Source of the DNA: Cyanobacteria bacterium QS_8_64_29
GTDB taxonomy: Bacteria; Cyanobacteriota; Cyanobacteriia; Cyanobacteriales; Rubidibacteraceae
Direction of reading: 5' to 3'
Assembly (NCBI GenBank): GCA_003022125.1
Contig: PXQH01000001.1
Coordinates: 62,001-126,000, forward strand
Length of the DNA: 64,000 nucleotides
Of this stretch, positions 1 to 64,000 are shown piece after piece. The first letter of the stretch is position 1. Every line of letters starts with the position of its first letter. The position numbers and the translations under genes are program-made. Under the pieces are notes generated by a model, which was not told the origin of the DNA, searched no databases, and was given only the letters and a program-made list of their open reading frames with translations.

Positions 1-191
1 TGAGCTTGAGGCGAGGGTCGCGAGCGCTGCGGCTCGTTCGCTTTGGGGTCCGAGCTGGCCGAACGCGAGGTGGGAGGCGATGGCGGGCGAAGCAACCATG
101 CAATCTCAAAGGCAAACGCACCGGCCAGCAGCAAGCTGCCCACCATCCAACCCATGCGCGCACGCCGACTGGCCTTGGGGAACGGATCCAT
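1..191 (-). CDS. Partial N-terminus of an unrecognised membrane-anchored protein
   Basis: On the minus strand an ATG at 189-191 opens a frame that stays open to the left window edge (63 codons). The translation has a short basic N-terminus, one strongly hydrophobic segment at about residues 13-35 (MVGSLLLAGAFAFEIAWLL) and then a Pro/Ser/Arg-rich linker, as in a single-pass membrane protein with an exported linker. Codon third positions are mostly G/C, like the neighbours. An overlapping frame starting about 50 bases upstream is also open, so the start and even the frame are uncertain. I do not recognise the family; the C-terminal part lies outside the window. It is divergent from the glycosyltransferase gene at 275. 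Confidence 0.4.
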   Translation of the reverse strand, partial: MDPFPKASRRARMGWMVGSLLLAGAFAFEIAWLLRPPSPPTSRSASSDPKANEPQRSRPSPQA

Positions 192-274
192 CGCCGCTTG
201 TTGGCATTCCGGCCAAACCTTAGCGTTTCGACCAGCGCCTGAGCCATACGGCCTGCAATCGCAGCCGGCTTAAA

Positions 275-2041
275 ATGACAGCGGCGAGCTGCAAGCCAAG
301 GCCTATGGGGGCGCGATCGCGCCAGCGCTGGCGTCACGGCGCCATTCTGGTGGCCATTATTGCTCTGGGGGCCTTCCTGCGCTTTGGAAACTTGGCGGTC
401 AAACCGCTTTGGTTGGATGAAATTGTGACTGCGCTCATGGCGCTTGGGCGCGGTTACGAGGCCGTACCGGTGGGTGTGACCCTGACACCATCTGAGCTAG
501 AGCGACTGTTTGCACTCCCGCCGGATGGCAACTGCGCAAGAGTAGCCCGCTTGATCGGGACCCAATCGACGCACCCACCGCTATTTTTCTGCCTGATGCA
601 TCAGTGGTTGCAGGGGCTCAGCTCGCTCGCGGCATCGCTGGCTTGGAAGTTGCGATCGCTGCCAGCGCTGGGCAGCCTTGTCGCCATTGCGGCTATCTAC
701 GCCCTCAATCGCCTTGCGGTTTCGCCACGGGCTGGCTTGGCGGGAGCGGCTGCCATGGCAGTTTCTCCGTTCGGGATTTATCTGGCGCAGGAAGCGCGCC
801 AGTACGGGATCCTGCTAGCGCTCATTTTGCTTGCCCTGGTGGGCATGCTCCAAATTCAACGCGATGCCGAGTGCGGGCGACAGCGGCCGCTCGTGTGGCT
901 GGGCTGGGGAGCTATCAATATTGCCGGCTGCTACACCCATTACTTTTTCCTGTTGGCCTTATTCGCTCAAGCGGTTGTGCTTATCGTGCAGCTGTATCGC
1001 CATCCCAGCCATCTGGCTGCATTGGGAGGCACCCTCGCTAGCATCGGCCTGGCTTATTGGCCTTGGATACCTTACTTGCTGCAGCACTACGGCGATGCTA
1101 AGACCGGCTGGCTGCCCGAGCCCGACTTGCTCGGGCCGCTGTACCGCACGCTGGCGGGCTGGATCGTCATGGCTGTCATGCTGCCGCTGGAGCGGCAACC
1201 GTTGGGCATTCAAATTGCGTCAGGAGCAGCCATGCTTGCGTTTGCCGGGTGGCTGGCCTGGCAGATCGCAGCAGGGATGCGACGGCTCTGGCGGCAGCCA
1301 GCAACCCGATCGGCCATTCAATCAATTGGTGGTTTTGCAGTCGCCGTTTTGCTGCAGTTTTTGGCCCTCATTTACGGGCTCGAGCGCGATACGAGCGTCG
1401 CTTTTCGGTATAACTGCATCTACTTTCCGGCATTTTGCGCTTTGGTGGGCGCTAGCTTGCAAGCCCAGTGGAACCAACTATCCCAGTACTCCCTAAGGCG
1501 ATTGCGGCCGCGTTTCCCCGCTCGCACTACTTTGGTGGTTGCGGTCGGCATTGTAAGCTCCCTAGTCGTCATAAGCGATCTAGCTTTTGCCAAGCCCTAC
1601 TTGCCCGCTCGGGTCACATCTCAACTCGAGCGAGCTCCCGAGCCGCTGATGCTGGCCATGGGCTATCGGCACCCGCTGGGATTGGCTCGCAGCTTGAGCT
1701 ATGCCTGGGCGCTTAACGGCGCGGCCGACTCGAGCGAGACGCAATTTGCCCTGTTTGAGCTTGAGGGCGATGGTAGCCGCATCTGGCAGAGGGTGAGCGA
1801 TCTCTCAGATGCCCCCCAGAGCCTTTGGGTGATGCTGCCCGATCTGGAGCGCGCCGATTATCCGCCCGTGCTAACGGTTGGTGCGCGTCCCTGCCAACGG
1901 CACGAGCGGGCATATCACCGCTTGATGGGTTGGAGCGTGCCTATTGCTTATCAGCGCTACAGCTGCGATCGCGGAACCGATATCCGGCAGGGCCAGTCCT
2001 CGCTCAGTGCTGCCGCTCCATGGCCCCGCAATTGGTTGTAA
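275..2041 (+). CDS. Polytopic membrane glycosyltransferase, GT39/ArnT-like
   Basis: Predicted integral membrane glycosyltransferase of the GT-C fold, which would transfer a sugar from a polyprenyl-phosphate donor on the outer face of the membrane. Seen: 588 residues; first membrane segment about residues 22-37; the WLDE motif (Asp48-Glu49) in the first external loop, the usual catalytic acidic position of GT39-like enzymes; a THPPLFF motif near residue 100, typical of the same group; then about ten hydrophobic stretches and a soluble C-terminal part from about residue 445. An in-frame ATG at 305 is an alternative start. The uppS gene 60 bp downstream makes the lipid carrier used by such enzymes, which fits, but substrate and acceptor cannot be read from sequence. 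Confidence 0.7.
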   Translation: MTAASCKPRPMGARSRQRWRHGAILVAIIALGAFLRFGNLAVKPLWLDEIVTALMALGRGYEAVPVGVTLTPSELERLFALPPDGNCARVARLIGTQSTHPPLFFCLMHQWLQGLSSLAASLAWKLRSLPALGSLVAIAAIYALNRLAVSPRAGLAGAAAMAVSPFGIYLAQEARQYGILLALILLALVGMLQIQRDAECGRQRPLVWLGWGAINIAGCYTHYFFLLALFAQAVVLIVQLYRHPSHLAALGGTLASIGLAYWPWIPYLLQHYGDAKTGWLPEPDLLGPLYRTLAGWIVMAVMLPLERQPLGIQIASGAAMLAFAGWLAWQIAAGMRRLWRQPATRSAIQSIGGFAVAVLLQFLALIYGLERDTSVAFRYNCIYFPAFCALVGASLQAQWNQLSQYSLRRLRPRFPARTTLVVAVGIVSSLVVISDLAFAKPYLPARVTSQLERAPEPLMLAMGYRHPLGLARSLSYAWALNGAADSSETQFALFELEGDGSRIWQRVSDLSDAPQSLWVMLPDLERADYPPVLTVGARPCQRHERAYHRLMGWSVPIAYQRYSCDRGTDIRQGQSSLSAAAPWPRNWL

Positions 2042-2101
2042 GCAGCAACCCAAACGGGTTAACGTGCTAGTTTCATTCTGCTGTTAGCGGACTGCCCCAC
2101 C

Positions 2102-2845
2102 ATGACCGCGCAACTCCGCTCAAGCCTACCGGCAGATCTCGACAGCGACCGGCTCCCGCAGCATGTAGCAGCGATCATGGACGGCAACGGGCGGTGGGCG
2201 ACGCAACGGGGCTTATCGCGCATCGAAGGCCACCGTCAGGGTGTCAAAGCGCTGAAAGCGCTGCTGCGCTGCTGCAAGGACTGGGGCATCGGGCAGCTAA
2301 CGGTCTATGCTTTCTCCACGGAGAACTGGCACCGCCCCGCCACCGAAGTCGATTTCCTGCTGGGCCTATTCGAGCGCCAATTGCAAGCAGAGCTCGACGA
2401 AATGGATCGCGAGGGCGTGCGCATCAACTTTATTGGCAACCACGAGGCCCTATCGCCTTCGCTGCAGTCGCGCATGCAGCAAGCCAGCGCGCAAACGGCC
2501 CAAAACCAGGCCATCCGCTTTAACGTTGCCATCGACTACGGCGGCCGCCAAGATATCGTTCGGGCTTGCCGCCGCCTGGCCCATCAGGTTGCCGCCGGCG
2601 AACTCTCCCCCAATGCCATTGACGATGGCTGCGTGGCGCAAGCGCTCGATACGGCGGGCATGCCCGAGCCCGACCTGCTGATTCGCACCAGCGGCGAGAT
2701 GCGGTTGAGCAATTTTCTGCTCTGGCAGATTGCCTACGCCGAAATCTACGTAACCGAGACGCTCTGGCCGGATTTCGATCGCGGCGACTTCCACCGGGCC
2801 CTTGCCGCCTACCAGCAGCGCCATCGCCGCTTCGGCAAGCTGTGA
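2102..2845 (+). CDS. uppS: Isoprenyl transferase (undecaprenyl diphosphate synthase)
   Basis: Cis-prenyltransferase that adds isopentenyl units to farnesyl diphosphate to give the C55 lipid carrier for peptidoglycan and surface polysaccharides. Seen: 247 residues, normal for the family; MDGNGRWA with the catalytic Asp27, the following [12 protein letters not shown] substrate loop, YAFSTENW, and the C-terminal signature [11 protein letters not shown] with [11 protein letters not shown]. The more usual Gln of SGEQR is Met here, a minor variation. ATG start with no strong Shine-Dalgarno sequence. Flanked by a membrane glycosyltransferase and by exported proteases, all on the same strand with short gaps. 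Confidence 0.95.
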
Positions 2846-2897
2846 CGAGCCGGCTGCCAGCCGCCCAGCCCTGCCATTACCCTAGAGGACATCCATT

Positions 2898-4469
2898 TTG
2901 CGGCCATTCATGCCTCGCTTCGCTCGCTGTGCCGTCCGCTCCCTAGCCAGTCTGCTGGTGGTTTTGCTATTGGGATGGGGCGGACTGCCGGCCCAGGCAT
3001 GGGGGCAGCAAGCTGCCTCCGACCCCATTCAGGCCTCGCTGGAGCGCGTTCGTGATCGCGTTATCGAGTACGAGCTAGCCAACGGCATGCGGTTCCTGAT
3101 TTTGCCCGATTGGGAAGCGCCGGTCGTTTCGTTCGTGACGTATGCCGATGTGGGAGCAGCCAATGAGCCCGAGGGCAAAACCGGGGTCGCTCACTTGTTG
3201 GAGCATTTGGCGTTTAAAGGGACCGAGCGCATCGGAACGCGCAACTACCCCAAAGAAAAACCGCTGCTAAAGCGCCTGGACCGCTTGTTTGACCGGATCC
3301 AGGCTGCCCAAGAAGCCGGCAACTCGCAAAAAGCCAAGCGGCTGCAGCAACAATTTCAGCGCGTACAGGCCCAGGCAGCCGAGTACGTGGTGCCCAACGA
3401 GTTCAGCCAAATCGTGCAACGGGCTGGCGGCGTGGGGCTCAACGCCGCCACCTCGGCCGACTACACCATGTACTTTTACAACCTGCCAGCCAACAAGCTC
3501 GAGCTGTGGATGTCGTTGGAGTCAGAGCGGTTCCTCGAGCCGGTCTTTCGCCAGTTTTATAAAGAAAAGCAAGTCGTTTTGGAAGAGCGCCGCCAGCGGG
3601 TAGAGAACTCGCCCATTGGCAAGGCGATGGTGGAATTTCTAGAGACTGCTTACACTGACCATCCCTATGGGCAGCCTGTCATTGGCTACGAGCGCGACTT
3701 GCGCCAGCTGCGACGGCAGGACGTTCGCGAGTTTTTCCAAACCTACTACACGCCCGGGCAGCTCATCGGCGCTGTTGTGGGAGATGTCGATCCGGCGGAA
3801 GTGAAGCAGCTCGCCCGAACGTATTTTGGGCGCTACCCCTCGCAGGCCGATCTGCCCCCAACGGGCAACCTCGAGCCCGAGCAGCAGCAACCGCGCGAGG
3901 TGACGCTGCGGCTCCCCTCGCGCCCGTGGTACCTGGAGGCCTACCACCGCCCTGCCATCGACAATCCCGACCATGCCGTTTACGAGATCGTCACCCGGCT
4001 GTTGAGCGGCGGTCGCACCTCCCGGCTCTACCAGTCGCTGGTGCAGGAGCAGCAGCTAGCCCTCAACGTAGAAGGGATTAGCAGCTTTCCGGGCGAGAAA
4101 TTTCCCAGCCTTATCCTGTTCTACGGCCTGACAGCCCCTAATAGCAGCGTCGATGCGCTAGGCCAGCAGATGCGCGCCCAAATCGAGTGCCTCAAGACCG
4201 AACCGGTCACCGCCGCCGAGCTCGAGCGGGTCAAAACGCAAGCTCGGGCGGAGCTAGTACGCTCGCTGGACTCCAATCGCGGCATGGCGCGGCTGCTGGC
4301 CGAATTTGAGGGCAAAACCGGCGACTGGCGCAACCTATTCGACGAGATTGAAGCCATCGCCCAAGTCACCGCCCAAGACCTCCGGCGCGTGGCCCAGGAG
4401 ACCTTTCAACCCCAAAACCGCATCGTCGGGCGCATCCTGCCCGAGAGTGCGGATTCATCCAACGAGTGA
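2898..4469 (+). CDS. Exported M16 family zinc peptidase, catalytic partner
   Basis: Pitrilysin/processing-peptidase family metalloprotease. Seen: an N-terminal signal peptide (hydrophobic LASLLVVLLLGWGGL ending near AQA), then the inverted zinc motif HLLEH (His99-x-x-Glu102-His103) and the downstream SLESERF glutamate that completes the zinc site; second M16 domain in the C-terminal half with PWYLEAYHRP and LLSGGRTSRLYQ. 523 residues. TTG at 2898 is preferred because GAGG lies about ten bases upstream; an ATG at 2910 also works. The next gene, 9 bp on, encodes a homologous but zinc-less protein, the arrangement seen in heterodimeric M16B peptidases. Acts in the periplasm or outer membrane by inference; substrate unknown. 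Confidence 0.9.
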   Translation: MRPFMPRFARCAVRSLASLLVVLLLGWGGLPAQAWGQQAASDPIQASLERVRDRVIEYELANGMRFLILPDWEAPVVSFVTYADVGAANEPEGKTGVAHLLEHLAFKGTERIGTRNYPKEKPLLKRLDRLFDRIQAAQEAGNSQKAKRLQQQFQRVQAQAAEYVVPNEFSQIVQRAGGVGLNAATSADYTMYFYNLPANKLELWMSLESERFLEPVFRQFYKEKQVVLEERRQRVENSPIGKAMVEFLETAYTDHPYGQPVIGYERDLRQLRRQDVREFFQTYYTPGQLIGAVVGDVDPAEVKQLARTYFGRYPSQADLPPTGNLEPEQQQPREVTLRLPSRPWYLEAYHRPAIDNPDHAVYEIVTRLLSGGRTSRLYQSLVQEQQLALNVEGISSFPGEKFPSLILFYGLTAPNSSVDALGQQMRAQIECLKTEPVTAAELERVKTQARAELVRSLDSNRGMARLLAEFEGKTGDWRNLFDEIEAIAQVTAQDLRRVAQETFQPQNRIVGRILPESADSSNE

Positions 4470-4478
4470 GCGGCGGCC

Positions 4479-6095
4479 ATGGCAATCGCAAGCACTAACC
4501 GAACGGTTAAGACCCTGAGCTGGATCGGGCTAGGGATCGTCCTGGCCCTGCTGTTGGCGTTCGGCCGAGGAACGATCGCCTCTCAAGCGGAAGCCGCCAC
4601 CCCCAAGCACTACACCGAACTCTCGTTTCCGCCCCAACCCGAGCCGGCACCGCCCGATTGCGAGCGCTACCAGCTCGATAATGGCATGACCGTGTATTTG
4701 CTGCCCGATCGCGACTTGCCCTTGGTGAGCGGCCGGGCGTTCGTTCGCACCGGCTCGCGGCTGGAGCCGGCCAATAAGGTAGGGCTCGCCGAGCTCGCGG
4801 GCAAAGTTCTGCGCACCGGCGGCACGCAGCAGCACGCGCTGGACGAGCTCAACCGCATGCTGGAGCGGCGAGCTGCCTTGATCGAGACCAGCATTGGCAC
4901 CACGCGCGGCGAGGCCAGCTTTGAGGCCCTGCGTCCCGATCTGGATGCGGTACTCGATTTATTCGCCCAGGTTCTGCGCCAACCGGCCTTTGCCCCCGAC
5001 AAGATCGCGCTAGCCAAAACGCAAAAGCGCGGGGAAATCGCGCGGCGCAACGACGAGGCCGGCCGCATTGCCGCGCGCGAATTCAGTGAGTTGGTCTATG
5101 GCGATAGCAGCCCCTATGCCCGCATTGCCGATTACGCAACGCTCAACAACATCTCGCGCACGGACATCATCGATTTTTACCAGACCTACTTTCGGCCGGA
5201 TAACATCATCTTGGGCGCGATCGGCGACTTTGAGGTGGCGGCCATGCGCAATCGCATTGCCCGAGCCTTTGGCGACTGGGAAGCGCCAGCTGCCGAGCCC
5301 AGCCCGACCGTCCCGGCTGCCGGTCAGGCTCGCGATGGCGGCATTTTTGTCGCCGAGCAGTCGCAGCTCACCCAAAGCTACATCCGCTTGGGACACCTGG
5401 ACGGGCAGTACGACAGCGAGGACTACCCAGCCCTGGATGTCATGAACGAGGCGCTCAACGGCTTGGGCGGTCGGCTGTTCGACCGGCTGCGATCGCAGCA
5501 GGGACTGGCCTATTCCGTTTCCGGGAAATGGAACCCCAGCTACGATTACGACGGGATGTTTGTTGCCGGCGGGCAGACTCAATCCCAGCAGACAGTGCCG
5601 TTCATCCGATCGCTGCGCTCGGAGCTAGAGCGCATGCAGCGCGAGCCGCTCCAGGAGGAGGCGCTGGAGGGCGCCAAAAGCACGATCCTCAACGCGTTCC
5701 CGTTTGAGTTTGAGGATCCCAGCCAAACGCTGGCGCGGCGGATGCGCTACGACTACTACGATTACCCGCCGGATTTTTTGTGGCAGTACCGGCGCGGGGT
5801 AGAAGCGACAACAGCCGAGGATGTCTTGCGCGCGGTGCGCGAGTCGCTGCACCCCGAGCGCCTGGTAACCCTAGTCGTGGGCAATCCCGATGCCATTGAA
5901 CCTGGGCTCGAGCAGCTAGAGCAACCGGTCCAAACGCGCGATATTACCCTTCCCCAGCCGCGCCAGCAGCAGCCCATGCTGCCATCGCCGCAACTGCAAA
6001 GCGAGCCGGCCTCAAGCGGGATGCCAAACGAGCTCGATGGGGCTGCCCCACTCGAGCTGCAACTGGGATTGGGCGCTGCCGCCGTTGACGGCTAG
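4479..6095 (+). CDS. M16 family peptidase-like protein lacking the zinc site
   Basis: 538 residues with an N-terminal hydrophobic export signal (about residues 10-27, ending near ASQAEA) and two M16 domains. At the place of the HxxEH zinc motif it reads GLAELAGKVLRTGG, so zinc ligands are missing and the protein should be catalytically inactive. The C-domain retains the substrate-binding features LGHLDGQYDSEDYPAL, NEALNGLGGRLFDRLRSQ and GLAYSVSG. Known M16B pairs consist of one active and one substrate-binding subunit; the 9-bp spacing from the active paralogue supports that. The last about 50 residues are a Gln/Pro-rich low-complexity tail, and the final 84 bp overlap the 3' end of the convergent SAM hydrolase gene. 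Confidence 0.88.
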   Translation: MAIASTNRTVKTLSWIGLGIVLALLLAFGRGTIASQAEAATPKHYTELSFPPQPEPAPPDCERYQLDNGMTVYLLPDRDLPLVSGRAFVRTGSRLEPANKVGLAELAGKVLRTGGTQQHALDELNRMLERRAALIETSIGTTRGEASFEALRPDLDAVLDLFAQVLRQPAFAPDKIALAKTQKRGEIARRNDEAGRIAAREFSELVYGDSSPYARIADYATLNNISRTDIIDFYQTYFRPDNIILGAIGDFEVAAMRNRIARAFGDWEAPAAEPSPTVPAAGQARDGGIFVAEQSQLTQSYIRLGHLDGQYDSEDYPALDVMNEALNGLGGRLFDRLRSQQGLAYSVSGKWNPSYDYDGMFVAGGQTQSQQTVPFIRSLRSELERMQREPLQEEALEGAKSTILNAFPFEFEDPSQTLARRMRYDYYDYPPDFLWQYRRGVEATTAEDVLRAVRESLHPERLVTLVVGNPDAIEPGLEQLEQPVQTRDITLPQPRQQQPMLPSPQLQSEPASSGMPNELDGAAPLELQLGLGAAAVDG

Positions 6096-6806
6096 CTCCA
6101 CCCAGCCGTGGCTACCCTCTAGCGCGAGCAACTCGCCTGCCGCCCGATCGCTGTAAGTCCGCGCGCTGGGAATATCGCAACCGGCCGCACGGGCCCACCA
6201 GTGGCGATCGCGCACGGCTTGCCCGGCCACGTTGGTAATGAGGTTGCCAAAGGCATCCACGTACTGAATGCAGCCGGCGATGCCGGTGGCTGTGGCCTGC
6301 TGCTCGGCCAGCGGTAGCTGCACGAGGGCGTCGGGGGCAAGGCGCTCGCCCAACTCAGCCAGGGGCGTGCCGCGTGCCAGGTGGGCGCCGACCGGCGCAA
6401 AAATGTCGCGACCGTGGAAGGTGGCACTGGGGGAGCGCGTGCGCCAGTAGGCCGGCTCGGTCAACGTGACGGCAGCTTGCGGCGGATAAAGCGCCAGCAG
6501 GCCGCCCAACAAACCGTTGTCCGGGCCAACGGCAAAGCCACCTTCAAAGGCAACGGCAATGCCACGCCGCTGGCTGCCCACCCCCGGATCCACCACGGCC
6601 ACGTGCACGGTCGCCTCGGGAAAGTAGGGCGCGGCGCTGGCGAGCGCAAAGCGCCCGGCTGCCACGTTTTGCGCGGGCAGCTGGTGGGTCAGATCGTGAA
6701 TGGGGACGTGCGGATCGGTGGTCGCGATCGCGCCTTTCATGATGCCGACGTAGGGATCCTGCAGCCCAAAGTCGCTCAGCAACGTCACCGGATGCCTCGC
6801 GGGCAT
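6012..6806 (-). CDS. SAM hydrolase / SAM hydroxide adenosyltransferase (DUF62)
   Basis: Member of the chlorinase/fluorinase fold family whose common members hydrolyse S-adenosylmethionine to adenosine and methionine using an activated hydroxide. Seen: 264 residues; LLSDFGLQDPYVGIMKGAI at the N-terminus with the conserved Asp, PAQNVAAGRFAL, HVAVVDPGVGSQRRGIA with the signature Asp-Pro-Gly, GPDNGLLGG, and FHGRDIFAPVGAHLARG with the His and Asp-Ile-Phe-Ala-Pro block; C-terminal beta-barrel with DAFGNLITN. Lacks any sign of the halogenase-specific loop, as far as can be judged. Last gene of a minus-strand run, 20 bp after the GT2 gene; its stop codon lies inside the end of the M16 gene. Confidence 0.9.
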   Translation of the reverse strand: MPARHPVTLLSDFGLQDPYVGIMKGAIATTDPHVPIHDLTHQLPAQNVAAGRFALASAAPYFPEATVHVAVVDPGVGSQRRGIAVAFEGGFAVGPDNGLLGGLLALYPPQAAVTLTEPAYWRTRSPSATFHGRDIFAPVGAHLARGTPLAELGERLAPDALVQLPLAEQQATATGIAGCIQYVDAFGNLITNVAGQAVRDRHWWARAAGCDIPSARTYSDRAAGELLALEGSHGWVELAVNGGSAQSQLQLEWGSPIELVWHPA

Positions 6807-6826
6807 AAGCGCCTCCGAGCGCTACG

Positions 6827-7759
6827 CTACGGGGCCGAGCGCGACTGCCGGGCGCGCTCGGCGTAAACGGCCTGCACGCAGTACCAGTTGAGAAAGATCC
6901 GGGCCAGTTCGTGGGCCAGCCCCGAGCGGCCGCGGGCGATCAGCCACTGCAACAGCGGAGCCATGGTGCGCTCGTTGAGCCGGCCGCCCAGCGACAGCAG
7001 CCCCCAAAGGCAGCGGTGCAGTGGGGTCATCTGCACCATGAGCCGCACTTGCCAAGTGGGATGCTTGCGATAGAACAGCACGCCCATGCGCCCGCGCTGG
7101 ACCTCCCGCTCGATCAGCGCGGGGATCTGCTCCAGCCGAAAGGGTGGGTGCCAGTGATAGCCCACGGCCTGGGGGCACTTGATGAGCTTGAGCCCCAGTT
7201 GCTTGAGCCGGACGCCCAACTCCAGATCTTCCCAACCGTAGTGCTGGAAGCGGGTATCGAACAAACCCGCTCGCTCCAGCCATGCGCGCGCGATCGCGAC
7301 GTTGCCGGTAGCAAAGTAAGCAGCCGAGACATCGGTGAGCTTGTAGGGCTCGGCCATGGGATCCGCAAAGTTGCTGGTGTTGACTACGCGGCCGTAGGTA
7401 AACGCGCGGGCGCTGCCCGTTTGGGTAAGGGCGCAAGCGTGGGCGTGCAGGAATTGCGGCACGACCACCAGATCGCTATCGATAAAGACGATGGTATCGC
7501 CGCGCGCTGCCCGCACGCCTCGGTTGCGAGCGACAGCCGGCCCCTGGTTGGCTTGCACCAGCGTTCGCACGTGTGGGAGCTCCCGAGCAGCGCTGGCCAG
7601 CCAGGCTGAGGTGCCGTCGGTGGAGCCGTCATCGACCACCACGACTTCGTAGTCCTGGAGCGGGCTGCCCGCAGGAACGGACTGCCGCTCGAGCGCGCGC
7701 AAGCACTTTTGCAGGATAAGCTTGCGGTTGTAGGTCGGGATGACGACGCTAGCGTACAC
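6827..7759 (-). CDS. Glycosyltransferase family 2
   Basis: GT-A fold glycosyltransferase that transfers a sugar from a nucleotide donor. Seen: SVVIPTYNRKLILQKCL at the N-terminus, VVVVDDGSTDGT, ANQGPAVARNRGV, FIDSDLVVV (the metal-binding DxD equivalent), and ATGNVAIARAWL with GWEDLELGVRLKQLG, the acceptor-site ED motif of chondroitin-polymerase-like GT2 enzymes. A GTG at 7757-7759, seven bases after the dNTPase stop codon, gives a start right at the first beta strand; an ATG at 7816 would add about 19 non-conserved residues and overlap the upstream gene by 50 bp, so I prefer the GTG. No transmembrane segment is evident. Acceptor unknown; probably cell-envelope polysaccharide. Confidence 0.88.
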   Translation of the reverse strand: MYASVVIPTYNRKLILQKCLRALERQSVPAGSPLQDYEVVVVDDGSTDGTSAWLASAARELPHVRTLVQANQGPAVARNRGVRAARGDTIVFIDSDLVVVPQFLHAHACALTQTGSARAFTYGRVVNTSNFADPMAEPYKLTDVSAAYFATGNVAIARAWLERAGLFDTRFQHYGWEDLELGVRLKQLGLKLIKCPQAVGYHWHPPFRLEQIPALIEREVQRGRMGVLFYRKHPTWQVRLMVQMTPLHRCLWGLLSLGGRLNERTMAPLLQWLIARGRSGLAHELARIFLNWYCVQAVYAERARQSRSAP

Positions 7760-7766
7760 GGGAAAG

Positions 7767-9059
7767 TCAGCAGTGCCCCTGAACGGGCTCGAACAGCGAG
7801 CTACCGGTCGATTCAAACAGGCGCCGGTACAGCCGCAAGGCCTGGCCGTCCGTCATGCCGGCCAGGTAATCGCAGATGGTGCGAGCGTAGCCGGCCTCGC
7901 CCGCCGCTTGCTGCTCGAGCTGGGGGCGCATGGCCCGCGGGAACAGCTCGAAGCGCTGCTTGCCGGCACTGGGATCGGCATTCTCCAGCAGTACCCGGAA
8001 CAGGCGCGAGAGGATCTCGCGGCCTTTGTAAGCCAGGGTGGTGGTGCGCTCGTCCAGGATGATGAACTCCAGTGTCAGCGCCTTAAAGACGGCGCATTCC
8101 TGCCGGATGTCCTCGGGGACCGCTAGGGTGTAGTCAAACGGGCCTTCCGGGCGTTGAGTAGGGACGATCCGGATGCTGGAGACAAAGCGATCGATATAGT
8201 AGCCGGTCACTTCGCGGATGGTGGCATCCGGTTGGTCCAGGCGTCCCTTGAGCTCGCCTAGGATGGCAACGACGCGCTCGCGCGTCAGGTTATCCGGAAC
8301 CGCGGTGAGCTGCAGGCGGTACCATACCCAATCGGCAATGCGCTCGAGCGGCATGGACGGCAGCAGAAAGCCGCTCTGCAACCCATCCTCCATGTCGTGG
8401 ACCGAGTAGGCGACATCGTCGGCCCAGTCCATCAGCTGGCAAGCGATCGTGCGGGGTGGCGGGCGATCGCGGTGGGCGGCATCGAGGAGCTGGTGCGCGC
8501 TGCCGCGGAACAGCCAGGCCTCGCAGCGGTCGGCGTCCTCCTCGTAGAGGAACTTACCGGCGCCGGCACTGCGCCGGTAGGGATATTTCAACACGCTCAG
8601 CAGGGTCGCCCGCGTGAGGTTAAGCCCGGCATAGGCCTTGCTTTTTTCCTCCAGGCGGGTCAGCAGGCGGAATGTCTGCGCGTTGCCCTCAAAGCCGCCG
8701 TAGAGGTGCATGAGCTCATCGAGCACCGTCTCGCCGGCGTGCCCGAACGGCGGATGGCCTAGATCGTGCGCCAAGCAGGCTGCTTCCACCAAACTGCCGG
8801 GCAGCTCGGTCATTTTGGCCAGGGCGCGCCCGATTTGGGCAACCTCAATGGAGTGGGTGACGCGCGTGCGCAAAAACTCGGCTTCGCCGGGGGCAAAAAT
8901 CTGCGTTTTGCCCTGCAGCCGCCGGAACGTCACGCTGTGGATGATGCGATCCCGATCGTGCTCGAATGGCGAGCGGCAGTCAGCGGCATCGGCGCGCTCG
9001 ACGGCCGAGAGGCGCTCGGTCGCCCAGGGATCGTCCGCCTTGCGCTCGGCCCAATCCAT
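7767..9059 (-). CDS. dgt: dGTPase-like deoxynucleoside triphosphate triphosphohydrolase
   Basis: HD-superfamily enzyme that cleaves dNTPs to deoxynucleoside and triphosphate. Seen: the N-terminal block FEHDRDRIIHSVTFRRLQGKTQIF typical of the family, THSIEVAQIGRAL with the first metal His, the HDLGHPPFGHAGE metal motif, and MDWADDVAYSVHDMEDGL with the C-terminal Asp. About 430 residues, as in the one-domain bacterial type. ATG at 9057-9059 is chosen; an upstream in-frame TTG at 9095 would add twelve residues. Located in a minus-strand series with DUF488 upstream and GT2 seven bases downstream. Confidence 0.92.
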   Translation of the reverse strand: MDWAERKADDPWATERLSAVERADAADCRSPFEHDRDRIIHSVTFRRLQGKTQIFAPGEAEFLRTRVTHSIEVAQIGRALAKMTELPGSLVEAACLAHDLGHPPFGHAGETVLDELMHLYGGFEGNAQTFRLLTRLEEKSKAYAGLNLTRATLLSVLKYPYRRSAGAGKFLYEEDADRCEAWLFRGSAHQLLDAAHRDRPPPRTIACQLMDWADDVAYSVHDMEDGLQSGFLLPSMPLERIADWVWYRLQLTAVPDNLTRERVVAILGELKGRLDQPDATIREVTGYYIDRFVSSIRIVPTQRPEGPFDYTLAVPEDIRQECAVFKALTLEFIILDERTTTLAYKGREILSRLFRVLLENADPSAGKQRFELFPRAMRPQLEQQAAGEAGYARTICDYLAGMTDGQALRLYRRLFESTGSSLFEPVQGHC

Positions 9060-9166
9060 AGCGGGCGTTGTAACGGCGTTGGAGCGGCTCAGCAAGCGCC
9101 GCTTGGCCCTAGCTTAGCGTTGCTCTAGAACCACGCCAGCTGCAGCGGCAACGGCTGCGCCCGCTC

Positions 9167-9538
9167 TTACCAGGGGGCTACCGTGATGCGCCGGCCGTTC
9201 TCAAGGCGACCTTCGGGAACGGTCACGCCCAGATTTGATGCCAGCCAGCGGGCAGCCAACCGCCGGTGGCAAAAGCCTTGGGGCGATTCAAAGCACAGTA
9301 GGATGGGCTCGGCCCCCGCGGCCAGCTCGTACAGCTCGGCCCACACGCGCTCGGGATCGAGAGCATCCAGAATGGTGCGATAGCGCGATAGGTAGGTGGC
9401 TCGGCTGACGGATTTGAACCATTTGCCGGGAGCCAGGGGCCAGTAGCGCCGGTAGCGGGTGCGGTGGGGCATACCCCGGCTGATGCAGATTGCCCCCGGC
9501 GTCTCGGGCGGCGTCACGGCGTAGTAGCTAGTGAGCAT
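9167..9538 (-). CDS. DUF488 family protein
   Basis: 123-residue protein of the DUF488 type. Seen: LTSYYAV at the N-terminus, ICISRGMPH, YRRYWPLAPGKWFK, and the family hallmark ILLCFESPQGFCHRRLAARWLA near the C-terminus, with Cys residues and a CHR motif. The biochemical function of DUF488 is not established, so no role is proposed. Starts nine bases after the aldo/keto reductase stop codon, so the two are probably co-transcribed. Confidence 0.8.
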   Translation of the reverse strand: MLTSYYAVTPPETPGAICISRGMPHRTRYRRYWPLAPGKWFKSVSRATYLSRYRTILDALDPERVWAELYELAAGAEPILLCFESPQGFCHRRLAARWLASNLGVTVPEGRLENGRRITVAPW

Positions 9539-9547
9539 GGCAGGCGG

Positions 9548-10537
9548 CTAGCGGGTCTGGAACGCATTCTGGACCATGCGGCGCTCGCAGCGTTGCGCGG
9601 CGCGCTCGAGCTCGGCAATCTCACCGGCCGATAGCGACCATCCCAGTGCGCCCAGGTTTTCGCGCGCCTGCTGGGCGCTTTTGGCCCCGGGAATGGGAAT
9701 GGTGCCTTGGCAGAGGCACCAGTTGAGCGCGACTTGCGCCTGGCTTGCTTGGCGTTCCGCCGCGATCGCCGCCAGCGCCTGCAGCAGCGGGCGGATGCCG
9801 GGCAACAAGCGCCGAAACAGCGGCCGCCGCAACCCAACCAGTAGGGGGCCTGCCTCGCGGTACTTACCGGTTAGCAACCCCAGCGCCAGCGGGCTGTAGG
9901 CAATGACCCGGATGCCGCGCTCGCCGCACAGCTCGCGCACCTCTGCGGCCATGGGGCCGTTCGATAGCAGCGAGTACTGGATCTGCAGCGTCGCGACGGG
10001 GGCACCGCACTCGGCCAGCTTGCGATGCGCCCGCTGCAGGCCCCTCGGGCCGTAGTTGGAGAGGCCCACGGCAGCGGCCATCCCGTGCTGGTAGCAGTCG
10101 GCCAACCCGCGCAGCAGCGGTCCTTCCTGCCAGGGGGCGTACTGAGCCGGCGACCAATGCAGCTGCACCAGATCCAGTTTGTGGCCCAAACGCGCCGCTG
10201 AGGCCCCACCGGCCCGGAGCAGCGCGCGCCGCGTCAGCCGCCACGGATAAGCAGCCAGCTTGGTGGCCAGGCAAATCCGGTCCCGGTTGGGACCGCGATA
10301 GGCTTGCCAAAATTGGCCCAGCAGCCGCTCGCTGCGGCCGTTGCGCCGCCCAATGCCGTAGGAATCGCCAGAGTCAAATAGCGTCGCGCCGCCGCGGACG
10401 CAGGTCTCAAAAGCCGCCTGCAATTGCGGATCCAGGCGCTCGTCGTAGTTCCAGACCAAGCGGTTGCCCCAAGCCCAGGTGCCGCAGCCCATGGCCGGTA
10501 GCGGCAGGATGCCATTAGAGGTAACCTGGCTGCTCAT
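9548..10537 (-). CDS. Aldo/keto reductase
   Basis: NADPH-dependent oxidoreductase of the (beta/alpha)8 aldo/keto reductase superfamily. Seen: FDSGDSYGIGRRNGRSERLLG carrying the catalytic Asp and Tyr, LATKLA with the Lys, and DLVQLHWSP with the His, completing the tetrad; C-terminal cofactor region IPIPGAKSAQQARENLGALGW. ATG at 10535-10537 gives 329 residues starting MSSQVTSNGILPLPAMGCGT, a typical beginning; the open frame reaches further upstream to 10729 but that part is not family-like. Cyanobacterial relatives are often annotated as general aldehyde reductases; the substrate is not predictable. Confidence 0.88.
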   Translation of the reverse strand: MSSQVTSNGILPLPAMGCGTWAWGNRLVWNYDERLDPQLQAAFETCVRGGATLFDSGDSYGIGRRNGRSERLLGQFWQAYRGPNRDRICLATKLAAYPWRLTRRALLRAGGASAARLGHKLDLVQLHWSPAQYAPWQEGPLLRGLADCYQHGMAAAVGLSNYGPRGLQRAHRKLAECGAPVATLQIQYSLLSNGPMAAEVRELCGERGIRVIAYSPLALGLLTGKYREAGPLLVGLRRPLFRRLLPGIRPLLQALAAIAAERQASQAQVALNWCLCQGTIPIPGAKSAQQARENLGALGWSLSAGEIAELERAAQRCERRMVQNAFQTR

Positions 10538-10731
10538 GCTGCCGCACGCTCGCGCCTCGCCACGCCCGTAAGGGGTAGGGTTGCTTCGGGTGGCATTGAC
10601 ATTGCCTGAATCGCAGCGCCCCATTGACCCCAATCGGATTCTGCCAACTCCCGGTTGCGGCCTGCCAGCAACTATCAAAGGGAATGCAAACCGGCACCCA
10701 ATAAGGCGCGAGTTGCTTGCCTCGAACATTA

Positions 10732-12537
10732 CTAGGGCTCGAATGACAGGCGCGCGATCGCGGGGTCGTGGTCGCTGCTAGCGCCCCGAAAGCCAGCGTT
10801 GAGGTGGACGATGTCGGCCTGCGCAGCTTGCGCCAGCGCATCGCTGACCAAGATGTGATCCAGGGTCTGGGCGTTGCCCTGGAAGATATACGAGTAGCGC
10901 TGCGGGCGCGGGAGTGTCTCAGTCAGATTGCGCAGCGCGTCGCCTTTGAGGGTTTGCAGTGGCGGCGAGAAGGCAAAATCGTTCAAATCGCCCAAAACCA
11001 CAATATTGGCATCGGGATTGATCGCCAGCAGCTCGTTGGCGAAGCGGTTGACGGCCTTTGCCTGCGCGTTGCGCTGCTGGCGCGATGGCTGCGGCGGGGG
11101 CTGCTCGGCCCCAAAGAGCGGGGCATCACCGCCTTTAGAGACAAAGTGGTTGCCAATGACAAACAGGCGCTCGCCGTTGAAGCGGAACTCGGCCGCAAGC
11201 GGCTTGCGGCTGTCCTCAAAGGCCGGGCTGGCCGGTTCAATGCGGCCGGGGCAGAGCGAGAGCGCAGCGCGCTCGCCCTCTGCCCTGACCGCAGTTGCTG
11301 TCGTTGCGTCTCCTTTAGGGCGCTCGGCCAGCGCGATCCGATCCGGCCGGTAGAGCAATCCCACGCGGATGTTGCCGCCCGGTTGGCCGCCGTCTCGACC
11401 GTCAGCGGGCGCAATGTCGGTAAAGGCGTAGCGCGGCCCCTGAGCTGTCCCGATGGCCTCAATGAGCTGGCGGTAGGTGGCATCGGCGGCGACTGTGCCG
11501 TCGTCGGTTGGGCCGCTATTATCCTGCACTTCCGCTAGCGCCAGAACCTCGGGCGCCTTGAGCCCCTCGACGATTTGGGCAGCCAGCGCCTCAAAGTGAT
11601 CGCCGTCGCCGGGATCGAGATTCTCAACGTTGAAGGTCGCAACCCTCAAGCGCTCGGCTGCCCCACTCAAATCGCTGCGCTCGCGCGCCAGCTCGGCAGG
11701 TGCCAGATCCGGAAGCGGCTGGGTGGCCAGCAACTCAAAATGGCCCCGGTTGTAATCCAAAACGCCCGTGATGGGACCGGCAAAGCGATCGCCGACTGCT
11801 GCTGCCGGCATGCCTCCTACTAATTCGCCGTCGATCCCAATTCGCTCTGGGTTGAAGTCGTTGGGGTCAACCGCAACGCCTCCCTGCCAGGTCTGAGGCT
11901 GGGCATCGCGGCCGCCATCGGCCAGCACGACTGCGCGATCGCCGCGCGTTGGCCCCGTGACGAGGGCGCTGTCAACGCGCACGCGCATGCCTTCCAGGCT
12001 TTCGTAGAAATCGATCCCGTCCTGGCGGGGCTCGAAGGCGCTCAGGCCGTCGTCATCGATGGTGCGAGCGGGCGGCTTGCGGCCGCTACGGCCGATCACG
12101 GTTGGCTCGGGCAAAGCCTTGCCGCTGGCGGTGACCATAACGGTGGCCGCATCCTCAGACGCATCGATTTCGGTCACGGTCAGATCCCGGTCGCGATCGC
12201 TACGCAAGTACTCCTGCGCCGTCCCCATCACGCTGACGGCATCAGCCACCTCGACCGCTGGCGGCTCGGCGGTATAGACAAAAATGCCGTCTGAGGTGGC
12301 CGGCTTGCCATCGGGGGTGGGGGCCTGCATGAAAAAGCCCTCCTCGGTCGTGGCAGTGGCAATACCGGGGACCTCAGCCACGCGCTCGCCATCGAGCGGC
12401 GTCCGGTGCCCTGCGCCCTGAATGTCGGGGATGCGGGTGGAGCCCGATTGGGCGCAAGCAGGGGCACTTAGAAGGCCCAATCCGAGCACTGCGGCCAGCA
12501 ACAGCGTTGTCCAAAAGCGATAGGGGAAATGGCGCAT
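10732..12537 (-). CDS. Secreted endonuclease/exonuclease/phosphatase-family nuclease
   Basis: 601-residue exported protein. Seen: a signal peptide in the first 30 residues (TLLLAAVLGLGLLSAPACA); an N-terminal region with a beta-rich OB-like part (residues about 40-260, containing GMRVRVDSALV); then the EEP nuclease domain with VATFNVENLDP (Asn), ALAEVQDN (metal Glu), GNHFVSKGGD (His), VLGDLNDF (Asp-x-Asn), DHILVS and the catalytic SSDHDPAIA near the C-terminus. The arrangement matches extracellular nucleases of the ExeM/NucH kind, used for DNA scavenging or biofilm turnover. ATG at 12537 rather than the upstream in-frame start, because the signal peptide begins there. Divergent from the oxidase gene at 12635. 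Confidence 0.85.
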   Translation of the reverse strand: MRHFPYRFWTTLLLAAVLGLGLLSAPACAQSGSTRIPDIQGAGHRTPLDGERVAEVPGIATATTEEGFFMQAPTPDGKPATSDGIFVYTAEPPAVEVADAVSVMGTAQEYLRSDRDRDLTVTEIDASEDAATVMVTASGKALPEPTVIGRSGRKPPARTIDDDGLSAFEPRQDGIDFYESLEGMRVRVDSALVTGPTRGDRAVVLADGGRDAQPQTWQGGVAVDPNDFNPERIGIDGELVGGMPAAAVGDRFAGPITGVLDYNRGHFELLATQPLPDLAPAELARERSDLSGAAERLRVATFNVENLDPGDGDHFEALAAQIVEGLKAPEVLALAEVQDNSGPTDDGTVAADATYRQLIEAIGTAQGPRYAFTDIAPADGRDGGQPGGNIRVGLLYRPDRIALAERPKGDATTATAVRAEGERAALSLCPGRIEPASPAFEDSRKPLAAEFRFNGERLFVIGNHFVSKGGDAPLFGAEQPPPQPSRQQRNAQAKAVNRFANELLAINPDANIVVLGDLNDFAFSPPLQTLKGDALRNLTETLPRPQRYSYIFQGNAQTLDHILVSDALAQAAQADIVHLNAGFRGASSDHDPAIARLSFEP

Positions 12538-12634
12538 GGGGCGAGGCAATTGCAGCAGCCTGATGCTAGCCCACGGTTGCAACGGCAGAATCTGCTAGCT
12601 TGCCGCGGAGCCGATCGCTAGAGGCCGGGCAACC

Positions 12635-13795
12635 TTGGGAGGCCACTACGACGCCATTGTCATTGGCGCGGGGGCCATGGGCAGCGCCGCTGCCTACTAT
12701 CTCGCGTGCCGCCAGCAGCGCGTCTTGCTGCTGGAGCAGTTCGAGCTCGACCATCGCAACGGCGGTTCCTACGGGCCCTCGTGCATCATCCGCTATGCCT
12801 ACGACCGGCCGCACTACATCGCACTCATGAAAGCGGCTTACCCGCTGTGGCAGGCCCTGGAGGCCGAAGCCAGCGAGACGCTCTATACCCGCACCGGCGG
12901 CATCGACTTTGGCGATCCCCGGCAGCCAGCCTTCCAGCGCCTGGAGCGCAGCATGGCGGCAGCGGGCATCCCGTACGAGGCGTTTGAGGCGACGGAAGCG
13001 CGCCGGCAGTTTCCGCAGTTTCGCTTTGACGACGGCATGCGCGTTCTGTACCAGCAAGCGACCGGATGGCTGGCGGCCTCGCGCTGCGTGCGCGCCCACG
13101 TGCGCCTGGCGCAGGCACAGGGCGCAACCCTGCTGGAGCGCACGCCCGTCAGCGACATTGCCGTACGCAATGGCAGCGTTGCAGTGCAGACCCGGACCGA
13201 GACCTATACGGCCGGCCGGTTGGCGATTGCGACCGGGAGCTGGGCGCGGCCGCTGCTTGCCCGGCAGGGCGTGACGCTGCCGCTGGCCGTGATGCCGGCG
13301 CAGTTGGGGTTTTTCCAGCCCCGGGCGCGCACCCTGTTTGATAGCGCTCGCTGCCCGGTATTTCTGGGCCATCTCGATGGCGAGTGGGGGCAAAAGCCCT
13401 ACGGCATCCCCGCCCACGATGGCTGCGGCGTTAAGCTAACGACGCTCTATGGCTGGGACACGGTGGCCTCACCCAGCGACGCGGATCGCAGCCCCGATCC
13501 GCACTGGGAAGCCCGCATGCGCCGTTTCATTCGCCGCTACGTCCCGGAGGCCAACGGCCCGCTCCGCTCGACGCGGCGATGCCGGTACGCCATGACCCCC
13601 GATTGCGATTTCGCCATCGATACGCTGCCGCAGGCGCCGCACGTGGCCTTTGCCACTGGCTTCTCCGGCCACGGATTCAAGTTCTCGACCTTGGTGGGCA
13701 AGGTGCTGGCCGAGCTCGTCACCAGCAGCGAGACCGAGCACGATATTGGTCCGTTTCGGGCCACCCGCTTTGGGGCGTCCGCCACCTCGCCCTAG
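12635..13795 (+). CDS. FAD-dependent amine oxidase, SolA/monomeric sarcosine oxidase family
   Basis: Flavoenzyme oxidising N-methyl amino acids to the free amine, formaldehyde and hydrogen peroxide in characterised members. Seen: Rossmann motif VIGAGAMGSAAAYYLA at the N-terminus, LLEQFELDHRNGGSYGPS (Gly/Ser around the flavin), and CRYAMTPDCDFAIDT, in which Cys316 aligns with the Cys that binds FAD covalently in monomeric sarcosine oxidase; C-terminal FATGFSGHGFKFSTLVGKVLAEL binds the flavin ring. 386 residues, normal. No ATG precedes the Rossmann strand; TTG at 12635 with GAGG ten bases upstream is the likely start. Substrate (sarcosine, N-methyltryptophan or other) unresolved. Confidence 0.85.
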   Translation: MGGHYDAIVIGAGAMGSAAAYYLACRQQRVLLLEQFELDHRNGGSYGPSCIIRYAYDRPHYIALMKAAYPLWQALEAEASETLYTRTGGIDFGDPRQPAFQRLERSMAAAGIPYEAFEATEARRQFPQFRFDDGMRVLYQQATGWLAASRCVRAHVRLAQAQGATLLERTPVSDIAVRNGSVAVQTRTETYTAGRLAIATGSWARPLLARQGVTLPLAVMPAQLGFFQPRARTLFDSARCPVFLGHLDGEWGQKPYGIPAHDGCGVKLTTLYGWDTVASPSDADRSPDPHWEARMRRFIRRYVPEANGPLRSTRRCRYAMTPDCDFAIDTLPQAPHVAFATGFSGHGFKFSTLVGKVLAELVTSSETEHDIGPFRATRFGASATSP

Positions 13796-13851
13796 TCCCC
13801 GAGTGTGCCGCTACGATTGGGGCAGGCGTTTTGAGGCCTAAGCGGCGCGCC

Positions 13852-14553
13852 ATGGTGACCGAGCGCGAGAGCCAGCTCCCCACCTTCCGCCACCCCGAGC
13901 TCTGGGAACAAGCGCTCACCCACCGCTCCTACGGTCACGAGCATCCCAACTGGGGCGATGACAACGAGCGCTTGGAGTTTTTGGGCGATGCCGTGCTGGG
14001 CTTTTTGGTGGGCAAGCTGCTCTACGAGCGCTATCCCGACAGGCGCGAGGGCGAGCTCAGCCACCTGCGCGCGGCGCTGGTTAACAACCAGCACCAGTTG
14101 GCCGAGCTGGCCGTACAATTGGGCCTCGATCACTGGGTGCGGCTGGGCAAAGGCGCCGAGCGGCAAGGCAGCCGCCACAATCCCGAGATCCTGAGCGATA
14201 CGTTTGAAGCGGTCGTGGGGGCTTACTATCTCGATGCGGGCATTGAGGCGGTTGAGGCGTTCCTACAGGTGCTGTTTTTACCCCTAGCCGAGCGGGCTGC
14301 CAGCCGCGCCGGTCCCGATATCAACGCCAAGGGCCGGTTGCAGGAGTGGGCGCTGGCCCGTGCGGGCGAGCTTCCGCACTACGCGATCGTCAGCGAAGCC
14401 GGGCAGGACCATGCCAAGCAGTTTGCAGCCGAGGTGCGCATCGCCGGCGAGCACTACGGCACGGGGAGCGGCCCCAGCAAAAAAGCGGCCGAGAAGGCCG
14501 CTGCGCGCGCTGCGCTGGAGGCGGTTGCCGGGGCCGGCAGCGCCAGCGAGTGA
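13852..14553 (+). CDS. rnc: Ribonuclease III
   Basis: Double-strand-specific endoribonuclease that processes rRNA precursors and structured RNAs. Seen: HRSYGHEH, the signature NERLEFLGDAVLGF with metal-binding Glu and Asp, SDTFEAVVGAYYLD with the second acidic pair, and a C-terminal double-stranded RNA-binding domain (from about residue 155: NAKGRLQEWALARAGELPHY, ending GPSKKAAEKAAARAALEAV). 233 residues from ATG 13852. An open frame extends upstream of this ATG, but it overlaps the oxidase gene and is not RNase III-like. Its 3' end lies 43 bp from the convergent purM. Confidence 0.96.
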   Translation: MVTERESQLPTFRHPELWEQALTHRSYGHEHPNWGDDNERLEFLGDAVLGFLVGKLLYERYPDRREGELSHLRAALVNNQHQLAELAVQLGLDHWVRLGKGAERQGSRHNPEILSDTFEAVVGAYYLDAGIEAVEAFLQVLFLPLAERAASRAGPDINAKGRLQEWALARAGELPHYAIVSEAGQDHAKQFAAEVRIAGEHYGTGSGPSKKAAEKAAARAALEAVAGAGSASE

Positions 14554-14596
14554 CCCCAGCCGCCGGCAGCGCAACTTTGCGGGCACCGAGCGCCGC

Positions 14597-15625
14597 TCAA
14601 GCGGGAAGCCCCTCAACGGAACCGTTCCCTGGAATGACCTCGCCAATCGGCCAGGCCCCCAAATCGCGCGCGCGAAACCACTGCAACGCCGCCTCCGCAC
14701 CTTCGGCCGGCACAAGGACAACAAAGCCGATTCCCATGTTGAAGGCCTCGAACATGGCCACCTCGCTGACATCGCCGGCTTGGGCCAGCCAGCGAAACAC
14801 CGGCGGAACGGGCCAACTGTCGCGCTCGAGGGCGATCGCTTGGCCTGCGTTGAGGCAGCGGGGTAGGTTCTCGGGCAGGCCGCCGCCGGTGATGTGGGCC
14901 ATGCCGCGGATCTCCATGTCAGAACACAGGGCTTCAAGGATGGGGCGAACGTAGATTGCGGTGGGGCGCAGTAGGGCTTCGCCCAGACACTCGCCGCCCA
15001 ACAGGCTGGGGCAATCCTGCCAAGACCATCCCCCGCGCTCGACGATCCGGCGGATCAGGCTGTAGCCGTTGCTGTGCGGCCCCTGGCTGGCCAGCCCGAT
15101 GGCAACATCGCCCGTACGGACCTGGCTGCCGTCCAACCGCCGCGATCGCTCCACCACGCCCACGCAGAACCCGGCCAGATCGTAGGCGCCGGCTGGGTAA
15201 AAATCGGGCATTTCGGCCGTTTCGCCGCCGAGCAAAGCGCAACCGCTAGCTTGGCACCCCTGCGAGATCCCCTCGACGACGCGCGCCAGCCGCTCCCGAT
15301 CCAGCTGGCTGGTGGCCAAATAATCCAAAAACAGCAGCGGTTCGGCACCGGCAGTCAGGACATCGTTGGCGCACATGGCCACCAAATCGATCCCCACCGT
15401 CTCGTGCCGGTCCAGGGCTTGGGCCAGCTTGAGCTTGGTGCCCACGCCATCCGCGCCCGAGATCAGCATGGGCTCGCGGTAGCCGCTGGGGAGATGGCAG
15501 CCCGCGCCGAAGTGGCCCACTCCACCCGCCACCTCCGGGCGATGGGTCTGGCGCAGCAGGGCTCCGATGCGGTCGACGAAGGCGCGCCCGGCTTCGAGAT
15601 CGACCCCAGCTTCCCGGTAATCCAT
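14597..15625 (-). CDS. purM: Phosphoribosylformylglycinamidine cyclo-ligase (AIR synthetase)
   Basis: Fifth step of purine synthesis: ATP-dependent closure of the imidazole ring. Seen: [13 protein letters not shown] at the N-terminus (YxxAGVD hallmark), [52 protein letters not shown], and [16 protein letters not shown] in the second domain. 342 residues from the ATG at 15625; the frame stays open upstream to 15697 but without family-like sequence. Convergent with rnc. The other purine gene in the window, purD, is 26 kb away, so purine genes are dispersed as is common in cyanobacteria. Confidence 0.96.
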
Positions 15626-15889
15626 GCCCGCTCGCTCCCGGATGGTTGCCTGCGGCGCGATTCTAGCTCGCCTGCGTGGTGGATGTAGCAATTGCATCAG
15701 CCATCCCGGATGGCATTACTTGTCGCCTCTGATACGGTCTTCTGCCAGTGCCATTAGGCTTGTTTAAGTCGAATTGCCTAAGCCTACGGATAGAGTACGT
15801 CTCTAACCTGGGTAGGAACTTTTTCCACCACCGTCCCATCTGCGGCAAACGTGAAACGAACGTGAAGCACGTTTTAGGAGGAACGGAAC

Positions 15890-16372
15890 GTGAAACGCCA
15901 AGTGTCTCGACGCCTGACGATTGCCGTACTAACGGCTGCCCTTGGCAGCGTTGCGGCTGCGGACAGCAAGCGCTCGCCGGCACTGGCTGCGGCTAGCGGC
16001 GAGAGCGCCAGCCCGCCAGCCGCTGCGCCATCGCAGGCAGTTGCCGATTCGGCAGCGACAGAGCCCGGCTTCCAGGTCGCTTCCACAACGCTGCGGGGTC
16101 GCGCTTCCTGGTACGGTCCCAAATTCCACGGCCAGCGCACCGCCAGCGGTGAGGTCTTCAATCAGTGGGCGAAAACCGCGGCGCACAAGTCGCTACCGCT
16201 AGGGACGCGGGTGCGCGTCACCAACCTGCGCAACGGCGAATCGATCGTGGTGCGCATCAACGATCGCGGTCCCTACGTGGCCGAGCGCATCATCGATCTC
16301 TCGCGCGGTGCTGCCCGCGCCATCGGCATGGGCGGGACAGCGCCCGTTCGCGTGCAGGTGCTGGGCCGCTAG
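15890..16372 (+). CDS. RlpA-like exported double-psi beta-barrel protein
   Basis: 160-residue exported protein with a signal-like N-terminus (basic MKRQVSRR, then a modest hydrophobic stretch up to about residue 24), an Ala/Ser-rich linker, and the double-psi beta-barrel of RlpA: GRASWYGPKFHGQRTASGE, LPLGTRVRVTNL, SIVVRINDRGPYV with the catalytic-type Asp-Arg-Gly-Pro, and RIIDLSRGAARAIGM. RlpA homologues bind or cleave denuded peptidoglycan. There is no C-terminal SPOR domain. GTG at 15890 is well supported by AGGAGG at 15876-15881, eight bases upstream. A strong hairpin follows at 16399-16431. Confidence 0.9.
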   Translation: MKRQVSRRLTIAVLTAALGSVAAADSKRSPALAAASGESASPPAAAPSQAVADSAATEPGFQVASTTLRGRASWYGPKFHGQRTASGEVFNQWAKTAAHKSLPLGTRVRVTNLRNGESIVVRINDRGPYVAERIIDLSRGAARAIGMGGTAPVRVQVLGR

Positions 16373-16398
16373 CAGCCAACCGGACTCGGCGCTAAGAA

Positions 16399-16431
16399 GC
16401 AGCCGGCGTGCGCCTAGAGCATGCCGGCTGC
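16399..16431 (+). terminator. Strong intergenic hairpin after the RlpA-like gene
   Basis: GCAGCCGGCGTG (16399-16410) pairs with CATGCCGGCTGC (16420-16431) across a nine-base loop, a 12-bp stem with one G-U type pair. It starts 26 bp after the RlpA-like stop codon and ends 72 bp before panC-cmk. The downstream side lacks a T run, so it may stop transcription only weakly or protect a 3' end; on the other strand it is followed by TTCTTAG. Confidence 0.45.
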
Positions 16432-16503
16432 TGCCATTAAATTGGGATCGGGCATCCCGCGCTAGCGGGCAGCCAAGTGCTGCAAGCGATTGCAGGAGGG
16501 CTC

Positions 16504-18072
16504 GTGCGGCTATTCGAGACGGTGGCCGGTCTGCGCGCTGAGTTGGCCTGTCACTGGCAGGGCAAAAAGCTGGGGTTGGTGCCTACCATGGGGGCGCTGC
16601 ACGCCGGCCATCGCCACTTGATCTCGCGCGCGGTTGCCGATAATGAAGGCGCCATCGTCAGTATTTTCGTCAATCCGCTGCAGTTTGAGCCCGGCTCGGA
16701 TTGGGAGCGCTATCCGCGCTCGCTGGCCCAGGACTGCGAAGTTTGCCAGCAGCTGGGGGTGGATCTGGTCTTTGCCCCCACAGCCCGCGACCTCTATGGC
16801 GAGAAGGTGGCAGCGGAGCCGGCGGCGCACTCGGATGGACTGACCCAGATCGTGCCCCCATCGGGGATGCTGGCAGTCATGTGCGGGCCGGTGCGAGCGG
16901 GCCATTTTGAAGGCGTGGCCACCGTGGTGACCAAACTGCTCAACATCGTCCGGCCGAGCGTGGCTTACTTCGGCCAGAAAGATGCCCAGCAGTTGGCGAT
17001 CGTGCGGCGCTTGGTGGCTGATTTGAACTTGCCGGTCGAGATCCGGGCCTGTCCCATCATCCGGGAGCCGTCGGGCTTGGCCGTGAGTTCGCGCAATCAA
17101 TACTTGAGCGAGCGCCAGCAAGCGCAAGCGAGCGCGCTGGCTCAAAGCCTGCAGCGCGCCCGGCAGCGTTTCGAGCAGGGGACTGAGACGCGCTCGGCAC
17201 TCGTCCGCGAAGTTCGGCAGGCGCTTGCCGGAGTAACCGAACTCGAGCTGGAGTACGTCGAGCTGGTCCATCCCGATACCCTGGTGCCGCTCGAGCGCGT
17301 CGAAACGCGCGGGTTGTTGGGCGTTGCAGCGCGAATCGGCGGCACGCGGCTGATTGACAACGTCGTGCTGTGGCAGCGCCAGCCCATTGTTGCCATTGAC
17401 GGCCCGGCCGGTGCTGGCAAGTCCACGGTGACGTGGCGCGTGGCGGAGCGGTTGGGCTTGGCCTATTTGGATACGGGGGCCATGTATCGGGCGCTGACCT
17501 GGCTGGTTGGGCGCTCGAACGCGGCCATCGACGATGAACCTGCCATTGCCGAGCTGGCCAGCCAGGCGCAAATTCAGCTGATTGCGGCTGGTGAGGCAGC
17601 CTCTCCGGTTCGGGTGTGGGTGGATGGGCAAGATGTCACCGAGGCCATCCGAAGCCCAGAGGTCACGGCACGCGTCTCGGCCGTTGCCGCCCATCCGGCC
17701 GCCCGCCACGAGCTGGTCAAGCAACAGCGGCAGTGGGGCGAGAAAGGCGGGTTTGTGGCCGAGGGGCGCGACATGGGGACCTACGTTTTTCCGGATGCCG
17801 AGCTCAAAATCTATTTGACCGCCTCGGTGAGCGAGCGCGCACGCCGGCGGCTGCAGGACCTCAAGGCGCAAGGGAGCGCCGATACGGTTACCCAGGCCCA
17901 GCTCGAAGGCAACATTCAGCAGCGCGACGCCTACGATCGCAACCGCCAGGTCGCACCGCTGCAGCAGGCTGCGGACGCCATCGAGATTGCCACGGACAGC
18001 CTGAGCGCCGAGGCCGCCGCCGATCGCATTGCCCAGCTCTACTGCGAGCGCGTGGGCAAAGCCACCGTTTAG
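16504..18072 (+). CDS. panC/cmk: Bifunctional pantothenate synthetase / cytidylate kinase fusion
   Basis: Two enzymes in one 522-residue chain, a fusion characteristic of cyanobacteria. Residues about 1-285 are pantothenate synthetase (ATP-dependent joining of pantoate and beta-alanine): [15 protein letters not shown] with the HAGH nucleotide motif, [45 protein letters not shown]. From about residue 295 comes cytidylate kinase: [18 protein letters not shown] (P-loop), [36 protein letters not shown] at 16504 is chosen because AGGAGGG lies immediately upstream; a GTG at 16477 would precede the ribosome site. The stop codon overlaps that of convergent bioB by four bases. Confidence 0.96.
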
Positions 18073-19115
18073 CCGCTTGCCGGCGAGGCTTGCCTGGCAT
18101 CGGCCGCGGCACGCTCGAGGGTGGCGGCATCCAGCGCCGAGCCGTCAGCTGCCTCCAAACTAAAGCCCGCATCGCGGATGGTTTGCAGGTCCTGCTCGGC
18201 GGCCTGCCCGGGGGTGGTCAAATAATCGGCAATGAATATCGAGTTGGCCGGATACAGCCCCAGGGGCTGCAGCGATCGCAGGTGGTACTCGCGGCCGCCG
18301 GCGATGCGGATCTCTTTGTCGGGGAGCAAAAAGCGATAGAGGCAGAGCGCGCGCAGGCAATAGCGCGGGTCCAATTGGTGGTGGCCGCCCAGCGGCGTCC
18401 CGTCGATGGGGATCAAAAAGTTGATGGGCACGCTGGTGACATCCAACTCGCGCAGCGAGCGGGCCAGATCTACCACATCGCCATCCGATTCGCCCATGCC
18501 CAGGATGCCGCCGCAGCAGGTGGTCATGCCGGCACTTTGGACGTTGCGCAGCGTAGCCACGCGATCGGCAAAGGTGTGGGTGGTGCAGATGTTGGAATGG
18601 TGCGCCTCGGAGGTGTTGAGGTTGTGGTTGACGCGATCGACCCCCGCTTCGGCCAAGCGCTGGGCCTGGTCGGCGGCCAGCAGCCCCAGGCAGGCGCACA
18701 CTTTGAGCGGATAGCGCGATTTGATCTCGCGGACGGCCTCCAGCACGCGCGGCAGCGTGGCTTCGGTGGGGCCGCGCCCGGACATGACCAGGCAAAACGT
18801 GCCGGACTGCAAGCGATGCGCCTGCTCGGCAGCCTGCAAGATCTGCTCCTGGGCCAGCAGCGGGTACTGCTCGATTTGAGCCGCCGAGATTTTCGATTGC
18901 GCGCAGTAGTGGCAGTCTTCCTGGCAGAGCCCGCTCTGAGCGTTGAGCAAAAAGTGCAGGCGGATCCGGTTGCCCCAGTAGTGGCGGCGCACGCGGTAGG
19001 CAGCCGCCAGCTGCTCCAGCAGCGCTTCATCCGGCGCTTGCAGCACTGCAAGCGCTTCCTCGCGGCTGGGCGTTTGGCCGGCTAGGGTGCGCTCGGCAAG
19101 CGCGTTCCAATCCAT
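18069..19115 (-). CDS. bioB: Biotin synthase
   Basis: Radical SAM enzyme inserting sulfur into dethiobiotin, the last step of biotin synthesis. Seen: the radical SAM motif CQEDCHYC (C-x3-C-x2-C) following [11 protein letters not shown], then [34 protein letters not shown] around the second cluster site, [31 protein letters not shown] and [18 protein letters not shown]. 348 residues, slightly longer than the E. coli enzyme. Follows the glutamate synthase gene after 63 bp containing a hairpin; convergent with panC-cmk. Other biotin genes are not in the window. Confidence 0.96.
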
Positions 19116-19143
19116 GGTTCTCCAGGCTCGATGGGCTTGGCAG

Positions 19144-19174
19144 TGGCGCGCGCAGCAACGGTCCGAGCGCGCCA
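19144..19174 (-). terminator. Hairpin between glutamate synthase and bioB
   Basis: TGGCGCGC (19144-19151) and GCGCGCCA (19167-19174) form a perfect 8-bp inverted repeat with a 15-base loop, beginning four bases beyond the glutamate synthase stop codon. No T run follows, so it may be a 3' processing or partial termination structure rather than a classical terminator. Confidence 0.35.
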
Positions 19175-19178
19175 GTGG

Positions 19179-22100
19179 TTACTGCGCTGAGGCCAGGACT
19201 TTTTCCTCAGCTTCGGAAGCTTGCGGGTTGGCTTCCTGGGTGTTTTCCTCGGCTGGCGGCACAATCTGCCAGAACTGGGGCAGGTAGCGCTGCCAGTCAT
19301 CCAGAATTCGCTGGGCTTTGCGGCTGCCGGTTTTTTGCGCGTGGGTGGCAATCAGCTCCCAGAGCTGCCGCTCGGCGACCTGGGTCACCACGCGCTGCAG
19401 CTTGACGATCTCGCCGTTGACGCGCTCGGGGAAGCGCCCGTCTTCGTCCAAAAAGTAGCCCAAGCCGCCAGTCATGCCGGCGCCCACGTTGCGCCCCACC
19501 GGTCCGAGCACCACGATCGCGCCGCCGGTCATGTACTCGCAGCAGTGATCGCCGGCCCCCAGCACCACGGCCCGGGCGAAGGAGTTGCGAACGCCAAAGC
19601 GCTCGCCCGCTCGCCCGTTGGCGTACAGGACGCCGCCAGTAGCCCCGTACAGGCACGTGTTGCCGATGATGGCGTTCTCGGCCGGATCGTAGCGGGCTTC
19701 GGCGGCAGGTTGGATGGCAATCTCGCCGCCGTGCATGCCTTTGCCCACGTAGTCGTTGGCTTCGCCGGTGAGGGTGAGTGCCATGCCCGGCACGGTAAAG
19801 GCCCCAAAGCTCTGGCCGGCCGTGCCGCTAAAGTCGAGCGCGATCTGCCCGTCAAAGCCCGTGTCGCCGTGCTGGCGGGCGATGGCACCGGCCAGCCGCG
19901 CCCCCACGGCCCGATCGGTATTGGCAATGGACCAGGCCTGGCGCACGCGGCCGCGATCGCGAATGGCACCGGCAATGTCGGGGTCGCGCAGCAAGCGATC
20001 GTCCAGCACGGGCCCGTTGCCGTGGACGCCGCTGTGGGCCAACCAGCTGCGATCGGCGCGCGCATCGGGCAGATCCAGCAGGCAGTCCAGGCCATCCAGC
20101 ACGCGCTGGGTTTTGGCCAGCTGCAGGTCGCTGCGCGGCTGCAGCAGGTCCGAGCGGCCAATGACCTCCGAGAGCCGGCGGTAGCCCAAGCGCGCCAGCA
20201 GCGAGCGCACCTCTTGGGCCACAAAGTAGAAAAAGTTGACCACGTGGCCGGGGGTGCCGCTAAAGCGCTGCCGCAACCGCTCCTGTTGGGTGGCAACGCC
20301 CACCGGGCAATTGTTGGTGTGGCAGATCCGGGCCATGATGCAGCCCTCGGCAATCATGGAGACCGAGCCAAAGCCGTACTCCTCGGCCCCCAGCAGGGCC
20401 GCCATGAGCACGTCCCAGCCGGTTTTGAGACCGCCGTCGGTGCGCAGCACGACGCGATCGCGCAGGCCGTTTGCCATCAGCGTGCGGTGCACCTCGGTCA
20501 CGCCCAGCTCCCAGGGGAGGCCGGCGTGCTTGATGGAGCTCAGCGGCGAGGCCCCCGTGCCGCCGTCTTGGCCTGAGACCTGAATGATGTCGGCGTTGGC
20601 TTTGGCCACGCCAGCCGCAATGGTGCCAATGCCGATCTCGGCCACCAGCTTGACCGAAACCCCAGCCTGCGGGTTGATCTGGTGCAGGTCGAAAATGAGC
20701 TGCGCCAGGTCCTCAATGGAGTAAATGTCGTGGTGCGGCGGGGGTGAAATCAGCGGCACGCCGGGTTTGGAGCGCCGCAGCATGGCAATGTAGGGGCTGA
20801 CTTTTTTGCCCGGGAGCTGACCGCCCTCGCCGGGCTTGGACCCCTGGGCGATCTTGATCTCCACCTGTCGGGCGCTCATCAGGTACTCAGGGGTTACCCC
20901 AAAGCGCCCCGAGGCCACTTGCTTGATCGCCGAGCTGGCCGTGTCGCCGTTTTTGAGGCCGCTCAAGTGCGGCAGCGTGGGCGAGTGCCCGCTGCCATCA
21001 ACATCGTTAAGGACCTCAAAGCGCAGCGGATCCTCGCCCCCTTCACCGGAGTTGGACTTGCCGCCGATGCGGTTCATGGCAATGGCCAGGCTCTCGTGGG
21101 CTTCGCGCGAGAGCGCGCCCAGCGACATGGCCCCCGTACAGAAGCGCTCGACGATGGCCTCCACCGGCTCGACTTCCTCGATGGGAATGGCCTCGCGATC
21201 GCTGGCAAAATCCAGCAAATCGCGCAGGGCCGTTGCCGGGCGCTGCTGCAAGTGCTGCTTGTAGAGCTCGTAGTGGTCGAAGGCGTCCTGCCCGTTGCCC
21301 GAGTGGCCGTTGCCGCCCGAGTCGAGGTTGTCATAGGCGCGCACGGCCTTGTGCAGCGCTTTGGCCATCTCCGGGCTGTTCATGTGGTACTCGCCGCCCG
21401 GGCGCGCGTTGACAAAGCCGGCGTTCTCGAGCTTTTTGCCTTGCGGCTCGGGGAAGCCGCGCTGGTGGAACGCCAGCGTTTCTTGCGCCAGCTCGCTAAC
21501 GGTGAGCCCGCCCACGCGCGAGGTGGTCCCGGCAAAGGCCAGCTCGCAGAGCTCAGGGCCGATGCCGACGGCCTCGAAGATCTGGGCGCCGTGATAGGAC
21601 GACAGCAGCGAAATCCCCATCTTGGAGAGGATCTTGAGCAGTCCCGTCTCCACCGCCTTGCGATAGTGCTGTTGAGCTTGGGCGCAGCTTATGGGCTCGA
21701 GCTTGCCCTTGTCCATCAGCTTTTGCGTTTTGGGATCGCTGCGCCACTGCCGCACGCTCTCCAGGGCCAAATACGGGCAGACCGCCGAGGCCCCATAGCC
21801 GATGGCGCAGGCGTAGTGGTGGGTGCTCCAGCACTGGGCCGTATCGACAATTAGCGAGGCCCGCATGCGCAGCCCCTGCCGGATGAGGTGGTGGTGCACT
21901 GCCCCGACCGCAACCAGCGGCGGGATGTAGGCATGGTCCGCATCGACCGGATGCGGGGCGCGATCGCTGAGCACCAAAATCTCGGTACCAGCCCGCACGG
22001 CCGCTTCGGCGCGATCACACAGCGCGCGAACGGTCGGCTCCAATCCCGATGGCCCCTCGGCTGCGGGGTAGAGCGTAGATAGCGTCTGCGCGCTAAAGTC

Positions 22101-23873
22101 AGTATGCTCGCGAACGGCAGCCAGCTCGGCTTCGTTGAGGACCGGGCTCTCCAGCTTGAGCAACCGCGCATCCTCAGGCTGGGGATGGAGCCAGTTGCCG
22201 CGCGCGCCCAACCGCATGCTCAGCGACATCACCAGGCTCTCACGCAGCGGATCGATGGCCGGGTTGGTGACCTGGGCAAAGCGCTGCTTGAAGTAGTCGT
22301 ACAGTAGGTGCGGTTGCTGCGACAGGACAGCCAGCGGAATGTCATCGCCCATGCAAAATGTGGGCTCTTTGCCCTGAGTGGCCATGGGCTGGATGACGAC
22401 CTCCAGGTCCTCGGCCGTGTAACCGAACGCTGCTTGTTGCTGTCGCAGGGCTGCTTCGTCCCAGCTGGGCGCTTCGTTAAAGGGTTGCTTGGCGGCCTCG
22501 GCTCGGTGAGCGCGAACCCACTCGCCATAGAGGTTTTGCCGGGCAATGCGCTGCTTGATCTCCCAGTTTTTGAGGATCTCGCCGCGCTCGAGGTCGACGG
22601 CAATGGTCTGGCCGGGGCCGAGGCGCCCTTTCTCGACGATGTCGCCCTCGGGGATCTCAACAACGCCGGCTTCCGAGCTGACAATGGCGTAGCCCTCGCG
22701 CGTGATGCAGTAGCGCGCGGGGCGCAGCCCGTTGCGATCCAGGGCTGCCCCAACGGTCTTGCCATCGCTAAACGTCAGCATGGCCGGGCCATCCCAGGGC
22801 TCTTGGATGCCGCTGTAGTACTCGTAGAAATCGACAATTTCGGGGTAGGAGGCCAACTCGGGCTGGTTTTGATAGGCCTCGGGCACCAGGATGGCCACAG
22901 CCTCAGCAGGGGTGTGCCCGGCGCGCACCAACAGCTCCATGACGCTGTCCAGATTGGCCGAGTCGCTGCGCTCGTTGTCCACCAGCGGCGTCAGGGCTTC
23001 GAGATCGGCGCTGCTCCAGTGCGGCGAGGCCAGCTCGGCCTCGCGCGCGGCCATCCAGTTAATGTTGCCCTGGAGCGTGTTGATCTCGCCGTTGTGCCCC
23101 AGCAAGCGCATGGGTTGCGCCAGGGGCCATCGCGGCATAGTGTTGGTGCTAAAGCGGCGGTGGTAAACCGCAAAAGGACTCTCAAAGTGGGGATCTTGCA
23201 GGTCCTGGAAAAACTCCCCTAAAACGGCCGAGCGCAGCATCCCCTTATAGACCAGGGTACAGCTCGAGAGCGAGCAAACGTGGCAGCTGGCTGAGATGGC
23301 GGCGAGTTGCTTGTCCGCAGCCGCTCGCGCCGGATAGAGCGCGCGCTCTAAGGCATCGCCTTGCAAGCCCTCAGGGGCGGCCACCAGTACTTGTTCGATG
23401 CGCGGCTGGTTGGCTTGGGCTTCAGGGCCCAATACGCTGTGATCGATGGGGACCTCGCGCCATCCCAACACTCGGAACGCCCGAGCTTGCAACGCTTGCT
23501 CGATGCAGGCGCGCGCCTGGCTGGCTTGTGCCCCTTGCTGGGGCAGAAACACCATGCCAACCGCAAAGCGTTCGGGGTTGGGAACCTCACACTGCTGCTG
23601 TTGCAACCAGTTGCGGAACAAAGGCCACGGGATGGCACTCATCAGGCCCGCGCCATCCCCGGTATCCCGGTCGGCGCTGCAGGCACCCCGGTGCTCCAAA
23701 CAGCCCAGGGCCGATAGCGCCTGCCGCACCAATTGGTGGCTGGATTCGCCCGTCTGCGAGGCTATAAAGCCCACACCGCACGCGTCTCGTTCGCCTGCAA
23801 TGGCGCGCGGTTCAGCCGGGTGGTTCGGCGTTGCCGGGATGGGGTTTGAATGGTCCATATGCGTTGATTGCAA
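19179..23873 (-). CDS. gltS: Glutamate synthase large chain, probably ferredoxin-dependent
   Basis: 1564-residue enzyme making two glutamates from glutamine and 2-oxoglutarate. Seen: a short propeptide then ERDACGVGF, Cys32 being the N-terminal nucleophile of the glutaminase domain; the central domain; the FMN domain with [17 protein letters not shown] and [15 protein letters not shown]; the 3Fe-4S motif [12 protein letters not shown] (C-x5-C-x4-C); and a C-terminal beta-helix with [11 protein letters not shown]. No small NADPH-binding subunit (gltD) is nearby, and cyanobacteria commonly use the ferredoxin type, so photosynthetic electrons are the likely reductant; this is inference. ATG at 23856-23858 (five residues in) is an alternative start. 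A low-complexity Gly/Asn linker occurs near residue 845. Confidence 0.95.
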
Positions 23874-24206
23874 TCGTTAGCGGACGGGCCGTTGCTGTCC
23901 ACCGCGCTTGCGGTTGGCAGAACTGACGGATGTCTGCAGGCACCTGTCCCGCCGTGGTTCCAGTCAATCCGCCACTACGCTGCGGGCACCCGAGAGTTGC
24001 TGCGCATCCGGCTTGACGGTGGCAGCCCATGGGGGATAGCAACTAAGGGGTTGAGCCTGCACCCTGGAGTGGATTGGACCGTTAGGCGATCCTTAGTAAC
24101 CCCTTATCTTAACGCGGGAGCGGTATGCTGCTTCAGTTGACCTCCTGCATGGTATAGCCACGGTTGCAGCCGGGCTCGCACGCGCCGCCAGTCCAAATCT
24201 AGAGCA
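23874..24206 (-). promoter_or_regulatory. 333-bp divergent leader of glutamate synthase with a long inverted repeat
   Basis: No gene is supported in this stretch between the divergent glutamate synthase and NAGPA-like genes. Its main feature is a perfect 9-bp inverted repeat, TAAGGGGTT at 24044-24052 and AACCCCTTA at 24098-24106, with 45 bases between. It sits about 170 bp upstream of the glutamate synthase start and 100 bp upstream of the other gene. I looked for the NtcA palindrome GTA-N8-TAC and found only a half site at 24096. No convincing pair of -35/-10 boxes was identified. Confidence 0.4.
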
Positions 24207-25949
24207 ATGGTAGCGATCACGCTCAAAACGCGGTTTCAGTGGCCTCAGCTAGCCCTAGGGGCCGTCGTTGCCATCCTGGGTACGGCCAGTCCTGCAGCCG
24301 CCCAGTCCGCTCGCCAGCAAGGCGATCGCATCGCCATCGGCAGCCGTACCCTCTCGGTCCCCTGGGCCCAATGGCAGCAAGGCGGTAACGCGCGCATTGG
24401 CATTGGCGATACGGCTGCCCGTCAGCTGGGCATCGAGCTGGCTGGCACCGACGATCCGCAACGCCAAGCCGTGCGTTGGTTTGAGGCGTCGCTGACCCTA
24501 AAAGCGCGGCGCCAAGAGACCCAACGCTATCTGGCGCTCAATCGCTTGTTCGAGCGTACCGGCGCGAGCACCCGAGTGCAAGGCCAAACCCTTCGCATCG
24601 AGCCCCCTAAAGCTCGCCTGGAGGGCATCCGTCGCGGCCAGCACCCCTGGGGCGAGCGCATCGTCCTCGATTTGAGCCGGCCCACGTTTTGGCATTGGCG
24701 CGTCCGCGACGGTACGGCGACAGTGACCGTTGCGGCCACTGCCGCTGCGCAATTGCAAGCACGCGACTCAGAGGTGACGGCCGTCAAGGCGGCAGGCCAA
24801 GACGCCGCGCAGCTGCAGTTTGACATCCCGGCGGGCTTGGTTCCGCAGGTCCAAACCCTGCGCGATCCGGCCCGGATCGCGATCGATTTCCGGCCGCGAT
24901 CGCTGCAGCAGCGCGAGATTCGCTGGGCACCGGGGGTGAGCTGGCACCAAGACACGATCACGGCCGGCGATACTCGCTTTCCGGCTGTGTGGTTGAGCCT
25001 AGATCCGGCGCGCGTCTCGCTGCGTCCCATCCAGGCAGAGGATGCTGGCATGCAAGGCATTGCGCCGCTGGCCCAAATGGCTCGGCAGCAGGGGGCCACT
25101 GCTGCCATCAATGGGGGTTTTTTCAATCGCAACAGCCAGCTGCCGCTGGGCGCGATCCGCCGCGACGGGCGCTGGCTCTCCGGTCCCATCCTCGATCGGG
25201 GCGCGTTCGCCTGGAACGAGCGCGGTCAAGGCACCATCGCGCGGCTGCGCCGCCGCGAAACCCTCACCCTGGAAGGGGGCCCCAGCTGGCCGGTGCCGCT
25301 GCTCAATACGGGCTACACCCAATCCGGCATCGCCCGCTATACCCCGGCCTGGGGCCAGACCTATACGCCCATGACCGATGGCGAAACGGTGGCGGTCGTG
25401 CGCGACGGTCGCATCGTGCGCCGCGCCTCGTCGTTGCGCGCGGGCGAGCGGGCCTTTGACATCCCCGCAAACGGTTACGTGCTGGCCGTTCGCGGCAGTG
25501 ACAGTGAGGGGGCAGCCTCAGCCCTGACCCGCGGTAAGGCAGTCAGCCTGCGCGCCCAAACCTCGCCGGCAGCCTTTGCTGACTATCCCCACGTGCTGGG
25601 GGCGGGACCGCTGCTGCTGCAAGACGGCCGCACGGTCCTGGATGCCCGAGCCGAGAACTTTAGCCAGCCATTCCGCAATCAGGCAGCCCCGCGCAGCGCT
25701 ATTGGCATTGGCAATAGCGGCAGCTTGATTGTGGCCACCTTTTACGGGCAGAAAAGCGATGGCGGCCCCACCCTCGCCCAGACAGCACAACTGATGCAGC
25801 GCCTGGGAGCCCAGAGCGCGCTCAACCTCGACGGGGGCAACTCGAGCGCGCTGTACCTGGGCGGCCAGCTGCTCGACCCGCCGCCTGCCGTTGCCGGCCG
25901 GGTTCACAATGGGCTGGGCATCTTCCTGCAGCGCGATCGCGCGCGCTAG
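24207..25949 (+). CDS. Exported phosphodiester glycosidase (NAGPA) domain protein with AMIN-like N-terminus
   Basis: 580-residue exported protein. Seen: signal peptide (LALGAVVAILGTASPAAAQ, residues about 15-33); residues about 35-110 resemble a copper amine oxidase N-terminal-like beta domain (RIAIGSRTLSVPW); two AMIN-like strands RIVLDLSRPTF and RIAIDFRP around residues 150-230; then the NAGPA domain from about residue 275, with AAINGGFFNRNSQLPLGAI, LNTGYTQSGIARYTPAWG and the C-terminal signature LNLDGGNSSALYLGG. The family removes sugar phosphodiesters in animals; bacterial members are linked to exopolysaccharide or envelope metabolism, with substrate unknown. AMIN domains usually target envelope structures. 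Confidence 0.85.
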   Translation: MVAITLKTRFQWPQLALGAVVAILGTASPAAAQSARQQGDRIAIGSRTLSVPWAQWQQGGNARIGIGDTAARQLGIELAGTDDPQRQAVRWFEASLTLKARRQETQRYLALNRLFERTGASTRVQGQTLRIEPPKARLEGIRRGQHPWGERIVLDLSRPTFWHWRVRDGTATVTVAATAAAQLQARDSEVTAVKAAGQDAAQLQFDIPAGLVPQVQTLRDPARIAIDFRPRSLQQREIRWAPGVSWHQDTITAGDTRFPAVWLSLDPARVSLRPIQAEDAGMQGIAPLAQMARQQGATAAINGGFFNRNSQLPLGAIRRDGRWLSGPILDRGAFAWNERGQGTIARLRRRETLTLEGGPSWPVPLLNTGYTQSGIARYTPAWGQTYTPMTDGETVAVVRDGRIVRRASSLRAGERAFDIPANGYVLAVRGSDSEGAASALTRGKAVSLRAQTSPAAFADYPHVLGAGPLLLQDGRTVLDARAENFSQPFRNQAAPRSAIGIGNSGSLIVATFYGQKSDGGPTLAQTAQLMQRLGAQSALNLDGGNSSALYLGGQLLDPPPAVAGRVHNGLGIFLQRDRAR

Positions 25950-26008
25950 CGATTCGGGTTTGCTAGAGTAACGCTGAGTCCCGTGCGAGTTGCCCAGGAG
26001 AACGGAGC

Positions 26009-26395
26009 ATGGTAGCCGAGTCCAGCCAGGTTGCGACGGCAACGGCCGGTGCAGTCCCAGTCGAGCACCGCCCTTGGGGCAGCTTCAGCCTGTTGGAGCA
26101 AGGCCCCCGCTACAAAATCAAGCGCATCGAGGTCGAGCCCGGGCATCGCCTCAGCCTGCAGATGCACTACCACCGCAGCGAGCATTGGATCGTCGTTTCG
26201 GGAACGGCCAAGGTGGTCTGCGGCGATCGCGAGCTCATCCTAGGCAACAACGAATCGACCTACGTTCCGCAGGGGACCCACCATCGGCTGGAGAATCCCG
26301 GTGCCATCAAGCTCGTTTTGATCGAGGTTCAAAATGGCGAGTACGTGGGCGAAGATGACATCGTGCGCTATCAGGATGACTACGCGCGCGATTGA
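26009..26395 (+). CDS. Cupin, mannose-6-phosphate isomerase type II-like
   Basis: 128-residue single cupin of the type that forms the C-terminal half of bifunctional mannose-1-phosphate guanylyltransferase/mannose-6-phosphate isomerases. Seen: EHRPWGSFSLLEQGPRYKIKRIEV, PGHRLSLQMHYHRSEHWIVVSG with the metal-binding His residues, STYVPQGTHHRLENPG and LIEVQNGEYVGEDDIVR. Stand-alone copies are frequent in cyanobacteria and interconvert mannose-6-phosphate and fructose-6-phosphate, feeding GDP-mannose synthesis; the isomerase activity here is inferred. ATG at 26009 with GGAG about ten bases upstream. Confidence 0.9.
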   Translation: MVAESSQVATATAGAVPVEHRPWGSFSLLEQGPRYKIKRIEVEPGHRLSLQMHYHRSEHWIVVSGTAKVVCGDRELILGNNESTYVPQGTHHRLENPGAIKLVLIEVQNGEYVGEDDIVRYQDDYARD

Positions 26396-26440
26396 GTTGG
26401 GGCTCACCGCGCTGTTGCTCGCAACCCCCGCTTCGGTGTC

Positions 26441-26797
26441 ATGCCAGCTGCCCCGATCCAGCTAACCCCAGCCGCCCGCGATGAGATCGCCCGCCTGCAA
26501 GCGAGCCGCGAGCAAACCGATTGCTGGTTGCGCCTGAGCGTTGAAGCCGGTGGGTGCGCGGGCTGGGTCTACTCGCTAGCGCTGGTGCCCGAGTGCCAGC
26601 CCAGTGATCGCTGCTGCCAGAGCAACGGCATCGCGATCGCGATTGAAGCCGCCAGCGAGCGCTACCTCGACGGCCTCCGCATCGATTACTCGGAAGACCT
26701 CATGGGAGGCAGCTTTCATTTCGACAACTCCGCTGCCAGCGAGACCTGCGGATGCGGCCATTCGTTTGCCCTAGGCCCATCCGAGGCTGCCAGCTAG
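26441..26797 (+). CDS. HesB/IscA/SufA family iron-sulfur assembly protein
   Basis: 118-residue A-type iron-sulfur carrier. Seen: IQLTPAARDEIARLQ at the N-terminus, LRLSVEAGGCAGWVYSLAL with the first conserved Cys, and ETCGCGHSF near the C-terminus with the Cys-x-Cys pair that completes the three-cysteine cluster site. Acts in cluster assembly or delivery together with a cysteine desulfurase such as the one at 37027-38220. Eleven extra residues at the C-terminus follow the CGC motif. Ends 38 bp before the str operon promoter. Confidence 0.92.
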   Translation: MPAAPIQLTPAARDEIARLQASREQTDCWLRLSVEAGGCAGWVYSLALVPECQPSDRCCQSNGIAIAIEAASERYLDGLRIDYSEDLMGGSFHFDNSAASETCGCGHSFALGPSEAAS

Positions 26798-26835
26798 GGC
26801 CGATCGCGGGCGGCGCCGCTCGGGCAAGAGCGCGC

Positions 26836-26864
26836 TTGCTGTTGGGCGATGTATGGGTTATAGT
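26836..26864 (+). promoter_or_regulatory. Sigma-70-type promoter of the str operon
   Basis: TTGCTG at 26836-26841 and TATAGT at 26859-26864 are separated by exactly 17 bp, a near-consensus housekeeping promoter. The expected transcription start is near 26871, giving a leader of about 38 bases before rpsL. It is the only good promoter I find for the five-gene str operon. Confidence 0.7.
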
Positions 26865-26908
26865 GGTGAGCCGCTTGTTTGCTAAACCATTGGCACTGCC
26901 CTCATTCC

Positions 26909-27280
26909 ATGCCCACCATCCAGCAGCTCGTTCGTAAAGGACGCTCGCGGAGCTACGAAGGATCCAAATCGCCGGCAATGCGGCGCTGTCCGCAGCGCCG
27001 CGGCGTTTGCACGCGCGTCTATACCACCACGCCCAAAAAACCCAATTCGGCTTTACGTAAGGTGGCCCGCGTCCGGCTCACCTCCGGCTACGAGGTGACT
27101 GCCTACATCCCAGGCATCGGTCACAACTTGCAAGAGCACTCGGTCGTTTTGGTCCGAGGCGGCCGCGTCAAAGACTTGCCGGGCGTGCGCTACCAAGTCG
27201 TCCGCGGTGCCTTGGATACCGCCGGGGTTAAAGAACGCCGCAAAGGGCGTTCTAAGTACGGGACCAAGCGCCCCAAATAA
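26909..27280 (+). CDS. rpsL: 30S ribosomal protein S12
   Basis: Decoding-centre protein of the small ribosomal subunit, 124 residues from ATG 26909. Seen: [54 protein letters not shown] and [21 protein letters not shown], ending SKYGTKRP. The lysines of TPKKPNS and RVKDLPG at which streptomycin-resistance substitutions are known are the wild-type residues. An open frame runs ten codons upstream, but the ATG at 26909 gives the conserved N-terminus. First gene of the str operon. Confidence 0.98.
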
Positions 27281-27314
27281 GCTGGCGGGCCAGCTCGCTG
27301 CTTGTACCTTGCTT

Positions 27315-27332
27315 GCTAGGGGAGGCCCTAGC
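27315..27332 (+). promoter_or_regulatory. Hairpin between rpsL and rpsG
   Basis: GCTAGGG (27315-27321) pairs perfectly with CCCTAGC (27326-27332) around a GAGG tetraloop, followed by AGTTTCTC. It lies 34 bp after the rpsL stop codon and 48 bp before the rpsG start. In E. coli the rpsL-rpsG spacer carries the S7 autoregulatory site; a similar role is possible but not shown. The T-rich tail is too weak for a clear terminator. Confidence 0.45.
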
Positions 27333-27379
27333 AGTTTCTCAGCCTACCCGCTCCGCTCCACCGAAGCCCGAATTGCACC

Positions 27380-27850
27380 ATGTCCAGACGTTCCACCTAT
27401 CAAAAGCGCACCGTTCCGCCCGATCCGGTCTACAACAGCCGCCTGGTCGGCATGATGGTGCGGCGGCTCATGGTCGATGGCAAAAAGGCCAAAGCCGCCA
27501 AAATTCTCTACGATGCCTTCTCCATTGTGGGCGAGCGAACGGGGGCGGATCCGCTCGAGACTTTTGAGACGGCCGTCAGTAATGTCACGCCGCTTGTGGA
27601 AGTCAAAGCCCGCCGCGTGGGCGGGGCAACTTACCAGGTCCCCATGGAGGTCCGTTCCGAGCGCGGCACTGCCTTAGCGCTGCGCTGGCTGGCCCGTTTC
27701 TCGCGCACGCGCCCGGGCAAAACTATGTCGGTACGGTTTGCCAACGAAATTATGGACGCGGCCAACGAGACGGGCAACGCGATCCGCAAGCGCGAAGAAA
27801 CCCACAAAATGGCCGAGGCCAACAAGGCCTTCGCGCACTATCGCTACTGA
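27380..27850 (+). CDS. rpsG: 30S ribosomal protein S7
   Basis: Primary 16S rRNA 3'-domain binding protein, 156 residues. Seen: [61 protein letters not shown] and the C-terminal [40 protein letters not shown] segment near the E site. Second gene of the str operon, after a 99-bp spacer containing a perfect hairpin. Unlike the spacing in many bacteria, the following gap to fusA (159 bp) is long and also structured. Confidence 0.98.
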
Positions 27851-27966
27851 CCGCTGATCGCCCGGCAGGATCGCGGGGCAGCGGACGAACGCAGAGACCG
27901 GCGTCCGGCCTACCTCCACTGCTGCGGCCGAGGAACGAAAATCTAGAATTGGAGACAGCGCTGAGG

Positions 27967-27994
27967 TGGCAAAGCCCCGCATGACGCTTTGCCA
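27967..27994 (+). promoter_or_regulatory. Hairpin abutting the fusA ribosome-binding site
   Basis: TGGCAAAGC (27967-27975) and GCTTTGCCA (27986-27994) form a perfect 9-bp stem with a ten-base loop. The fusA Shine-Dalgarno AAGGAGG follows at 27998-28004, only three bases after the stem. Such a position suits control of fusA translation or of mRNA processing between rpsG and fusA. No T run follows, so it is not a classical terminator. Confidence 0.5.
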
Positions 27995-28009
27995 GTCAAG
28001 GAGGTAGCT

Positions 28010-30085
28010 ATGGCAAGCACGACCCCGCTAGAGCGAGTCCGCAACATTGGGATTGCCGCCCACATTGATGCGGGCAAAACGACCGCAACCGAACGGATTC
28101 TATTTTACTCGGGAATCGCCCACCGGCTGGGCGAAGTCCACGACGGCAACGCTGTCATGGACTGGATGTCCCAAGAAAAAGAGCGCGGCATCACCATTAC
28201 GGCAGCCGCCATTAGCACGAGCTGGCTGGATCACAAAATCAACATTCTCGATACGCCGGGGCACGTCGACTTCACCATTGAAGTCGAGCGCTCCATGCGA
28301 GTGCTGGATGGCGTGATTACGGTCCTGTGCTCGGTGGGCGGCGTTCAACCGCAAACCGAGACCGTTTGGCGGCAAGCCGAGCGCTACCAAGTCCCCAGCA
28401 TTGCGTTCGTCAACAAAATGGACCGCGCTGGTGCGGATTTCTATAAAGTTTACCAGCAAATGCGGGAGCGCCTGCGGACCAATGCCGTTCCGGTTCAGAT
28501 TCCCATCGGCCAGGAGGACGAATTCCGCGGCCTGGTCGATCTGGTCGAGATGCAGGCTTATATTTACCACAACGAGCTGGGCACCGAAATCGAGAAAACC
28601 GACATTCCCGACGACATCCGCGAGACGGCCGATAAGTACCGCGGCATTCTGCTGGAGGCCGTTGCCGAGACGGACGAGACCCTGTTGGAGAAGTATTTGG
28701 CGGATGAGTCCCTCGATGAGGATGAGATCCGCAGCGCCATCCGCCAAGCCACCATCAACAACGAGATGGTGCCCATGTTCTGCGGCTCGGCCTTTAAAAA
28801 CAAAGGCGTGCAGTTGCTGCTCAATGCCGTCGTCGACTATCTGCCAGCGCCCACCCAGGTTCCGGCCATTGAGGGGTACCTGCCGGATGGCAGCCAGGGG
28901 ACGCGGCCCGCTGATGACAGCGAGCCCCTATCGGCGCTGGCGTTCAAGGTGGCTGCCGATCCCTACGGGCGCTTGACCTTTATCCGCGTCTATTCGGGGG
29001 TTCTGCAAAAAGGCACCTACGTTTACAACGCCACCAAAGAGAAAAAAGAGCGCATCTCGCGCCTGATCGTGATGAAATCCAACGAGCGCATCGAGGTGGA
29101 CGAGCTTCGAGCAGGCGAGTTGGGCGCGATCGTTGGGCTCAAAGAGACCACCACAGGCGATACGCTCTGCGATTCCCAGCACCCCATCATCCTCGAGTCC
29201 ATCTACGTGCCCGAGCCCGTCATTTCGGTGGCGTTGGAACCCAAATCCAACCAGGACATGGACAAGCTGTCTAAGGCGCTGCAGGCCCTATCGGACGAGG
29301 ATCCCACCTTCCGCGTGCACCAGGATCCCGAAACCAACCAGACCGTTGTGGCTGGGATGGGCGAGTTGCACCTGGAGGTCCTGGTTGATCGCATGCTGCG
29401 CGAGTTCAAAGTGGAAGCGGATGTCGGCCAGCCCCAGGTGGCTTACCGAGAAACCATCCGCACCTCTGCCGAGGCCGAGGGCAAATTCATCCGCCAGAGC
29501 GGCGGCCGGGGGCAGTACGGCCACGTCATTTTGCAAATCGAGCCCCAAGAACCCGGCAGCGGCTTGGAGTTCGTCTCCAAGATCGTGGGGGGCGTCGTGC
29601 CCAAAGAGTACGTCCCGTCGGTGGAAGAAGGGGTCAAAGAAACGTGCGAGTCGGGGGTCGTGGCCGGCTATCCGGTGATCGACCTCAAGGTCATTCTGGT
29701 GGATGGCTCCTACCACGACGTCGATTCCTCCGAGATGGCGTTCAAGATTGCCGGTTCGATGGGCATCCGCGAAGCCATCAAAAAAGCCGAGCCGGTTTTG
29801 CTGGAGCCCAACATGAACGTGCAAGTTGAGGTTCCTGAAGAGTTTCTTGGCGATGTCATCGGCGATCTCAACGCACGCCGCGGTCACGTTGAGAGCATGG
29901 ATACTGAATCGGGCATAGCCAAAATCTCGGCACTGGTGCCGCTTGCAGAGATGTTTGGCTATGCTACGGATATCCGCTCGCAGACCCAGGGGCGCGGCAT
30001 GTTCACCATGGAGTTCAGCCGGTACGAACAAGTGCCCCAGCACGTCGCTGAGGGCATTATTACCCAAAACCAAAGCAACAACTAG
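28010..30085 (+). CDS. fusA: Elongation factor G
   Basis: Translocation GTPase, 691 residues from ATG 28010, which has AAGGAGG six bases upstream. Seen: G1 [19 protein letters not shown], switch [10 protein letters not shown]3 [16 protein letters not shown]4 [10 protein letters not shown], domain [11 protein letters not shown], domain IV with [12 protein letters not shown] and [15 protein letters not shown], and domain [25 protein letters not shown] with [28 protein letters not shown]. Length and motifs match the canonical bacterial factor. A frame upstream of the ATG is open but not conserved. Confidence 0.98.
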
Positions 30086-30109
30086 CGAGGTAAAGGAAAG
30101 CAACGACCC

Positions 30110-31339
30110 ATGGCACGCGAAAAGTTCGAACGGACCAAACCGCACGTCAATCTCGGCACGATCGGCCACGTCGATCACGGCAAAACGACCCTCAGCGCTT
30201 CCATTTCGCTGTCCCTGGCCTCAGTGGGCCAAGGCCGCAGCTGGAAGTTTGAAGAGATCGATGCGGCTCCGGAGGAAAAAGAGCGCGGCATTACCATCAA
30301 CACCGCGCACCTGGAGTACGAAACGGACAACCGCCACTACGCCCACGTTGACTGCCCCGGGCACGCTGACTACGTCAAAAACATGATCACCGGCGCCGCC
30401 CAGATGGATGGCGCCATTTTGGTGGTCTCGGCAGCCGATGGGCCCATGCCCCAAACGCGCGAGCACATCCTGCTGGCCAAGCAGGTTGGGGTTCCCAACC
30501 TGGTCGTCTTTTTGAACAAGCAGGACCAGGTGGACGATGAAGAACTGCTCGAGCTGGTCGAGCTCGAGATCCGCGAGCTGCTGAGCGAGTACGAATTTGC
30601 CGGCGACGAAACGCCCATCGTGCGCGGCTCGGCGCTCAACGCCCTCGATGCGCTCTCCCAGGATCCCAGCATCCAGCGCGGCGACAACGAGTGGGTGGAT
30701 AAAGTCTACGAACTCATGGATGCCGTGGACGACCACATTCCCACCCCGGATCGCGATGTCGACAAGCCCTTTTTGATGGCGGTCGAGGACGTTTTCTCCA
30801 TTACGGGCCGCGGCACCGTGGCCACCGGCCGCGTCGAGCGCGGCAAAATCACCCCAGGCACCGAGGTCGAGTTGGTGGGCGTGCAAGAAACGCGCAAGAC
30901 CACCGTCACCAGCGTTGAGATGTTCCAGAAGACGCTGGATGAAGGCATTGCCGGCGACAACGTCGGCGTGCTGCTGCGCGGCGTGGAAAAGGATGGTATC
31001 GAGCGGGGTATGGTGATCGCCAAGCCCGGCTCGATCACGCCGCACACCAAGTTTGAGGCCCAGGTTTATGTCCTCAAAAAGGATGAAGGCGGCCGGCACA
31101 CGCCGTTTTTCATCAACTATCGCCCGCAGTTTTTCATGCGGACGACTGACGTCACCGGCACGATCGAAGGTTTCACCGGCGATGACGGCAGCGAAGCCGA
31201 GATGGTCATGCCCGGCGATCGCGTCCGCATGACGGTCGAGTTGATCTATCCGGTGGCGATCGAAGAAAACATGCGCTTTGCCATCCGCGAAGGCGGGCGC
31301 ACCATCGGGGCCGGCGTCGTCACCAAGATCGTCAATTAG
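30110..31339 (+). CDS. tuf: Elongation factor Tu
   Basis: Aminoacyl-tRNA delivery GTPase, 409 residues. Seen: [15 protein letters not shown] (G1), [14 protein letters not shown] (switch I), [20 protein letters not shown] (G3), [15 protein letters not shown] (G4; Gln replaces the more usual Cys, Lys or Glu), [21 protein letters not shown] in domain II and the C-terminal GVVTKIVN. The segment just after G1 ([27 protein letters not shown]) differs noticeably from typical cyanobacterial EF-Tu, though still in register. Shine-Dalgarno-like AAAGGAA lies upstream. Fourth gene of the str operon. Confidence 0.98.
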
Positions 31340-31440
31340 CTCGCCCCCAGCGAGGGCGCGAGGGAGGGGAGCGGCCGAGCACCGCGCCAGCTTCCTTCGC
31401 GCCTTCGTTTGTCGCTCTCGGCAGAACCGGATAGACCGCC

Positions 31441-31758
31441 ATGGCAACCATCCAGCAGCAAAAAATTCGCATTCGCCTCAAGGCTTTCGATCGCGGCCTG
31501 CTCGATACCTCTTGCGAGAAGATTGTCGATACGGCCAACCGCACCAACGCCACCGCGATCGGGCCCATTCCGCTACCGACCAAGCGCAAAGTCTACTGCT
31601 TGCTGCGCTCGCCCCACGTCGATAAGGACGCGCGCGAGCACTTCGAGACCCGCACCCACCGCCGCATCGTCGACATCTACCAACCGTCCTCGCAAACCAT
31701 CGACGCGCTCATGAAGCTGGATCTGCCGGCTGGCGTCGACATTGAAGTCAAGCTCTAG
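31441..31758 (+). CDS. rpsJ: 30S ribosomal protein S10
   Basis: Small-subunit head protein, 105 residues; in other bacteria it also acts as the NusE antitermination factor. Seen: [60 protein letters not shown] and the C-terminal [11 protein letters not shown]. In most bacteria rpsJ heads the S10 operon; its position as the last gene after tuf is the usual arrangement in cyanobacteria. Confidence 0.98.
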
Positions 31759-31832
31759 GGCGAGCGGCCTACGAAGCGGGCGTCCCGTTCGCTATCGTTC
31801 GGTTGGGCACCCCCGATTGCTGCTGAGGGACG

Positions 31833-32471
31833 ATGGCTGCTTCCATTGCCGTTCGAGAACTGCCGCTGTTTCCGCTACCGGAGGTCGTACTGTTTCCAGG
31901 GCGACCGCTGCCGCTTCACGTCTTTGAATTTCGCTACCGGATCTTGATGAACACGATCCTGGCCGAAGACAAGCGCTTTGGCGTGCTGATGGTCGATCCC
32001 AGCAGCGGCGAAATCGCGAGCGTGGGTTGCTGTGCCGAAGTGACGCAACACCAGCGCCTGGCTGACGACCGCATGAACGTGCTGACGGTGGGGCAGCAGC
32101 GCTTCCGCTTGCTAGAGTACGTCCGCGAGAAACCCTACCGCGTGGGCCTGGTGGAGTGGATCGAGGACCACTCGCCCGAGCGGGATTTGCAGCCGCTAGC
32201 CAGCGAGCTGGAGCAGCAACTGCGCGATGTGGTGCGGCTCTCGGCCAAGCTGACCGACCGGACGATGGAGCTGCCCGAGGATTTGCCCAGCCTGCCGACG
32301 GAACTGTCCTACTGGGTTGCCAGCAACCTGCACGGGGTCGCTAGCGAGCAGCAGGCCCTGCTGGAGATGCAGGATACGGCTGCCCGCCTGCAACGCCTGT
32401 CGCAGCTCCTGACGGCCACGCGCGACAGTTTGGCGGCTCGGACAGCCCTCAAGGATGCCCTAGGCGACTAG
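31833..32471 (+). CDS. Lon protease N-terminal (substrate-binding) domain protein
   Basis: 212 residues made only of the LON substrate-recognition domain, without ATPase or protease parts. Seen: VRELPLFPLPEVVLFPGRPL at the N-terminus, LHVFEFRYRILMNTIL, FGVLMVDPSSGEIASVGC, and MNVLTVGQQRFRLLEYV, followed by a helical C-terminal half. Such stand-alone proteins are common in cyanobacteria and of unknown role. It begins 74 bp after rpsJ, so it may be read from the str operon. Convergent with pheA, only three bases apart. Confidence 0.88.
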   Translation: MAASIAVRELPLFPLPEVVLFPGRPLPLHVFEFRYRILMNTILAEDKRFGVLMVDPSSGEIASVGCCAEVTQHQRLADDRMNVLTVGQQRFRLLEYVREKPYRVGLVEWIEDHSPERDLQPLASELEQQLRDVVRLSAKLTDRTMELPEDLPSLPTELSYWVASNLHGVASEQQALLEMQDTAARLQRLSQLLTATRDSLAARTALKDALGD

Positions 32472-32474
32472 CGC

Positions 32475-33332
32475 TCACTGAGCCTGCGGATCGCGCACGG
32501 GCAACACATCGTAGTTGCCAAAGATTTTGAGCACCTCCGTATGGGCTCGCAGCTCCGCTAGGGCAGCCTGAACCGCAGGTTGGTGCGTATCGCCCTCGAA
32601 ATCGATAAAAAATAGGTATTCGCCCAACGAGCGCTTGGTGGGTCGAGACTCGATGCGCGTCAGGTTGATATCGCGTTGGGCAAAGGCCGACAGGGGATTG
32701 ACCAGGGTGCCTGGTGCGTTGGCCGGAGCGCTAAAAGCCAGCGAGACGTAGCGGCCGCTAGTAGCAGGCTGCAGGCCCAGGACCCAAAAGCGGGTGCAGT
32801 TGTCGGGGTAGTCGCTGACCTCGGCGGCCAGCACCGGCAGGTTGTAGAGCCGGGCAGCGCGCGGCGAAGCGATCGCGGCGGCTTGCGGCTCGCGGGCGAG
32901 TGCGTCTAGGGCTTCAGTTGTCGACTGCATGGGGATGAGCTGGGCCTCGGGCAGGTAGCGATCCAGCCAGCCCTGGCACTGCGCCAGAGCCTGCGGGTGC
33001 GAATAAACCGTTCGCAGTGCCGACAGCGAGCGGGCATGGGACAGCAGCGCGTGCGCCACCGGCAGCACTAAGGCTTGCTGAATCTGGAGGACCTCCAGTT
33101 CCCAGAGCTTATCCAGCGCGATGGCAACGCTCCCTTCGATCGAGTTCTCGACCGGCACGATCCCCAACGCAACCTCACCGCGGGCGACTGCATCCAGCGT
33201 TTGGGTGATGCTGGGATAGGGGCAGAGCCACCCCGAGCAGTCCCGGTTTTGTTGCAGCCAGCGGGCGTAAGCCAAAGCGGCCGTTTCGGCGTGCGTTCCG
33301 CTAGGGCCGAGGTGGGCGATGGAGGTTGTCAT
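32475..33332 (-). CDS. pheA: Prephenate dehydratase
   Basis: Converts prephenate to phenylpyruvate in phenylalanine synthesis. Seen: IAHLGPSGTHAETAAL, the block VPVENSIEGSVAIALDKL, the catalytic NCTRFWVLG (Thr-Arg-Phe), and a C-terminal ACT regulatory domain with LSAFAQRDINLTRIESRPTK carrying the ESRP phenylalanine-binding motif and YLFFIDFEGD. 285 residues from the ATG at 33332; an upstream in-frame start would add fourteen unrelated residues. No chorismate mutase domain. The ACT domain indicates feedback inhibition by phenylalanine. Confidence 0.95.
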   Translation of the reverse strand: MTTSIAHLGPSGTHAETAALAYARWLQQNRDCSGWLCPYPSITQTLDAVARGEVALGIVPVENSIEGSVAIALDKLWELEVLQIQQALVLPVAHALLSHARSLSALRTVYSHPQALAQCQGWLDRYLPEAQLIPMQSTTEALDALAREPQAAAIASPRAARLYNLPVLAAEVSDYPDNCTRFWVLGLQPATSGRYVSLAFSAPANAPGTLVNPLSAFAQRDINLTRIESRPTKRSLGEYLFFIDFEGDTHQPAVQAALAELRAHTEVLKIFGNYDVLPVRDPQAQ

Positions 33333-33525
33333 GGCCGAGCGCCTCCTGCTGCCACCAGCGCTAGCTAGTGCCATGCTCCAGTATTTCCCAATACCGCTTG
33401 CCTGTCGATTGCGCGCGGGAACGGCCGAATCCGGATGTAAAATTTTATTATGAGATTAAGGGCACGCTGCCAACCGGTCGCGCCAGCAGCCTGGCAGCCC
33501 CTGATGCGCTTTGGGCCGCAGCCTA

Positions 33526-34116
33526 ATGACAGACTCCATCCGCTTTAGCGCGACCGAGCGCGTTGCCATTCCCGTTCGCGAGCGTTCGGTGCCCATTCGC
33601 CACTACCTGCGCCAACCCCAGCGCTTGGTACACGCCATCGCCCGCCCCAATCCGGTAGTGCAGCTCTCGCCCGAGCGCTTTCGCCTCACCATGCGGCCCA
33701 TTAGCCTCATGGCGTATCGCTTTCAGCCGGTGGTAGAGCTCCAGGTCACCCCAACTAGCGATGGGACGCTCCATCTGCGATCGCGGGACTGCCAGATCCG
33801 AGGCAACGACTACATCAACGCTCGTTTTGGCCTAGCCGTTCGCGGCCAGCTCGCGCCCGAGCAGAACGGGGCAACGACTTGCCTGCGGGGCCAAGCAGAT
33901 CTAACCGTGACGGTCGATCTGCCGCCTCCGCTGCAGCTAACGCCGCGCCCGTGGCTGCAGCGAACCGGCAACGGACTGCTCAAAAGCATCCTGGCGCGCA
34001 TGGCGCAGCGCTTGCGCGGCCCGCTCATTGCCGACTACCAACAGTGGGCGAGCGAGGCGGCCTCCGGCGGGATGGGCTTGCTACCGCACTCGAGGGCGGA
34101 ACGGCCGCCGGCTTAA
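33526..34116 (+). CDS. DUF1997 family protein
   Basis: 196 residues from ATG 33526. Seen: an N-terminal positively charged region (PVRERSVPIRHYLRQPQRLV), FRLTMRPISLMAYRFQPVVELQV, and a polar/beta-rich centre ending in LTVTVDLPPPLQLTPRPWLQRTGNGLLKSIL. This is the DUF1997 pattern found in cyanobacteria and plastid-bearing organisms, resembling lipid- or membrane-associated START-like beta proteins, but no biochemical role is established. Its stop codon TAA overlaps the stop of convergent rnhB (shared TTAA at 34113-34116). Confidence 0.78.
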   Translation: MTDSIRFSATERVAIPVRERSVPIRHYLRQPQRLVHAIARPNPVVQLSPERFRLTMRPISLMAYRFQPVVELQVTPTSDGTLHLRSRDCQIRGNDYINARFGLAVRGQLAPEQNGATTCLRGQADLTVTVDLPPPLQLTPRPWLQRTGNGLLKSILARMAQRLRGPLIADYQQWASEAASGGMGLLPHSRAERPPA

Positions 34117-34727
34117 TCCCGATGGGACGCTGCTGGCGCTTGTTGGCAGGGACGGAACGACCGGCGGTGCTGGTCCGAGGGGCCGTAGCGCTGTAGGGCT
34201 TGCCGGTGGCGGCGCGTTCCATAGCCTTTGTTCGCGGCTAGGTCGTAGGCCGGATAGGTGGGGGCTTGCTGAGCGATGCACTCGTCCCGGCAAACCTTGG
34301 CCACAATGCTGGCGGCGGCAATCGCGGCAACGCGCGCATCGCCGCGAATCCAGCTGCGCTGCGGCAGCGCCAGCTCGGGAAGCTGCTCCCGACCGTCAAT
34401 CCAGCAAGCCTGGGGACGCACGGCCAAGGCATCGACCGCACGCACCATCGCCAATCGGGCGGCCTGGCGGACGTTGAGCCGATCAATCTCGCGGGCGCTC
34501 GCGCTGGCCACCGCCCAATCGCGGGCCACATTGCCGATGGTGGGGACCAGGGCCTGCCGCCGTTGCGCCGAGAGCTGCTTGCTGTCGCGGACGCCCGCTC
34601 GGACCAGCTCGCCCGAGGCCGAGGCCGGTAAGACCACTGCTGCCGCGACGACAGGGCCAAACAAGGCCCCGCGGCCGACCTCATCCACGCCCGCAACGAG
34701 GGCATCGCCCGGTTGCTGCGCCGGCAT
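34113..34727 (-). CDS. rnhB: Ribonuclease HII
   Basis: Removes RNA from RNA-DNA hybrids and misincorporated ribonucleotides. Seen: AGVDEVGRGALFGPVVAAAVV carrying the conserved Asp-Glu metal pair, RDSKQLSAQRRQAL, RSWIRGDARVAAIAAASIVAKVCRDE with the third Asp, and YDLAANKGYGTRRHRQAL. 204 residues. The ATG overlaps the rne stop codon in TAATG (34725-34729), so translation is coupled to RNase E; the pairing of these two RNases is a recurrent cyanobacterial arrangement. Confidence 0.95.
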   Translation of the reverse strand: MPAQQPGDALVAGVDEVGRGALFGPVVAAAVVLPASASGELVRAGVRDSKQLSAQRRQALVPTIGNVARDWAVASASAREIDRLNVRQAARLAMVRAVDALAVRPQACWIDGREQLPELALPQRSWIRGDARVAAIAAASIVAKVCRDECIAQQAPTYPAYDLAANKGYGTRRHRQALQRYGPSDQHRRSFRPCQQAPAASHRD

Positions 34728-36682
34728 TAGGACTGGGTGGCGTTGCCATCCTGGCTGGCACTGCGGCGGCGCCGCCGGCGCCGTGGGGGCGTCACGGTCG
34801 AGCGCTCGCGCGCCGAACCGCTCGAGGGTTGGTTGCTATCCCCGCTTGCCGCTTGCGGAGCAGAGGCGGCGGGAGCAGCGCTCGCCTCAGCCGGGGGCCG
34901 CACTTGGGCAACCACCGATTGCGGGTTGCTAATTTCGCGATCCAGTCGAACGAGCGGCGAAAGGCCCATCAGGGCATAGACTTGCTGTTCCTGCGGCGTC
35001 ATCTCCACAGTCACCGTTTCCAGGGGCGCTTTGTCCGAGGCGGCGCTGCGATCCGAGCGCACCCGACTGCGCGACGGGGATTTGCCGGTCCCCCCATCAG
35101 CCTCTGTTGGGCTAGTCTCCGAAGCAGGTGCAGGCGTTTGGTTGCGCTCCGAGCGCGATTTGCCTTTGCCGCGGGGGCTGCGGGCGCTCCCTGTGGCTTT
35201 TTGGGATGCGGACTCGTTTGGGGGGCTGGCCTCGCCGCTCGATTTGCTCGTTCCGGATTTGCCGTTGCGGCGCCGGCGGGAACCGCGCCGCTCGCCCCCG
35301 CGCCGGCCGCGATAGTCGGGATGGTTGAGCAACTCCAAATCGCGATCGCTGCCGGCATCGTCGCCAGCCGCGGGGACCCCATCCGTTGCTTTCGCTTCGC
35401 TCAGGCTCGGTCGCTGCTGGGGCCCGCTCGGGCGCTCGCCATCCGGCTCGCCCGGCAGGCGCGCCAGGTGCCCCAGTCCTTCGCAGCTGGTGCAGGTTTG
35501 GCTAAAGAGCTCGTACAAGCTTTTGCCTTCGCGCTTGCGGGTCAGCTCGATTAGGCCCAGCTCGGAGAGTTGGGCGATTTGGGGTTTGGCCTTGTCAGCT
35601 TGGAGGGCCTGGTCGAAGTACTCCAGCACGCGCAGCTGATCGCGCCGCGACTCCATGTCGATGAAATCGACAATAATCACCCCGCCGATTTTGCGCAGGC
35701 GCAACTGGCGGGCGATCTCCCAAGCTGCCTCGCAGTTGGTCCACAATACGGTCTCGCGCGCGGTGGCCGAGCGCGTAAACGAGCCGGAGTTGACATCGAC
35801 GACGGTTAGGGCCTCGGTGGGCTCGATGACAATGTGGCCGCCCGAGGGCAGCTCTACGCGCGGCTTGAGCGCCTCCCGGATGGTGGCTGTGATGCGGAAG
35901 TAGTCCAGGATGGGCTGGGACTCGCGGTGGCGATCAAGCACGACCCCACTGAGTTTTTGCCCCCCATTCCAGTTGGTTAGCTGTTGTTTGACTTGCTTGA
36001 GCGCGGGGTCAGAGTCGACCACAATGCGGTTGACGTCGCTGGAGTAGCTATCGCGCAAAACCCGCTGAATGAAATCGTCGTCGCGCGTCAGTAGGGCAGG
36101 GGGCTTGGCCGTGCCGGCCTGCTCCTGGATTTGCTCCCACTGCGATTGCAGCGATTCCAGATCCTCAACGATGGTTTCTTCGGGTTGGCCCTCAGCCTCG
36201 GTTCGCACCAGCAACCCCATACCGGCTGGCTTGGTCAAAACGCCCAGCGCGCGCAAGCGGTTGCGCTCGCTGTCCTGGCTGATGCGCTGGGAGAGATTGA
36301 CGCCTTTGCCGTAGGGCATGAGAACGACGTAGCGCCCCGGCAGCGTAATGTTGCCGGTCAGCCGCGGCCCTTTGGTGCTGGTCGGTTCCTTCATCACCTG
36401 CACCAGCACCTTTTGGTACGGCACGAGCAGCTCGGTGATGGTGCCCGCGCTGCGCTTTTGCCGCAGCGGCCCTAAATCGGTAACGTGCATGAAGCCGTTG
36501 CGCTCGGCATCGCCGATGTTGACGAATGCCGCATCAATGCCGGGGATGATGTTCTCGACAACCCCGAGATAGATATCGCCGACCTGCTGTTTGCCGGCTG
36601 CAACGACAAACTCGTCGATGCGATCCTCAGCAAAGACAGCAGCAACGTGATACTGCTCCGCAATGACGATTTGCTTGGGCAT
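34727..36682 (-). CDS. rne: Ribonuclease E/G
   Basis: Endoribonuclease for mRNA decay and RNA processing, 651 residues. Seen: an S1-like N-terminal domain (GDIYLGVVENIIPGIDAAFVNIG), the DNase I-like catalytic region with TVVDVNSGSF and GVIIVDFIDMES (both catalytic Asp), and TCTSCEGLGH, the zinc-link Cys pair. After about residue 415 comes a disordered Ser/Arg/Lys-rich region and near the C-terminus a run of eight arginines followed by SAS; cyanobacterial RNase E binds polynucleotide phosphorylase through such an Arg-rich nonapeptide (shown in Anabaena), so a degradosome contact is inferred. Shine-Dalgarno GAGG ten bases before ATG. Preceded by a long leader. Confidence 0.95.
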   Translation of the reverse strand: MPKQIVIAEQYHVAAVFAEDRIDEFVVAAGKQQVGDIYLGVVENIIPGIDAAFVNIGDAERNGFMHVTDLGPLRQKRSAGTITELLVPYQKVLVQVMKEPTSTKGPRLTGNITLPGRYVVLMPYGKGVNLSQRISQDSERNRLRALGVLTKPAGMGLLVRTEAEGQPEETIVEDLESLQSQWEQIQEQAGTAKPPALLTRDDDFIQRVLRDSYSSDVNRIVVDSDPALKQVKQQLTNWNGGQKLSGVVLDRHRESQPILDYFRITATIREALKPRVELPSGGHIVIEPTEALTVVDVNSGSFTRSATARETVLWTNCEAAWEIARQLRLRKIGGVIIVDFIDMESRRDQLRVLEYFDQALQADKAKPQIAQLSELGLIELTRKREGKSLYELFSQTCTSCEGLGHLARLPGEPDGERPSGPQQRPSLSEAKATDGVPAAGDDAGSDRDLELLNHPDYRGRRGGERRGSRRRRNGKSGTSKSSGEASPPNESASQKATGSARSPRGKGKSRSERNQTPAPASETSPTEADGGTGKSPSRSRVRSDRSAASDKAPLETVTVEMTPQEQQVYALMGLSPLVRLDREISNPQSVVAQVRPPAEASAAPAASAPQAASGDSNQPSSGSARERSTVTPPRRRRRRRSASQDGNATQS

Positions 36683-37026
36683 GCATTTTCCTCAAAACGG
36701 TTCACCGAATCCAGCAGCAGCCCCAGCAGCGGCTGGTGCCTTCAGTCGCCAAAAAAATTAGCCAAGACGCATCCCCACGCCAGTCAATGCAGCGCTCGCC
36801 GCAGGCCGGAGTTGGGCGCCGGACAACCTTGATTCGCACGGGCAGCCGCTAGTGCCCGCTGGGCTGCCATCCAGTCGCGCGGCAACGCCGGGAGCGCCTG
36901 TCAGCGCGCCTTGTAGCCGTTGCGATCGCCACTCTCGAGCGCCGGAGCGTTGCGCCAGTCGCGCCGCATTGGCTGGAACGGGCGGGATTGCCTTTGACCG
37001 TAACGGCTGTAGGCGTTACTGGCAAG
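36683..37026 (-). promoter_or_regulatory. 344-bp intergenic leader upstream of rne
   Basis: No gene is supported here; open frames in this stretch are composition artefacts. On the minus strand the part next to rne has a run of seven T (36751-36757) and a small hairpin CCAGC-CGCT-GCTGG near 36733, followed by a T-rich approach to the start codon. In other cyanobacteria rne has a long leader with U-rich sites that RNase E itself cleaves, giving autoregulation; this T run is a candidate for such a site. Promoter elements could not be identified with confidence. Confidence 0.4.
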
Positions 37027-38220
37027 CTAGCCGCCAGAGGAAGTTGGCTTCGCGGCGGCAACTGTCTCGGCCGAGCGCAGCGATCGGACGGTCGCGACGG
37101 TCTGGCGAGCGACGCGATCGATCTGCTCGGCGGTATTGTCGCGCCCGATGCCAAAGCGCAGCGACGCGCGCGCCAGCCGATCCGAGCGCCCCAACGCTTT
37201 CAGAACGTGGGAAGGGGCGCTCGAGCCCGAGCTGCAAGCCGAGCCCGCAGACACGGCCGCTACGGCCATCACCCCCGATAGCAGGGACAAACCATCAACA
37301 CCGGCAACGCTGATGTTGAGATTGCCCGGCAAGCGCTCGCTGGGGTGGCCGTTGAGATAAAGGCTGTCCAAGGCTGCGCTCAGCTGGGCCCACAGGCGCT
37401 GCCGCAGCTGCCGCTGGTGTTGCGCCCGCGCTGCCATCTCAGCGCAGCCCAGCTCGATTGCCTTGGCCATGCCCGCGATTTGGGGCGGATAGAGCGTTCC
37501 GGGGCGCAAGTTGCCTTCTTGGCCGCCGCCGTGCATCTGCGGTGCCAGGCGCGCGCGCCGCTGGCGCTGCCGCACGTAGAGCGCCCCAATTCCCTTGGGA
37601 CCGTAGGCCTTGTGCGCGGTCAGCGACATCAGATCCACTGCCAGCGCATCCACCGACAGCGGTACCCGGGCGATCGCCTGGGCGGCATCGGTGTGGAACG
37701 GCACCCCGTGCTCCCGGCAAATAGCCCCAATTTCGCCAATCGGTTGCAGCACGCCAATCTCATTGTTGGCCACCATGACCGAAACCAGTACCGTATCGCG
37801 GCGCAGGGCTTGCGCCACCTGCTGGGGATCGAGCAGCCCTTGGGCATTCACAGGCAGGTAGGTGACCTCAAACCCCAACTGCTCCAGGTAATTGCAGGGA
37901 TCGAGGACGGCGCGGTGCTCGGTCTGCACCGTCACAATGTGGCGGCCGCGGCGAAAGTACGCCTCGGCCGTTCCCTTAATGGCGAGGTTGTTGGCTTCAG
38001 TAGCGCCGCTGGTAAACGCGATCTCATCGGGGGTGGCCCCAATGGCCTCAGCCACCGTTTGGCGGGCGCGTTCGACCGCTGCCTCGGCTTCCCAGCCGTA
38101 GGCGTGAACCCCGCTGGCGGGATTGCCAAAGCGTTGGTTGAAATAGGGCAGCATGGCCTCCACGACCCGCTCGTCAACGGGTGTAGTGGCGTGGCAATCG
38201 AGATAGATGGGATGCGACAT
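37027..38220 (-). CDS. Cysteine desulfurase, NifS/IscS family
   Basis: PLP enzyme that releases sulfur from cysteine as a persulfide for iron-sulfur clusters and other thio-cofactors. Seen: IYLDCHATTPVDERVVEAMLP at the N-terminus, TSGATEANNLAIKG, QTEHRAVLD, MVANNEIGVLQPI, LTAHKAYGPKGIGALYVR with the PLP lysine, and GSACSSGSSAPSHVLKAL with the catalytic Cys. The short loop before that Cys marks the IscS/NifS class rather than SufS. 397 residues. Divergent from folK with 68 bp between; rne lies downstream after a long gap. Confidence 0.93.
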   Translation of the reverse strand: MSHPIYLDCHATTPVDERVVEAMLPYFNQRFGNPASGVHAYGWEAEAAVERARQTVAEAIGATPDEIAFTSGATEANNLAIKGTAEAYFRRGRHIVTVQTEHRAVLDPCNYLEQLGFEVTYLPVNAQGLLDPQQVAQALRRDTVLVSVMVANNEIGVLQPIGEIGAICREHGVPFHTDAAQAIARVPLSVDALAVDLMSLTAHKAYGPKGIGALYVRQRQRRARLAPQMHGGGQEGNLRPGTLYPPQIAGMAKAIELGCAEMAARAQHQRQLRQRLWAQLSAALDSLYLNGHPSERLPGNLNISVAGVDGLSLLSGVMAVAAVSAGSACSSGSSAPSHVLKALGRSDRLARASLRFGIGRDNTAEQIDRVARQTVATVRSLRSAETVAAAKPTSSGG

Positions 38221-38288
38221 GGGGCCATTGCAACGGCGCTTGCTAAGTTGATTTCTAGTGTATCGAGCCGCTGCTGGATGCTGCGCCC

Positions 38289-38780
38289 ATGGCCGCCCCC
38301 AACAGCGACACGGCCGCGATCGCGCTCGGTAGCAACTTGGGCGAGTCCCAAGCGATCTTGGAGCGCGCCCTCGCGCGGCTCGAGCGCGAGCCCGAGCTGA
38401 CCGTGCAGCAGCGCTCGCGCTGGTATCGCACCGTCCCCATAGGGCCGCCCCAGCCCGCCTTCGTCAACGGCAGCGCGCTGCTGGCCAGCACGCTGCCGCC
38501 AAAAGCGCTGCTCGAGCGCTTGCTGGCCGTCGAGACCGAGTTCGGGCGCCAGCGCCAGCAGCGCTGGGGACCGCGGGTCCTCGATTTGGATCTGATCCTA
38601 TTCGGACAGGTGATCGCGGCCACGCCCCAGTTGCAGCTGCCGCACCCGCGCCTGTCCGAGCGGGCCTTTGTGCTGGTGCCGCTAGCCGAGATTGCCCCCC
38701 ACTGGCGGCATCCCGTCTCGGGGCAAACCATGGCCTCGCTGGCGCAAGCGCTAGACTGGTCCGGCGTATGCCCGCTCTGA
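38289..38780 (+). CDS. folK: 6-hydroxymethyl-7,8-dihydropterin pyrophosphokinase
   Basis: Folate pathway enzyme that pyrophosphorylates hydroxymethyl-dihydropterin. Seen: AIALGSNLGES at the N-terminus, SRWYRTVPIGPPQPAFVN, LLAVETEFGRQRQQRWGPRVLDLDLILFG with the RWGPRxLDLDLL-type signature and metal-binding Asp pair, and PHPRLSERAFVLVPLAEIAP. 163 residues, normal length. First gene of a probable three-gene operon with the Nudix gene (six bases on) and the photolyase gene. Confidence 0.95.
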   Translation: MAAPNSDTAAIALGSNLGESQAILERALARLEREPELTVQQRSRWYRTVPIGPPQPAFVNGSALLASTLPPKALLERLLAVETEFGRQRQQRWGPRVLDLDLILFGQVIAATPQLQLPHPRLSERAFVLVPLAEIAPHWRHPVSGQTMASLAQALDWSGVCPL

Positions 38781-38786
38781 CCTGCC

Positions 38787-39341
38787 ATGCCCCCCGGCTC
38801 GGAACCGCCGCAGCTGCTCAAGCAGCGCTTGCGCTACCAAGGCCGCAAGTTCGACTTTGAAGTCAATGCCCTGCGCCTGCCCAACCAAAGCGAGGGCGAC
38901 TGGGAGTGCATCCGCCATCCCGGTGGCGCCCTGGCCGTACCGGTAACGTCCCAAGGCGAGCTGGTGCTGGTGCGGCAGTATCGCTTCACCGTCAGCGACC
39001 GGCTGCTGGAGTTTCCTGCCGGAACGCTCGAACCGGGGGAAAGCGCCGCCACCACCATCGCGCGCGAAATTGAGGAAGAGATTGGCTACCGCACCCACCG
39101 CTGGCAAGCGCTGGGGGAGTTTGCCCTCGCGCCCGGCTATTCGGACGAATACATCTATGCCTTCCTGGCACGCGAGCTGGAGCTGCTAGCTGCGCCTCCC
39201 AGCGGCGATGCCGATGAGGACATCGAGATCGTGACCCTAACGCCCCAGGCGCTCGAGGATGCCATTCGGGCTGGCGAGCCTGTGGATGCCAAATCCATCG
39301 GTAGCTTTTGGCTGGCGCGCCCGCATTTGGAGGCGGCATGA
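38787..39341 (+). CDS. Nudix hydrolase, ADP-ribose pyrophosphatase-like
   Basis: 184 residues. Seen: the Nudix box GTLEPGESAATTIAREIEEEIG (residues about 73-94) with its conserved Gly, the REIEEEIG core and metal-binding Glu residues; upstream RQYRFTVSDRLLEFPAG, typical of ADP-ribose pyrophosphatases, and downstream AxPGYSDEYIYAFLARELE, including the proline 16 residues after the box seen in that subgroup. Likely cleaves ADP-ribose to AMP and ribose-5-phosphate. The stop overlaps the photolyase ATG in ATGA. Confidence 0.9.
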   Translation: MPPGSEPPQLLKQRLRYQGRKFDFEVNALRLPNQSEGDWECIRHPGGALAVPVTSQGELVLVRQYRFTVSDRLLEFPAGTLEPGESAATTIAREIEEEIGYRTHRWQALGEFALAPGYSDEYIYAFLARELELLAAPPSGDADEDIEIVTLTPQALEDAIRAGEPVDAKSIGSFWLARPHLEAA

Positions 39342-40777
39342 GCGAGCGGGTCCTGTTTTGGCACCGCCGCGATCTGCGCGCCTCCGACAACATCGGCCTG
39401 GCCGCTGCCCACCGGCAAAGCGAGCGCGTGGTGGGCGCGTTTTGCTTTGACCCGGCCTTACTGGGACCGGCAGTGGCCCCTGCCCGTGTTGCATACCTGC
39501 TAGGTTGCCTGCGCGAGCTGCAGCAGCGCTACTGGCAAGCGGGCAGCGAGCTGCTGGTGCTGTACGATGACCCCAGCCGCGGCATTCCAGCGCTCGCGGC
39601 GGCGATTGGGGCCAGCGCGGTCTTTTGGAATTGGGATATCGAGCCCTACGCCCGAGCTCGCGATCGCGCCGTGGGCGAGGCCCTGCACGAGCGCGGTATT
39701 GCCGCGCACGGCTACTGGGACCAGCTGCTGCATGCCCCCGGCGAGATCCGGACGCAATCGAGCAGCCAACCTTATACGGTCTTTGGGCCGTTTGCCCGCA
39801 ACTGGCAGCGCCAGCCCAAGGCAGCACCCGCGGCCGCCTTGGAGGCAGCGCAGGGGTTGAGCGAGCAAGAGCGGCGCGCCGCCCAAGCAGCCGGTGCCCG
39901 GTCGCTGCCGAGCGAGCGCGAGCTGGGCTTTAGCTGGCGCGGTGAGCTGCCGCTAGCACCGGGCGAGGCGGCAGCGCGGCAGCGCCTGACCGCCTTTTGT
40001 GATCGCGCCTTGGGCGACTACGGCTGGCAGCGCGACTTCCCGGCGGTTGAAGGCACCTCCCAGCTTAGTGCCGCGCTCAAACTGGGGGCCATCGGCATTC
40101 GCGAGGTGTGGCAGGCGGCCAGCGCCACAGGCACCACCAGCCGCAGCGAGGAAGCCAGCCACAGCGTGCAAGCCTGGCAGCAGGAGCTGGCCTGGCGCGA
40201 GTTCTACCAGCATGCCCTGTACTTTTTCCCCAAGCTGGCCGATGGACCTTACCGGCGAGTGTTTGTGGGCTTTCCGTGGGACAACGATCCCGAGCGCTTC
40301 GCGGCGTGGTGCGCCGGGCAAACGGGCTATCCCATTGTGGATGCCGCCATGCGCCAGCTCAATGCCGTGGGCTGGATGCACAACCGCTGCCGCATGATCG
40401 TGGCGAACTTTTTGACCAAAGATCTGCTCGTTGACTGGCGCTGGGGCGAGCGCTACTTCATGCAAGCGCTTTTTGACGGCGATTTGGCTGCCAACAACGG
40501 CGGCTGGCAATGGAGTACCTCGTGTGGGCTCGATCCCAAGCCGCTGCGCGTGTTCAACCCCACTACCCAGGCCCGCAAGTTCGACCCTGAAGGCGAGTAC
40601 GTGCGCGCTTGGGTGCCGGAGCTGCGATCGCTGGAGCCGGAAGCGCTCGTTAGCGGCAACATCCCGGAGGCCGAGCGCGATCGCTGCGGCTATCCGCCCC
40701 CCATTGTCGACCACCACCAGCAGCAGCGCACGTTCAAAGCGCGCTACCAGCAGCAAAAAGCGGCTGCCGATGCCTAA
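39338..40777 (+). CDS. phr: Deoxyribodipyrimidine photolyase (CPD photolyase class I)
   Basis: Light-dependent repair of cyclobutane pyrimidine dimers. 479 residues. Seen: VLFWHRRDLRASDNIGLAAA at the start of the antenna domain; FAD domain with LAWREFYQHALYFFP, GYPIVDAAMRQLNAVGWMHNRCRMIVANFLTKDLLVDWRWGE and NNGGWQWSTSCGLDPKPLRVFNP, with the conserved Trp residues of the electron-transfer chain. The SCGLD stretch varies slightly from the usual SxGxDP. ATG 39338 overlaps the Nudix stop as ATGA, supporting this start over an upstream one. Cyanobacterial members normally use 8-hydroxy-deazaflavin as antenna; not decidable here. Confidence 0.94.
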   Translation: MSERVLFWHRRDLRASDNIGLAAAHRQSERVVGAFCFDPALLGPAVAPARVAYLLGCLRELQQRYWQAGSELLVLYDDPSRGIPALAAAIGASAVFWNWDIEPYARARDRAVGEALHERGIAAHGYWDQLLHAPGEIRTQSSSQPYTVFGPFARNWQRQPKAAPAAALEAAQGLSEQERRAAQAAGARSLPSERELGFSWRGELPLAPGEAAARQRLTAFCDRALGDYGWQRDFPAVEGTSQLSAALKLGAIGIREVWQAASATGTTSRSEEASHSVQAWQQELAWREFYQHALYFFPKLADGPYRRVFVGFPWDNDPERFAAWCAGQTGYPIVDAAMRQLNAVGWMHNRCRMIVANFLTKDLLVDWRWGERYFMQALFDGDLAANNGGWQWSTSCGLDPKPLRVFNPTTQARKFDPEGEYVRAWVPELRSLEPEALVSGNIPEAERDRCGYPPPIVDHHQQQRTFKARYQQQKAAADA

Positions 40778-40779
40778 CG

Positions 40780-41742
40780 CTAACCGGTTGCAGCCTCATA
40801 GGTGGCCTGCATCCAGGCCCACTGCTGCTGCAATCCGGACTCTAGCGGCACTTGCGGTCGATAGCCCAGCACCCGATGCGCCCGCGAGACATCGGCCCCC
40901 GTATGGCGCGCATCGCCCATGGCGCGCTCGGCGTAGCGACGTTGCAGCGACCGACCGACCGTCCGCTCGATGGCATCCAGCACCTCGGTCAGCGCGACGC
41001 GGCTGCCGCCGCCGACGTTGATGGCCTGCCCTACCGCTTCTGGGGCTTGCGCGGCCGCCAAGTTGGCAGCGACGGCATCGCTGATGAAGGTAAAATCGCG
41101 CGTCTGCCGGCCGTCACCGTAAACGGCGATGGGCTCGCCGGCAAGCGCGGCCCGGAAAAACTTGTGAAACGCCATATCCGGTCGCTGCCGCGGGCCGTAG
41201 ACGGTGAAGTAGCGCAGCGCCGTCGCCGGAACGCCGAAGTTTTGCCAGTAGAGCCAGCAGAGCTGCTCGGCAGCCAGCTTGGTGATGCCGTAGGGGGAGA
41301 TGGGCTGCGGGCAAACCGACTCGGGGGTGGGCAGGGTCTCGGCATTGCCGTAGACCGAGGAGGTGGAGGCAAAGACAAAACGCTGCAACCCCGAGGCATG
41401 CTTGGCGGCCTCCAGCATGCACTGGGTGGCATTGATGTTGCGTTCGGTGTAGTCCCCAAAGCCTTGCCCCCAACTGGCGCGTACGCCTGCTTGGGCCGCT
41501 TGGTGAAATACCGTCGAGCTTTGCGCCAGCAGCGCCGGCCAATCGAGCGTCTGAATCTCGCCCGCGATGAGCTCGAACGCCGCATGGGACTGCAGCGCCG
41601 CGACGTTTTGGCGCTTGAGCGCTGCATCGTAGTAGTCGTTGAAGCTGTCGATGCCGATGACGCGCTCGCCCTGCTGTAGCAGCGCTTCGGCCACGTGAGA
41701 GCCGATAAAACCGGCAGCACCAGTTACTAGATGGGTTGCCAT
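40780..41742 (-). CDS. NAD-dependent sugar-nucleotide epimerase (UDP-glucuronate/UDP-glucose 4-epimerase-like)
   Basis: Short-chain dehydrogenase of the extended type, 320 residues. Seen: HLVTGAAGFIGSHVAEALL (NAD-binding GxxGxxG), GIDSFNDYYDAALKR, FHQAAQAGVRASWGQ, FASTSSVYGNAE, and the catalytic YGITKLAAEQL (Tyr-x3-Lys), then YFTVYGPRQRPDMAFHKFF typical of UDP-glucuronate epimerases. The DYYDAALKR stretch and RQRPDMA favour the glucuronate 4-epimerase subgroup, with other nucleotide sugars possible. Convergent with the photolyase gene, two bases apart; divergent from purD. Confidence 0.88.
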   Translation of the reverse strand: MATHLVTGAAGFIGSHVAEALLQQGERVIGIDSFNDYYDAALKRQNVAALQSHAAFELIAGEIQTLDWPALLAQSSTVFHQAAQAGVRASWGQGFGDYTERNINATQCMLEAAKHASGLQRFVFASTSSVYGNAETLPTPESVCPQPISPYGITKLAAEQLCWLYWQNFGVPATALRYFTVYGPRQRPDMAFHKFFRAALAGEPIAVYGDGRQTRDFTFISDAVAANLAAAQAPEAVGQAINVGGGSRVALTEVLDAIERTVGRSLQRRYAERAMGDARHTGADVSRAHRVLGYRPQVPLESGLQQQWAWMQATYEAATG

Positions 41743-41852
41743 GGTCCCCCTTGCAACGGACGGACTGGATTCTAGCGGCTCGTGGCAACCGGGCCGCGTC
41801 CAGCCAGCACCGGCAGCAGCTTACAATTTGAGCGGACACTTGCGGGGCGGTT

Positions 41853-43115
41853 ATGAAGGTTGCCGTCATTGGGAGTGGGGGGCGCGAGCACGCGCTGGCC
41901 TGGAAGCTATTGCAATCGCCGCACATCGAGCGCGCCTTCTGCCTGCCCGGTAATGGCGGGACTGCTCGGACGGCCGGCTGTCAGAACGTTGCCCTCGCTG
42001 CCGACGATTTCGCCGGCATTGCGCGCTGCGTGCAGGAGCGCGGCATCGAGCTGGCCGTGGTCGGACAGGAAGGACCGCTGGCACAGGGGTTAACCGACTA
42101 CCTGCACGAGCGCGGCATCCCCACCTTCGGTCCCACCCAAGCAGGCGCGCAGCTCGAGGCCAGCAAGGCTTGGACCAAGGATCTGCTGGCCTCGGCCGGC
42201 ATCCCCACCGCAGCCGCCGCGACGTTCACCAATGCCACCGCTGCCCATGACTACGTACGCCGCCAGGGCGCGCCCCTGGCTGTCAAAGCCGACGGCTTGG
42301 CAGCGGGCAAAGGCGTCGTCATTGCTACGACGGTGGCGCAAGCCCAGGCCGCGATCGCCGAGCTATTCCAACAGGGCCATACCGCGCTGGTCGTTGAGGA
42401 GTGCTTGCAGGGGGACGAGCTCACGGTCATGGCCCTCACGGACGGGCAGACCGTGCGTCCGCTGCTGCCTTCCCAGGACTACAAGCGCATTGGCGAGGGC
42501 GACACGGGGGCCAATACCGGAGGCATGGGGGCTTGCGCGCCCGCACCGCTGGCTGATGGCGCCCTAATGGCGCGCATCGAGCAGGAGATCTTGCAACCCA
42601 CCGTGAGCGCGCTGCGATCGCGCGGCATTGACTATCGGGGCGTGCTCTATGCCGGCTTGATGGTGACCCCCCAAGGCGAGCCTCGCGTGCTGGAGTTCAA
42701 TTGCCGCTTTGGCGATCCCGAAATCCAGGCCGTACTGCCGCTGCTGCGCTCGCCGCTGGATGAGCTGCTGCTGGCCTGTACCGAGCGTCGGCTGGCAGCA
42801 GTACCAGCGCTGCAATGGTATCCCCAGCGAGCGGTTTGCGTCGTAACCGCCGCGCAAGGCTATCCCGGTGCCTATGAAAAAGGCCATGCCATCACCGGTC
42901 TAGCTGAGGCGCAGCAGGCTGGGGGGGTGCTGTTTCATGCCGGAACCCAGCACACCGAGCAGGGGGGATGCGTCACCGCTGGCGGTCGGGTCCTGGCCGT
43001 GACGGCCACTGGCGAGACGTTCGAGCGGGCGCGCGCCCAGGCTTATGCTGCGACCGAGCGCATCGCGTTTGCTGGCAAGTACTACCGCCGCGACATCGGC
43101 GATCGCCTCAGCTAA
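41853..43115 (+). CDS. purD: Phosphoribosylamine-glycine ligase
   Basis: ATP-grasp enzyme for the second step of purine synthesis. Seen: MKVAVIGSGGREHALAWKL, CLPGNGGTA, LAVVGQEGPLAQGL, PTFGPTQAGAQLEASKAWTKDL, LAVKADGLAAGKGVVIA, VVEECLQGDELTVMALTDG, and LLPSQDYKRIGEGDTGANTGGMGA with the family signature. 420 residues, complete. Start ATG 41853. Followed by a 195-bp spacer holding an AT-rich island and hairpin, then nblS. Confidence 0.96.
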   Translation: MKVAVIGSGGREHALAWKLLQSPHIERAFCLPGNGGTARTAGCQNVALAADDFAGIARCVQERGIELAVVGQEGPLAQGLTDYLHERGIPTFGPTQAGAQLEASKAWTKDLLASAGIPTAAAATFTNATAAHDYVRRQGAPLAVKADGLAAGKGVVIATTVAQAQAAIAELFQQGHTALVVEECLQGDELTVMALTDGQTVRPLLPSQDYKRIGEGDTGANTGGMGACAPAPLADGALMARIEQEILQPTVSALRSRGIDYRGVLYAGLMVTPQGEPRVLEFNCRFGDPEIQAVLPLLRSPLDELLLACTERRLAAVPALQWYPQRAVCVVTAAQGYPGAYEKGHAITGLAEAQQAGGVLFHAGTQHTEQGGCVTAGGRVLAVTATGETFERARAQAYAATERIAFAGKYYRRDIGDRLS

Positions 43116-43137
43116 GGCGCCGGGCGATCGCGCGCTG

Positions 43138-43200
43138 TCAAATCTGATATAAACTTATATTAAGATAAACTTAAGGGAACAAAGATTCCCTAACTTTAAT
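43138..43200 (+). promoter_or_regulatory. AT-rich leader with direct repeat and hairpin upstream of nblS
   Basis: In a GC-rich window this stretch of about 60 bp is strongly AT-rich. It contains the 9-mer ATAAACTTA twice (43149-43157 and 43165-43173, period 16) and a hairpin GGGAA-CAAAGA-TTCCC (43175-43190), extended by TTA/TAA with one bulged A. The hairpin could end purD transcripts; the repeats could be an operator or promoter region for the kinase gene 120 bp downstream. No clear -35/-10 pair is claimed. Confidence 0.4.
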
Positions 43201-43310
43201 CTCGCAGCGGCTGCCGAGCGGCCGCCCGCAATTGCCCTAGCGGGCAAAATGCGTTGCCGTCAGGCGGCTGCGGCCGCACCCCTAAAACGCGCTAGCGACT
43301 ACACCCACTG

Positions 43311-45341
43311 TTGTTGGCACTCCTGCGCCGAATCCGAGACGCCATCGCCCGCTGGTGGGCCGACTTTACCCTCCAGACCCGCCTGCTGGGCGTTGCCACG
43401 CTGGTGGTATCGCTGGTCATGAGCGGCCTGACCTTTTGGGCCGTCAATGCCATCCAGCAGGATGCCCGCATGAACGACACCCGCTTTGGGCGGGATTTGG
43501 GGTTGCTGCTGGCTGCCAACGTGGCGCCCCCAATCGCCGAGGGCGATCTGGAGTCCGTCGCTCAGTTCTCGGGACGCTTTTACCGCAGCACCGAAAGCGT
43601 TCGCTACATCCTCTACGCCGACGAGAGCGGCCAAATCCTTTTTGGCGTTCCCTTCTCCGAGTCGGAACCGCAGAGCGAGCTAACGCTCCAGCGGCGGATC
43701 GAGCTGCCTGAGGGCTACGCTGCCGATTCCGAGGCACCGTTCGTGCGCCAGCATGTGACCCCCAATGGGGAAGTGACGGATGTCTTTGTGCCGCTGCGCC
43801 ACGAAGGCAAGTACCTGGGCGTCTTGGCCTTGGGCATCAATCCCAATCCCACAGTAGTCGCCTCTGCCAACCTGACCCGCGATGTTACCATCGCGGTTTT
43901 TATTGCCATTTGGGCGCTGGTGCTGCTGGGGATCGTGTTCAATGCACTCACGATTACCAAACCTATCAAAGAGCTGGTGGCGGGCGTGCGCAACATCGCC
44001 GCCGGCAACTTCAAGCAGCGCATCGAGTTGCCTTTTGGCGGGGAGTTGGGCGAGCTCATTGCCAGCTTCAACCACATGGCCGAGCGGCTGAAGCGTTACG
44101 AAGAGCAAAACATCGAGGAGCTCACTGCCGAAAAGGCCAAGCTGGACACCCTAGTCTCGACCATTGCCGATGGCGCCGTTCTGCTCGATGCCAACCTACA
44201 GGTCATGTTGGTCAACCCCACGGCGCGGCGTATCTTTGGCTGGCAGCAGCGCGATCCCGTCGGTGAGAACGTCCTCTACCACTTGCCGGCGGCCGTTACG
44301 GTCGAGATCACCCAACCGCTCTACCGCATTGCGGCGGGCGAAACGCTCGAGCCCGAAGGCAGCGACCCCACCCACACCGAGGGACCCGAGCATGGCTCGC
44401 AGTGGCGCGACGGCGGCGAATTCCGCATCACCCTGGATGCCCCCAACCAGCGCACCGTCCGCATCTTGCTGACCCAAGTGTTCGGGCAATCCCGCGAAGG
44501 GGTCAAAGGCATCGCCATGACAGTACAAGACATCACCCGCGAGGCAGAGCTCAACGCGGCCAAAAGCCAGTTCATCAGCAACGTCTCGCACGAGCTGCGG
44601 ACGCCGCTGTTCAACATCAAATCGTTCGTTGAGACCCTCAACGAGTACGGCGAGGAGTTGGGCGGGCAGGAACGCCAGGAGTTCTTGCAAACCGCCAACC
44701 ACGAAGCCGACCGGCTCACGCGCCTGGTTAATGACGTGCTGGATCTCTCGCGGCTGGAGTCGGGCAGAAGCTATCGCTTCAGCGCCATCGATCTGGCCCA
44801 GGCCATCGAGCAAACCGTCCGCAACTACCACCTCAATGCCCAAGAACGCGAGATCGAGCTCAAATCGGAGCTCGAATCGCAATTGCCGCCCGTTTGGGGC
44901 AACTACGACTTGCTGTTGCAGGTGCTGACTAACTTGGTGGGCAACTCGCTCAAGTTCACCTCAGCCGGTGGGCAGGTCACGCTGCGCGCCTACCGGTTCG
45001 ATGGCGAGCGGGCGCATGCTTACGAAGGCGAGCGCGTGCGCGTGGCCGTGGCCGATACCGGCATTGGGATTGCCTCCGAGGACAAAGCGGCGATCTTCGA
45101 TCGCTTTTATCGGGTCGAGGATCGGGTTCACACGCTCGAGGGGACCGGCTTGGGGCTCTCCATTGTCAAAAACATTGTCGAGAAGCACCACAGCCAGATC
45201 CACCTCGAGAGCGAGGTCGGGCTCGGAACCACGTTTTGGTTCGATTTGCCCGTTTACCAGCCGCACGATGGCGAAGCCAATGCGACTGCCGAGCTCGAAT
45301 CGAGCGAGCAGCCTTCCGATATGCCGCTAACTTCCTCCTGA
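43311..45341 (+). CDS. nblS: Membrane sensor histidine kinase NblS/Hik33 (DspA) family
   Basis: 676-residue kinase. Seen: first membrane segment about residues 20-45 (LLGVATLVVSLVMSGLTFW), a periplasmic domain, second membrane segment about 190-211, HAMP linker, PAS domain (about 275-385), HisKA with SNVSHELRTPLFNIKSF in which His427 is the phosphorylation site, and HATPase_c with LTNLVGNSLKF (N box), VADTGIGIA (G1) and GTGLGLSIV (G2). The architecture and the N-terminal sequence match NblS/Hik33, which signals high light, cold and nutrient stress to RpaB-type regulators. Start is TTG at 43311 or 43314; an in-frame TAG at 43293 excludes anything earlier. No Shine-Dalgarno is visible. The 3' end overlaps the transporter pseudogene by 15 bp. 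Confidence 0.93.
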   Translation: MLALLRRIRDAIARWWADFTLQTRLLGVATLVVSLVMSGLTFWAVNAIQQDARMNDTRFGRDLGLLLAANVAPPIAEGDLESVAQFSGRFYRSTESVRYILYADESGQILFGVPFSESEPQSELTLQRRIELPEGYAADSEAPFVRQHVTPNGEVTDVFVPLRHEGKYLGVLALGINPNPTVVASANLTRDVTIAVFIAIWALVLLGIVFNALTITKPIKELVAGVRNIAAGNFKQRIELPFGGELGELIASFNHMAERLKRYEEQNIEELTAEKAKLDTLVSTIADGAVLLDANLQVMLVNPTARRIFGWQQRDPVGENVLYHLPAAVTVEITQPLYRIAAGETLEPEGSDPTHTEGPEHGSQWRDGGEFRITLDAPNQRTVRILLTQVFGQSREGVKGIAMTVQDITREAELNAAKSQFISNVSHELRTPLFNIKSFVETLNEYGEELGGQERQEFLQTANHEADRLTRLVNDVLDLSRLESGRSYRFSAIDLAQAIEQTVRNYHLNAQEREIELKSELESQLPPVWGNYDLLLQVLTNLVGNSLKFTSAGGQVTLRAYRFDGERAHAYEGERVRVAVADTGIGIASEDKAAIFDRFYRVEDRVHTLEGTGLGLSIVKNIVEKHHSQIHLESEVGLGTTFWFDLPVYQPHDGEANATAELESSEQPSDMPLTSS

Positions 45342-46474
45342 GGCGGGCTGGCTCGGTTCGGACGGGCTCAACGCCGCGGCAGAGGGCTTGGGCTGCAAGG
45401 GGTTGTTGAAAAACGCCCCCGTTTGCGGCGGCAGTGCCGGATCGGCGATGACATCGGTCAAGCTCTTGAGAGCCCCCGTTACTGGGATGGCCAGAATGAC
45501 GCCCAGCAGCCCACCAATGCGCGCGCCCAACAGCAACGCGACCAAAATGACCACGGGCGATAGCCCCGTGAGGTTGCCCATAACCCGCGGGCTGACCAAG
45601 TTGTCTTTGAACTGCTGCACGACGACCGACACGGCCAGCACTTGCAGTGCCAGCCACCCATCGATAAAGGCCACAAGCAGGGTAACCGTGCCGATGCCAA
45701 TGGTGGCCCCAATAAAGGGGATGAGCTCTAGGGCGCCCACAAACAGCGCGAACAGCAAAAAGAAGGGAACGTCCAACACCCGAAACGCCAGCGTTAGGGT
45801 TGCCGCCATGAAGCTCCCTAGCAACAGCTGCCCGGTGACAAAGCGCTGCAGGTTCTGCTGGAGCGCGCGGGTGAGCTCCTGTTGGATGGGCGGTGCCAAA
45901 AACAAGGTGATGCCGCGCCAGAGGCGGGCACTGTCAAGCAGCATGTAGAACGAGACCACCACGATCAAAATGGCTTCGATGACCCAGTTGAACGTGCCCA
46001 GCACCACCCCAAAGCCGGTGGAGGCAATGTTTTGAAACTGATTCTGCAGGCGCTCGATCACGCGATCGGCGATGGGTTTGAAATCAACGGGCAAATCGTT
46101 GGCTTCCGCCCAGGCCTGAGCGGCCGCTAGCTGCCGCTGCAAGTCATCGAGCAGGGCCGGCAAGCGCGCAACCAGCTGCCGCCCTTGATCGATGGCAGGC
46201 GGCACCACCGTAAAGCCCACCAACGTGGTAACCAAAATGGCGGCCAGATAGGCCAGCGGAATTAGGCCAGCGGAATGGCGATCCCGCGCGGGAGGGACAG
46301 CCGCTGCAAGCCGGCAACGGCGTAGTTGAACAAAAACGCGATTAGGGCCGCTGTCAGCAGCAAGCCGATGAGGCCGCTGACGTGATCCAGCGTGCTGACG
46401 GTCACCCAACCCGTTACCAGGATGAGCAGTCAAGTCAGCAAAAATCTTTGGAACGGCGACAGTCGTGCAGCCAT
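45327..46474 (-). pseudogene. AI-2E family transporter (PerM-like), disrupted
   Basis: Ancestral 377-residue polytopic membrane protein of the AI-2E/PerM exporter family, as shown by ILVTTLVGFTVVPPAIDQG, ALELIPFIGATIGIGTVTLL and RVMGNLTGLSPVVILVALLLGARIGGLLG. Reading from the ATG at 46474, the frame gives MAARLSPFQRFLLT then TGA (46430-46432) where Trp would fit, then LLILVTGWVTVSTLDHVSG and so on to RGIAIPLA, where a perfect 14-bp tandem duplication (46249-46276) shifts the frame. Removing 14 bp restores an open frame to the stop at 45327, so both lesions are needed to explain the break. The remaining 45327-46248 part is intact, suggesting recent loss or sequence error. Divergent from the HPPD gene. 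Confidence 0.85.
46249..46276. repeat. 14-bp perfect tandem duplication inside the transporter pseudogene
   Basis: TAGGCCAGCGGAAT occurs twice head to tail (46249-46262 and 46263-46276). Since 14 is not a multiple of three, the second copy shifts the reading frame of the AI-2E transporter. Such duplications typically arise by replication slippage; an assembly artefact is the main alternative. Confidence 0.95.
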
Positions 46475-46606
46475 TGCTTGCCGTGGCCTCGCTCCATCAA
46501 TACGACCGCAGCATAGCAACCGCTCGGGGCTCGCTCGGGCTGCCAGTGCCAACCGGCAACAGGCTACCCTGACTGGGGGGCGGCGCAGCCAGCCATCGCA
46601 CCCAGG

Positions 46607-47698
46607 ATGCCGATCCGGCCGATGCAGATTGACCACGTTCACTTCTACCTCGACGATGCCCCGCGGTGGCGCCGCTGGTTCGCGCATGCAATGGGCTTTG
46701 TCCCCATTGCCAGCGGCAGCTGCGCCACCGACACGGACACCGAGATCCTGCGCAGCGGCCCGGTGACGCTGGCGCTCTCGTCCCCGCGCTCGCCTGCCAG
46801 TCCGGTGGCGCCCTATTTGGCTGATCGCCCGCCGGGGGTTGCCGAGCTGGCCTTCCGCGTTGCCGACATCGACTTCTATTGCGCCTCGGGCGGCGATCGC
46901 GGGCGCATTCAGACCCAGTCGGACCCGCAGGGGACGCTGCGATGGTGCTCGTTGGCTAGCCCGGCTGGCATTGCGCACACGCTAATCGAGCGCAGCGGCA
47001 GCACGCCCCCCCTTCCCCATTGGAGCGAGGGCTCCCCAGCCGCTTCTGCCCCAGCAGCGCCCGAGGTCACCTTTAGCGGCATCGACCACGCTGTGGTCAA
47101 CGTCCCGGCCGGAGCGCTCGAGTCCACCGCTGCTTGGTACGAGGCGACCTTGGGCTTCCAGCGACAGCAGCGCTTTAGCATCCAAACCCAACAATCGGGC
47201 CTGTACTCCCAGGTCATGGTCCATCCCGACAGTGGCGTTCGCCTCCCCATCAACGAGCCCAGCTCGGCCAATTCGCAAATTGCGGAATTTTTGCAGGCCA
47301 ACGGCGGCCCCGGGCTGCAACATCTGGCCCTGCAGGTGCAGCCCATTGCGCAGGCGACGCGCGAGCTCCGCCAAGCGGGCGTTCCGTTTTTGCCCGTCCC
47401 CGAGGCCTACTACGAGCGGCTGCAGGCCCGCTCGCCCCAACTACCGCTCTCGCCCAGCGAGTGGCAAGTGATCGCCGAAGCCCAAGTCCTGGTCGATTGC
47501 GAGCGCTCCGAAACGAACGGGCACTCCGAGGCGTCTCCCTTACTGCTGCAAATTTTTACCCAGCCCATTTTCCACTGCCCCACGTTTTTCTTTGAGCTGA
47601 TCGAGCGCCGCCAGCAAGCGCAAGGGTTTGGTGAGGGCAACTTCCAAGCGCTGTTTGAAGCCATGGAACGGGAGCAGCTCAAGCGGGCCAGCTTGTAG
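46607..47698 (+). CDS. hppD: 4-hydroxyphenylpyruvate dioxygenase
   Basis: Non-haem iron enzyme that converts hydroxyphenylpyruvate to homogentisate, in cyanobacteria mainly a precursor of tocopherol. Seen: two vicinal-oxygen-chelate domains; IDHVHFYLDD at the N-terminus, ELAFRVADIDF; then in the catalytic C-domain GIDHAVVNVP (first iron His), GLQHLALQVQ (second His) and FFFELIERR (Glu), the complete 2-His-1-carboxylate set. 363 residues. An in-frame ATG at 46622 is equally plausible as the start. Divergent from the transporter pseudogene. Confidence 0.92.
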   Translation: MPIRPMQIDHVHFYLDDAPRWRRWFAHAMGFVPIASGSCATDTDTEILRSGPVTLALSSPRSPASPVAPYLADRPPGVAELAFRVADIDFYCASGGDRGRIQTQSDPQGTLRWCSLASPAGIAHTLIERSGSTPPLPHWSEGSPAASAPAAPEVTFSGIDHAVVNVPAGALESTAAWYEATLGFQRQQRFSIQTQQSGLYSQVMVHPDSGVRLPINEPSSANSQIAEFLQANGGPGLQHLALQVQPIAQATRELRQAGVPFLPVPEAYYERLQARSPQLPLSPSEWQVIAEAQVLVDCERSETNGHSEASPLLLQIFTQPIFHCPTFFFELIERRQQAQGFGEGNFQALFEAMEREQLKRASL

Positions 47699-47774
47699 GG
47701 GCAACGGCCTGCGAATGGGCCCTTGCGAGCCAAACCCGATAGAATTGTAGCGGCCAGTTAAGAATTATTGCTCT

Positions 47775-48476
47775 ATGATCCGGCTCATTACCGATTTTGA
47801 CGGTCCGCTGGTTGATGTCTCCGACCGTTACTATCGGGTCTATCGATTCTGCTTGGAGCAGGCACGCGAAGCCGGGCAACCCGTGCGCGCGCTCTCTAAA
47901 GAACGGTTCTGGCAGCTCAAGCGCGCGCGCGTCCCCGAGCGCCGCATCGGCCGCATGTCGGGGCTAGACGAGGCTCAAGCCCAGATTTTTGCCCACCTGC
48001 GGCGCGTCAACATTCACACCTTGCCTTATCTAATTCACGATTGCTTGCAGCCAGACGCCATCCCCGTCCTGGAGCGAGCGCAGCGAGCGGGCATGGCCTT
48101 GAGCGTGCTCACCATGCGCCGCCATCAGGAACTAGCGTTTGCACTGGATCGCTTCGGGCTGGAGCGGTTTTTCCCGCCGCAGCAGTGCTACTGCTTGGGC
48201 AACGCGGCCGTCAAAACCGGCGACGTGCGCGATAAATCGCTCCTGATGGCTCGCGCCCTAGCCGAGCTACCGCCGGCCTCGGAGGTGTGGATGGTGGGCG
48301 ATACCGAGGCCGACATTCTGGCCGCCCGGGCCAATGGGGTCCGATCGATTGGGGTTCTGTGCGGCATCCGCAATCGCGAGCAGCTGCAGCGCTACCGCCC
48401 CGATTGCCTTGCCGACAGCTTGGGCGATGCCATCGAGACCGTTGCGACCGCCACCTCAGCCGTTGCTTCCGGCTAG
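47775..48476 (+). CDS. HAD-superfamily hydrolase
   Basis: 233 residues with haloacid-dehalogenase motifs: LITDFDGPLVDVSDR at the N-terminus with the nucleophile Asp8 and general acid-base Asp10, LSVLTMRRHQE as motif II (Thr), a Lys in KSLLMARAL, and VWMVGDTEADILAARANG as motif IV with the metal-binding Asp pair. The cap is of the helical type, as in phosphoglycolate phosphatases, but the DFDGP variant (Pro instead of Thr/Val) leaves the substrate open. Its TAG stop shares CTAG (48473-48476) with the convergent CPP1-like gene. Confidence 0.85.
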   Translation: MIRLITDFDGPLVDVSDRYYRVYRFCLEQAREAGQPVRALSKERFWQLKRARVPERRIGRMSGLDEAQAQIFAHLRRVNIHTLPYLIHDCLQPDAIPVLERAQRAGMALSVLTMRRHQELAFALDRFGLERFFPPQQCYCLGNAAVKTGDVRDKSLLMARALAELPPASEVWMVGDTEADILAARANGVRSIGVLCGIRNREQLQRYRPDCLADSLGDAIETVATATSAVASG

Positions 48477-49087
48477 CGCAGAAAGCTGCCGGTCAGCCAG
48501 AAGGTAAAAAACGCCACTAGGGCAGCAAACTGGTCGGTTGCCAATGCGGCGGTCAGGTCCGTCTGGGCCAGCCCCGTTCCAATACCGATGCCCGCAATCA
48601 AGCTGACTAGCGAGATCGCAAGCGCGCGCCCAAAGCGCTGTTCTTTGCGGTTGAGCCAATAGAGGCAAGCGCCGAACCCCAGGGCAACTAGCAGCGGCAG
48701 GACCGAGCCTTGGCTGGGCTCGTAAAAAAGCGCAACGGCACTCAGCAGGATGTAGATAGCCGCTGGGATGAGAATGTCGTCGCGCGAGGGGGTATCGAGC
48801 GATCGCTGGAACCAGCTCGGTGGGGCACTGGCCGGGGATGGTTTGGATTGCGTGGGTTCCTGAGCGCCGCGATGCGGAAACCGGATGCGTTCGGGGACTT
48901 TGATCTTGCCCTCTTGGCGCTGCTTCAAGCGCTCCATGATGATCGCATCGTAGGCCGCTTCGACGCTCTCCAAAACTGCACTGTCATCTTTGTGCTCGCG
49001 CATGAGGCGATTTTTGGCATCTTGGATCTGCTCGAAAGAAGCGTCTTCCGCGACCCCAAGTTCGGCGTAGGGATTGCGATCGCTCAT
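48473..49087 (-). CDS. CPP1-like (DUF3353) membrane protein with J-like domain
   Basis: 204 residues from ATG 49087, preceded by a good GGAGG seven bases upstream; an upstream in-frame start to 49147 is less likely. Seen: MSDRNPYAELGVAEDASFEQIQ, a J-domain-like helical start that lacks the HPD motif, then ESVEAAYDAIIMERLKQRQEGKI, a Pro/Ser-rich linker and three or four C-terminal membrane segments (from about residue 105). This matches CPP1, a thylakoid/plastid factor reported to stabilise protochlorophyllide oxidoreductase. A chlorophyll-related role is inferred by homology; the neighbours tatA and psbH are also thylakoid genes. Confidence 0.85.
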   Translation of the reverse strand: MSDRNPYAELGVAEDASFEQIQDAKNRLMREHKDDSAVLESVEAAYDAIIMERLKQRQEGKIKVPERIRFPHRGAQEPTQSKPSPASAPPSWFQRSLDTPSRDDILIPAAIYILLSAVALFYEPSQGSVLPLLVALGFGACLYWLNRKEQRFGRALAISLVSLIAGIGIGTGLAQTDLTAALATDQFAALVAFFTFWLTGSFLR

Positions 49088-49227
49088 CGGTAACCTCCGA
49101 GACTTCCGCCAGGGCGCTCGCCCGAATCCAGCCGCCCATATCGCCATAGCGATAGCCCCCTAGGGGGCTACCATTCAGTCTAGCCCGAACGCGACCGGCC
49201 CAGGCGTCCCCCCTCACGCCGGATCGC

Positions 49228-49533
49228 CTAGTCGTTGCGAGCGGCTTCCGTACCGTTCGCAGTGCTATTGGCAGACGGGTTCTGCGCGCTATCGCTGCTT
49301 TGAGGGGATTGGGATTGATCCGATTCGAGCTCTGCGGTCATCCGGACGGATTCCTGCAGCTGCTGGCTCTCCTGCCGGAACTGGTCCTGGAACGATTGGG
49401 ACGCATCCTGAAAGCTCCGCATGGCCTTGCCTAGGCTGCGCCCAATTTCAGGAAGCTTTTTGGGCCCAAATACCAGCAGCGCAACGGCAAAAATGAGGGC
49501 CATCTCCGGCAATCCAACGCCAAAGACGTTCAT
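49228..49533 (-). CDS. tatA: Twin-arginine translocase subunit TatA/E
   Basis: 101 residues. Seen: the short N-terminal membrane helix MNVFGVGLPEMALIFAVALLVFGPKKLPEIGRSLG with the conserved FGPKKLPE hinge, the amphipathic helix, and a Gln/Ser/Asn-rich C-terminal tail. Part of the translocon that exports folded proteins across thylakoid and plasma membranes. GAGGAG eight bases before the ATG. The charged tail is long and low complexity, usual for the family. Same strand as psbH upstream, 68 bp away across a hairpin. Confidence 0.92.
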   Translation of the reverse strand: MNVFGVGLPEMALIFAVALLVFGPKKLPEIGRSLGKAMRSFQDASQSFQDQFRQESQQLQESVRMTAELESDQSQSPQSSDSAQNPSANSTANGTEAARND

Positions 49534-49563
49534 GAGGGCGCTCCTCGCTTGCGCTCGACACTT

Positions 49564-49600
49564 AACCTGCGGTCGGGGCGCTCGGCCCGACTGCTAGGTT
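49564..49600 (-). terminator. Hairpin directly after psbH
   Basis: Two nested stems: AACCT (49564-49568) with AGGTT (49596-49600), and GTCGGG (49572-49577) with CCCGAC (49586-49591), separated by short internal loops. The structure begins right at the psbH stop codon and ends before tatA. No T run; it may stabilise the psbH message or terminate partially. Confidence 0.4.
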
Positions 49601-49601
49601 G

Positions 49602-49817
49602 CTATTGCCCTAGAGATTGGCTCAAGCTGCGCCAGTCTGCCTCGACCCCCTCGATTAGCAGGGACGAGTTGTAGATCTGCAGGATGATGAGCAAAAAGAC
49701 AAAAAACAGCCCCATGAAAACGCCCATCAGCGGCGTCGTCCCCCAGCCGGGCACGACCTTACCGTATTCGGAGTTCAGTGGCTTGAGAATGTCACCCAAC
49801 CAAGTGCGTTGTGGCAT
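49602..49817 (-). CDS. psbH: Photosystem II reaction centre protein H
   Basis: 71 residues from ATG 49817. Small subunit of photosystem II that stabilises the QB site and assembly around CP47. Seen: [48 protein letters not shown] with one membrane helix (about residues 28-50), and the lumenal tail VEADW. The N-terminal extension phosphorylated in plants is absent, as in cyanobacteria. Divergent from psbN, the classical psbH/psbN pairing. A frame upstream to 49856 is open but not conserved. Confidence 0.97.
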
Positions 49818-49853
49818 AGCAATACCGAGGGTGCTCGTCGCGCTCTTTAAGGG

Positions 49854-49867
49854 CATGTAAAATTATA
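49854..49867 (-). promoter_or_regulatory. Probable psbH promoter region with HLR1-like half site
   Basis: On the minus strand a perfect TATAAT (49862-49867) is followed by TTTACATG (49854-49861), which matches seven of eight positions of the HLR1 half-site consensus (G/T)TTACA(T/A)(T/A). The second half would be CTTAAAGA, two bases on, with only partial match. The -35 region is unclear (TTGATA lies 14 bp from the -10 box). If used, transcription would start near 49855, about 38 bases before psbH. Confidence 0.45.
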
Positions 49868-49900
49868 AAAGAAGGAGACCTTATCAATCACATCGTTCCT

Positions 49901-50032
49901 ATGGAACCAGCAACCGCCATTAGCGTCACCATTGCGGCGGTTGTCGTTGGCGTCACAGGGTATGCCATTTACATGGCCTTTGGGCCGCCGGCTGCTGAGT
50001 TGAGCGACCCGTTTGAAGAGCACGAGGAGTAG
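49901..50032 (+). CDS. psbN: PsbN, photosystem II assembly factor
   Basis: 43 codons: MEPATAISVTIAAVVVGVTG starts a single membrane helix, followed by YAIYMAFGPPAAELSDPFEEHEE with the conserved FGPP and LSDPFEEHEE elements. PsbN is not a photosystem II subunit but helps assembly and repair of its heterodimer. Length equals that of other cyanobacterial PsbN proteins. Divergent from psbH 83 bp away, as known in many cyanobacteria. AAGGAG lies too far (23 bases) upstream to be a normal ribosome site, so initiation may be weak. Confidence 0.95.
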   Translation: MEPATAISVTIAAVVVGVTGYAIYMAFGPPAAELSDPFEEHEE

Positions 50033-50317
50033 CAGCGGCCGGATCGGCTGGAGTTGAGTTCGCCCATTGCCCATAGGGGTCAGTGCAATCCGGGGTCCTC
50101 GTTCGCTCAACGTTCGTGCCCCAGTGCTTGCAGCTGGCTGAGCGTGTGGCTGCTAGCTGCGTGCCTGGATAAAGCGCCCACCCCGACGGCGTTCAGCCTT
50201 AAGAACCGGCAAGCCGTTTTAACGGGCGCCCAATGCAGGGGGCAATGCCAGGCCAACCGGACTGCATAAGCTTGCCGCCAAGACAGCCTATCGCTAGCAC
50301 GGCAGCGGGGATTAACC

Positions 50318-50662
50318 ATGCAGGTACCGCTCGAAGTTGACTACCGCAACGTTGACAAAACCGAGGCGCTAGAGTCGCTCATTCGCGACAAGGTTGCCAA
50401 GCTCGAGCAAGTTTGCAACCAGCTAGATAGCTGCCGCGTCTCGGTGGAAAAAGTCCACGAGCAGCCGCGTAGCGGTTCGCCTTATCGGGTGCGCATTGAC
50501 GCTACCGTTCCGCCCGGGCACGAGATTGCCGTAGCGAAAAATCCTGGCGAAGGCAGCCGCGACGCCCCGCTCGAGGCGGTCATCCGCGATGCCTTCCAGG
50601 CGGCCCGCCGCCGCCTGAACGAGCTGAACGAGCGCCAACACGGCCACACCAAGCAGCACTAG
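50318..50662 (+). CDS. Ribosome hibernation factor, short HPF/RaiA family
   Basis: 114 residues of the HPF/YfiA fold: VPLEVDYRNVDKTEALESLIRDKVAKLEQ at the N-terminus and a central acidic/basic pattern (RVSVEKVHEQPRSGSPYRVRIDATVPPGHEIAVAKNPGEG), ending in the helix LEAVIRDAFQAARRRLNELNE. Binds between ribosomal subunits in stationary phase in known members. The C-terminal dimerisation domain of the long LrtA-type protein is missing. 285 bp of non-coding sequence precede it after psbN, in which I find only the small palindrome CCGTT-TT-AACGG near 50215. No clear Shine-Dalgarno. Confidence 0.8.
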   Translation: MQVPLEVDYRNVDKTEALESLIRDKVAKLEQVCNQLDSCRVSVEKVHEQPRSGSPYRVRIDATVPPGHEIAVAKNPGEGSRDAPLEAVIRDAFQAARRRLNELNERQHGHTKQH

Positions 50663-50710
50663 CGCTGGGAAGCCGCTCGGCCGGCATCGGCACGAGCGGC
50701 CCTATCCCGG

Positions 50711-51226
50711 TTAAGCTTGACTGCCGGCCTTGACGGATTTATCCACCAGCGTGCTGACCTGCTCGACGTCCTTCCAGCCCAAGATCTCGGTGACCTTGTT
50801 TTCCAAGTTTTTGTAGGTACGGAAAAACTCGGCGATTTCGTCCTGGCGGTGTTGGGCTATATCGGCCAGCGACTTGACGTTTTGGTAGCGCGGATCTTCG
50901 GTGGGCACGCACAAGAGCTTCTCGTCGCGATCGCCATCGTCGATCATCTCCAGCATGCTGATCGCGCGCGCCGGGATGATGCACCCCGGGAAGGTGGGCT
51001 GATCCATTAAGACCATGCCATCGAGCGGATCGCCATCGTCGGCGAGCGTGTTGGGGACAAAGCCGTAATCGTATGGGTACTGCAGGGAGGAGTACAGCAC
51101 CCGATCGAGGGCGAACGCGTTGAGGTCCTTGTCGAACTCGTACTTGTTTTTACTGCCGCCCGGAATCTCGATCGCCAAGTTGATCGTTCCGGGCTCGGGT
51201 TGGGCGGGGATGCGCGATAGATCCAA
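50711..51226 (-). CDS. ppa: Inorganic pyrophosphatase (family I)
   Basis: Hydrolyses pyrophosphate and pulls biosynthetic reactions forward. 171 residues. Seen: [54 protein letters not shown] with the DxDPxD metal-binding signature, and a C-terminal helix region [15 protein letters not shown]. Complete and typical in length. Upstream of it on the same strand lies ispG, with 51 bp between. Confidence 0.97.
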
Positions 51227-51277
51227 AACTTAACTCCAAGCAACTCTGCAAGCGTAACGGCGCGCCGCTGGGGCATT

Positions 51278-52513
51278 TTAGCTGGTCCGGGCATCATTCG
51301 GGTCGACCCAGCGCCCGTCGGCTTTGATCAAGTTGATGAGCTCCTCAACGCCGCGCTCTTGCGGGACCCGCTTGATTTCTTCCTTGCCGCGATAGAGCGC
51401 AATGTAGCCGGGCTGCTTGCCCACGTAGCCGTAGTCGGCATCGGCCATTTCGCCGGGTCCGTTGACAATGCAGCCCATGACGGCGATGTCCAGCCCCTTG
51501 AGGTGGCTGGTGGCCTCGCGCACCTCCTGGAGAACCTCCTCCAAGTTGAACTGCGTCCGACCGCAAGAGGGACACGCCACGTACTCCACCATGGTCTTGC
51601 GCAGCCCCAGCGATTGCAGGATGCTGTAGCAAACGGGCAGCTCATTCTCGGGCGGTTCGGTCAGTGAAACGCGAATGGTATCGCCGATGCCCTCGGCCAG
51701 CAGGGTGCCGATACCCGTGCTGGATTTGAGGCGCCCGTACTCGCCGTCGCCGGCTTCAGTGACGCCCAAATGGAGCGGGTAATCCATCCCCAGCTCGTCC
51801 ATGCGCTGCACCATCAAACGGTAGGCCGCCAGCATGACGGGCACGCGCGAGGCTTTGAGCGAGATCACCAGGTTGTAAAAATCCAGCGATTCGCAAATGC
51901 GGATGAACTCGAGGGCGGACTGCACCATGCCCTCGGGCGTGTCGCCGTAGGTAAACAGCATCCGCTCGGCTAGCGAGCCGTGGTTGACCCCAATGCGCAT
52001 GGCCTTGCCCCGTTCGCGCAGCGTGGCAACCAGCGGCTCCAGGGTCTCGCGGATTTTGTTGCCGATTTCATCAAACTCGGCTTGGGTGTACTCCGTGCGG
52101 CCGGATTTGGGCTTTTCGAAGACGTAGAGACCGGGATTGATGCGGACTTTGTCGACGTGCTTGGCCACCTCGAGCGCAATCTTCATGCCGTTGTGGTGGA
52201 CGTCGGCCACCAGCGGCACGGGCTGATAGCTTTCTTGCAAGCGCGATTTGATCTGGGCGAGCGCCTTGGCGTGCGCCAGACTAGGCACCGTAACGCGTAC
52301 GATTTCGCTGCCCTGCTGGTGCAGGTTTTGAATGGCTGCAACGCAGCCTTCCACATCGAGGGTGTCCTCGTTGATCATGGACTGCACCACCACAGGGTGG
52401 CCGCCACCGATGGTGACGTTGCCCACCGGAACAGGGCGGGTCTTGCGGCGGTGGATGGCGGTATCAGTTTGGGGCGCCTCAGTGCCAGCGTCCGATTTCG
52501 GCAGCGTTTGCAT
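51278..52513 (-). CDS. ispG: 4-hydroxy-3-methylbut-2-enyl diphosphate synthase
   Basis: Iron-sulfur enzyme of the non-mevalonate isoprenoid pathway, also called GcpE. 411 residues. Seen: [53 protein letters not shown], and the cluster motif [13 protein letters not shown] with the later Cys in [20 protein letters not shown]. The last step before IspH; makes precursors for carotenoids, chlorophyll tails, plastoquinone and the UppS product. The first 25 residues are a non-conserved extension. Cyanobacterial IspG takes electrons from ferredoxin. Confidence 0.96.
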
Positions 52514-52561
52514 GACCTACCTGGTTGATTGCAAGTTAGCGCTAATGCCAGCCGCAGCTAG

Positions 52562-52590
52562 CTTGTTCCCATTTTGGCCGATGGGACAAG
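52562..52590 (-). terminator. Hairpin between ispG and the DRTGG protein gene
   Basis: CTTGTTCCCAT (52562-52572) and ATGGGACAAG (52581-52590) form a 10-bp stem with one bulged base and an eight-base loop, 44 bp after the DRTGG-gene stop codon. Being palindromic it exists on both strands. No T run; a weak terminator or mRNA end structure is possible. Confidence 0.4.
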
Positions 52591-52633
52591 CAGATGCGAA
52601 GCGGGGCTGCGCGATTCGAGGTCAGCCGCCTGC

Positions 52634-53728
52634 TTATGGCGTTGGGACGGCTGGTTCCCACCCCAGACTGCGCAACAGCCGGTCGGTGTCGAAATGGGTG
52701 CCGATCAGCTCCCGAACGCACGGCACTTTCGCCAGCGCCGCAAAGCGCGCTTGACCGAAGGCCCAATCGGCGGTCTCCACCGCGGCCAACGTATCGCGAT
52801 CCACCGATAGCACCGGAATCTCCAGCCGCTCGGCTTGCGCCAGGACAAAATCCCGCGGCCGCACGCCGCCGGTTAGCACTAGGCAGTGCGTGGTTGCAGT
52901 CTCGAGGGCAGCCATCTGCAGGTCGCTGCGATCACCGCCGGTCACGACCGCCAAGTTGGCGCGCTGGCGAAAGTACTGGATGGCCGAGCTGACGTTCATG
53001 GCGCCAATGGCCAAGGTTTCCACCATCAGATCCAGGCGATCGCGGCGGCAGAGAACCTGGGCTTGGAGCTGCTGGGCCAGCTCGCGCACGCTGACCCCGC
53101 GCAGCAAGCTCTGCCGCGGGAGTGCTCCCAACACCGGAATGCCCGAGCGCTCCAGATACGGCACGAGCTCGGTGGTGGCACTGGGCAATGCCTCGGCCGG
53201 AACGTCGCTGATGGCAACCCCCAGCAGCCGCTCCCCCAGCGCACTTCGGGCGGCCAGGAGTTCGTCGGCCAGTTGGCACGCGTCGTAGCGCGCCACAAGC
53301 GCGACATCCGCCGTCAGCGCCGCTGCCATTTGCGGCAACGACAGCTGGAACGCGGCACCGGCCGCCAGGGTTTGCGGCCCCTCCAGCAACGTCAAATCGC
53401 CTCGGAACTGCGCGGCGTACTGCTGCAAGCGATCCTCGAGATCGCGCGGCCCCTCACCGCGCAATTGCCGGGCGACGGTGGGGGAATCCAGCTGCAAGAT
53501 GGGCGGGTAGCAGCGCTCGGGCGGTAGGGCCAGCGTTCGTTGGATGAACTGAAGGTCTGCTTCCTCCGTCGCTGCCGCACCGTCCTGAGGGGTGGTCCCT
53601 AGGGGTTTGCCGCAGGCAATCGCCATGCCGCGCTGTTGCAGCTGGCAAGCAAGTCCCACGATCGTCGCCGTTTTGCCGCTGCAAGGGGCCATTGAGCCCA
53701 CCAGCAATTGTCGGGCGCGTTCTGCCAC
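52634..53728 (-). CDS. BioD-like/DRTGG domain protein, phosphotransacetylase-N type
   Basis: 364 residues. Seen: a P-loop-like GSMAPCSGKTATIVGLACQ at the N-terminus, LLEGPQTLAAGAAFQLSLPQMAAAL and VALVARYDACQLADELLA of the BioD-like ATPase-type domain; then a DRTGG-like domain (about residues 220-330) with LSVREL...VETLAIGAMNVSSAIQYF, VVTGGDRSDLQMAALE, LTGGVRP and VLSVDRDTLAAVE. This is the regulatory N-terminal architecture of long phosphate acetyltransferases but without the catalytic PTA domain. Stand-alone forms are common in cyanobacteria, function unknown. Divergent from gpm with a palindrome between. Confidence 0.82.
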   Translation of the reverse strand: MAERARQLLVGSMAPCSGKTATIVGLACQLQQRGMAIACGKPLGTTPQDGAAATEEADLQFIQRTLALPPERCYPPILQLDSPTVARQLRGEGPRDLEDRLQQYAAQFRGDLTLLEGPQTLAAGAAFQLSLPQMAAALTADVALVARYDACQLADELLAARSALGERLLGVAISDVPAEALPSATTELVPYLERSGIPVLGALPRQSLLRGVSVRELAQQLQAQVLCRRDRLDLMVETLAIGAMNVSSAIQYFRQRANLAVVTGGDRSDLQMAALETATTHCLVLTGGVRPRDFVLAQAERLEIPVLSVDRDTLAAVETADWAFGQARFAALAKVPCVRELIGTHFDTDRLLRSLGWEPAVPTP

Positions 53729-53819
53729 GGCTGCTTGCGCTCCTTAGCACTGGATGGTTGCCCTTCCCAACCATGGTGGCTGATGGCGATGCGCGCGACC
53801 CGGTAATGCCGCTGCTGCG

Positions 53820-53845
53820 CGTGATCGTTTCACTCGGCGATCACG
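53820..53845. promoter_or_regulatory. Perfect palindrome between the DRTGG gene and gpm
   Basis: CGTGATCG (53820-53827) and CGATCACG (53838-53845) are perfect inverted repeats with ten bases between them, centred in the 210-bp divergent spacer. The size and spacing suit an operator for a dimeric regulator. About 20 bp downstream on the plus strand TTCTCA and TATGCT are separated by 17 bp, a possible gpm promoter. Confidence 0.45.
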
Positions 53846-53938
53846 GCATTCTCATCCCAGTTGGTATCTGGTATGCTTAGCAGTTGAACAATCCCAACGG
53901 CCGCGCACGCAAGAGCCACTGCTGCCAGCGCTACCCCC

Positions 53939-54664
53939 ATGTCGCAGCTCATTCTGATCCGCCACGGTCAAAGCACTTGGAACGCTCAGGGGCGCTTTAC
54001 AGGCTGGGTTGATGTCCCGCTGAGCCGCGAGGGGCGCGACGAAGCGCGGCGAGCAGCAGCCAAGCTCAGCCCTTACCGCATCGATATTTGCTTTACTAGC
54101 TTGCTCATCCGCGCCATCGAGACGGCGGTGATCTGCTTGACCGAGTGCGAAGGCACCTGCGGCCTCAAAAGCCCGGTCCTGCGGCACGAAGCTGACGATT
54201 CCGATTGGCAGGGATGGGATAGCTACCAAGGCGATCCCGACCGAGAGATGCCCGTGTATCTGTGCCGGGCGCTTGACGAGCGCTGCTACGGCAGCTTGCA
54301 GGGGCTCAACAAGGCCAAAACCGTGCGCGATATGGGCGAGGAAACAGTGCGGCGCTGGCGGCGCTCCTACGCCAGCCGCCCGCCCGGCGGCGAGAGCTTG
54401 CAAGATAATGCCGCCCGCACCGTGCCCTTTTTCCGCTCGCGCATCCTGCCCAACTTGCAGAATGGCGAGAACGCCTTGGTTGCCGCTCACGGCAACTCCT
54501 TGCGCTCCATTGTCATGACCTTGGATGGGCTGAGCGAGGAGGAAGTCCCCAACCTGGAGCTCTCGACCGGCGTGCCCATCGTCTATCAGCTGGATGCCGA
54601 GGGGCGCGTCATGGACAAAGCCATCCTCGATGACTCGGTCATGGCGGCAACGGGCTCGGCCTGA
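53939..54664 (+). CDS. gpmA: 2,3-bisphosphoglycerate-dependent phosphoglycerate mutase
   Basis: Interconverts 3- and 2-phosphoglycerate in glycolysis. 241 residues. Seen: LILIRHGQSTWNAQGRFTGWVDVPLSREG with the phospho-accepting His (RHG), DICFTSLLIRAIETA, ALDERCYGSLQGLNKAKT, RPPGGESLQDNAARTVPFF, and VAAHGNSLRSIVMTLDGL with the second catalytic His. The set matches the cofactor-dependent type rather than the metal-dependent GpmI. ATG 53939; no strong Shine-Dalgarno. Followed by dusA after 55 bp. Confidence 0.93.
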   Translation: MSQLILIRHGQSTWNAQGRFTGWVDVPLSREGRDEARRAAAKLSPYRIDICFTSLLIRAIETAVICLTECEGTCGLKSPVLRHEADDSDWQGWDSYQGDPDREMPVYLCRALDERCYGSLQGLNKAKTVRDMGEETVRRWRRSYASRPPGGESLQDNAARTVPFFRSRILPNLQNGENALVAAHGNSLRSIVMTLDGLSEEEVPNLELSTGVPIVYQLDAEGRVMDKAILDDSVMAATGSA

Positions 54665-54719
54665 GGGGCTGCGCTAGGCTGAACGAGCAGTTGAGCTAGG
54701 GGCGATCGCTCCGAGCAGC

Positions 54720-55769
54720 ATGCCCGATTTAGCTAGTTCCGCTAGCCCCAACCATGCGGTCAGTGTGGCGCCCATGATGGACCGCACCGACCGCCACTTT
54801 CGCTACTTCATGCGGCAGCTAACGCGCCGCACGCTCCTTTACACCGAGATGGTAACCGCGGCCGCCATCCGCCACGGCGACCGCGAGCGGCTGCTGGGGT
54901 TTGACGAGCGCGAGAGGCCGCTTGCGCTGCAAATCGGCGGCATCGAACCGGCGGCGGTTGCCGAGTGCGCTCGCATTGCCCAGGACTGGGGCTATGACGA
55001 GCTCAACCTCAACGTGGGATGTCCCAGCGATCGCGTGCAGCAAGGCGAGCTCGGGGCTTGCCTGATGGCGCAACCCGAGCGCGTGGCGCGCGCCGTTAGC
55101 GCAATGCGCGCGGCAACGACCCTGCCGGTAACGGTCAAGCATCGCATTGGCATCGACAATCAAGATCGCTACGCCGATCTGGCGCGCTTCGTCCGCATTG
55201 TTGCCGAGGCCGGCTGCCAGCGCTTTACCGTCCACGCGCGCAAGGCCTGGTTGCAGGGGTTGAGCCCGCGCGAAAATCGCAACGTCCCGCCGCTGCGCCA
55301 CGCCGAGATCCACCAACTCAAGCGCGAGTTTCCCCACCTGACAATCGAGACCAACGGCGGCATTACGACGCTGGCACAAATCCAGCATCACCTGCGGTTT
55401 GTCGATGCCGTCATGATGGGGCGGGTGGCTTGCGACGACCCGTACCTGCTGGCGTTTGTTGATCGCTACGTTTACGGCGATGCGAGCGCGCCCTCAACCC
55501 GCCAGGAAGCGGTCGAGGCGATGCTGCCCTACATTGATGAATGGATGGCCCGAGGTGCCAAGCTGGTTGCCCTGACCCAGCCCATGTTGAACCTATTTTG
55601 CGGCCGGCCCGGCGCCAAGGCCTGGCGGTGCCACCTTAGCGAGAACGCGCATCGCGCCACCTCTGGCTCGGCGCTGGTGCGCGAGGCGCTAGCCCGGGTT
55701 GCGCCAGCCGCTCCCGAGCCGGATAGCTCAGAGCAAGCCCCAAAAGTGGAGCAAGCCCTGGTCGGTTAA
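54720..55769 (+). CDS. dusA: tRNA-dihydrouridine synthase A
   Basis: FMN enzyme reducing uridines in the tRNA D-loop. 349 residues. Seen: [79 protein letters not shown] with the catalytic Cys region (GCPS), [25 protein letters not shown] and [14 protein letters not shown]. The N-terminal APMMD and HARKAWL elements are those of DusA rather than DusB/C. The last 42 bp, coding for the low-complexity tail, overlap the 3' end of an antisense hli gene. Confidence 0.95.
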
Positions 55770-55907
55770 GCCCTCAATGGCGATCGCGCTCGCAAAGCCG
55801 ATCATGGCCAGGCGGCCGTTCCAAACCTCGGCGCTAGGGCTAAACCCAAATTGAAAGCGCGTAGCCAAATCGCCGTAAGCTTGCTGCCAGCGGGAGCGAT
55901 CCAACAT
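55728..55907 (-). CDS. High-light-inducible protein (Hli), second copy, overlapping dusA
   Basis: A 59-codon frame from ATG 55905-55907 encodes [20 protein letters not shown], then [20 protein letters not shown], then [19 protein letters not shown]. It has the chlorophyll-binding helix motif [12 protein letters not shown] of the Hli/LHC superfamily and closely parallels the neighbouring Hli protein. Hli proteins bind chlorophyll and carotenoid and quench energy on photosystem II assembly intermediates. Below usual length cut-offs, thus easily missed. GGAG lies eleven bases upstream, a modest ribosome site. Its 3' end overlaps dusA by 42 bp on the opposite strand. Confidence 0.93.
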
Positions 55908-55926
55908 CCGATTGCCAGCTCCACAT

Positions 55927-55960
55927 CAAGCGAACGGCAGAGGTTGCCCCCTGCCGCTTG
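55927..55960 (-). other. Imperfect hairpin between the two hli genes
   Basis: CGGCAG (55935-55940) pairs with CTGCCG (55951-55956), and the outer CAAG (55927-55930) with CTTG (55957-55960), leaving a four-base bulge. It lies in the 83-bp spacer between the tandem hli genes and may set different expression of the two. No T run. Confidence 0.3.
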
Positions 55961-55990
55961 CCATTGTTGCCCGATTCGGTCGGGTGCGAT

Positions 55991-56173
55991 CTAGAGCAGG
56001 CCCAGGAAATCCAGAACGCCTTGACCGGTCAGGAGCTCCACAATCAGCGCACTCAAAAAGCCGATCATGGCTAGGCGCCCGTTCCACAGCTCGGCGCTTG
56101 GGTTGGAGCCAAATTCGAACTTGCGGGCGTAGTCAGCGTACTGCCGTTGGAAATTGGAATTTTGCTCGGCCAT
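55991..56173 (-). CDS. High-light-inducible protein (Hli), first copy
   Basis: 60 residues: [20 protein letters not shown], then [20 protein letters not shown], then [20 protein letters not shown]. The single membrane helix carries the chlorophyll-binding ExWNGRxAMIGF signature. AAGGAGGT at 56178-56185 gives an excellent ribosome site, and an HLR1-type sequence lies about 95 bp upstream. Protects against excess light and escorts pigments to photosystem II assembly. Heads a tandem pair with the copy at 55728-55907. Confidence 0.96.
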
Positions 56174-56263
56174 AGTGACCTCCTTCTAGTGCGAGTTGGC
56201 TGCAAGCGATCTGCTTGGCATCGGAGCCAGGCGCGCAGGGCAAGCGACTGCCGCGGCCACCTC

Positions 56264-56281
56264 ATTATTAACGTATGTAAC
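56264..56281 (-). promoter_or_regulatory. HLR1-type (RpaB) high-light regulatory site upstream of hli
   Basis: On the minus strand the sequence reads GTTACATA-CG-TTAATAAT. The first octamer fits the published HLR1 half-site (G/T)TTACA(T/A)(T/A) exactly; the second fits six of eight positions; the spacing is the expected two bases. HLR1 sites are bound by the response regulator RpaB, which represses hli genes in low light, with NblS acting on the same pathway. Located about 91-108 bp upstream of the hli start, in the spacer shared with divergent ilvN. Confidence 0.65.
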
Positions 56282-56422
56282 GATTGCTTGTCTAATCTGG
56301 CGTCGTTTGATAAAAGCGGCCGCCGGCCTACTGGAAGCCGCAAGCCGGCGATCGCAGCGGTGTAGGATCGGATCGCTGGCGATGCCCGCCTGGCAGCTCG
56401 GGCGCTAGGGTGACTCGTTCCC

Positions 56423-56971
56423 TTGGGGGGCTTGTTGGAGGACAGCGTTTCAATCAAGCATACGCTAACGGTCATGGTGGAGGACGAAGCCGGCGTTTTG
56501 ACCCGCATTGCCGGCTTGTTCGCCCGACGCAGCTACAACATCGAGAGCCTTGCAGTGGGGCCGGCCGAGGAGCCAGGCATCTCGCGCCTTACGATGGTCG
56601 TTCCGGGCGACGACCGCACTGTCGAGCAGCTGGTCAAGCAGCTCTACAAGCTGGTCAACGTGCTGCAGGTACAGGATGTGACGCAAACGCCTTGCGTTGA
56701 GCGCGAGCTTATGCTGCTCAAGGTTAATGCCACAGATGCCAACCGGGGCGAGATCATCGAGCTGGCCCAAGTGTTTCGGGCGCGCGTTGTCGATGTTTCC
56801 GAGCACACGCTCACGCTCGAGGTGGTGGGCGATCCGGGCAAGATGGTCGCCATCGTGCAGATGCTGGACAAATTTGGCATCCGCGAGATCGCCCGCACGG
56901 GCAAAATCGTGCTGGTCCGCGACTCGGGAGTCAATACCGAGTATCTCAAATCTGCCGAAGCGGCCGTCTAG
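56423..56971 (+). CDS. ilvN: Acetolactate synthase small (regulatory) subunit
   Basis: Regulatory subunit for branched-chain amino-acid synthesis; confers valine inhibition. Up to 182 residues. Seen: an ACT domain [20 protein letters not shown] and [40 protein letters not shown], then the C-terminal domain [34 protein letters not shown] and [19 protein letters not shown]. No ATG or GTG lies in frame near the conserved start: TTG at 56423, 56432 or 56435 are candidates. GGAGGA at 56437-56442 even points to a start after it, at an unusual codon. The catalytic large subunit is not in the window. Confidence 0.95.
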
Positions 56972-56979
56972 CCAGCCGG

Positions 56980-58944
56980 CTACCCTAAATAGAGCAGCAG
57001 GTTGAGCCCCGGAATCGTGCGCGATAGGGTCCAGATCAACAACCCGATGTAGAGGCTGCCCAGCCCCCACTGGTACCAGACCAGGGCGCTTACGGTGCCG
57101 GGCAAGTGCTGATCGCGCAGCCGAATGTCGTTGAAGCCCAGCTTGAGCAGGTTGTTAAAGCTGAAATCGTAGTAGTTGAGCCATCCCCAGCGGCGATCAC
57201 AGCGGATGGGGGTAAAGTGATCGCGGTAGAAATAAAACTTGGGGATGATAGGCAGGCGGACGACGAGCAGGCGCAACTGGCGCGCGCTGCCGTCTTCCAC
57301 TAAGTAGGTGACATCGAGCATGTCGTGGTAGCGTCCCTGGCGGTACAGGCGCGCCACCAGCAACAGCGGCACGGGCAGTACCATGGCGCCCAAACAGGCC
57401 AGGGTCAGCACCGGCTGCTCGGCCGAGCGCACCAGCGCCAGCAGACTGAGCGCGCTGACCAGGCCGAAGCTGAGAGCCATGCAAGCGGTTTCTTGCCGAC
57501 CCGGCAGAATGGCGGCCGGGCGCCGCCGCCGCCACCGGTCCAGGAACCAAAACAGGACCGCAAAGTAAGCGGCGCCCAAAATGCCGACACTGACCACTAG
57601 CCCCACGTTCGTACCGTACTGGCTCAACAGCAGCAGCACGCTCAATCCCAACCATTGCACGGCTTCCCGCACGCGCTTCCAGTGCCAGCGTTGCGCCAGT
57701 GGCGTCCCAGCCCAACGCTCGGCGATTTGCGCCAACCGCAACCGTTGCGTTTGATACTCCAGCCAGTTGGCATCCTGGACTTGCTCTAGGCTGCGAAAGT
57801 TGAACACTAGGTTGCGCAGGACGCTTTCGTTGCCCTGCAGCGTCGGAACCGAAATGGCCCGGCCGATGGCGCCCGGATCGCCTAAAATCCGCGTTTTGTT
57901 GGCATCGAAGGCGAGGTTGGCAACGTTGAGATAAGTCCCGCGCGCAAAAACGGCATTGCTGAAATCGAGCTGGGCGAACAGGCTAACGCCCTGCAACGCA
58001 ACAGGGGCATTGAAGCGGGCACCGCGGAAGGTGACCGGCCCCTCGAAGGTAGCTTCGGCCAGCGTGACTTCATCCAGGAAGCGGCCCTTGGCAAATAGGA
58101 CCCGGTCCTGCCAGTTGGTCTGCGCTAGGTCGGCTTGGCCGTACCAGCGGACCTGCGTCCAGTCGGCAACGCCGCCAAAGTCGGCGTGCGCCATGCTAGC
58201 GCCTTGGTGAAAGAAGGCTTGGGCAAAATGCGCGTTGCCCTGAAAGTCAGCCCGGCGAAACGTCGCTGAGGCAAAGAAGGTGCTGTGGGCGAAGGTGGCA
58301 GTTTCGCCGAAGCTAGCGCGGCTGAAGTCTAGCTCGCCGCCAAAGTGCGCCCGCGACCAGTTGACCGTACCGGCAAATGCCGTTCCTAGGGCGCGTATTG
58401 GCTGCAGGAACAGCATGCCGTTGCCCTCAACCGGGCCTTGCAGCTCTGCCTCGCTCAGATCGAGCGGGCCGCGTAGCAAGGCAACGCTGCGCTCCTGGCT
58501 GGCTTGGGGAGCAGCTTCCGCTGTGCCCTCCTCGGCGGCGCGCAGGCGCTCCAATTTAGCTCGCTCGGCCTCGGTGAGTGCGAGCGTCTCGGCATCCGGG
58601 GCTATCCCCAGCTTGGCTAAGTTGAGCTGTCCCTGAATGACCGATTGGCGCAAATCGAGCCCGAGCGGCACCGGCGAGCGCGCTAGCGCCTGTTGCAGGA
58701 TGCGGTAAAAGCGATCGCGGAATTCGGCGTTCTCGGCGCGCAGGTCAATGGCAAAGGCTTGCAAGTCGATGGTGGCGCTGCCGTTGGGGCTGGCGGGGGC
58801 TGCTGCCCGCGCCTGCAGCGCCTCCAGCGTGAGCGGCTCGCGCTCAGGGGCGGCGTGCAGCGGCGCTGGCAACACCAGCAGCGCCACTAGCAGCACCGCC
58901 AATCCGCCAGCCAGGCTTCGGGCCAGCAAGCCGGGTCGCGTCAC
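56980..58944 (-). CDS. Pentapeptide-repeat membrane protein
   Basis: 654 residues from the GTG at 58944, whose GTGA overlaps the stop of the upstream oxidoreductase gene; an upstream in-frame ATG would lie inside that gene. Seen: an export signal (AGGLAVLLVALLVLPAPLHAA); an N-terminal helical part; from about residue 190 to 370 repeated A(D/N)F or ATF units (HFGGELDFSRASFGETATFA, FFASATFRRADFQGNAHFA) that should form a right-handed quadrilateral beta-helix; then, after a soluble stretch, about four membrane segments (residues about 455-570) and a C-terminal region ending in another hydrophobic segment. Role unknown. Confidence 0.82.
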   Translation of the reverse strand: MTRPGLLARSLAGGLAVLLVALLVLPAPLHAAPEREPLTLEALQARAAAPASPNGSATIDLQAFAIDLRAENAEFRDRFYRILQQALARSPVPLGLDLRQSVIQGQLNLAKLGIAPDAETLALTEAERAKLERLRAAEEGTAEAAPQASQERSVALLRGPLDLSEAELQGPVEGNGMLFLQPIRALGTAFAGTVNWSRAHFGGELDFSRASFGETATFAHSTFFASATFRRADFQGNAHFAQAFFHQGASMAHADFGGVADWTQVRWYGQADLAQTNWQDRVLFAKGRFLDEVTLAEATFEGPVTFRGARFNAPVALQGVSLFAQLDFSNAVFARGTYLNVANLAFDANKTRILGDPGAIGRAISVPTLQGNESVLRNLVFNFRSLEQVQDANWLEYQTQRLRLAQIAERWAGTPLAQRWHWKRVREAVQWLGLSVLLLLSQYGTNVGLVVSVGILGAAYFAVLFWFLDRWRRRRPAAILPGRQETACMALSFGLVSALSLLALVRSAEQPVLTLACLGAMVLPVPLLLVARLYRQGRYHDMLDVTYLVEDGSARQLRLLVVRLPIIPKFYFYRDHFTPIRCDRRWGWLNYYDFSFNNLLKLGFNDIRLRDQHLPGTVSALVWYQWGLGSLYIGLLIWTLSRTIPGLNLLLYLG

Positions 58945-59942
58945 GCCACGGTCAGCGCAACCTTGCCGGTCATGGCCCCTTGCTCTAGCAACTGGTGGGC
59001 AGCTTGCACTTGCGAGAGCGGATAGGTTTGGGCCAGCCGAATGCGCAGGCGGCCGCGATCGATCCAGTCGGCACACTGCTGCAGGATTTGGGCTTGGGCG
59101 CGCTGCGCCTCGATCGGGCCTTGCAACTGCGGCGTGAGCATGAGCTCAAAGCCCACGCGCAGGTTGCGCGAGCGCGCTTCCTTCCAATCCGTTTCGGCGC
59201 CTGCCTGCAGGAGCGTAACGGCGTTGCCGTAGGGCCGCACGGCCCCCAAGGAAGGCGACAGGACCGAAGGGCCTACCGTATCGAAAGCCAGATCGACGCC
59301 TTGACCGGCCGTCCAATCGCGCGCCGCTTGGACGAAGTCTTCCTGTTGGTAAAAAATGACCCAATCGGCACCTAGCTGGCGGACGAAGGTCGCTTTTTCT
59401 TCCGTGCTGACCGTCGTTGCCACGCTGGCCCCTTGCAGCTTGGCCAGCTGGATGGCCACGTGGCCGACGCCGCCGGCGCCCGCATGGACGAGCGCGCTCT
59501 GACCGGCTTGCAGTTGGCCGCGATCGTAGAGTCCTTCCCAGGCGGTAATCAGCACCAGCGGGGCTGCCGCGGCTTGGGCAAATGAAAGCGATTGCGGCTT
59601 GCGCGCCACAAAGCGCTCGTCGACCACGGCCAGCTCGGCATAGTTGCCCGTGCCCGGCTTGCCTAAGCCGCCCTGGCAAAAATACACCGCATCGCCCGGC
59701 TGGAAGCTCTCGACGGCCGAGCCGACTGCCTCCACTGTGCCGGCCCCATCGCAGCCCAAAATGGCCGGCAAGGCGTCGGGGTAGAAAACGCCGCGCTGGC
59801 GCAGCTTGGTATCGACCGGATTGACGCCGGCAGCCTGCAGCCGAACGCGCAGCTCGGTAGGGGCCTTAATTTGGGGATCCGGCACCTGCCGTTCTTCCAG
59901 AACTTCAGGATTGCCCGGTGCCGTCATGACCGCTGCTCGCAT
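58941..59942 (-). CDS. Quinone oxidoreductase-like zinc-independent alcohol dehydrogenase (MDR family)
   Basis: 333 residues from ATG 59942; a frame upstream to 59984 adds fourteen unrelated residues. Seen: RVRLQAAGVNPVDTKLRQRG, PAILGCDGAGTVEAVGSAV, GDAVYFCQGGLG, the NADPH-binding SALVHAGAGGVGHVAIQLAKLQGA, and C-terminal QVQAAHQLLEQGAMTGKVALTV. The zinc-binding cysteines of classical alcohol dehydrogenases are absent, so it belongs to the quinone oxidoreductase/zeta-crystallin type. Translationally coupled to the pentapeptide-repeat gene by GTGA. Confidence 0.9.
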   Translation of the reverse strand: MRAAVMTAPGNPEVLEERQVPDPQIKAPTELRVRLQAAGVNPVDTKLRQRGVFYPDALPAILGCDGAGTVEAVGSAVESFQPGDAVYFCQGGLGKPGTGNYAELAVVDERFVARKPQSLSFAQAAAAPLVLITAWEGLYDRGQLQAGQSALVHAGAGGVGHVAIQLAKLQGASVATTVSTEEKATFVRQLGADWVIFYQQEDFVQAARDWTAGQGVDLAFDTVGPSVLSPSLGAVRPYGNAVTLLQAGAETDWKEARSRNLRVGFELMLTPQLQGPIEAQRAQAQILQQCADWIDRGRLRIRLAQTYPLSQVQAAHQLLEQGAMTGKVALTVA

Positions 59943-59998
59943 GGAAGCGCTCGCGCCGAACTCAGCCTCGATCAATGGTCTCACCCCAGCCGGGGCGT

Positions 59999-60616
59999 TT
60001 AGAAGTCATCTAGGAGTTGGCCGAAGTGCGCCACCAGGGTATCGGCATCGGCCTGTTGGCCCGATGGCTCCGCCGCCTGTCGAGCGGGTGCCTCGCCGGA
60101 GTCGGGCGGTTCGGCCGCCTCGGAGTGAGCGGGTTGCGATCGCGACCCCGCCCAGGATTGCTCTAGCTGGGCCAGCTTTTGCTGGATCCGCTCGAACTGC
60201 TGCTCGGTGCGCGCTTCCAAGCGCTCGAGCCGCTGTGCTAGGGCCTGCGATCCGGTCGCTTGCTGCTCCTGCTGCGATCGCTCGCGCTCGAGCTGCTCCT
60301 GCAAGCCGGCGATCCGCGCCTCCAGCTCGGTTTTGGTTCGCTCGAGCTGCTCGCTCATCCCGGATTCGCTCGTCCCCGAGCGGGATTCCTCCGCCTGGGC
60401 TCGGGCGGCGAGCACCTGCTGGATCTCGCTGCGCTGCTGCTGGCTGTCGGCAGACTCCGATTCGGCTGGGTCCAGAAAGGCGTTGAGGGCTTGCTTGCAA
60501 AGCGCGCTGAAACTGCCATCTTTGCGCGCCGCTAGCGCCTGCTCGACGCGCTGCAGCAAGCGCCGATCAGCTTGGTGGTCCGAGAACGCAACGCTCTTGT
60601 TCGCCTTTTTGGCCAT
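59999..60616 (-). CDS. Ribbon-helix-helix/coiled-coil protein, possible ParR-like partner
   Basis: 205 residues from ATG 60616. Seen: a basic N-terminus MAKKANKSVAFSDHQADRRL, then LLQRVEQALAARKDGSFSALCKQALNAFL, which resembles a ribbon-helix-helix DNA-binding domain (residues about 8-48); a long coiled coil rich in Glu, Gln and Arg (about 65-150); and an acidic C-terminal tail ending in AHFGQLLDDF. Partners of actin-like ParM proteins (ParR) have such an RHH N-terminus and a C-terminal tail that touches the filament. It begins 19 bp after the ParM-like gene, supporting a partnership. No experimental evidence; assignment is inference. Confidence 0.6.
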   Translation of the reverse strand: MAKKANKSVAFSDHQADRRLLQRVEQALAARKDGSFSALCKQALNAFLDPAESESADSQQQRSEIQQVLAARAQAEESRSGTSESGMSEQLERTKTELEARIAGLQEQLERERSQQEQQATGSQALAQRLERLEARTEQQFERIQQKLAQLEQSWAGSRSQPAHSEAAEPPDSGEAPARQAAEPSGQQADADTLVAHFGQLLDDF

Positions 60617-60635
60617 GGCACTTGCCCCCTTGCCG

Positions 60636-61685
60636 TCAATGCCGGGCGGCTTCCTGCCGCACTTCCCCGTAGATGTGCTGGCCCAGCGCATTGGCCTCGC
60701 ACGAGGGTTTGGCCAGGTGGCCCCCTAGCTGGGCTTGGGCCAGCAGCTGCTGGAGCTCTTCCCAGAAAAACTCGCCACCGCCGCCCGTTACGACCACATC
60801 GGTCGTTCGCTCGGGGAGCCAGGCAATCAGGCGATCGCGCAGCTCGCGGGCAAAGCTTTTGCGCAAGCTAGGCAGAATCTCGTCCAGGTTGGTGGGCTGG
60901 ATTGCGCCCTGCGGCCGATAGAACCGCTCGCCTTCCGGCCGGTTGACGGCCCGGATCAAATGGAGCGACTGGCTGTCCGCGCCCTGGATTTGGGCGGCCA
61001 CTTGCTCGTAAAACTGACTCATGGCAAAGGGTTCGCTCTGGGAGATCCCTCGCGCAAACCGGAAGCGATCGGCCAGCAGCAGATCGGTGGTTTGGTGGCC
61101 GATGTCGGCAATGGCCACCGAGGCATCGCGCAGGCGGTTCTCGCCGCTGTCGTGCTGTAGGGCTTCCATCCAGAGCAGGCTGCCGTACCCTTCCGGGATG
61201 GACTAAACCTGCTTGATGTCGACCGCAATTTCCTCGCCCCGATAGCTCATGACATGCGGCGACTGCAGCAGCCCCTGGACCTCGGCTTTATCGCGCTCGA
61301 ATTGCTCTTGGGATTGGTAAGGCAGCCCCAGCACGACCGAAACCTCGCCGCTGAGGCCAAAGTAGCCTATGCTGGCAAACACCTTGACCAGGGCCCCCTC
61401 GAGTTTGGAGCTACCCAGTCCCAGATCGGCCCCAAAATCGGCGGCAAGCTGGCCCAAGGCATAACCGCGGCCCTGATACTCGAGCCACATGTCCAGCAGC
61501 GGATCGGCCAGGCGCGCGTCAAAAACGCCCCGCCGGACTTGTTCGGTGCTGAGCTGGGCAACGTTGGCCGGGATTAGAACGACGCTATTCGGATCGCGGC
61601 TGACGCACGCTTTGGTTGAGGTCCGCCCCAAATCGACGCTCAGGACGGTCGGGTTGCTCGCGGCGCGGCTTCGTTCGGCAGCCAT
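60636..61685 (-). pseudogene. ParM/StbA-like actin ATPase with an in-frame amber codon
   Basis: A 349-codon actin-fold gene. Seen: phosphate-1 motif LSVDLGRTSTKACV near the N-terminus, LGLPYQSQEQFERDK, phosphate-2 motif VAIADIGHQTTDLLL and adenosine motif VVVTGGGGEFFWEEL, as in plasmid-segregation actin ParM. Codon 161, at 61203-61205 between IAVDIKQV and SIPEGYGSLLW, is TAG; both sides remain in the same frame, so a single base change would restore the protein. The stop falls between the two phosphate motifs, so the fragments alone could not bind ATP. TAG is a common stop elsewhere in the window, so recoding is unlikely. Reads as a recent pseudogene, a sequencing error or a readthrough site. 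Confidence 0.8.
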
Positions 61686-61743
61686 CTAACGAGGGGGCAG
61701 CGGGCTTGAATCGACACAACGCTAGCATCCGTAGGAGATTGCA

Positions 61744-62871
61744 TCACCCCCTAACTGCAAGCTGGAAGCGGTTCCGAACGGCTTGCAAGATCCGCTCGGC
61801 AGCGCGGCCGTCGCCGAAGGGATTGCTAGCAGCTGCCATGGCGCGGTAGCTGGCCGCATCGCTCAGCAATTCGCTGGCTGCAGCCAGGATGCGATCGGGG
61901 TCGACGCCTACCAAACGGGCCGTTCCGGCCGCGATCGCCTCGCTGCGTTCGGTGGTCTCGCGCAGGACCAACACGGGCTTGCCCAAACTGGGGGCTTCCT
62001 CCTGCAGGCCGCCCGAATCGGTCAGCAACAAGTGGCAGCGCTGGATGGCGCCCACTAACTGCGGATAGCTCAGCGGTGCCGTCAAAAAGGCGCGCGGGTG
62101 GTCGCCCAACTGCTTGCGCATGGAATCGCCCACCGCTGGGTTGGGATGGAGCGGCAGCAGCAGCGCCGTATCGGGAAAGCGATCCAGAATGCGGCGCAGC
62201 CCGGCAGCAATGCCTTGCAGCGGCGCCCCCCAACTCTCGCGTCGGTGCACGGTAACCAGCAGCACCCGATAGTCTTGCCAAGCCATGCCCTCAACCGGGC
62301 AATCTGGATGGCGCTCGGCCACGCTCAGCAGCGCATCGATGACGGTGTTGCCAGTGTGATGGATCTCGCCGCTGACGCCGGAGCGCTCGAGGTTGGCAAC
62401 GGCCGAGCGCGTGGGGGCAAAGTGCAGCTCGGCCAGCTGCGAGATCAGGCGCCGGTTGGCCTCTTCCGGATAGGGATTGGCCAAGTCGTGAGAGCGCAGC
62501 CCGGCCTCCACGTGACCGACGGGGACCTTTTGATAGAACGCGCCCAGGGCAGCCGCAAAGGCAGTCGTGGTATCGCCCTGGACCAGCACCATTTCGGGCT
62601 GCAGCTGCTGGAACAGCTCCGCAAGGCCCTCCAAGCTGCGGCAAGTCAGCTCGGTGAGCGTGTGGCGCTCGCGCACGATCTGCAAGTCCCGGTCGACGCG
62701 GAGGTCGAACAGCTGCATGACCCGATCGACCATCTCGCGGTGCTGGCCGGTTAGGATGACTTGAACCTCAACGGCCTCGGCCTTGCGGAGCTGGCGGATG
62801 ACCGGCGCTAGCTTGATTGCTTCCGGCCGCGTGCCCAGTGCAATGGCAACCGACGCCGCGGGCGCCGTCAT
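61744..62871 (-). CDS. wecB: UDP-N-acetylglucosamine 2-epimerase (non-hydrolysing)
   Basis: Converts UDP-GlcNAc to UDP-ManNAc for surface polysaccharides. 375 residues. Seen: ALGTRPEAIKLAPVIRQL at the N-terminus, ILTGQHREMVDRVMQLF, MVLVQGDTTTAFAAALGAFYQ, VGHVEAGLRSHDLANPYPEEANRRL with the family signature, TVHRRESWGAPLQGIA, LLLTDSGGLQEEAPSLGKPVLVLRETTERSEA and the C-terminal nucleotide loop. Complete. Same strand as the ParM-like gene, which starts 58 bp downstream. Confidence 0.95.
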   Translation of the reverse strand: MTAPAASVAIALGTRPEAIKLAPVIRQLRKAEAVEVQVILTGQHREMVDRVMQLFDLRVDRDLQIVRERHTLTELTCRSLEGLAELFQQLQPEMVLVQGDTTTAFAAALGAFYQKVPVGHVEAGLRSHDLANPYPEEANRRLISQLAELHFAPTRSAVANLERSGVSGEIHHTGNTVIDALLSVAERHPDCPVEGMAWQDYRVLLVTVHRRESWGAPLQGIAAGLRRILDRFPDTALLLPLHPNPAVGDSMRKQLGDHPRAFLTAPLSYPQLVGAIQRCHLLLTDSGGLQEEAPSLGKPVLVLRETTERSEAIAAGTARLVGVDPDRILAAASELLSDAASYRAMAAASNPFGDGRAAERILQAVRNRFQLAVRG

Positions 62872-62979
62872 GGAAGACCTCCCAGGATGGGCCGCGGGTG
62901 CCTCATCTTACTCCGGCAGTGGCGCTCCGCTTGCGAGCCTGGCCGCATTCTAAACCATTGCCAGATGCCGGCGCGGCCC

Positions 62980-63007
62980 AAAAAGCCCGGCCGAGGCGGG
63001 CCGGGCT
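62980..63007 (-). terminator. Rho-independent terminator of the small membrane protein gene
   Basis: Read on the minus strand, AGCCCGGCC and GGCCGGGCT form a perfect 9-bp GC-rich stem (arms at 62999-63007 and 62984-62992) with a six-base loop, followed directly by TTTTT (62980-62984). It lies 27 bp after the stop codon of the gene at 63034-63414 and upstream of wecB. This is the clearest intrinsic terminator in the window. Confidence 0.85.
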
Positions 63008-63033
63008 GTGCTACCTGCGCGTTGGCGGTGCGC

Positions 63034-63414
63034 TCAGGCTTCAAGCTGGAGATCGCAGGCCAACTGGCACGCGCCATACTGGCTTCGGGGCAGCACGGCG
63101 GCTTTGCCGTTGAGCCAGTGCAGCCACGGAATGCGTTGCAGGTGAATGCCTTTGAGCGTCAAAATGGCCGAGCTAAGTGCAATGGCAATAACGCTGCTCC
63201 CAATGAGGCTGCCGGCCACCATCAGGACCGCACTAGCCGGCACGAGCGCATGCAGCGTCATGGCCAGAAACAGGCCTACAGTTGCCGCAATGGCAACGAG
63301 CGGGAAGCCGGCGACGAGCAGGCAAACCAATAACGTAAAGTTCCAGAGCGCAAAGCTTTTGAGGGTTCCCCATAGCTGAACGGAGTCTTGTCGGAAATCC
63401 TGGGCCAGTGACAT
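63034..63414 (-). CDS. Small membrane protein of unknown function
   Basis: 126 residues. Seen: an amphipathic N-terminus (MSLAQDFRQDSVQLWGTLKS), then two or three membrane segments (about residues 22-88: FTLLVCLLVAGFPLVAIAAT, and VLMVAGSLIGSSVIAIALSS), and a soluble C-terminal tail with two cysteines. AGGAGG five bases before the ATG is a strong ribosome site, and a canonical terminator follows, so it is a well-expressed single-gene unit. I do not recognise a characterised family and propose no function. Confidence 0.75.
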   Translation of the reverse strand: MSLAQDFRQDSVQLWGTLKSFALWNFTLLVCLLVAGFPLVAIAATVGLFLAMTLHALVPASAVLMVAGSLIGSSVIAIALSSAILTLKGIHLQRIPWLHWLNGKAAVLPRSQYGACQLACDLQLEA

Positions 63415-63707
63415 GCCGACCTCCTAATAACGATGTATGTGGTTCAGATGTGAGCGATAAAGCTGCATTGTTTTGGAGTTGCTGGTATGCTAGCGAGCCT
63501 TTAATTGGTTGCTGGGAAGAGCGTTACCAAAATTAACCCCACAGCGAGTGCCTCGGGCAGCGTTGCAAGCCTCAACGCTGCGATCGCGGCCGCTCAGCAC
63601 TTGGGGCGCGATCGCGATGTGGCGTTAATGTTTGTTAAATCCCGCAATAAAATCGAACGCGCGCCGGGCGCTGGGGAAAGCTCCGCTGTGAGTGCTGTGA
63701 GCTCACA

Positions 63708-64000
63708 ATGCCAGCTGCCATGCCTGACGGATCGCCTGCCCGGCGCAGCCCGCCGCCACCGCCGCCCCAGCCCGCTCGCTCGCCCCAAGGCGAGACCGCT
63801 GGTCGCGATGCCACCCTCCCACCCGCGCAACGGCCGGCCGGCCAACCACCCCTGGCGCAAATCGTGCGCGAGGCCAACGAGCGCGGCTTCTCCGACATTC
63901 ACCTGGGCGTGGGCGAGGTGCCGCGCGTTCGCAACCGCGGCGAGATGGAAGCCCTGGCCTACCCGGTAACCGACCGAGCCACCTTCACCAGTTGGCTGCA
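63708..64000 (+). CDS. pilT: Twitching motility ATPase PilT, N-terminal part (runs off the window)
   Basis: From ATG 63708 (or 63720) the frame encodes a Pro-rich N-terminal extension of about 50 residues, then PLAQIVREANERGFSDIHLG, VGEVPRVRNRGEMEAL and VTDRATFTSWL. The SDIHLG...PRVRNRGEM block is the N-terminal PAS-like domain of type IV pilus retraction ATPases. The Walker motifs lie beyond the right edge, so PilT versus PilB or another GspE-like ATPase rests on the ANERGFSDIHL pattern. The 293 bp upstream hold two HIP1-like GCGATCGC cores but no further gene that I can support. Confidence 0.7.
   Translation, partial: MPAAMPDGSPARRSPPPPPPQPARSPQGETAGRDATLPPAQRPAGQPPLAQIVREANERGFSDIHLGVGEVPRVRNRGEMEALAYPVTDRATFTSWL

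Follow-up and report, generated by a model that had tools for sequence, protein, structure and literature searches.

An interrupted fcmB gene beside its adaptor: a known kind of actin locus in an unexpected cyanobacterial host

Two adjoining genes on the minus strand of positions 59999-61685 of the window, i.e., the whole 64-kb stretch of DNA analysed here, belong to a known kind of system found in an unexpected host: a cyanobacterial cell-shape actin and its adaptor, in which the actin gene is interrupted and possibly decaying. The identity of the gene pair is in itself ordinary. Very probably, the pair is a chromosomal fcmB-fcmC (corM-corR) locus that a lineage within its host family gained by horizontal transfer; general knowledge and the genome sizes lead us to take this family for one of unicellular halophiles. 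By homology, the intact ancestral pair would have promoted the rod shape. The same system is presumably the one called CorM/CorR in Anabaena, and the name CorM is supported by the title of PDB entry 9rmi.

FcmB of Nostoc punctiforme is a chromosomal actin of ParM descent whose membrane-bound filaments run around the cell, and it depends on FcmC for its localisation at the membrane; deletion of either fcmB or fcmC leads to the loss of the rod shape and leaves the nucleoid distribution visibly unchanged (Nguyen et al., 2025; PMC12645912). The two proteins have been described as an actin system for cell morphology with its origin in plasmid partition genes, and they have been proposed as key to the shape plasticity of filamentous cyanobacteria (PMC12645912).

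Locus Organization and Genomic Context

The pair lies exactly where the original prediction placed it. The fcmB/corM actin-like gene runs on the minus strand from 61685 to 60636 (349 codons when an internal TAG is read through) and, after a spacer of 19 bp (60635-60617), it is directly followed on the same strand by the fcmC/corR-like adaptor gene (60616 to 59999), which encodes a protein of 205 aa. The upstream flank is a wecB-type UDP-N-acetylglucosamine 2-epimerase gene (61744-62871, minus strand; Pfam PF02350), while the downstream flank encodes a zinc-type quinone/alcohol dehydrogenase (58941-59984, minus strand; Pfam, with matches in family members), followed further downstream by a pentapeptide-repeat protein and ilvN (Pfam). 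The setting had been described as one of chromosomal envelope genes; it is indeed chromosomal, with wecB upstream, but the dehydrogenase, the pentapeptide-repeat protein and ilvN make it an envelope context only in part.

The Actin Gene and Its Internal Stop Codon

Read through its single stop, the product of the actin gene is, as judged from its sequence, clearly FcmB/CorM. It scores 582.5 bits against the NCBIfam model NF052678, "filament morphology actin-like protein FcmB" (cut-off 300), and 51 bits against the ParM model; it also matches Pfam ALP_N, and its sole real sequence match in a phmmer search of the PDB is 9rmi (CorM), over residues 8-345 (E = 1.4e-144). The earlier description as a ParM-like ATPase holds in so far as chance can by no means account for the homology to actin, but the frame consists of 160 + 188 codons and is not one open ATPase gene. 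Actin folds bind the nucleotide through motifs named phosphate-1, phosphate-2 and adenosine; in the read-through FcmB these are VDLGRTSTK (61611-61637), DIGHQTTD (61083-61106) and TGGGGEFF (60762-60788 with the following residue, TGGGGEFFW), all on the minus strand, the first ahead of the stop and the other two beyond it.

The stop is an in-frame TAG at 61205-61203 (minus strand, codon 161), which leaves the frame unshifted on either side, and a working FcmB requires an intact frame, so that the gene has been filed as an interrupted fcmB gene. In the alignment of relatives, codon 161 is Trp and codon 162 is Val in 87 of 88 sequences each, versus TAG and Ser in the window; the nearest relatives read GTT TGG GTT/GTG where the window reads GTT TAG TCC. 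The rest of the gene is well preserved: it has no frameshift and keeps 133 of the 142 positions that are shared by 90% or more of the relatives. This is the only in-frame stop in fcmB among about 88 relatives and also, in a codon-usage scan of the window, the only strong one in coding frames. A weaker candidate detected by the scan, a TGA at 26393 on the plus strand between fair coding stretches (0.49 before and 0.29 after), could simply separate two neighbouring genes. Reassignment of TAG was ruled out, since this codon is the ordinary terminator of 16 of the 39 long frames of the window. The cut falls near the end of the first actin domain, and since the phosphate-2 and adenosine motifs lie beyond it, the truncated product is not expected to function as an actin.

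A gene so well preserved elsewhere is as compatible with an assembly error or with a stop of very recent date as it is with decay, and on the assembled sequence we give a nonsense mutation and an assembly error each a little less than an even chance. If the TAG had arisen by error in the consensus or assembly of this genome, which derives from a metagenome, the gene would be intact in the organism. The clustering of three base differences in two adjacent codons of an otherwise well-kept gene speaks for such an error, as do isolated breaks of the fcmB frame in other metagenome-derived genomes; these other breaks, however, are one-base shifts and not substitutions to a stop, and there is no other convincing in-frame stop in the 64 kb. 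If the TAG were instead real, fcmB would be a recent pseudogene, and the pair, once transferred into a lineage with no need of it, would be in the course of being lost. This would agree with the co-occurrence of the stop and of the adjacent Val-to-Ser change at positions that are 99% conserved, with the uniqueness of the stop among the relatives, with the small size of the genome (2.2 Mb vs. 2.8-4.8 Mb in the family) and with the lack of the pair in the sister genomes, although fcmC has stayed intact and most conserved residues survive in the second half of fcmB. That the TAG is real and FcmB nevertheless functional in a unicellular cyanobacterium, whether by readthrough or in the form of two halves that are translated separately and divided near the actin-domain boundary, appears very improbable.

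The one-base shifts of the fcmB frame occur in four metagenome-derived genomes (L148 1736, L149 1224, L150 1920, L126 2376), at least one of them in an A-run, and are likely assembly errors; a second class of truly broken fcmB genes in metagenome-derived genomes was considered and rejected on this basis.

The Adaptor and the Conserved Adjacency of the Two Genes

The 205-residue neighbour of fcmB is a divergent FcmC at the sequence level. Its score against the NCBIfam model NF052682 (FcmC) is 73.1 bits (E = 3e-20), under the curated cut-off of 90, and this counts against the interpretation given here; since the same model is matched by all 24 other members of the 25-sequence adaptor alignment, the protein has been filed as a divergent FcmC homologue. 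When the first ORF of 100 residues or more after fcmB was inspected in 89 loci, it was FcmC-like in every one, with an LCK/FCK-type motif towards the N-terminus and an Asp/Glu-Phe end; a terminal motif of the DPLLxRLxxLLEDF type is found in 88 of them. The proposal, made from this single chromosomal pair, that an actin of the ParM type is coupled to a ParR-like adaptor proved right, the adjacency being strictly kept in these loci.

AlphaFold2 modelling of FcmC from the 25 sequences (mean pLDDT 78, pTM 0.34) predicts, within residues 1-50 (60467-60616, minus strand), a strand-helix-helix arrangement of the ribbon-helix-helix (RHH) type, namely a strand-like KSVAF and two helices (15-30 and 36-48) with FSALCK, which follows a conserved pattern. 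Long helices forming a coiled coil follow at residues 57-158 (60143-60448, minus strand), where residues 91-150 mostly have a pLDDT above 90, and then a disordered polar linker and a terminal helix predicted at 191-203. The conserved C-terminal helix, residues 191-205 (60002-60046, minus strand), ends in DDF, and the C-terminus, ADTLVAHFGQLLDDF, has the form of the DPLLxRLxxLLEDF-type motif of the neighbours of fcmB. By analogy with ParR, this helix is the probable actin-binding peptide.

Foldseek searches with the full-length model and with the 55-residue N-terminal domain matched no RHH structure, and profile searches of the same domain against PDB, Pfam and PHROGs returned nothing meaningful. 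The RHH strand pairs only in the dimer, and a fold search can miss such a domain, which could account for the lack of a match. At the strand positions directed towards the DNA in classical RHH proteins, FcmC is not consistently basic. On the whole, the order of the predicted elements fits an RHH monomer with an actin-binding tail, and the model makes an RHH fold plausible. Of the adaptor layout expected at the outset, the strand-helix-helix-type N-terminus and the long coiled coil have been retained, whereas the supposed acidic tail turns out to have a conserved helix motif at its end; likewise, the structure prediction recovers the order of the elements but no match to an RHH fold.

In the adaptor alignment (A1), FcmC proteins of the Nostoc, Microcoleus and Symploca types begin with an aromatic residue or Trp plus a Lys stretch (MFQWSKK, MALWAKNK). 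This start is missing from the FcmC of the subclade of the window, possibly reflecting a difference in membrane anchoring.

Distribution and Origin

FcmB scores above the cut-off in 166 of 391 genomes of the order. Neither fcmB nor fcmC was found in the other eight genomes of the host family, one of which is that of Euhalothece natronophila Z-M001 (100% plasmid match); all that one of the eight shows is a weak and distant match of the ParM-like kind. In the FcmB tree, the protein of the window groups with those of G217, a member of the Stanieria family, and G048/G185 (support 98/95), and this grouping with scattered families makes a horizontal gain of the fcmB-fcmC pair likely. Furthermore, one family (f14) has its members at two distinct places in the tree (p-AU 3e-14), a sign of transfer or hidden paralogy. 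Differential loss may account for the pattern instead of horizontal gain. If this uncultured host is unicellular, the presence of the gene would run counter to the reported distribution, in which FcmB is confined to filamentous cyanobacteria and absent from unicellular strains (PMC12645912), a distribution that weighs against the interpretation given here.

On the wecB side, the flank is native. The wecB product is 69-70% identical to those of family members G001/G003, and wecB and the genes at 63034 and 63708 occur in the same order in G003, with synteny reaching as far as about 64.8 kb (contig terms). A contaminated or chimeric contig, in which case the locus would be foreign to the genome, would explain why the pair is missing from all sister genomes, but it was rejected on the synteny that the 161-kb contig shares with G003; moreover, the GC content of the pair (64.7%) matches that of the window (64.2%), and the estimated contamination of the host genome (2.2 Mb, 69 contigs) is 0.06%. 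A foreign origin of this kind is hardly credible.

The tree grouping of a copy from a presumably unicellular halophilic family with that of a Stanieria-family member suggests that the module moves between lineages, and also that fcmBC is not strictly tied to filaments. If the copy is truly interrupted, it would offer a natural example of a module gained and then lost.

Two further observations concern the host and the order. The host genome contains two MreB genes above the family cut-off (G000 C41 16469-17446 and C33 26691-27665), as against no more than one in any of the eight other family genomes. In the genus g166 (genomes of 2.1-3.2 Mb), which may be unicellular, an fcmB gene scoring 500-520 bits is followed by an FcmC-like gene (L145 2229-3855, L146 1582-3214).

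Proposed Role

By homology to the described relative, an intact ancestral FcmB would have formed membrane-associated filaments around the cell, FcmC would have held these filaments at the membrane, and both would have promoted the rod shape. The C-terminal helix of FcmC may bind FcmB, while its N-terminal domain and coiled coil may dimerise and tether the complex. Horizontal gain would have come first and then, possibly, decay: with a real stop that is not read through, the actin would be inactive and FcmC an orphan on its way to loss.

The original prediction had envisaged a poorly described segregation system with the chromosome, a plasmid or a subcellular body as cargo. The family has in fact already been characterised as FcmB/FcmC (PMC12645912), and a CorM structure has been deposited (PDB 9rmi). 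A true type II partition system (ParM-ParR-parC) segregating the chromosome or an integrated plasmid is suggested by the ParM/actin ancestry, by the ParR-like layout of the adaptor and by the occurrence of members of the wider FcmB family on Nostocaceae plasmids; we nevertheless regard it as most unlikely. The assignment to FcmB is far above that to ParM (582 vs. 51 bits), and the DNA-facing strand positions of the adaptor are, as noted above, not consistently basic. Instead of being carried on a segregated replicon, usually a plasmid, the pair lies on a chromosomal contig with native synteny on the wecB side. The iterated parC-like repeats that had been proposed as a check were not found around the two genes, where only weak repeats occur, mostly within the region coding for the coiled coil of FcmC. 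Finally, the characterised relative works at the membrane, where it influences cell shape without visible effect on nucleoid distribution, which makes a chromosome or plasmid cargo unlikely.

Comparison with Known Systems

In the ParM-ParR-parC plasmid partition systems (R1 and pB171 type), a protein with an actin fold is encoded upstream of an adaptor with an RHH N-terminus and an actin-binding C-terminal helix. The pair of the window shares the actin fold and the downstream adaptor, and may also share the RHH-type N-terminus and the actin-binding helix, but differs in its chromosomal location, in its low score against the ParM model and in that no iterated centromere was found.

The closest correspondence in organization is with FcmB/FcmC of Nostoc punctiforme (PMC12645912; NF052678, NF052682), with which the locus shares gene order, orientation, chromosomal location and the succession of a ParM-derived actin and a coiled-coil adaptor. 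It differs in the internal TAG of fcmB, in the divergent FcmC below the cut-off and in the unicellular habit assumed for the host family. With CorM (PDB 9rmi), the phmmer alignment covers window residues 8-345 (E = 1.4e-144), and the Trp that precedes VMPEGYG in CorM is the stop in the window.

The plasmid-borne FcmB-like proteins of Nostocaceae (L138, L139, L140) are 50-56% identical to the window protein in the actin domain but, in those inspected, no FcmC was found alongside. In these genes (L138 3000-4526, L139 3018-4547, L140 2646-4547) an open frame of about 140-265 codons upstream of the annotated start encodes a hydrophobic segment and a coiled coil, and these proteins are possibly self-anchored, adaptor-free actins.
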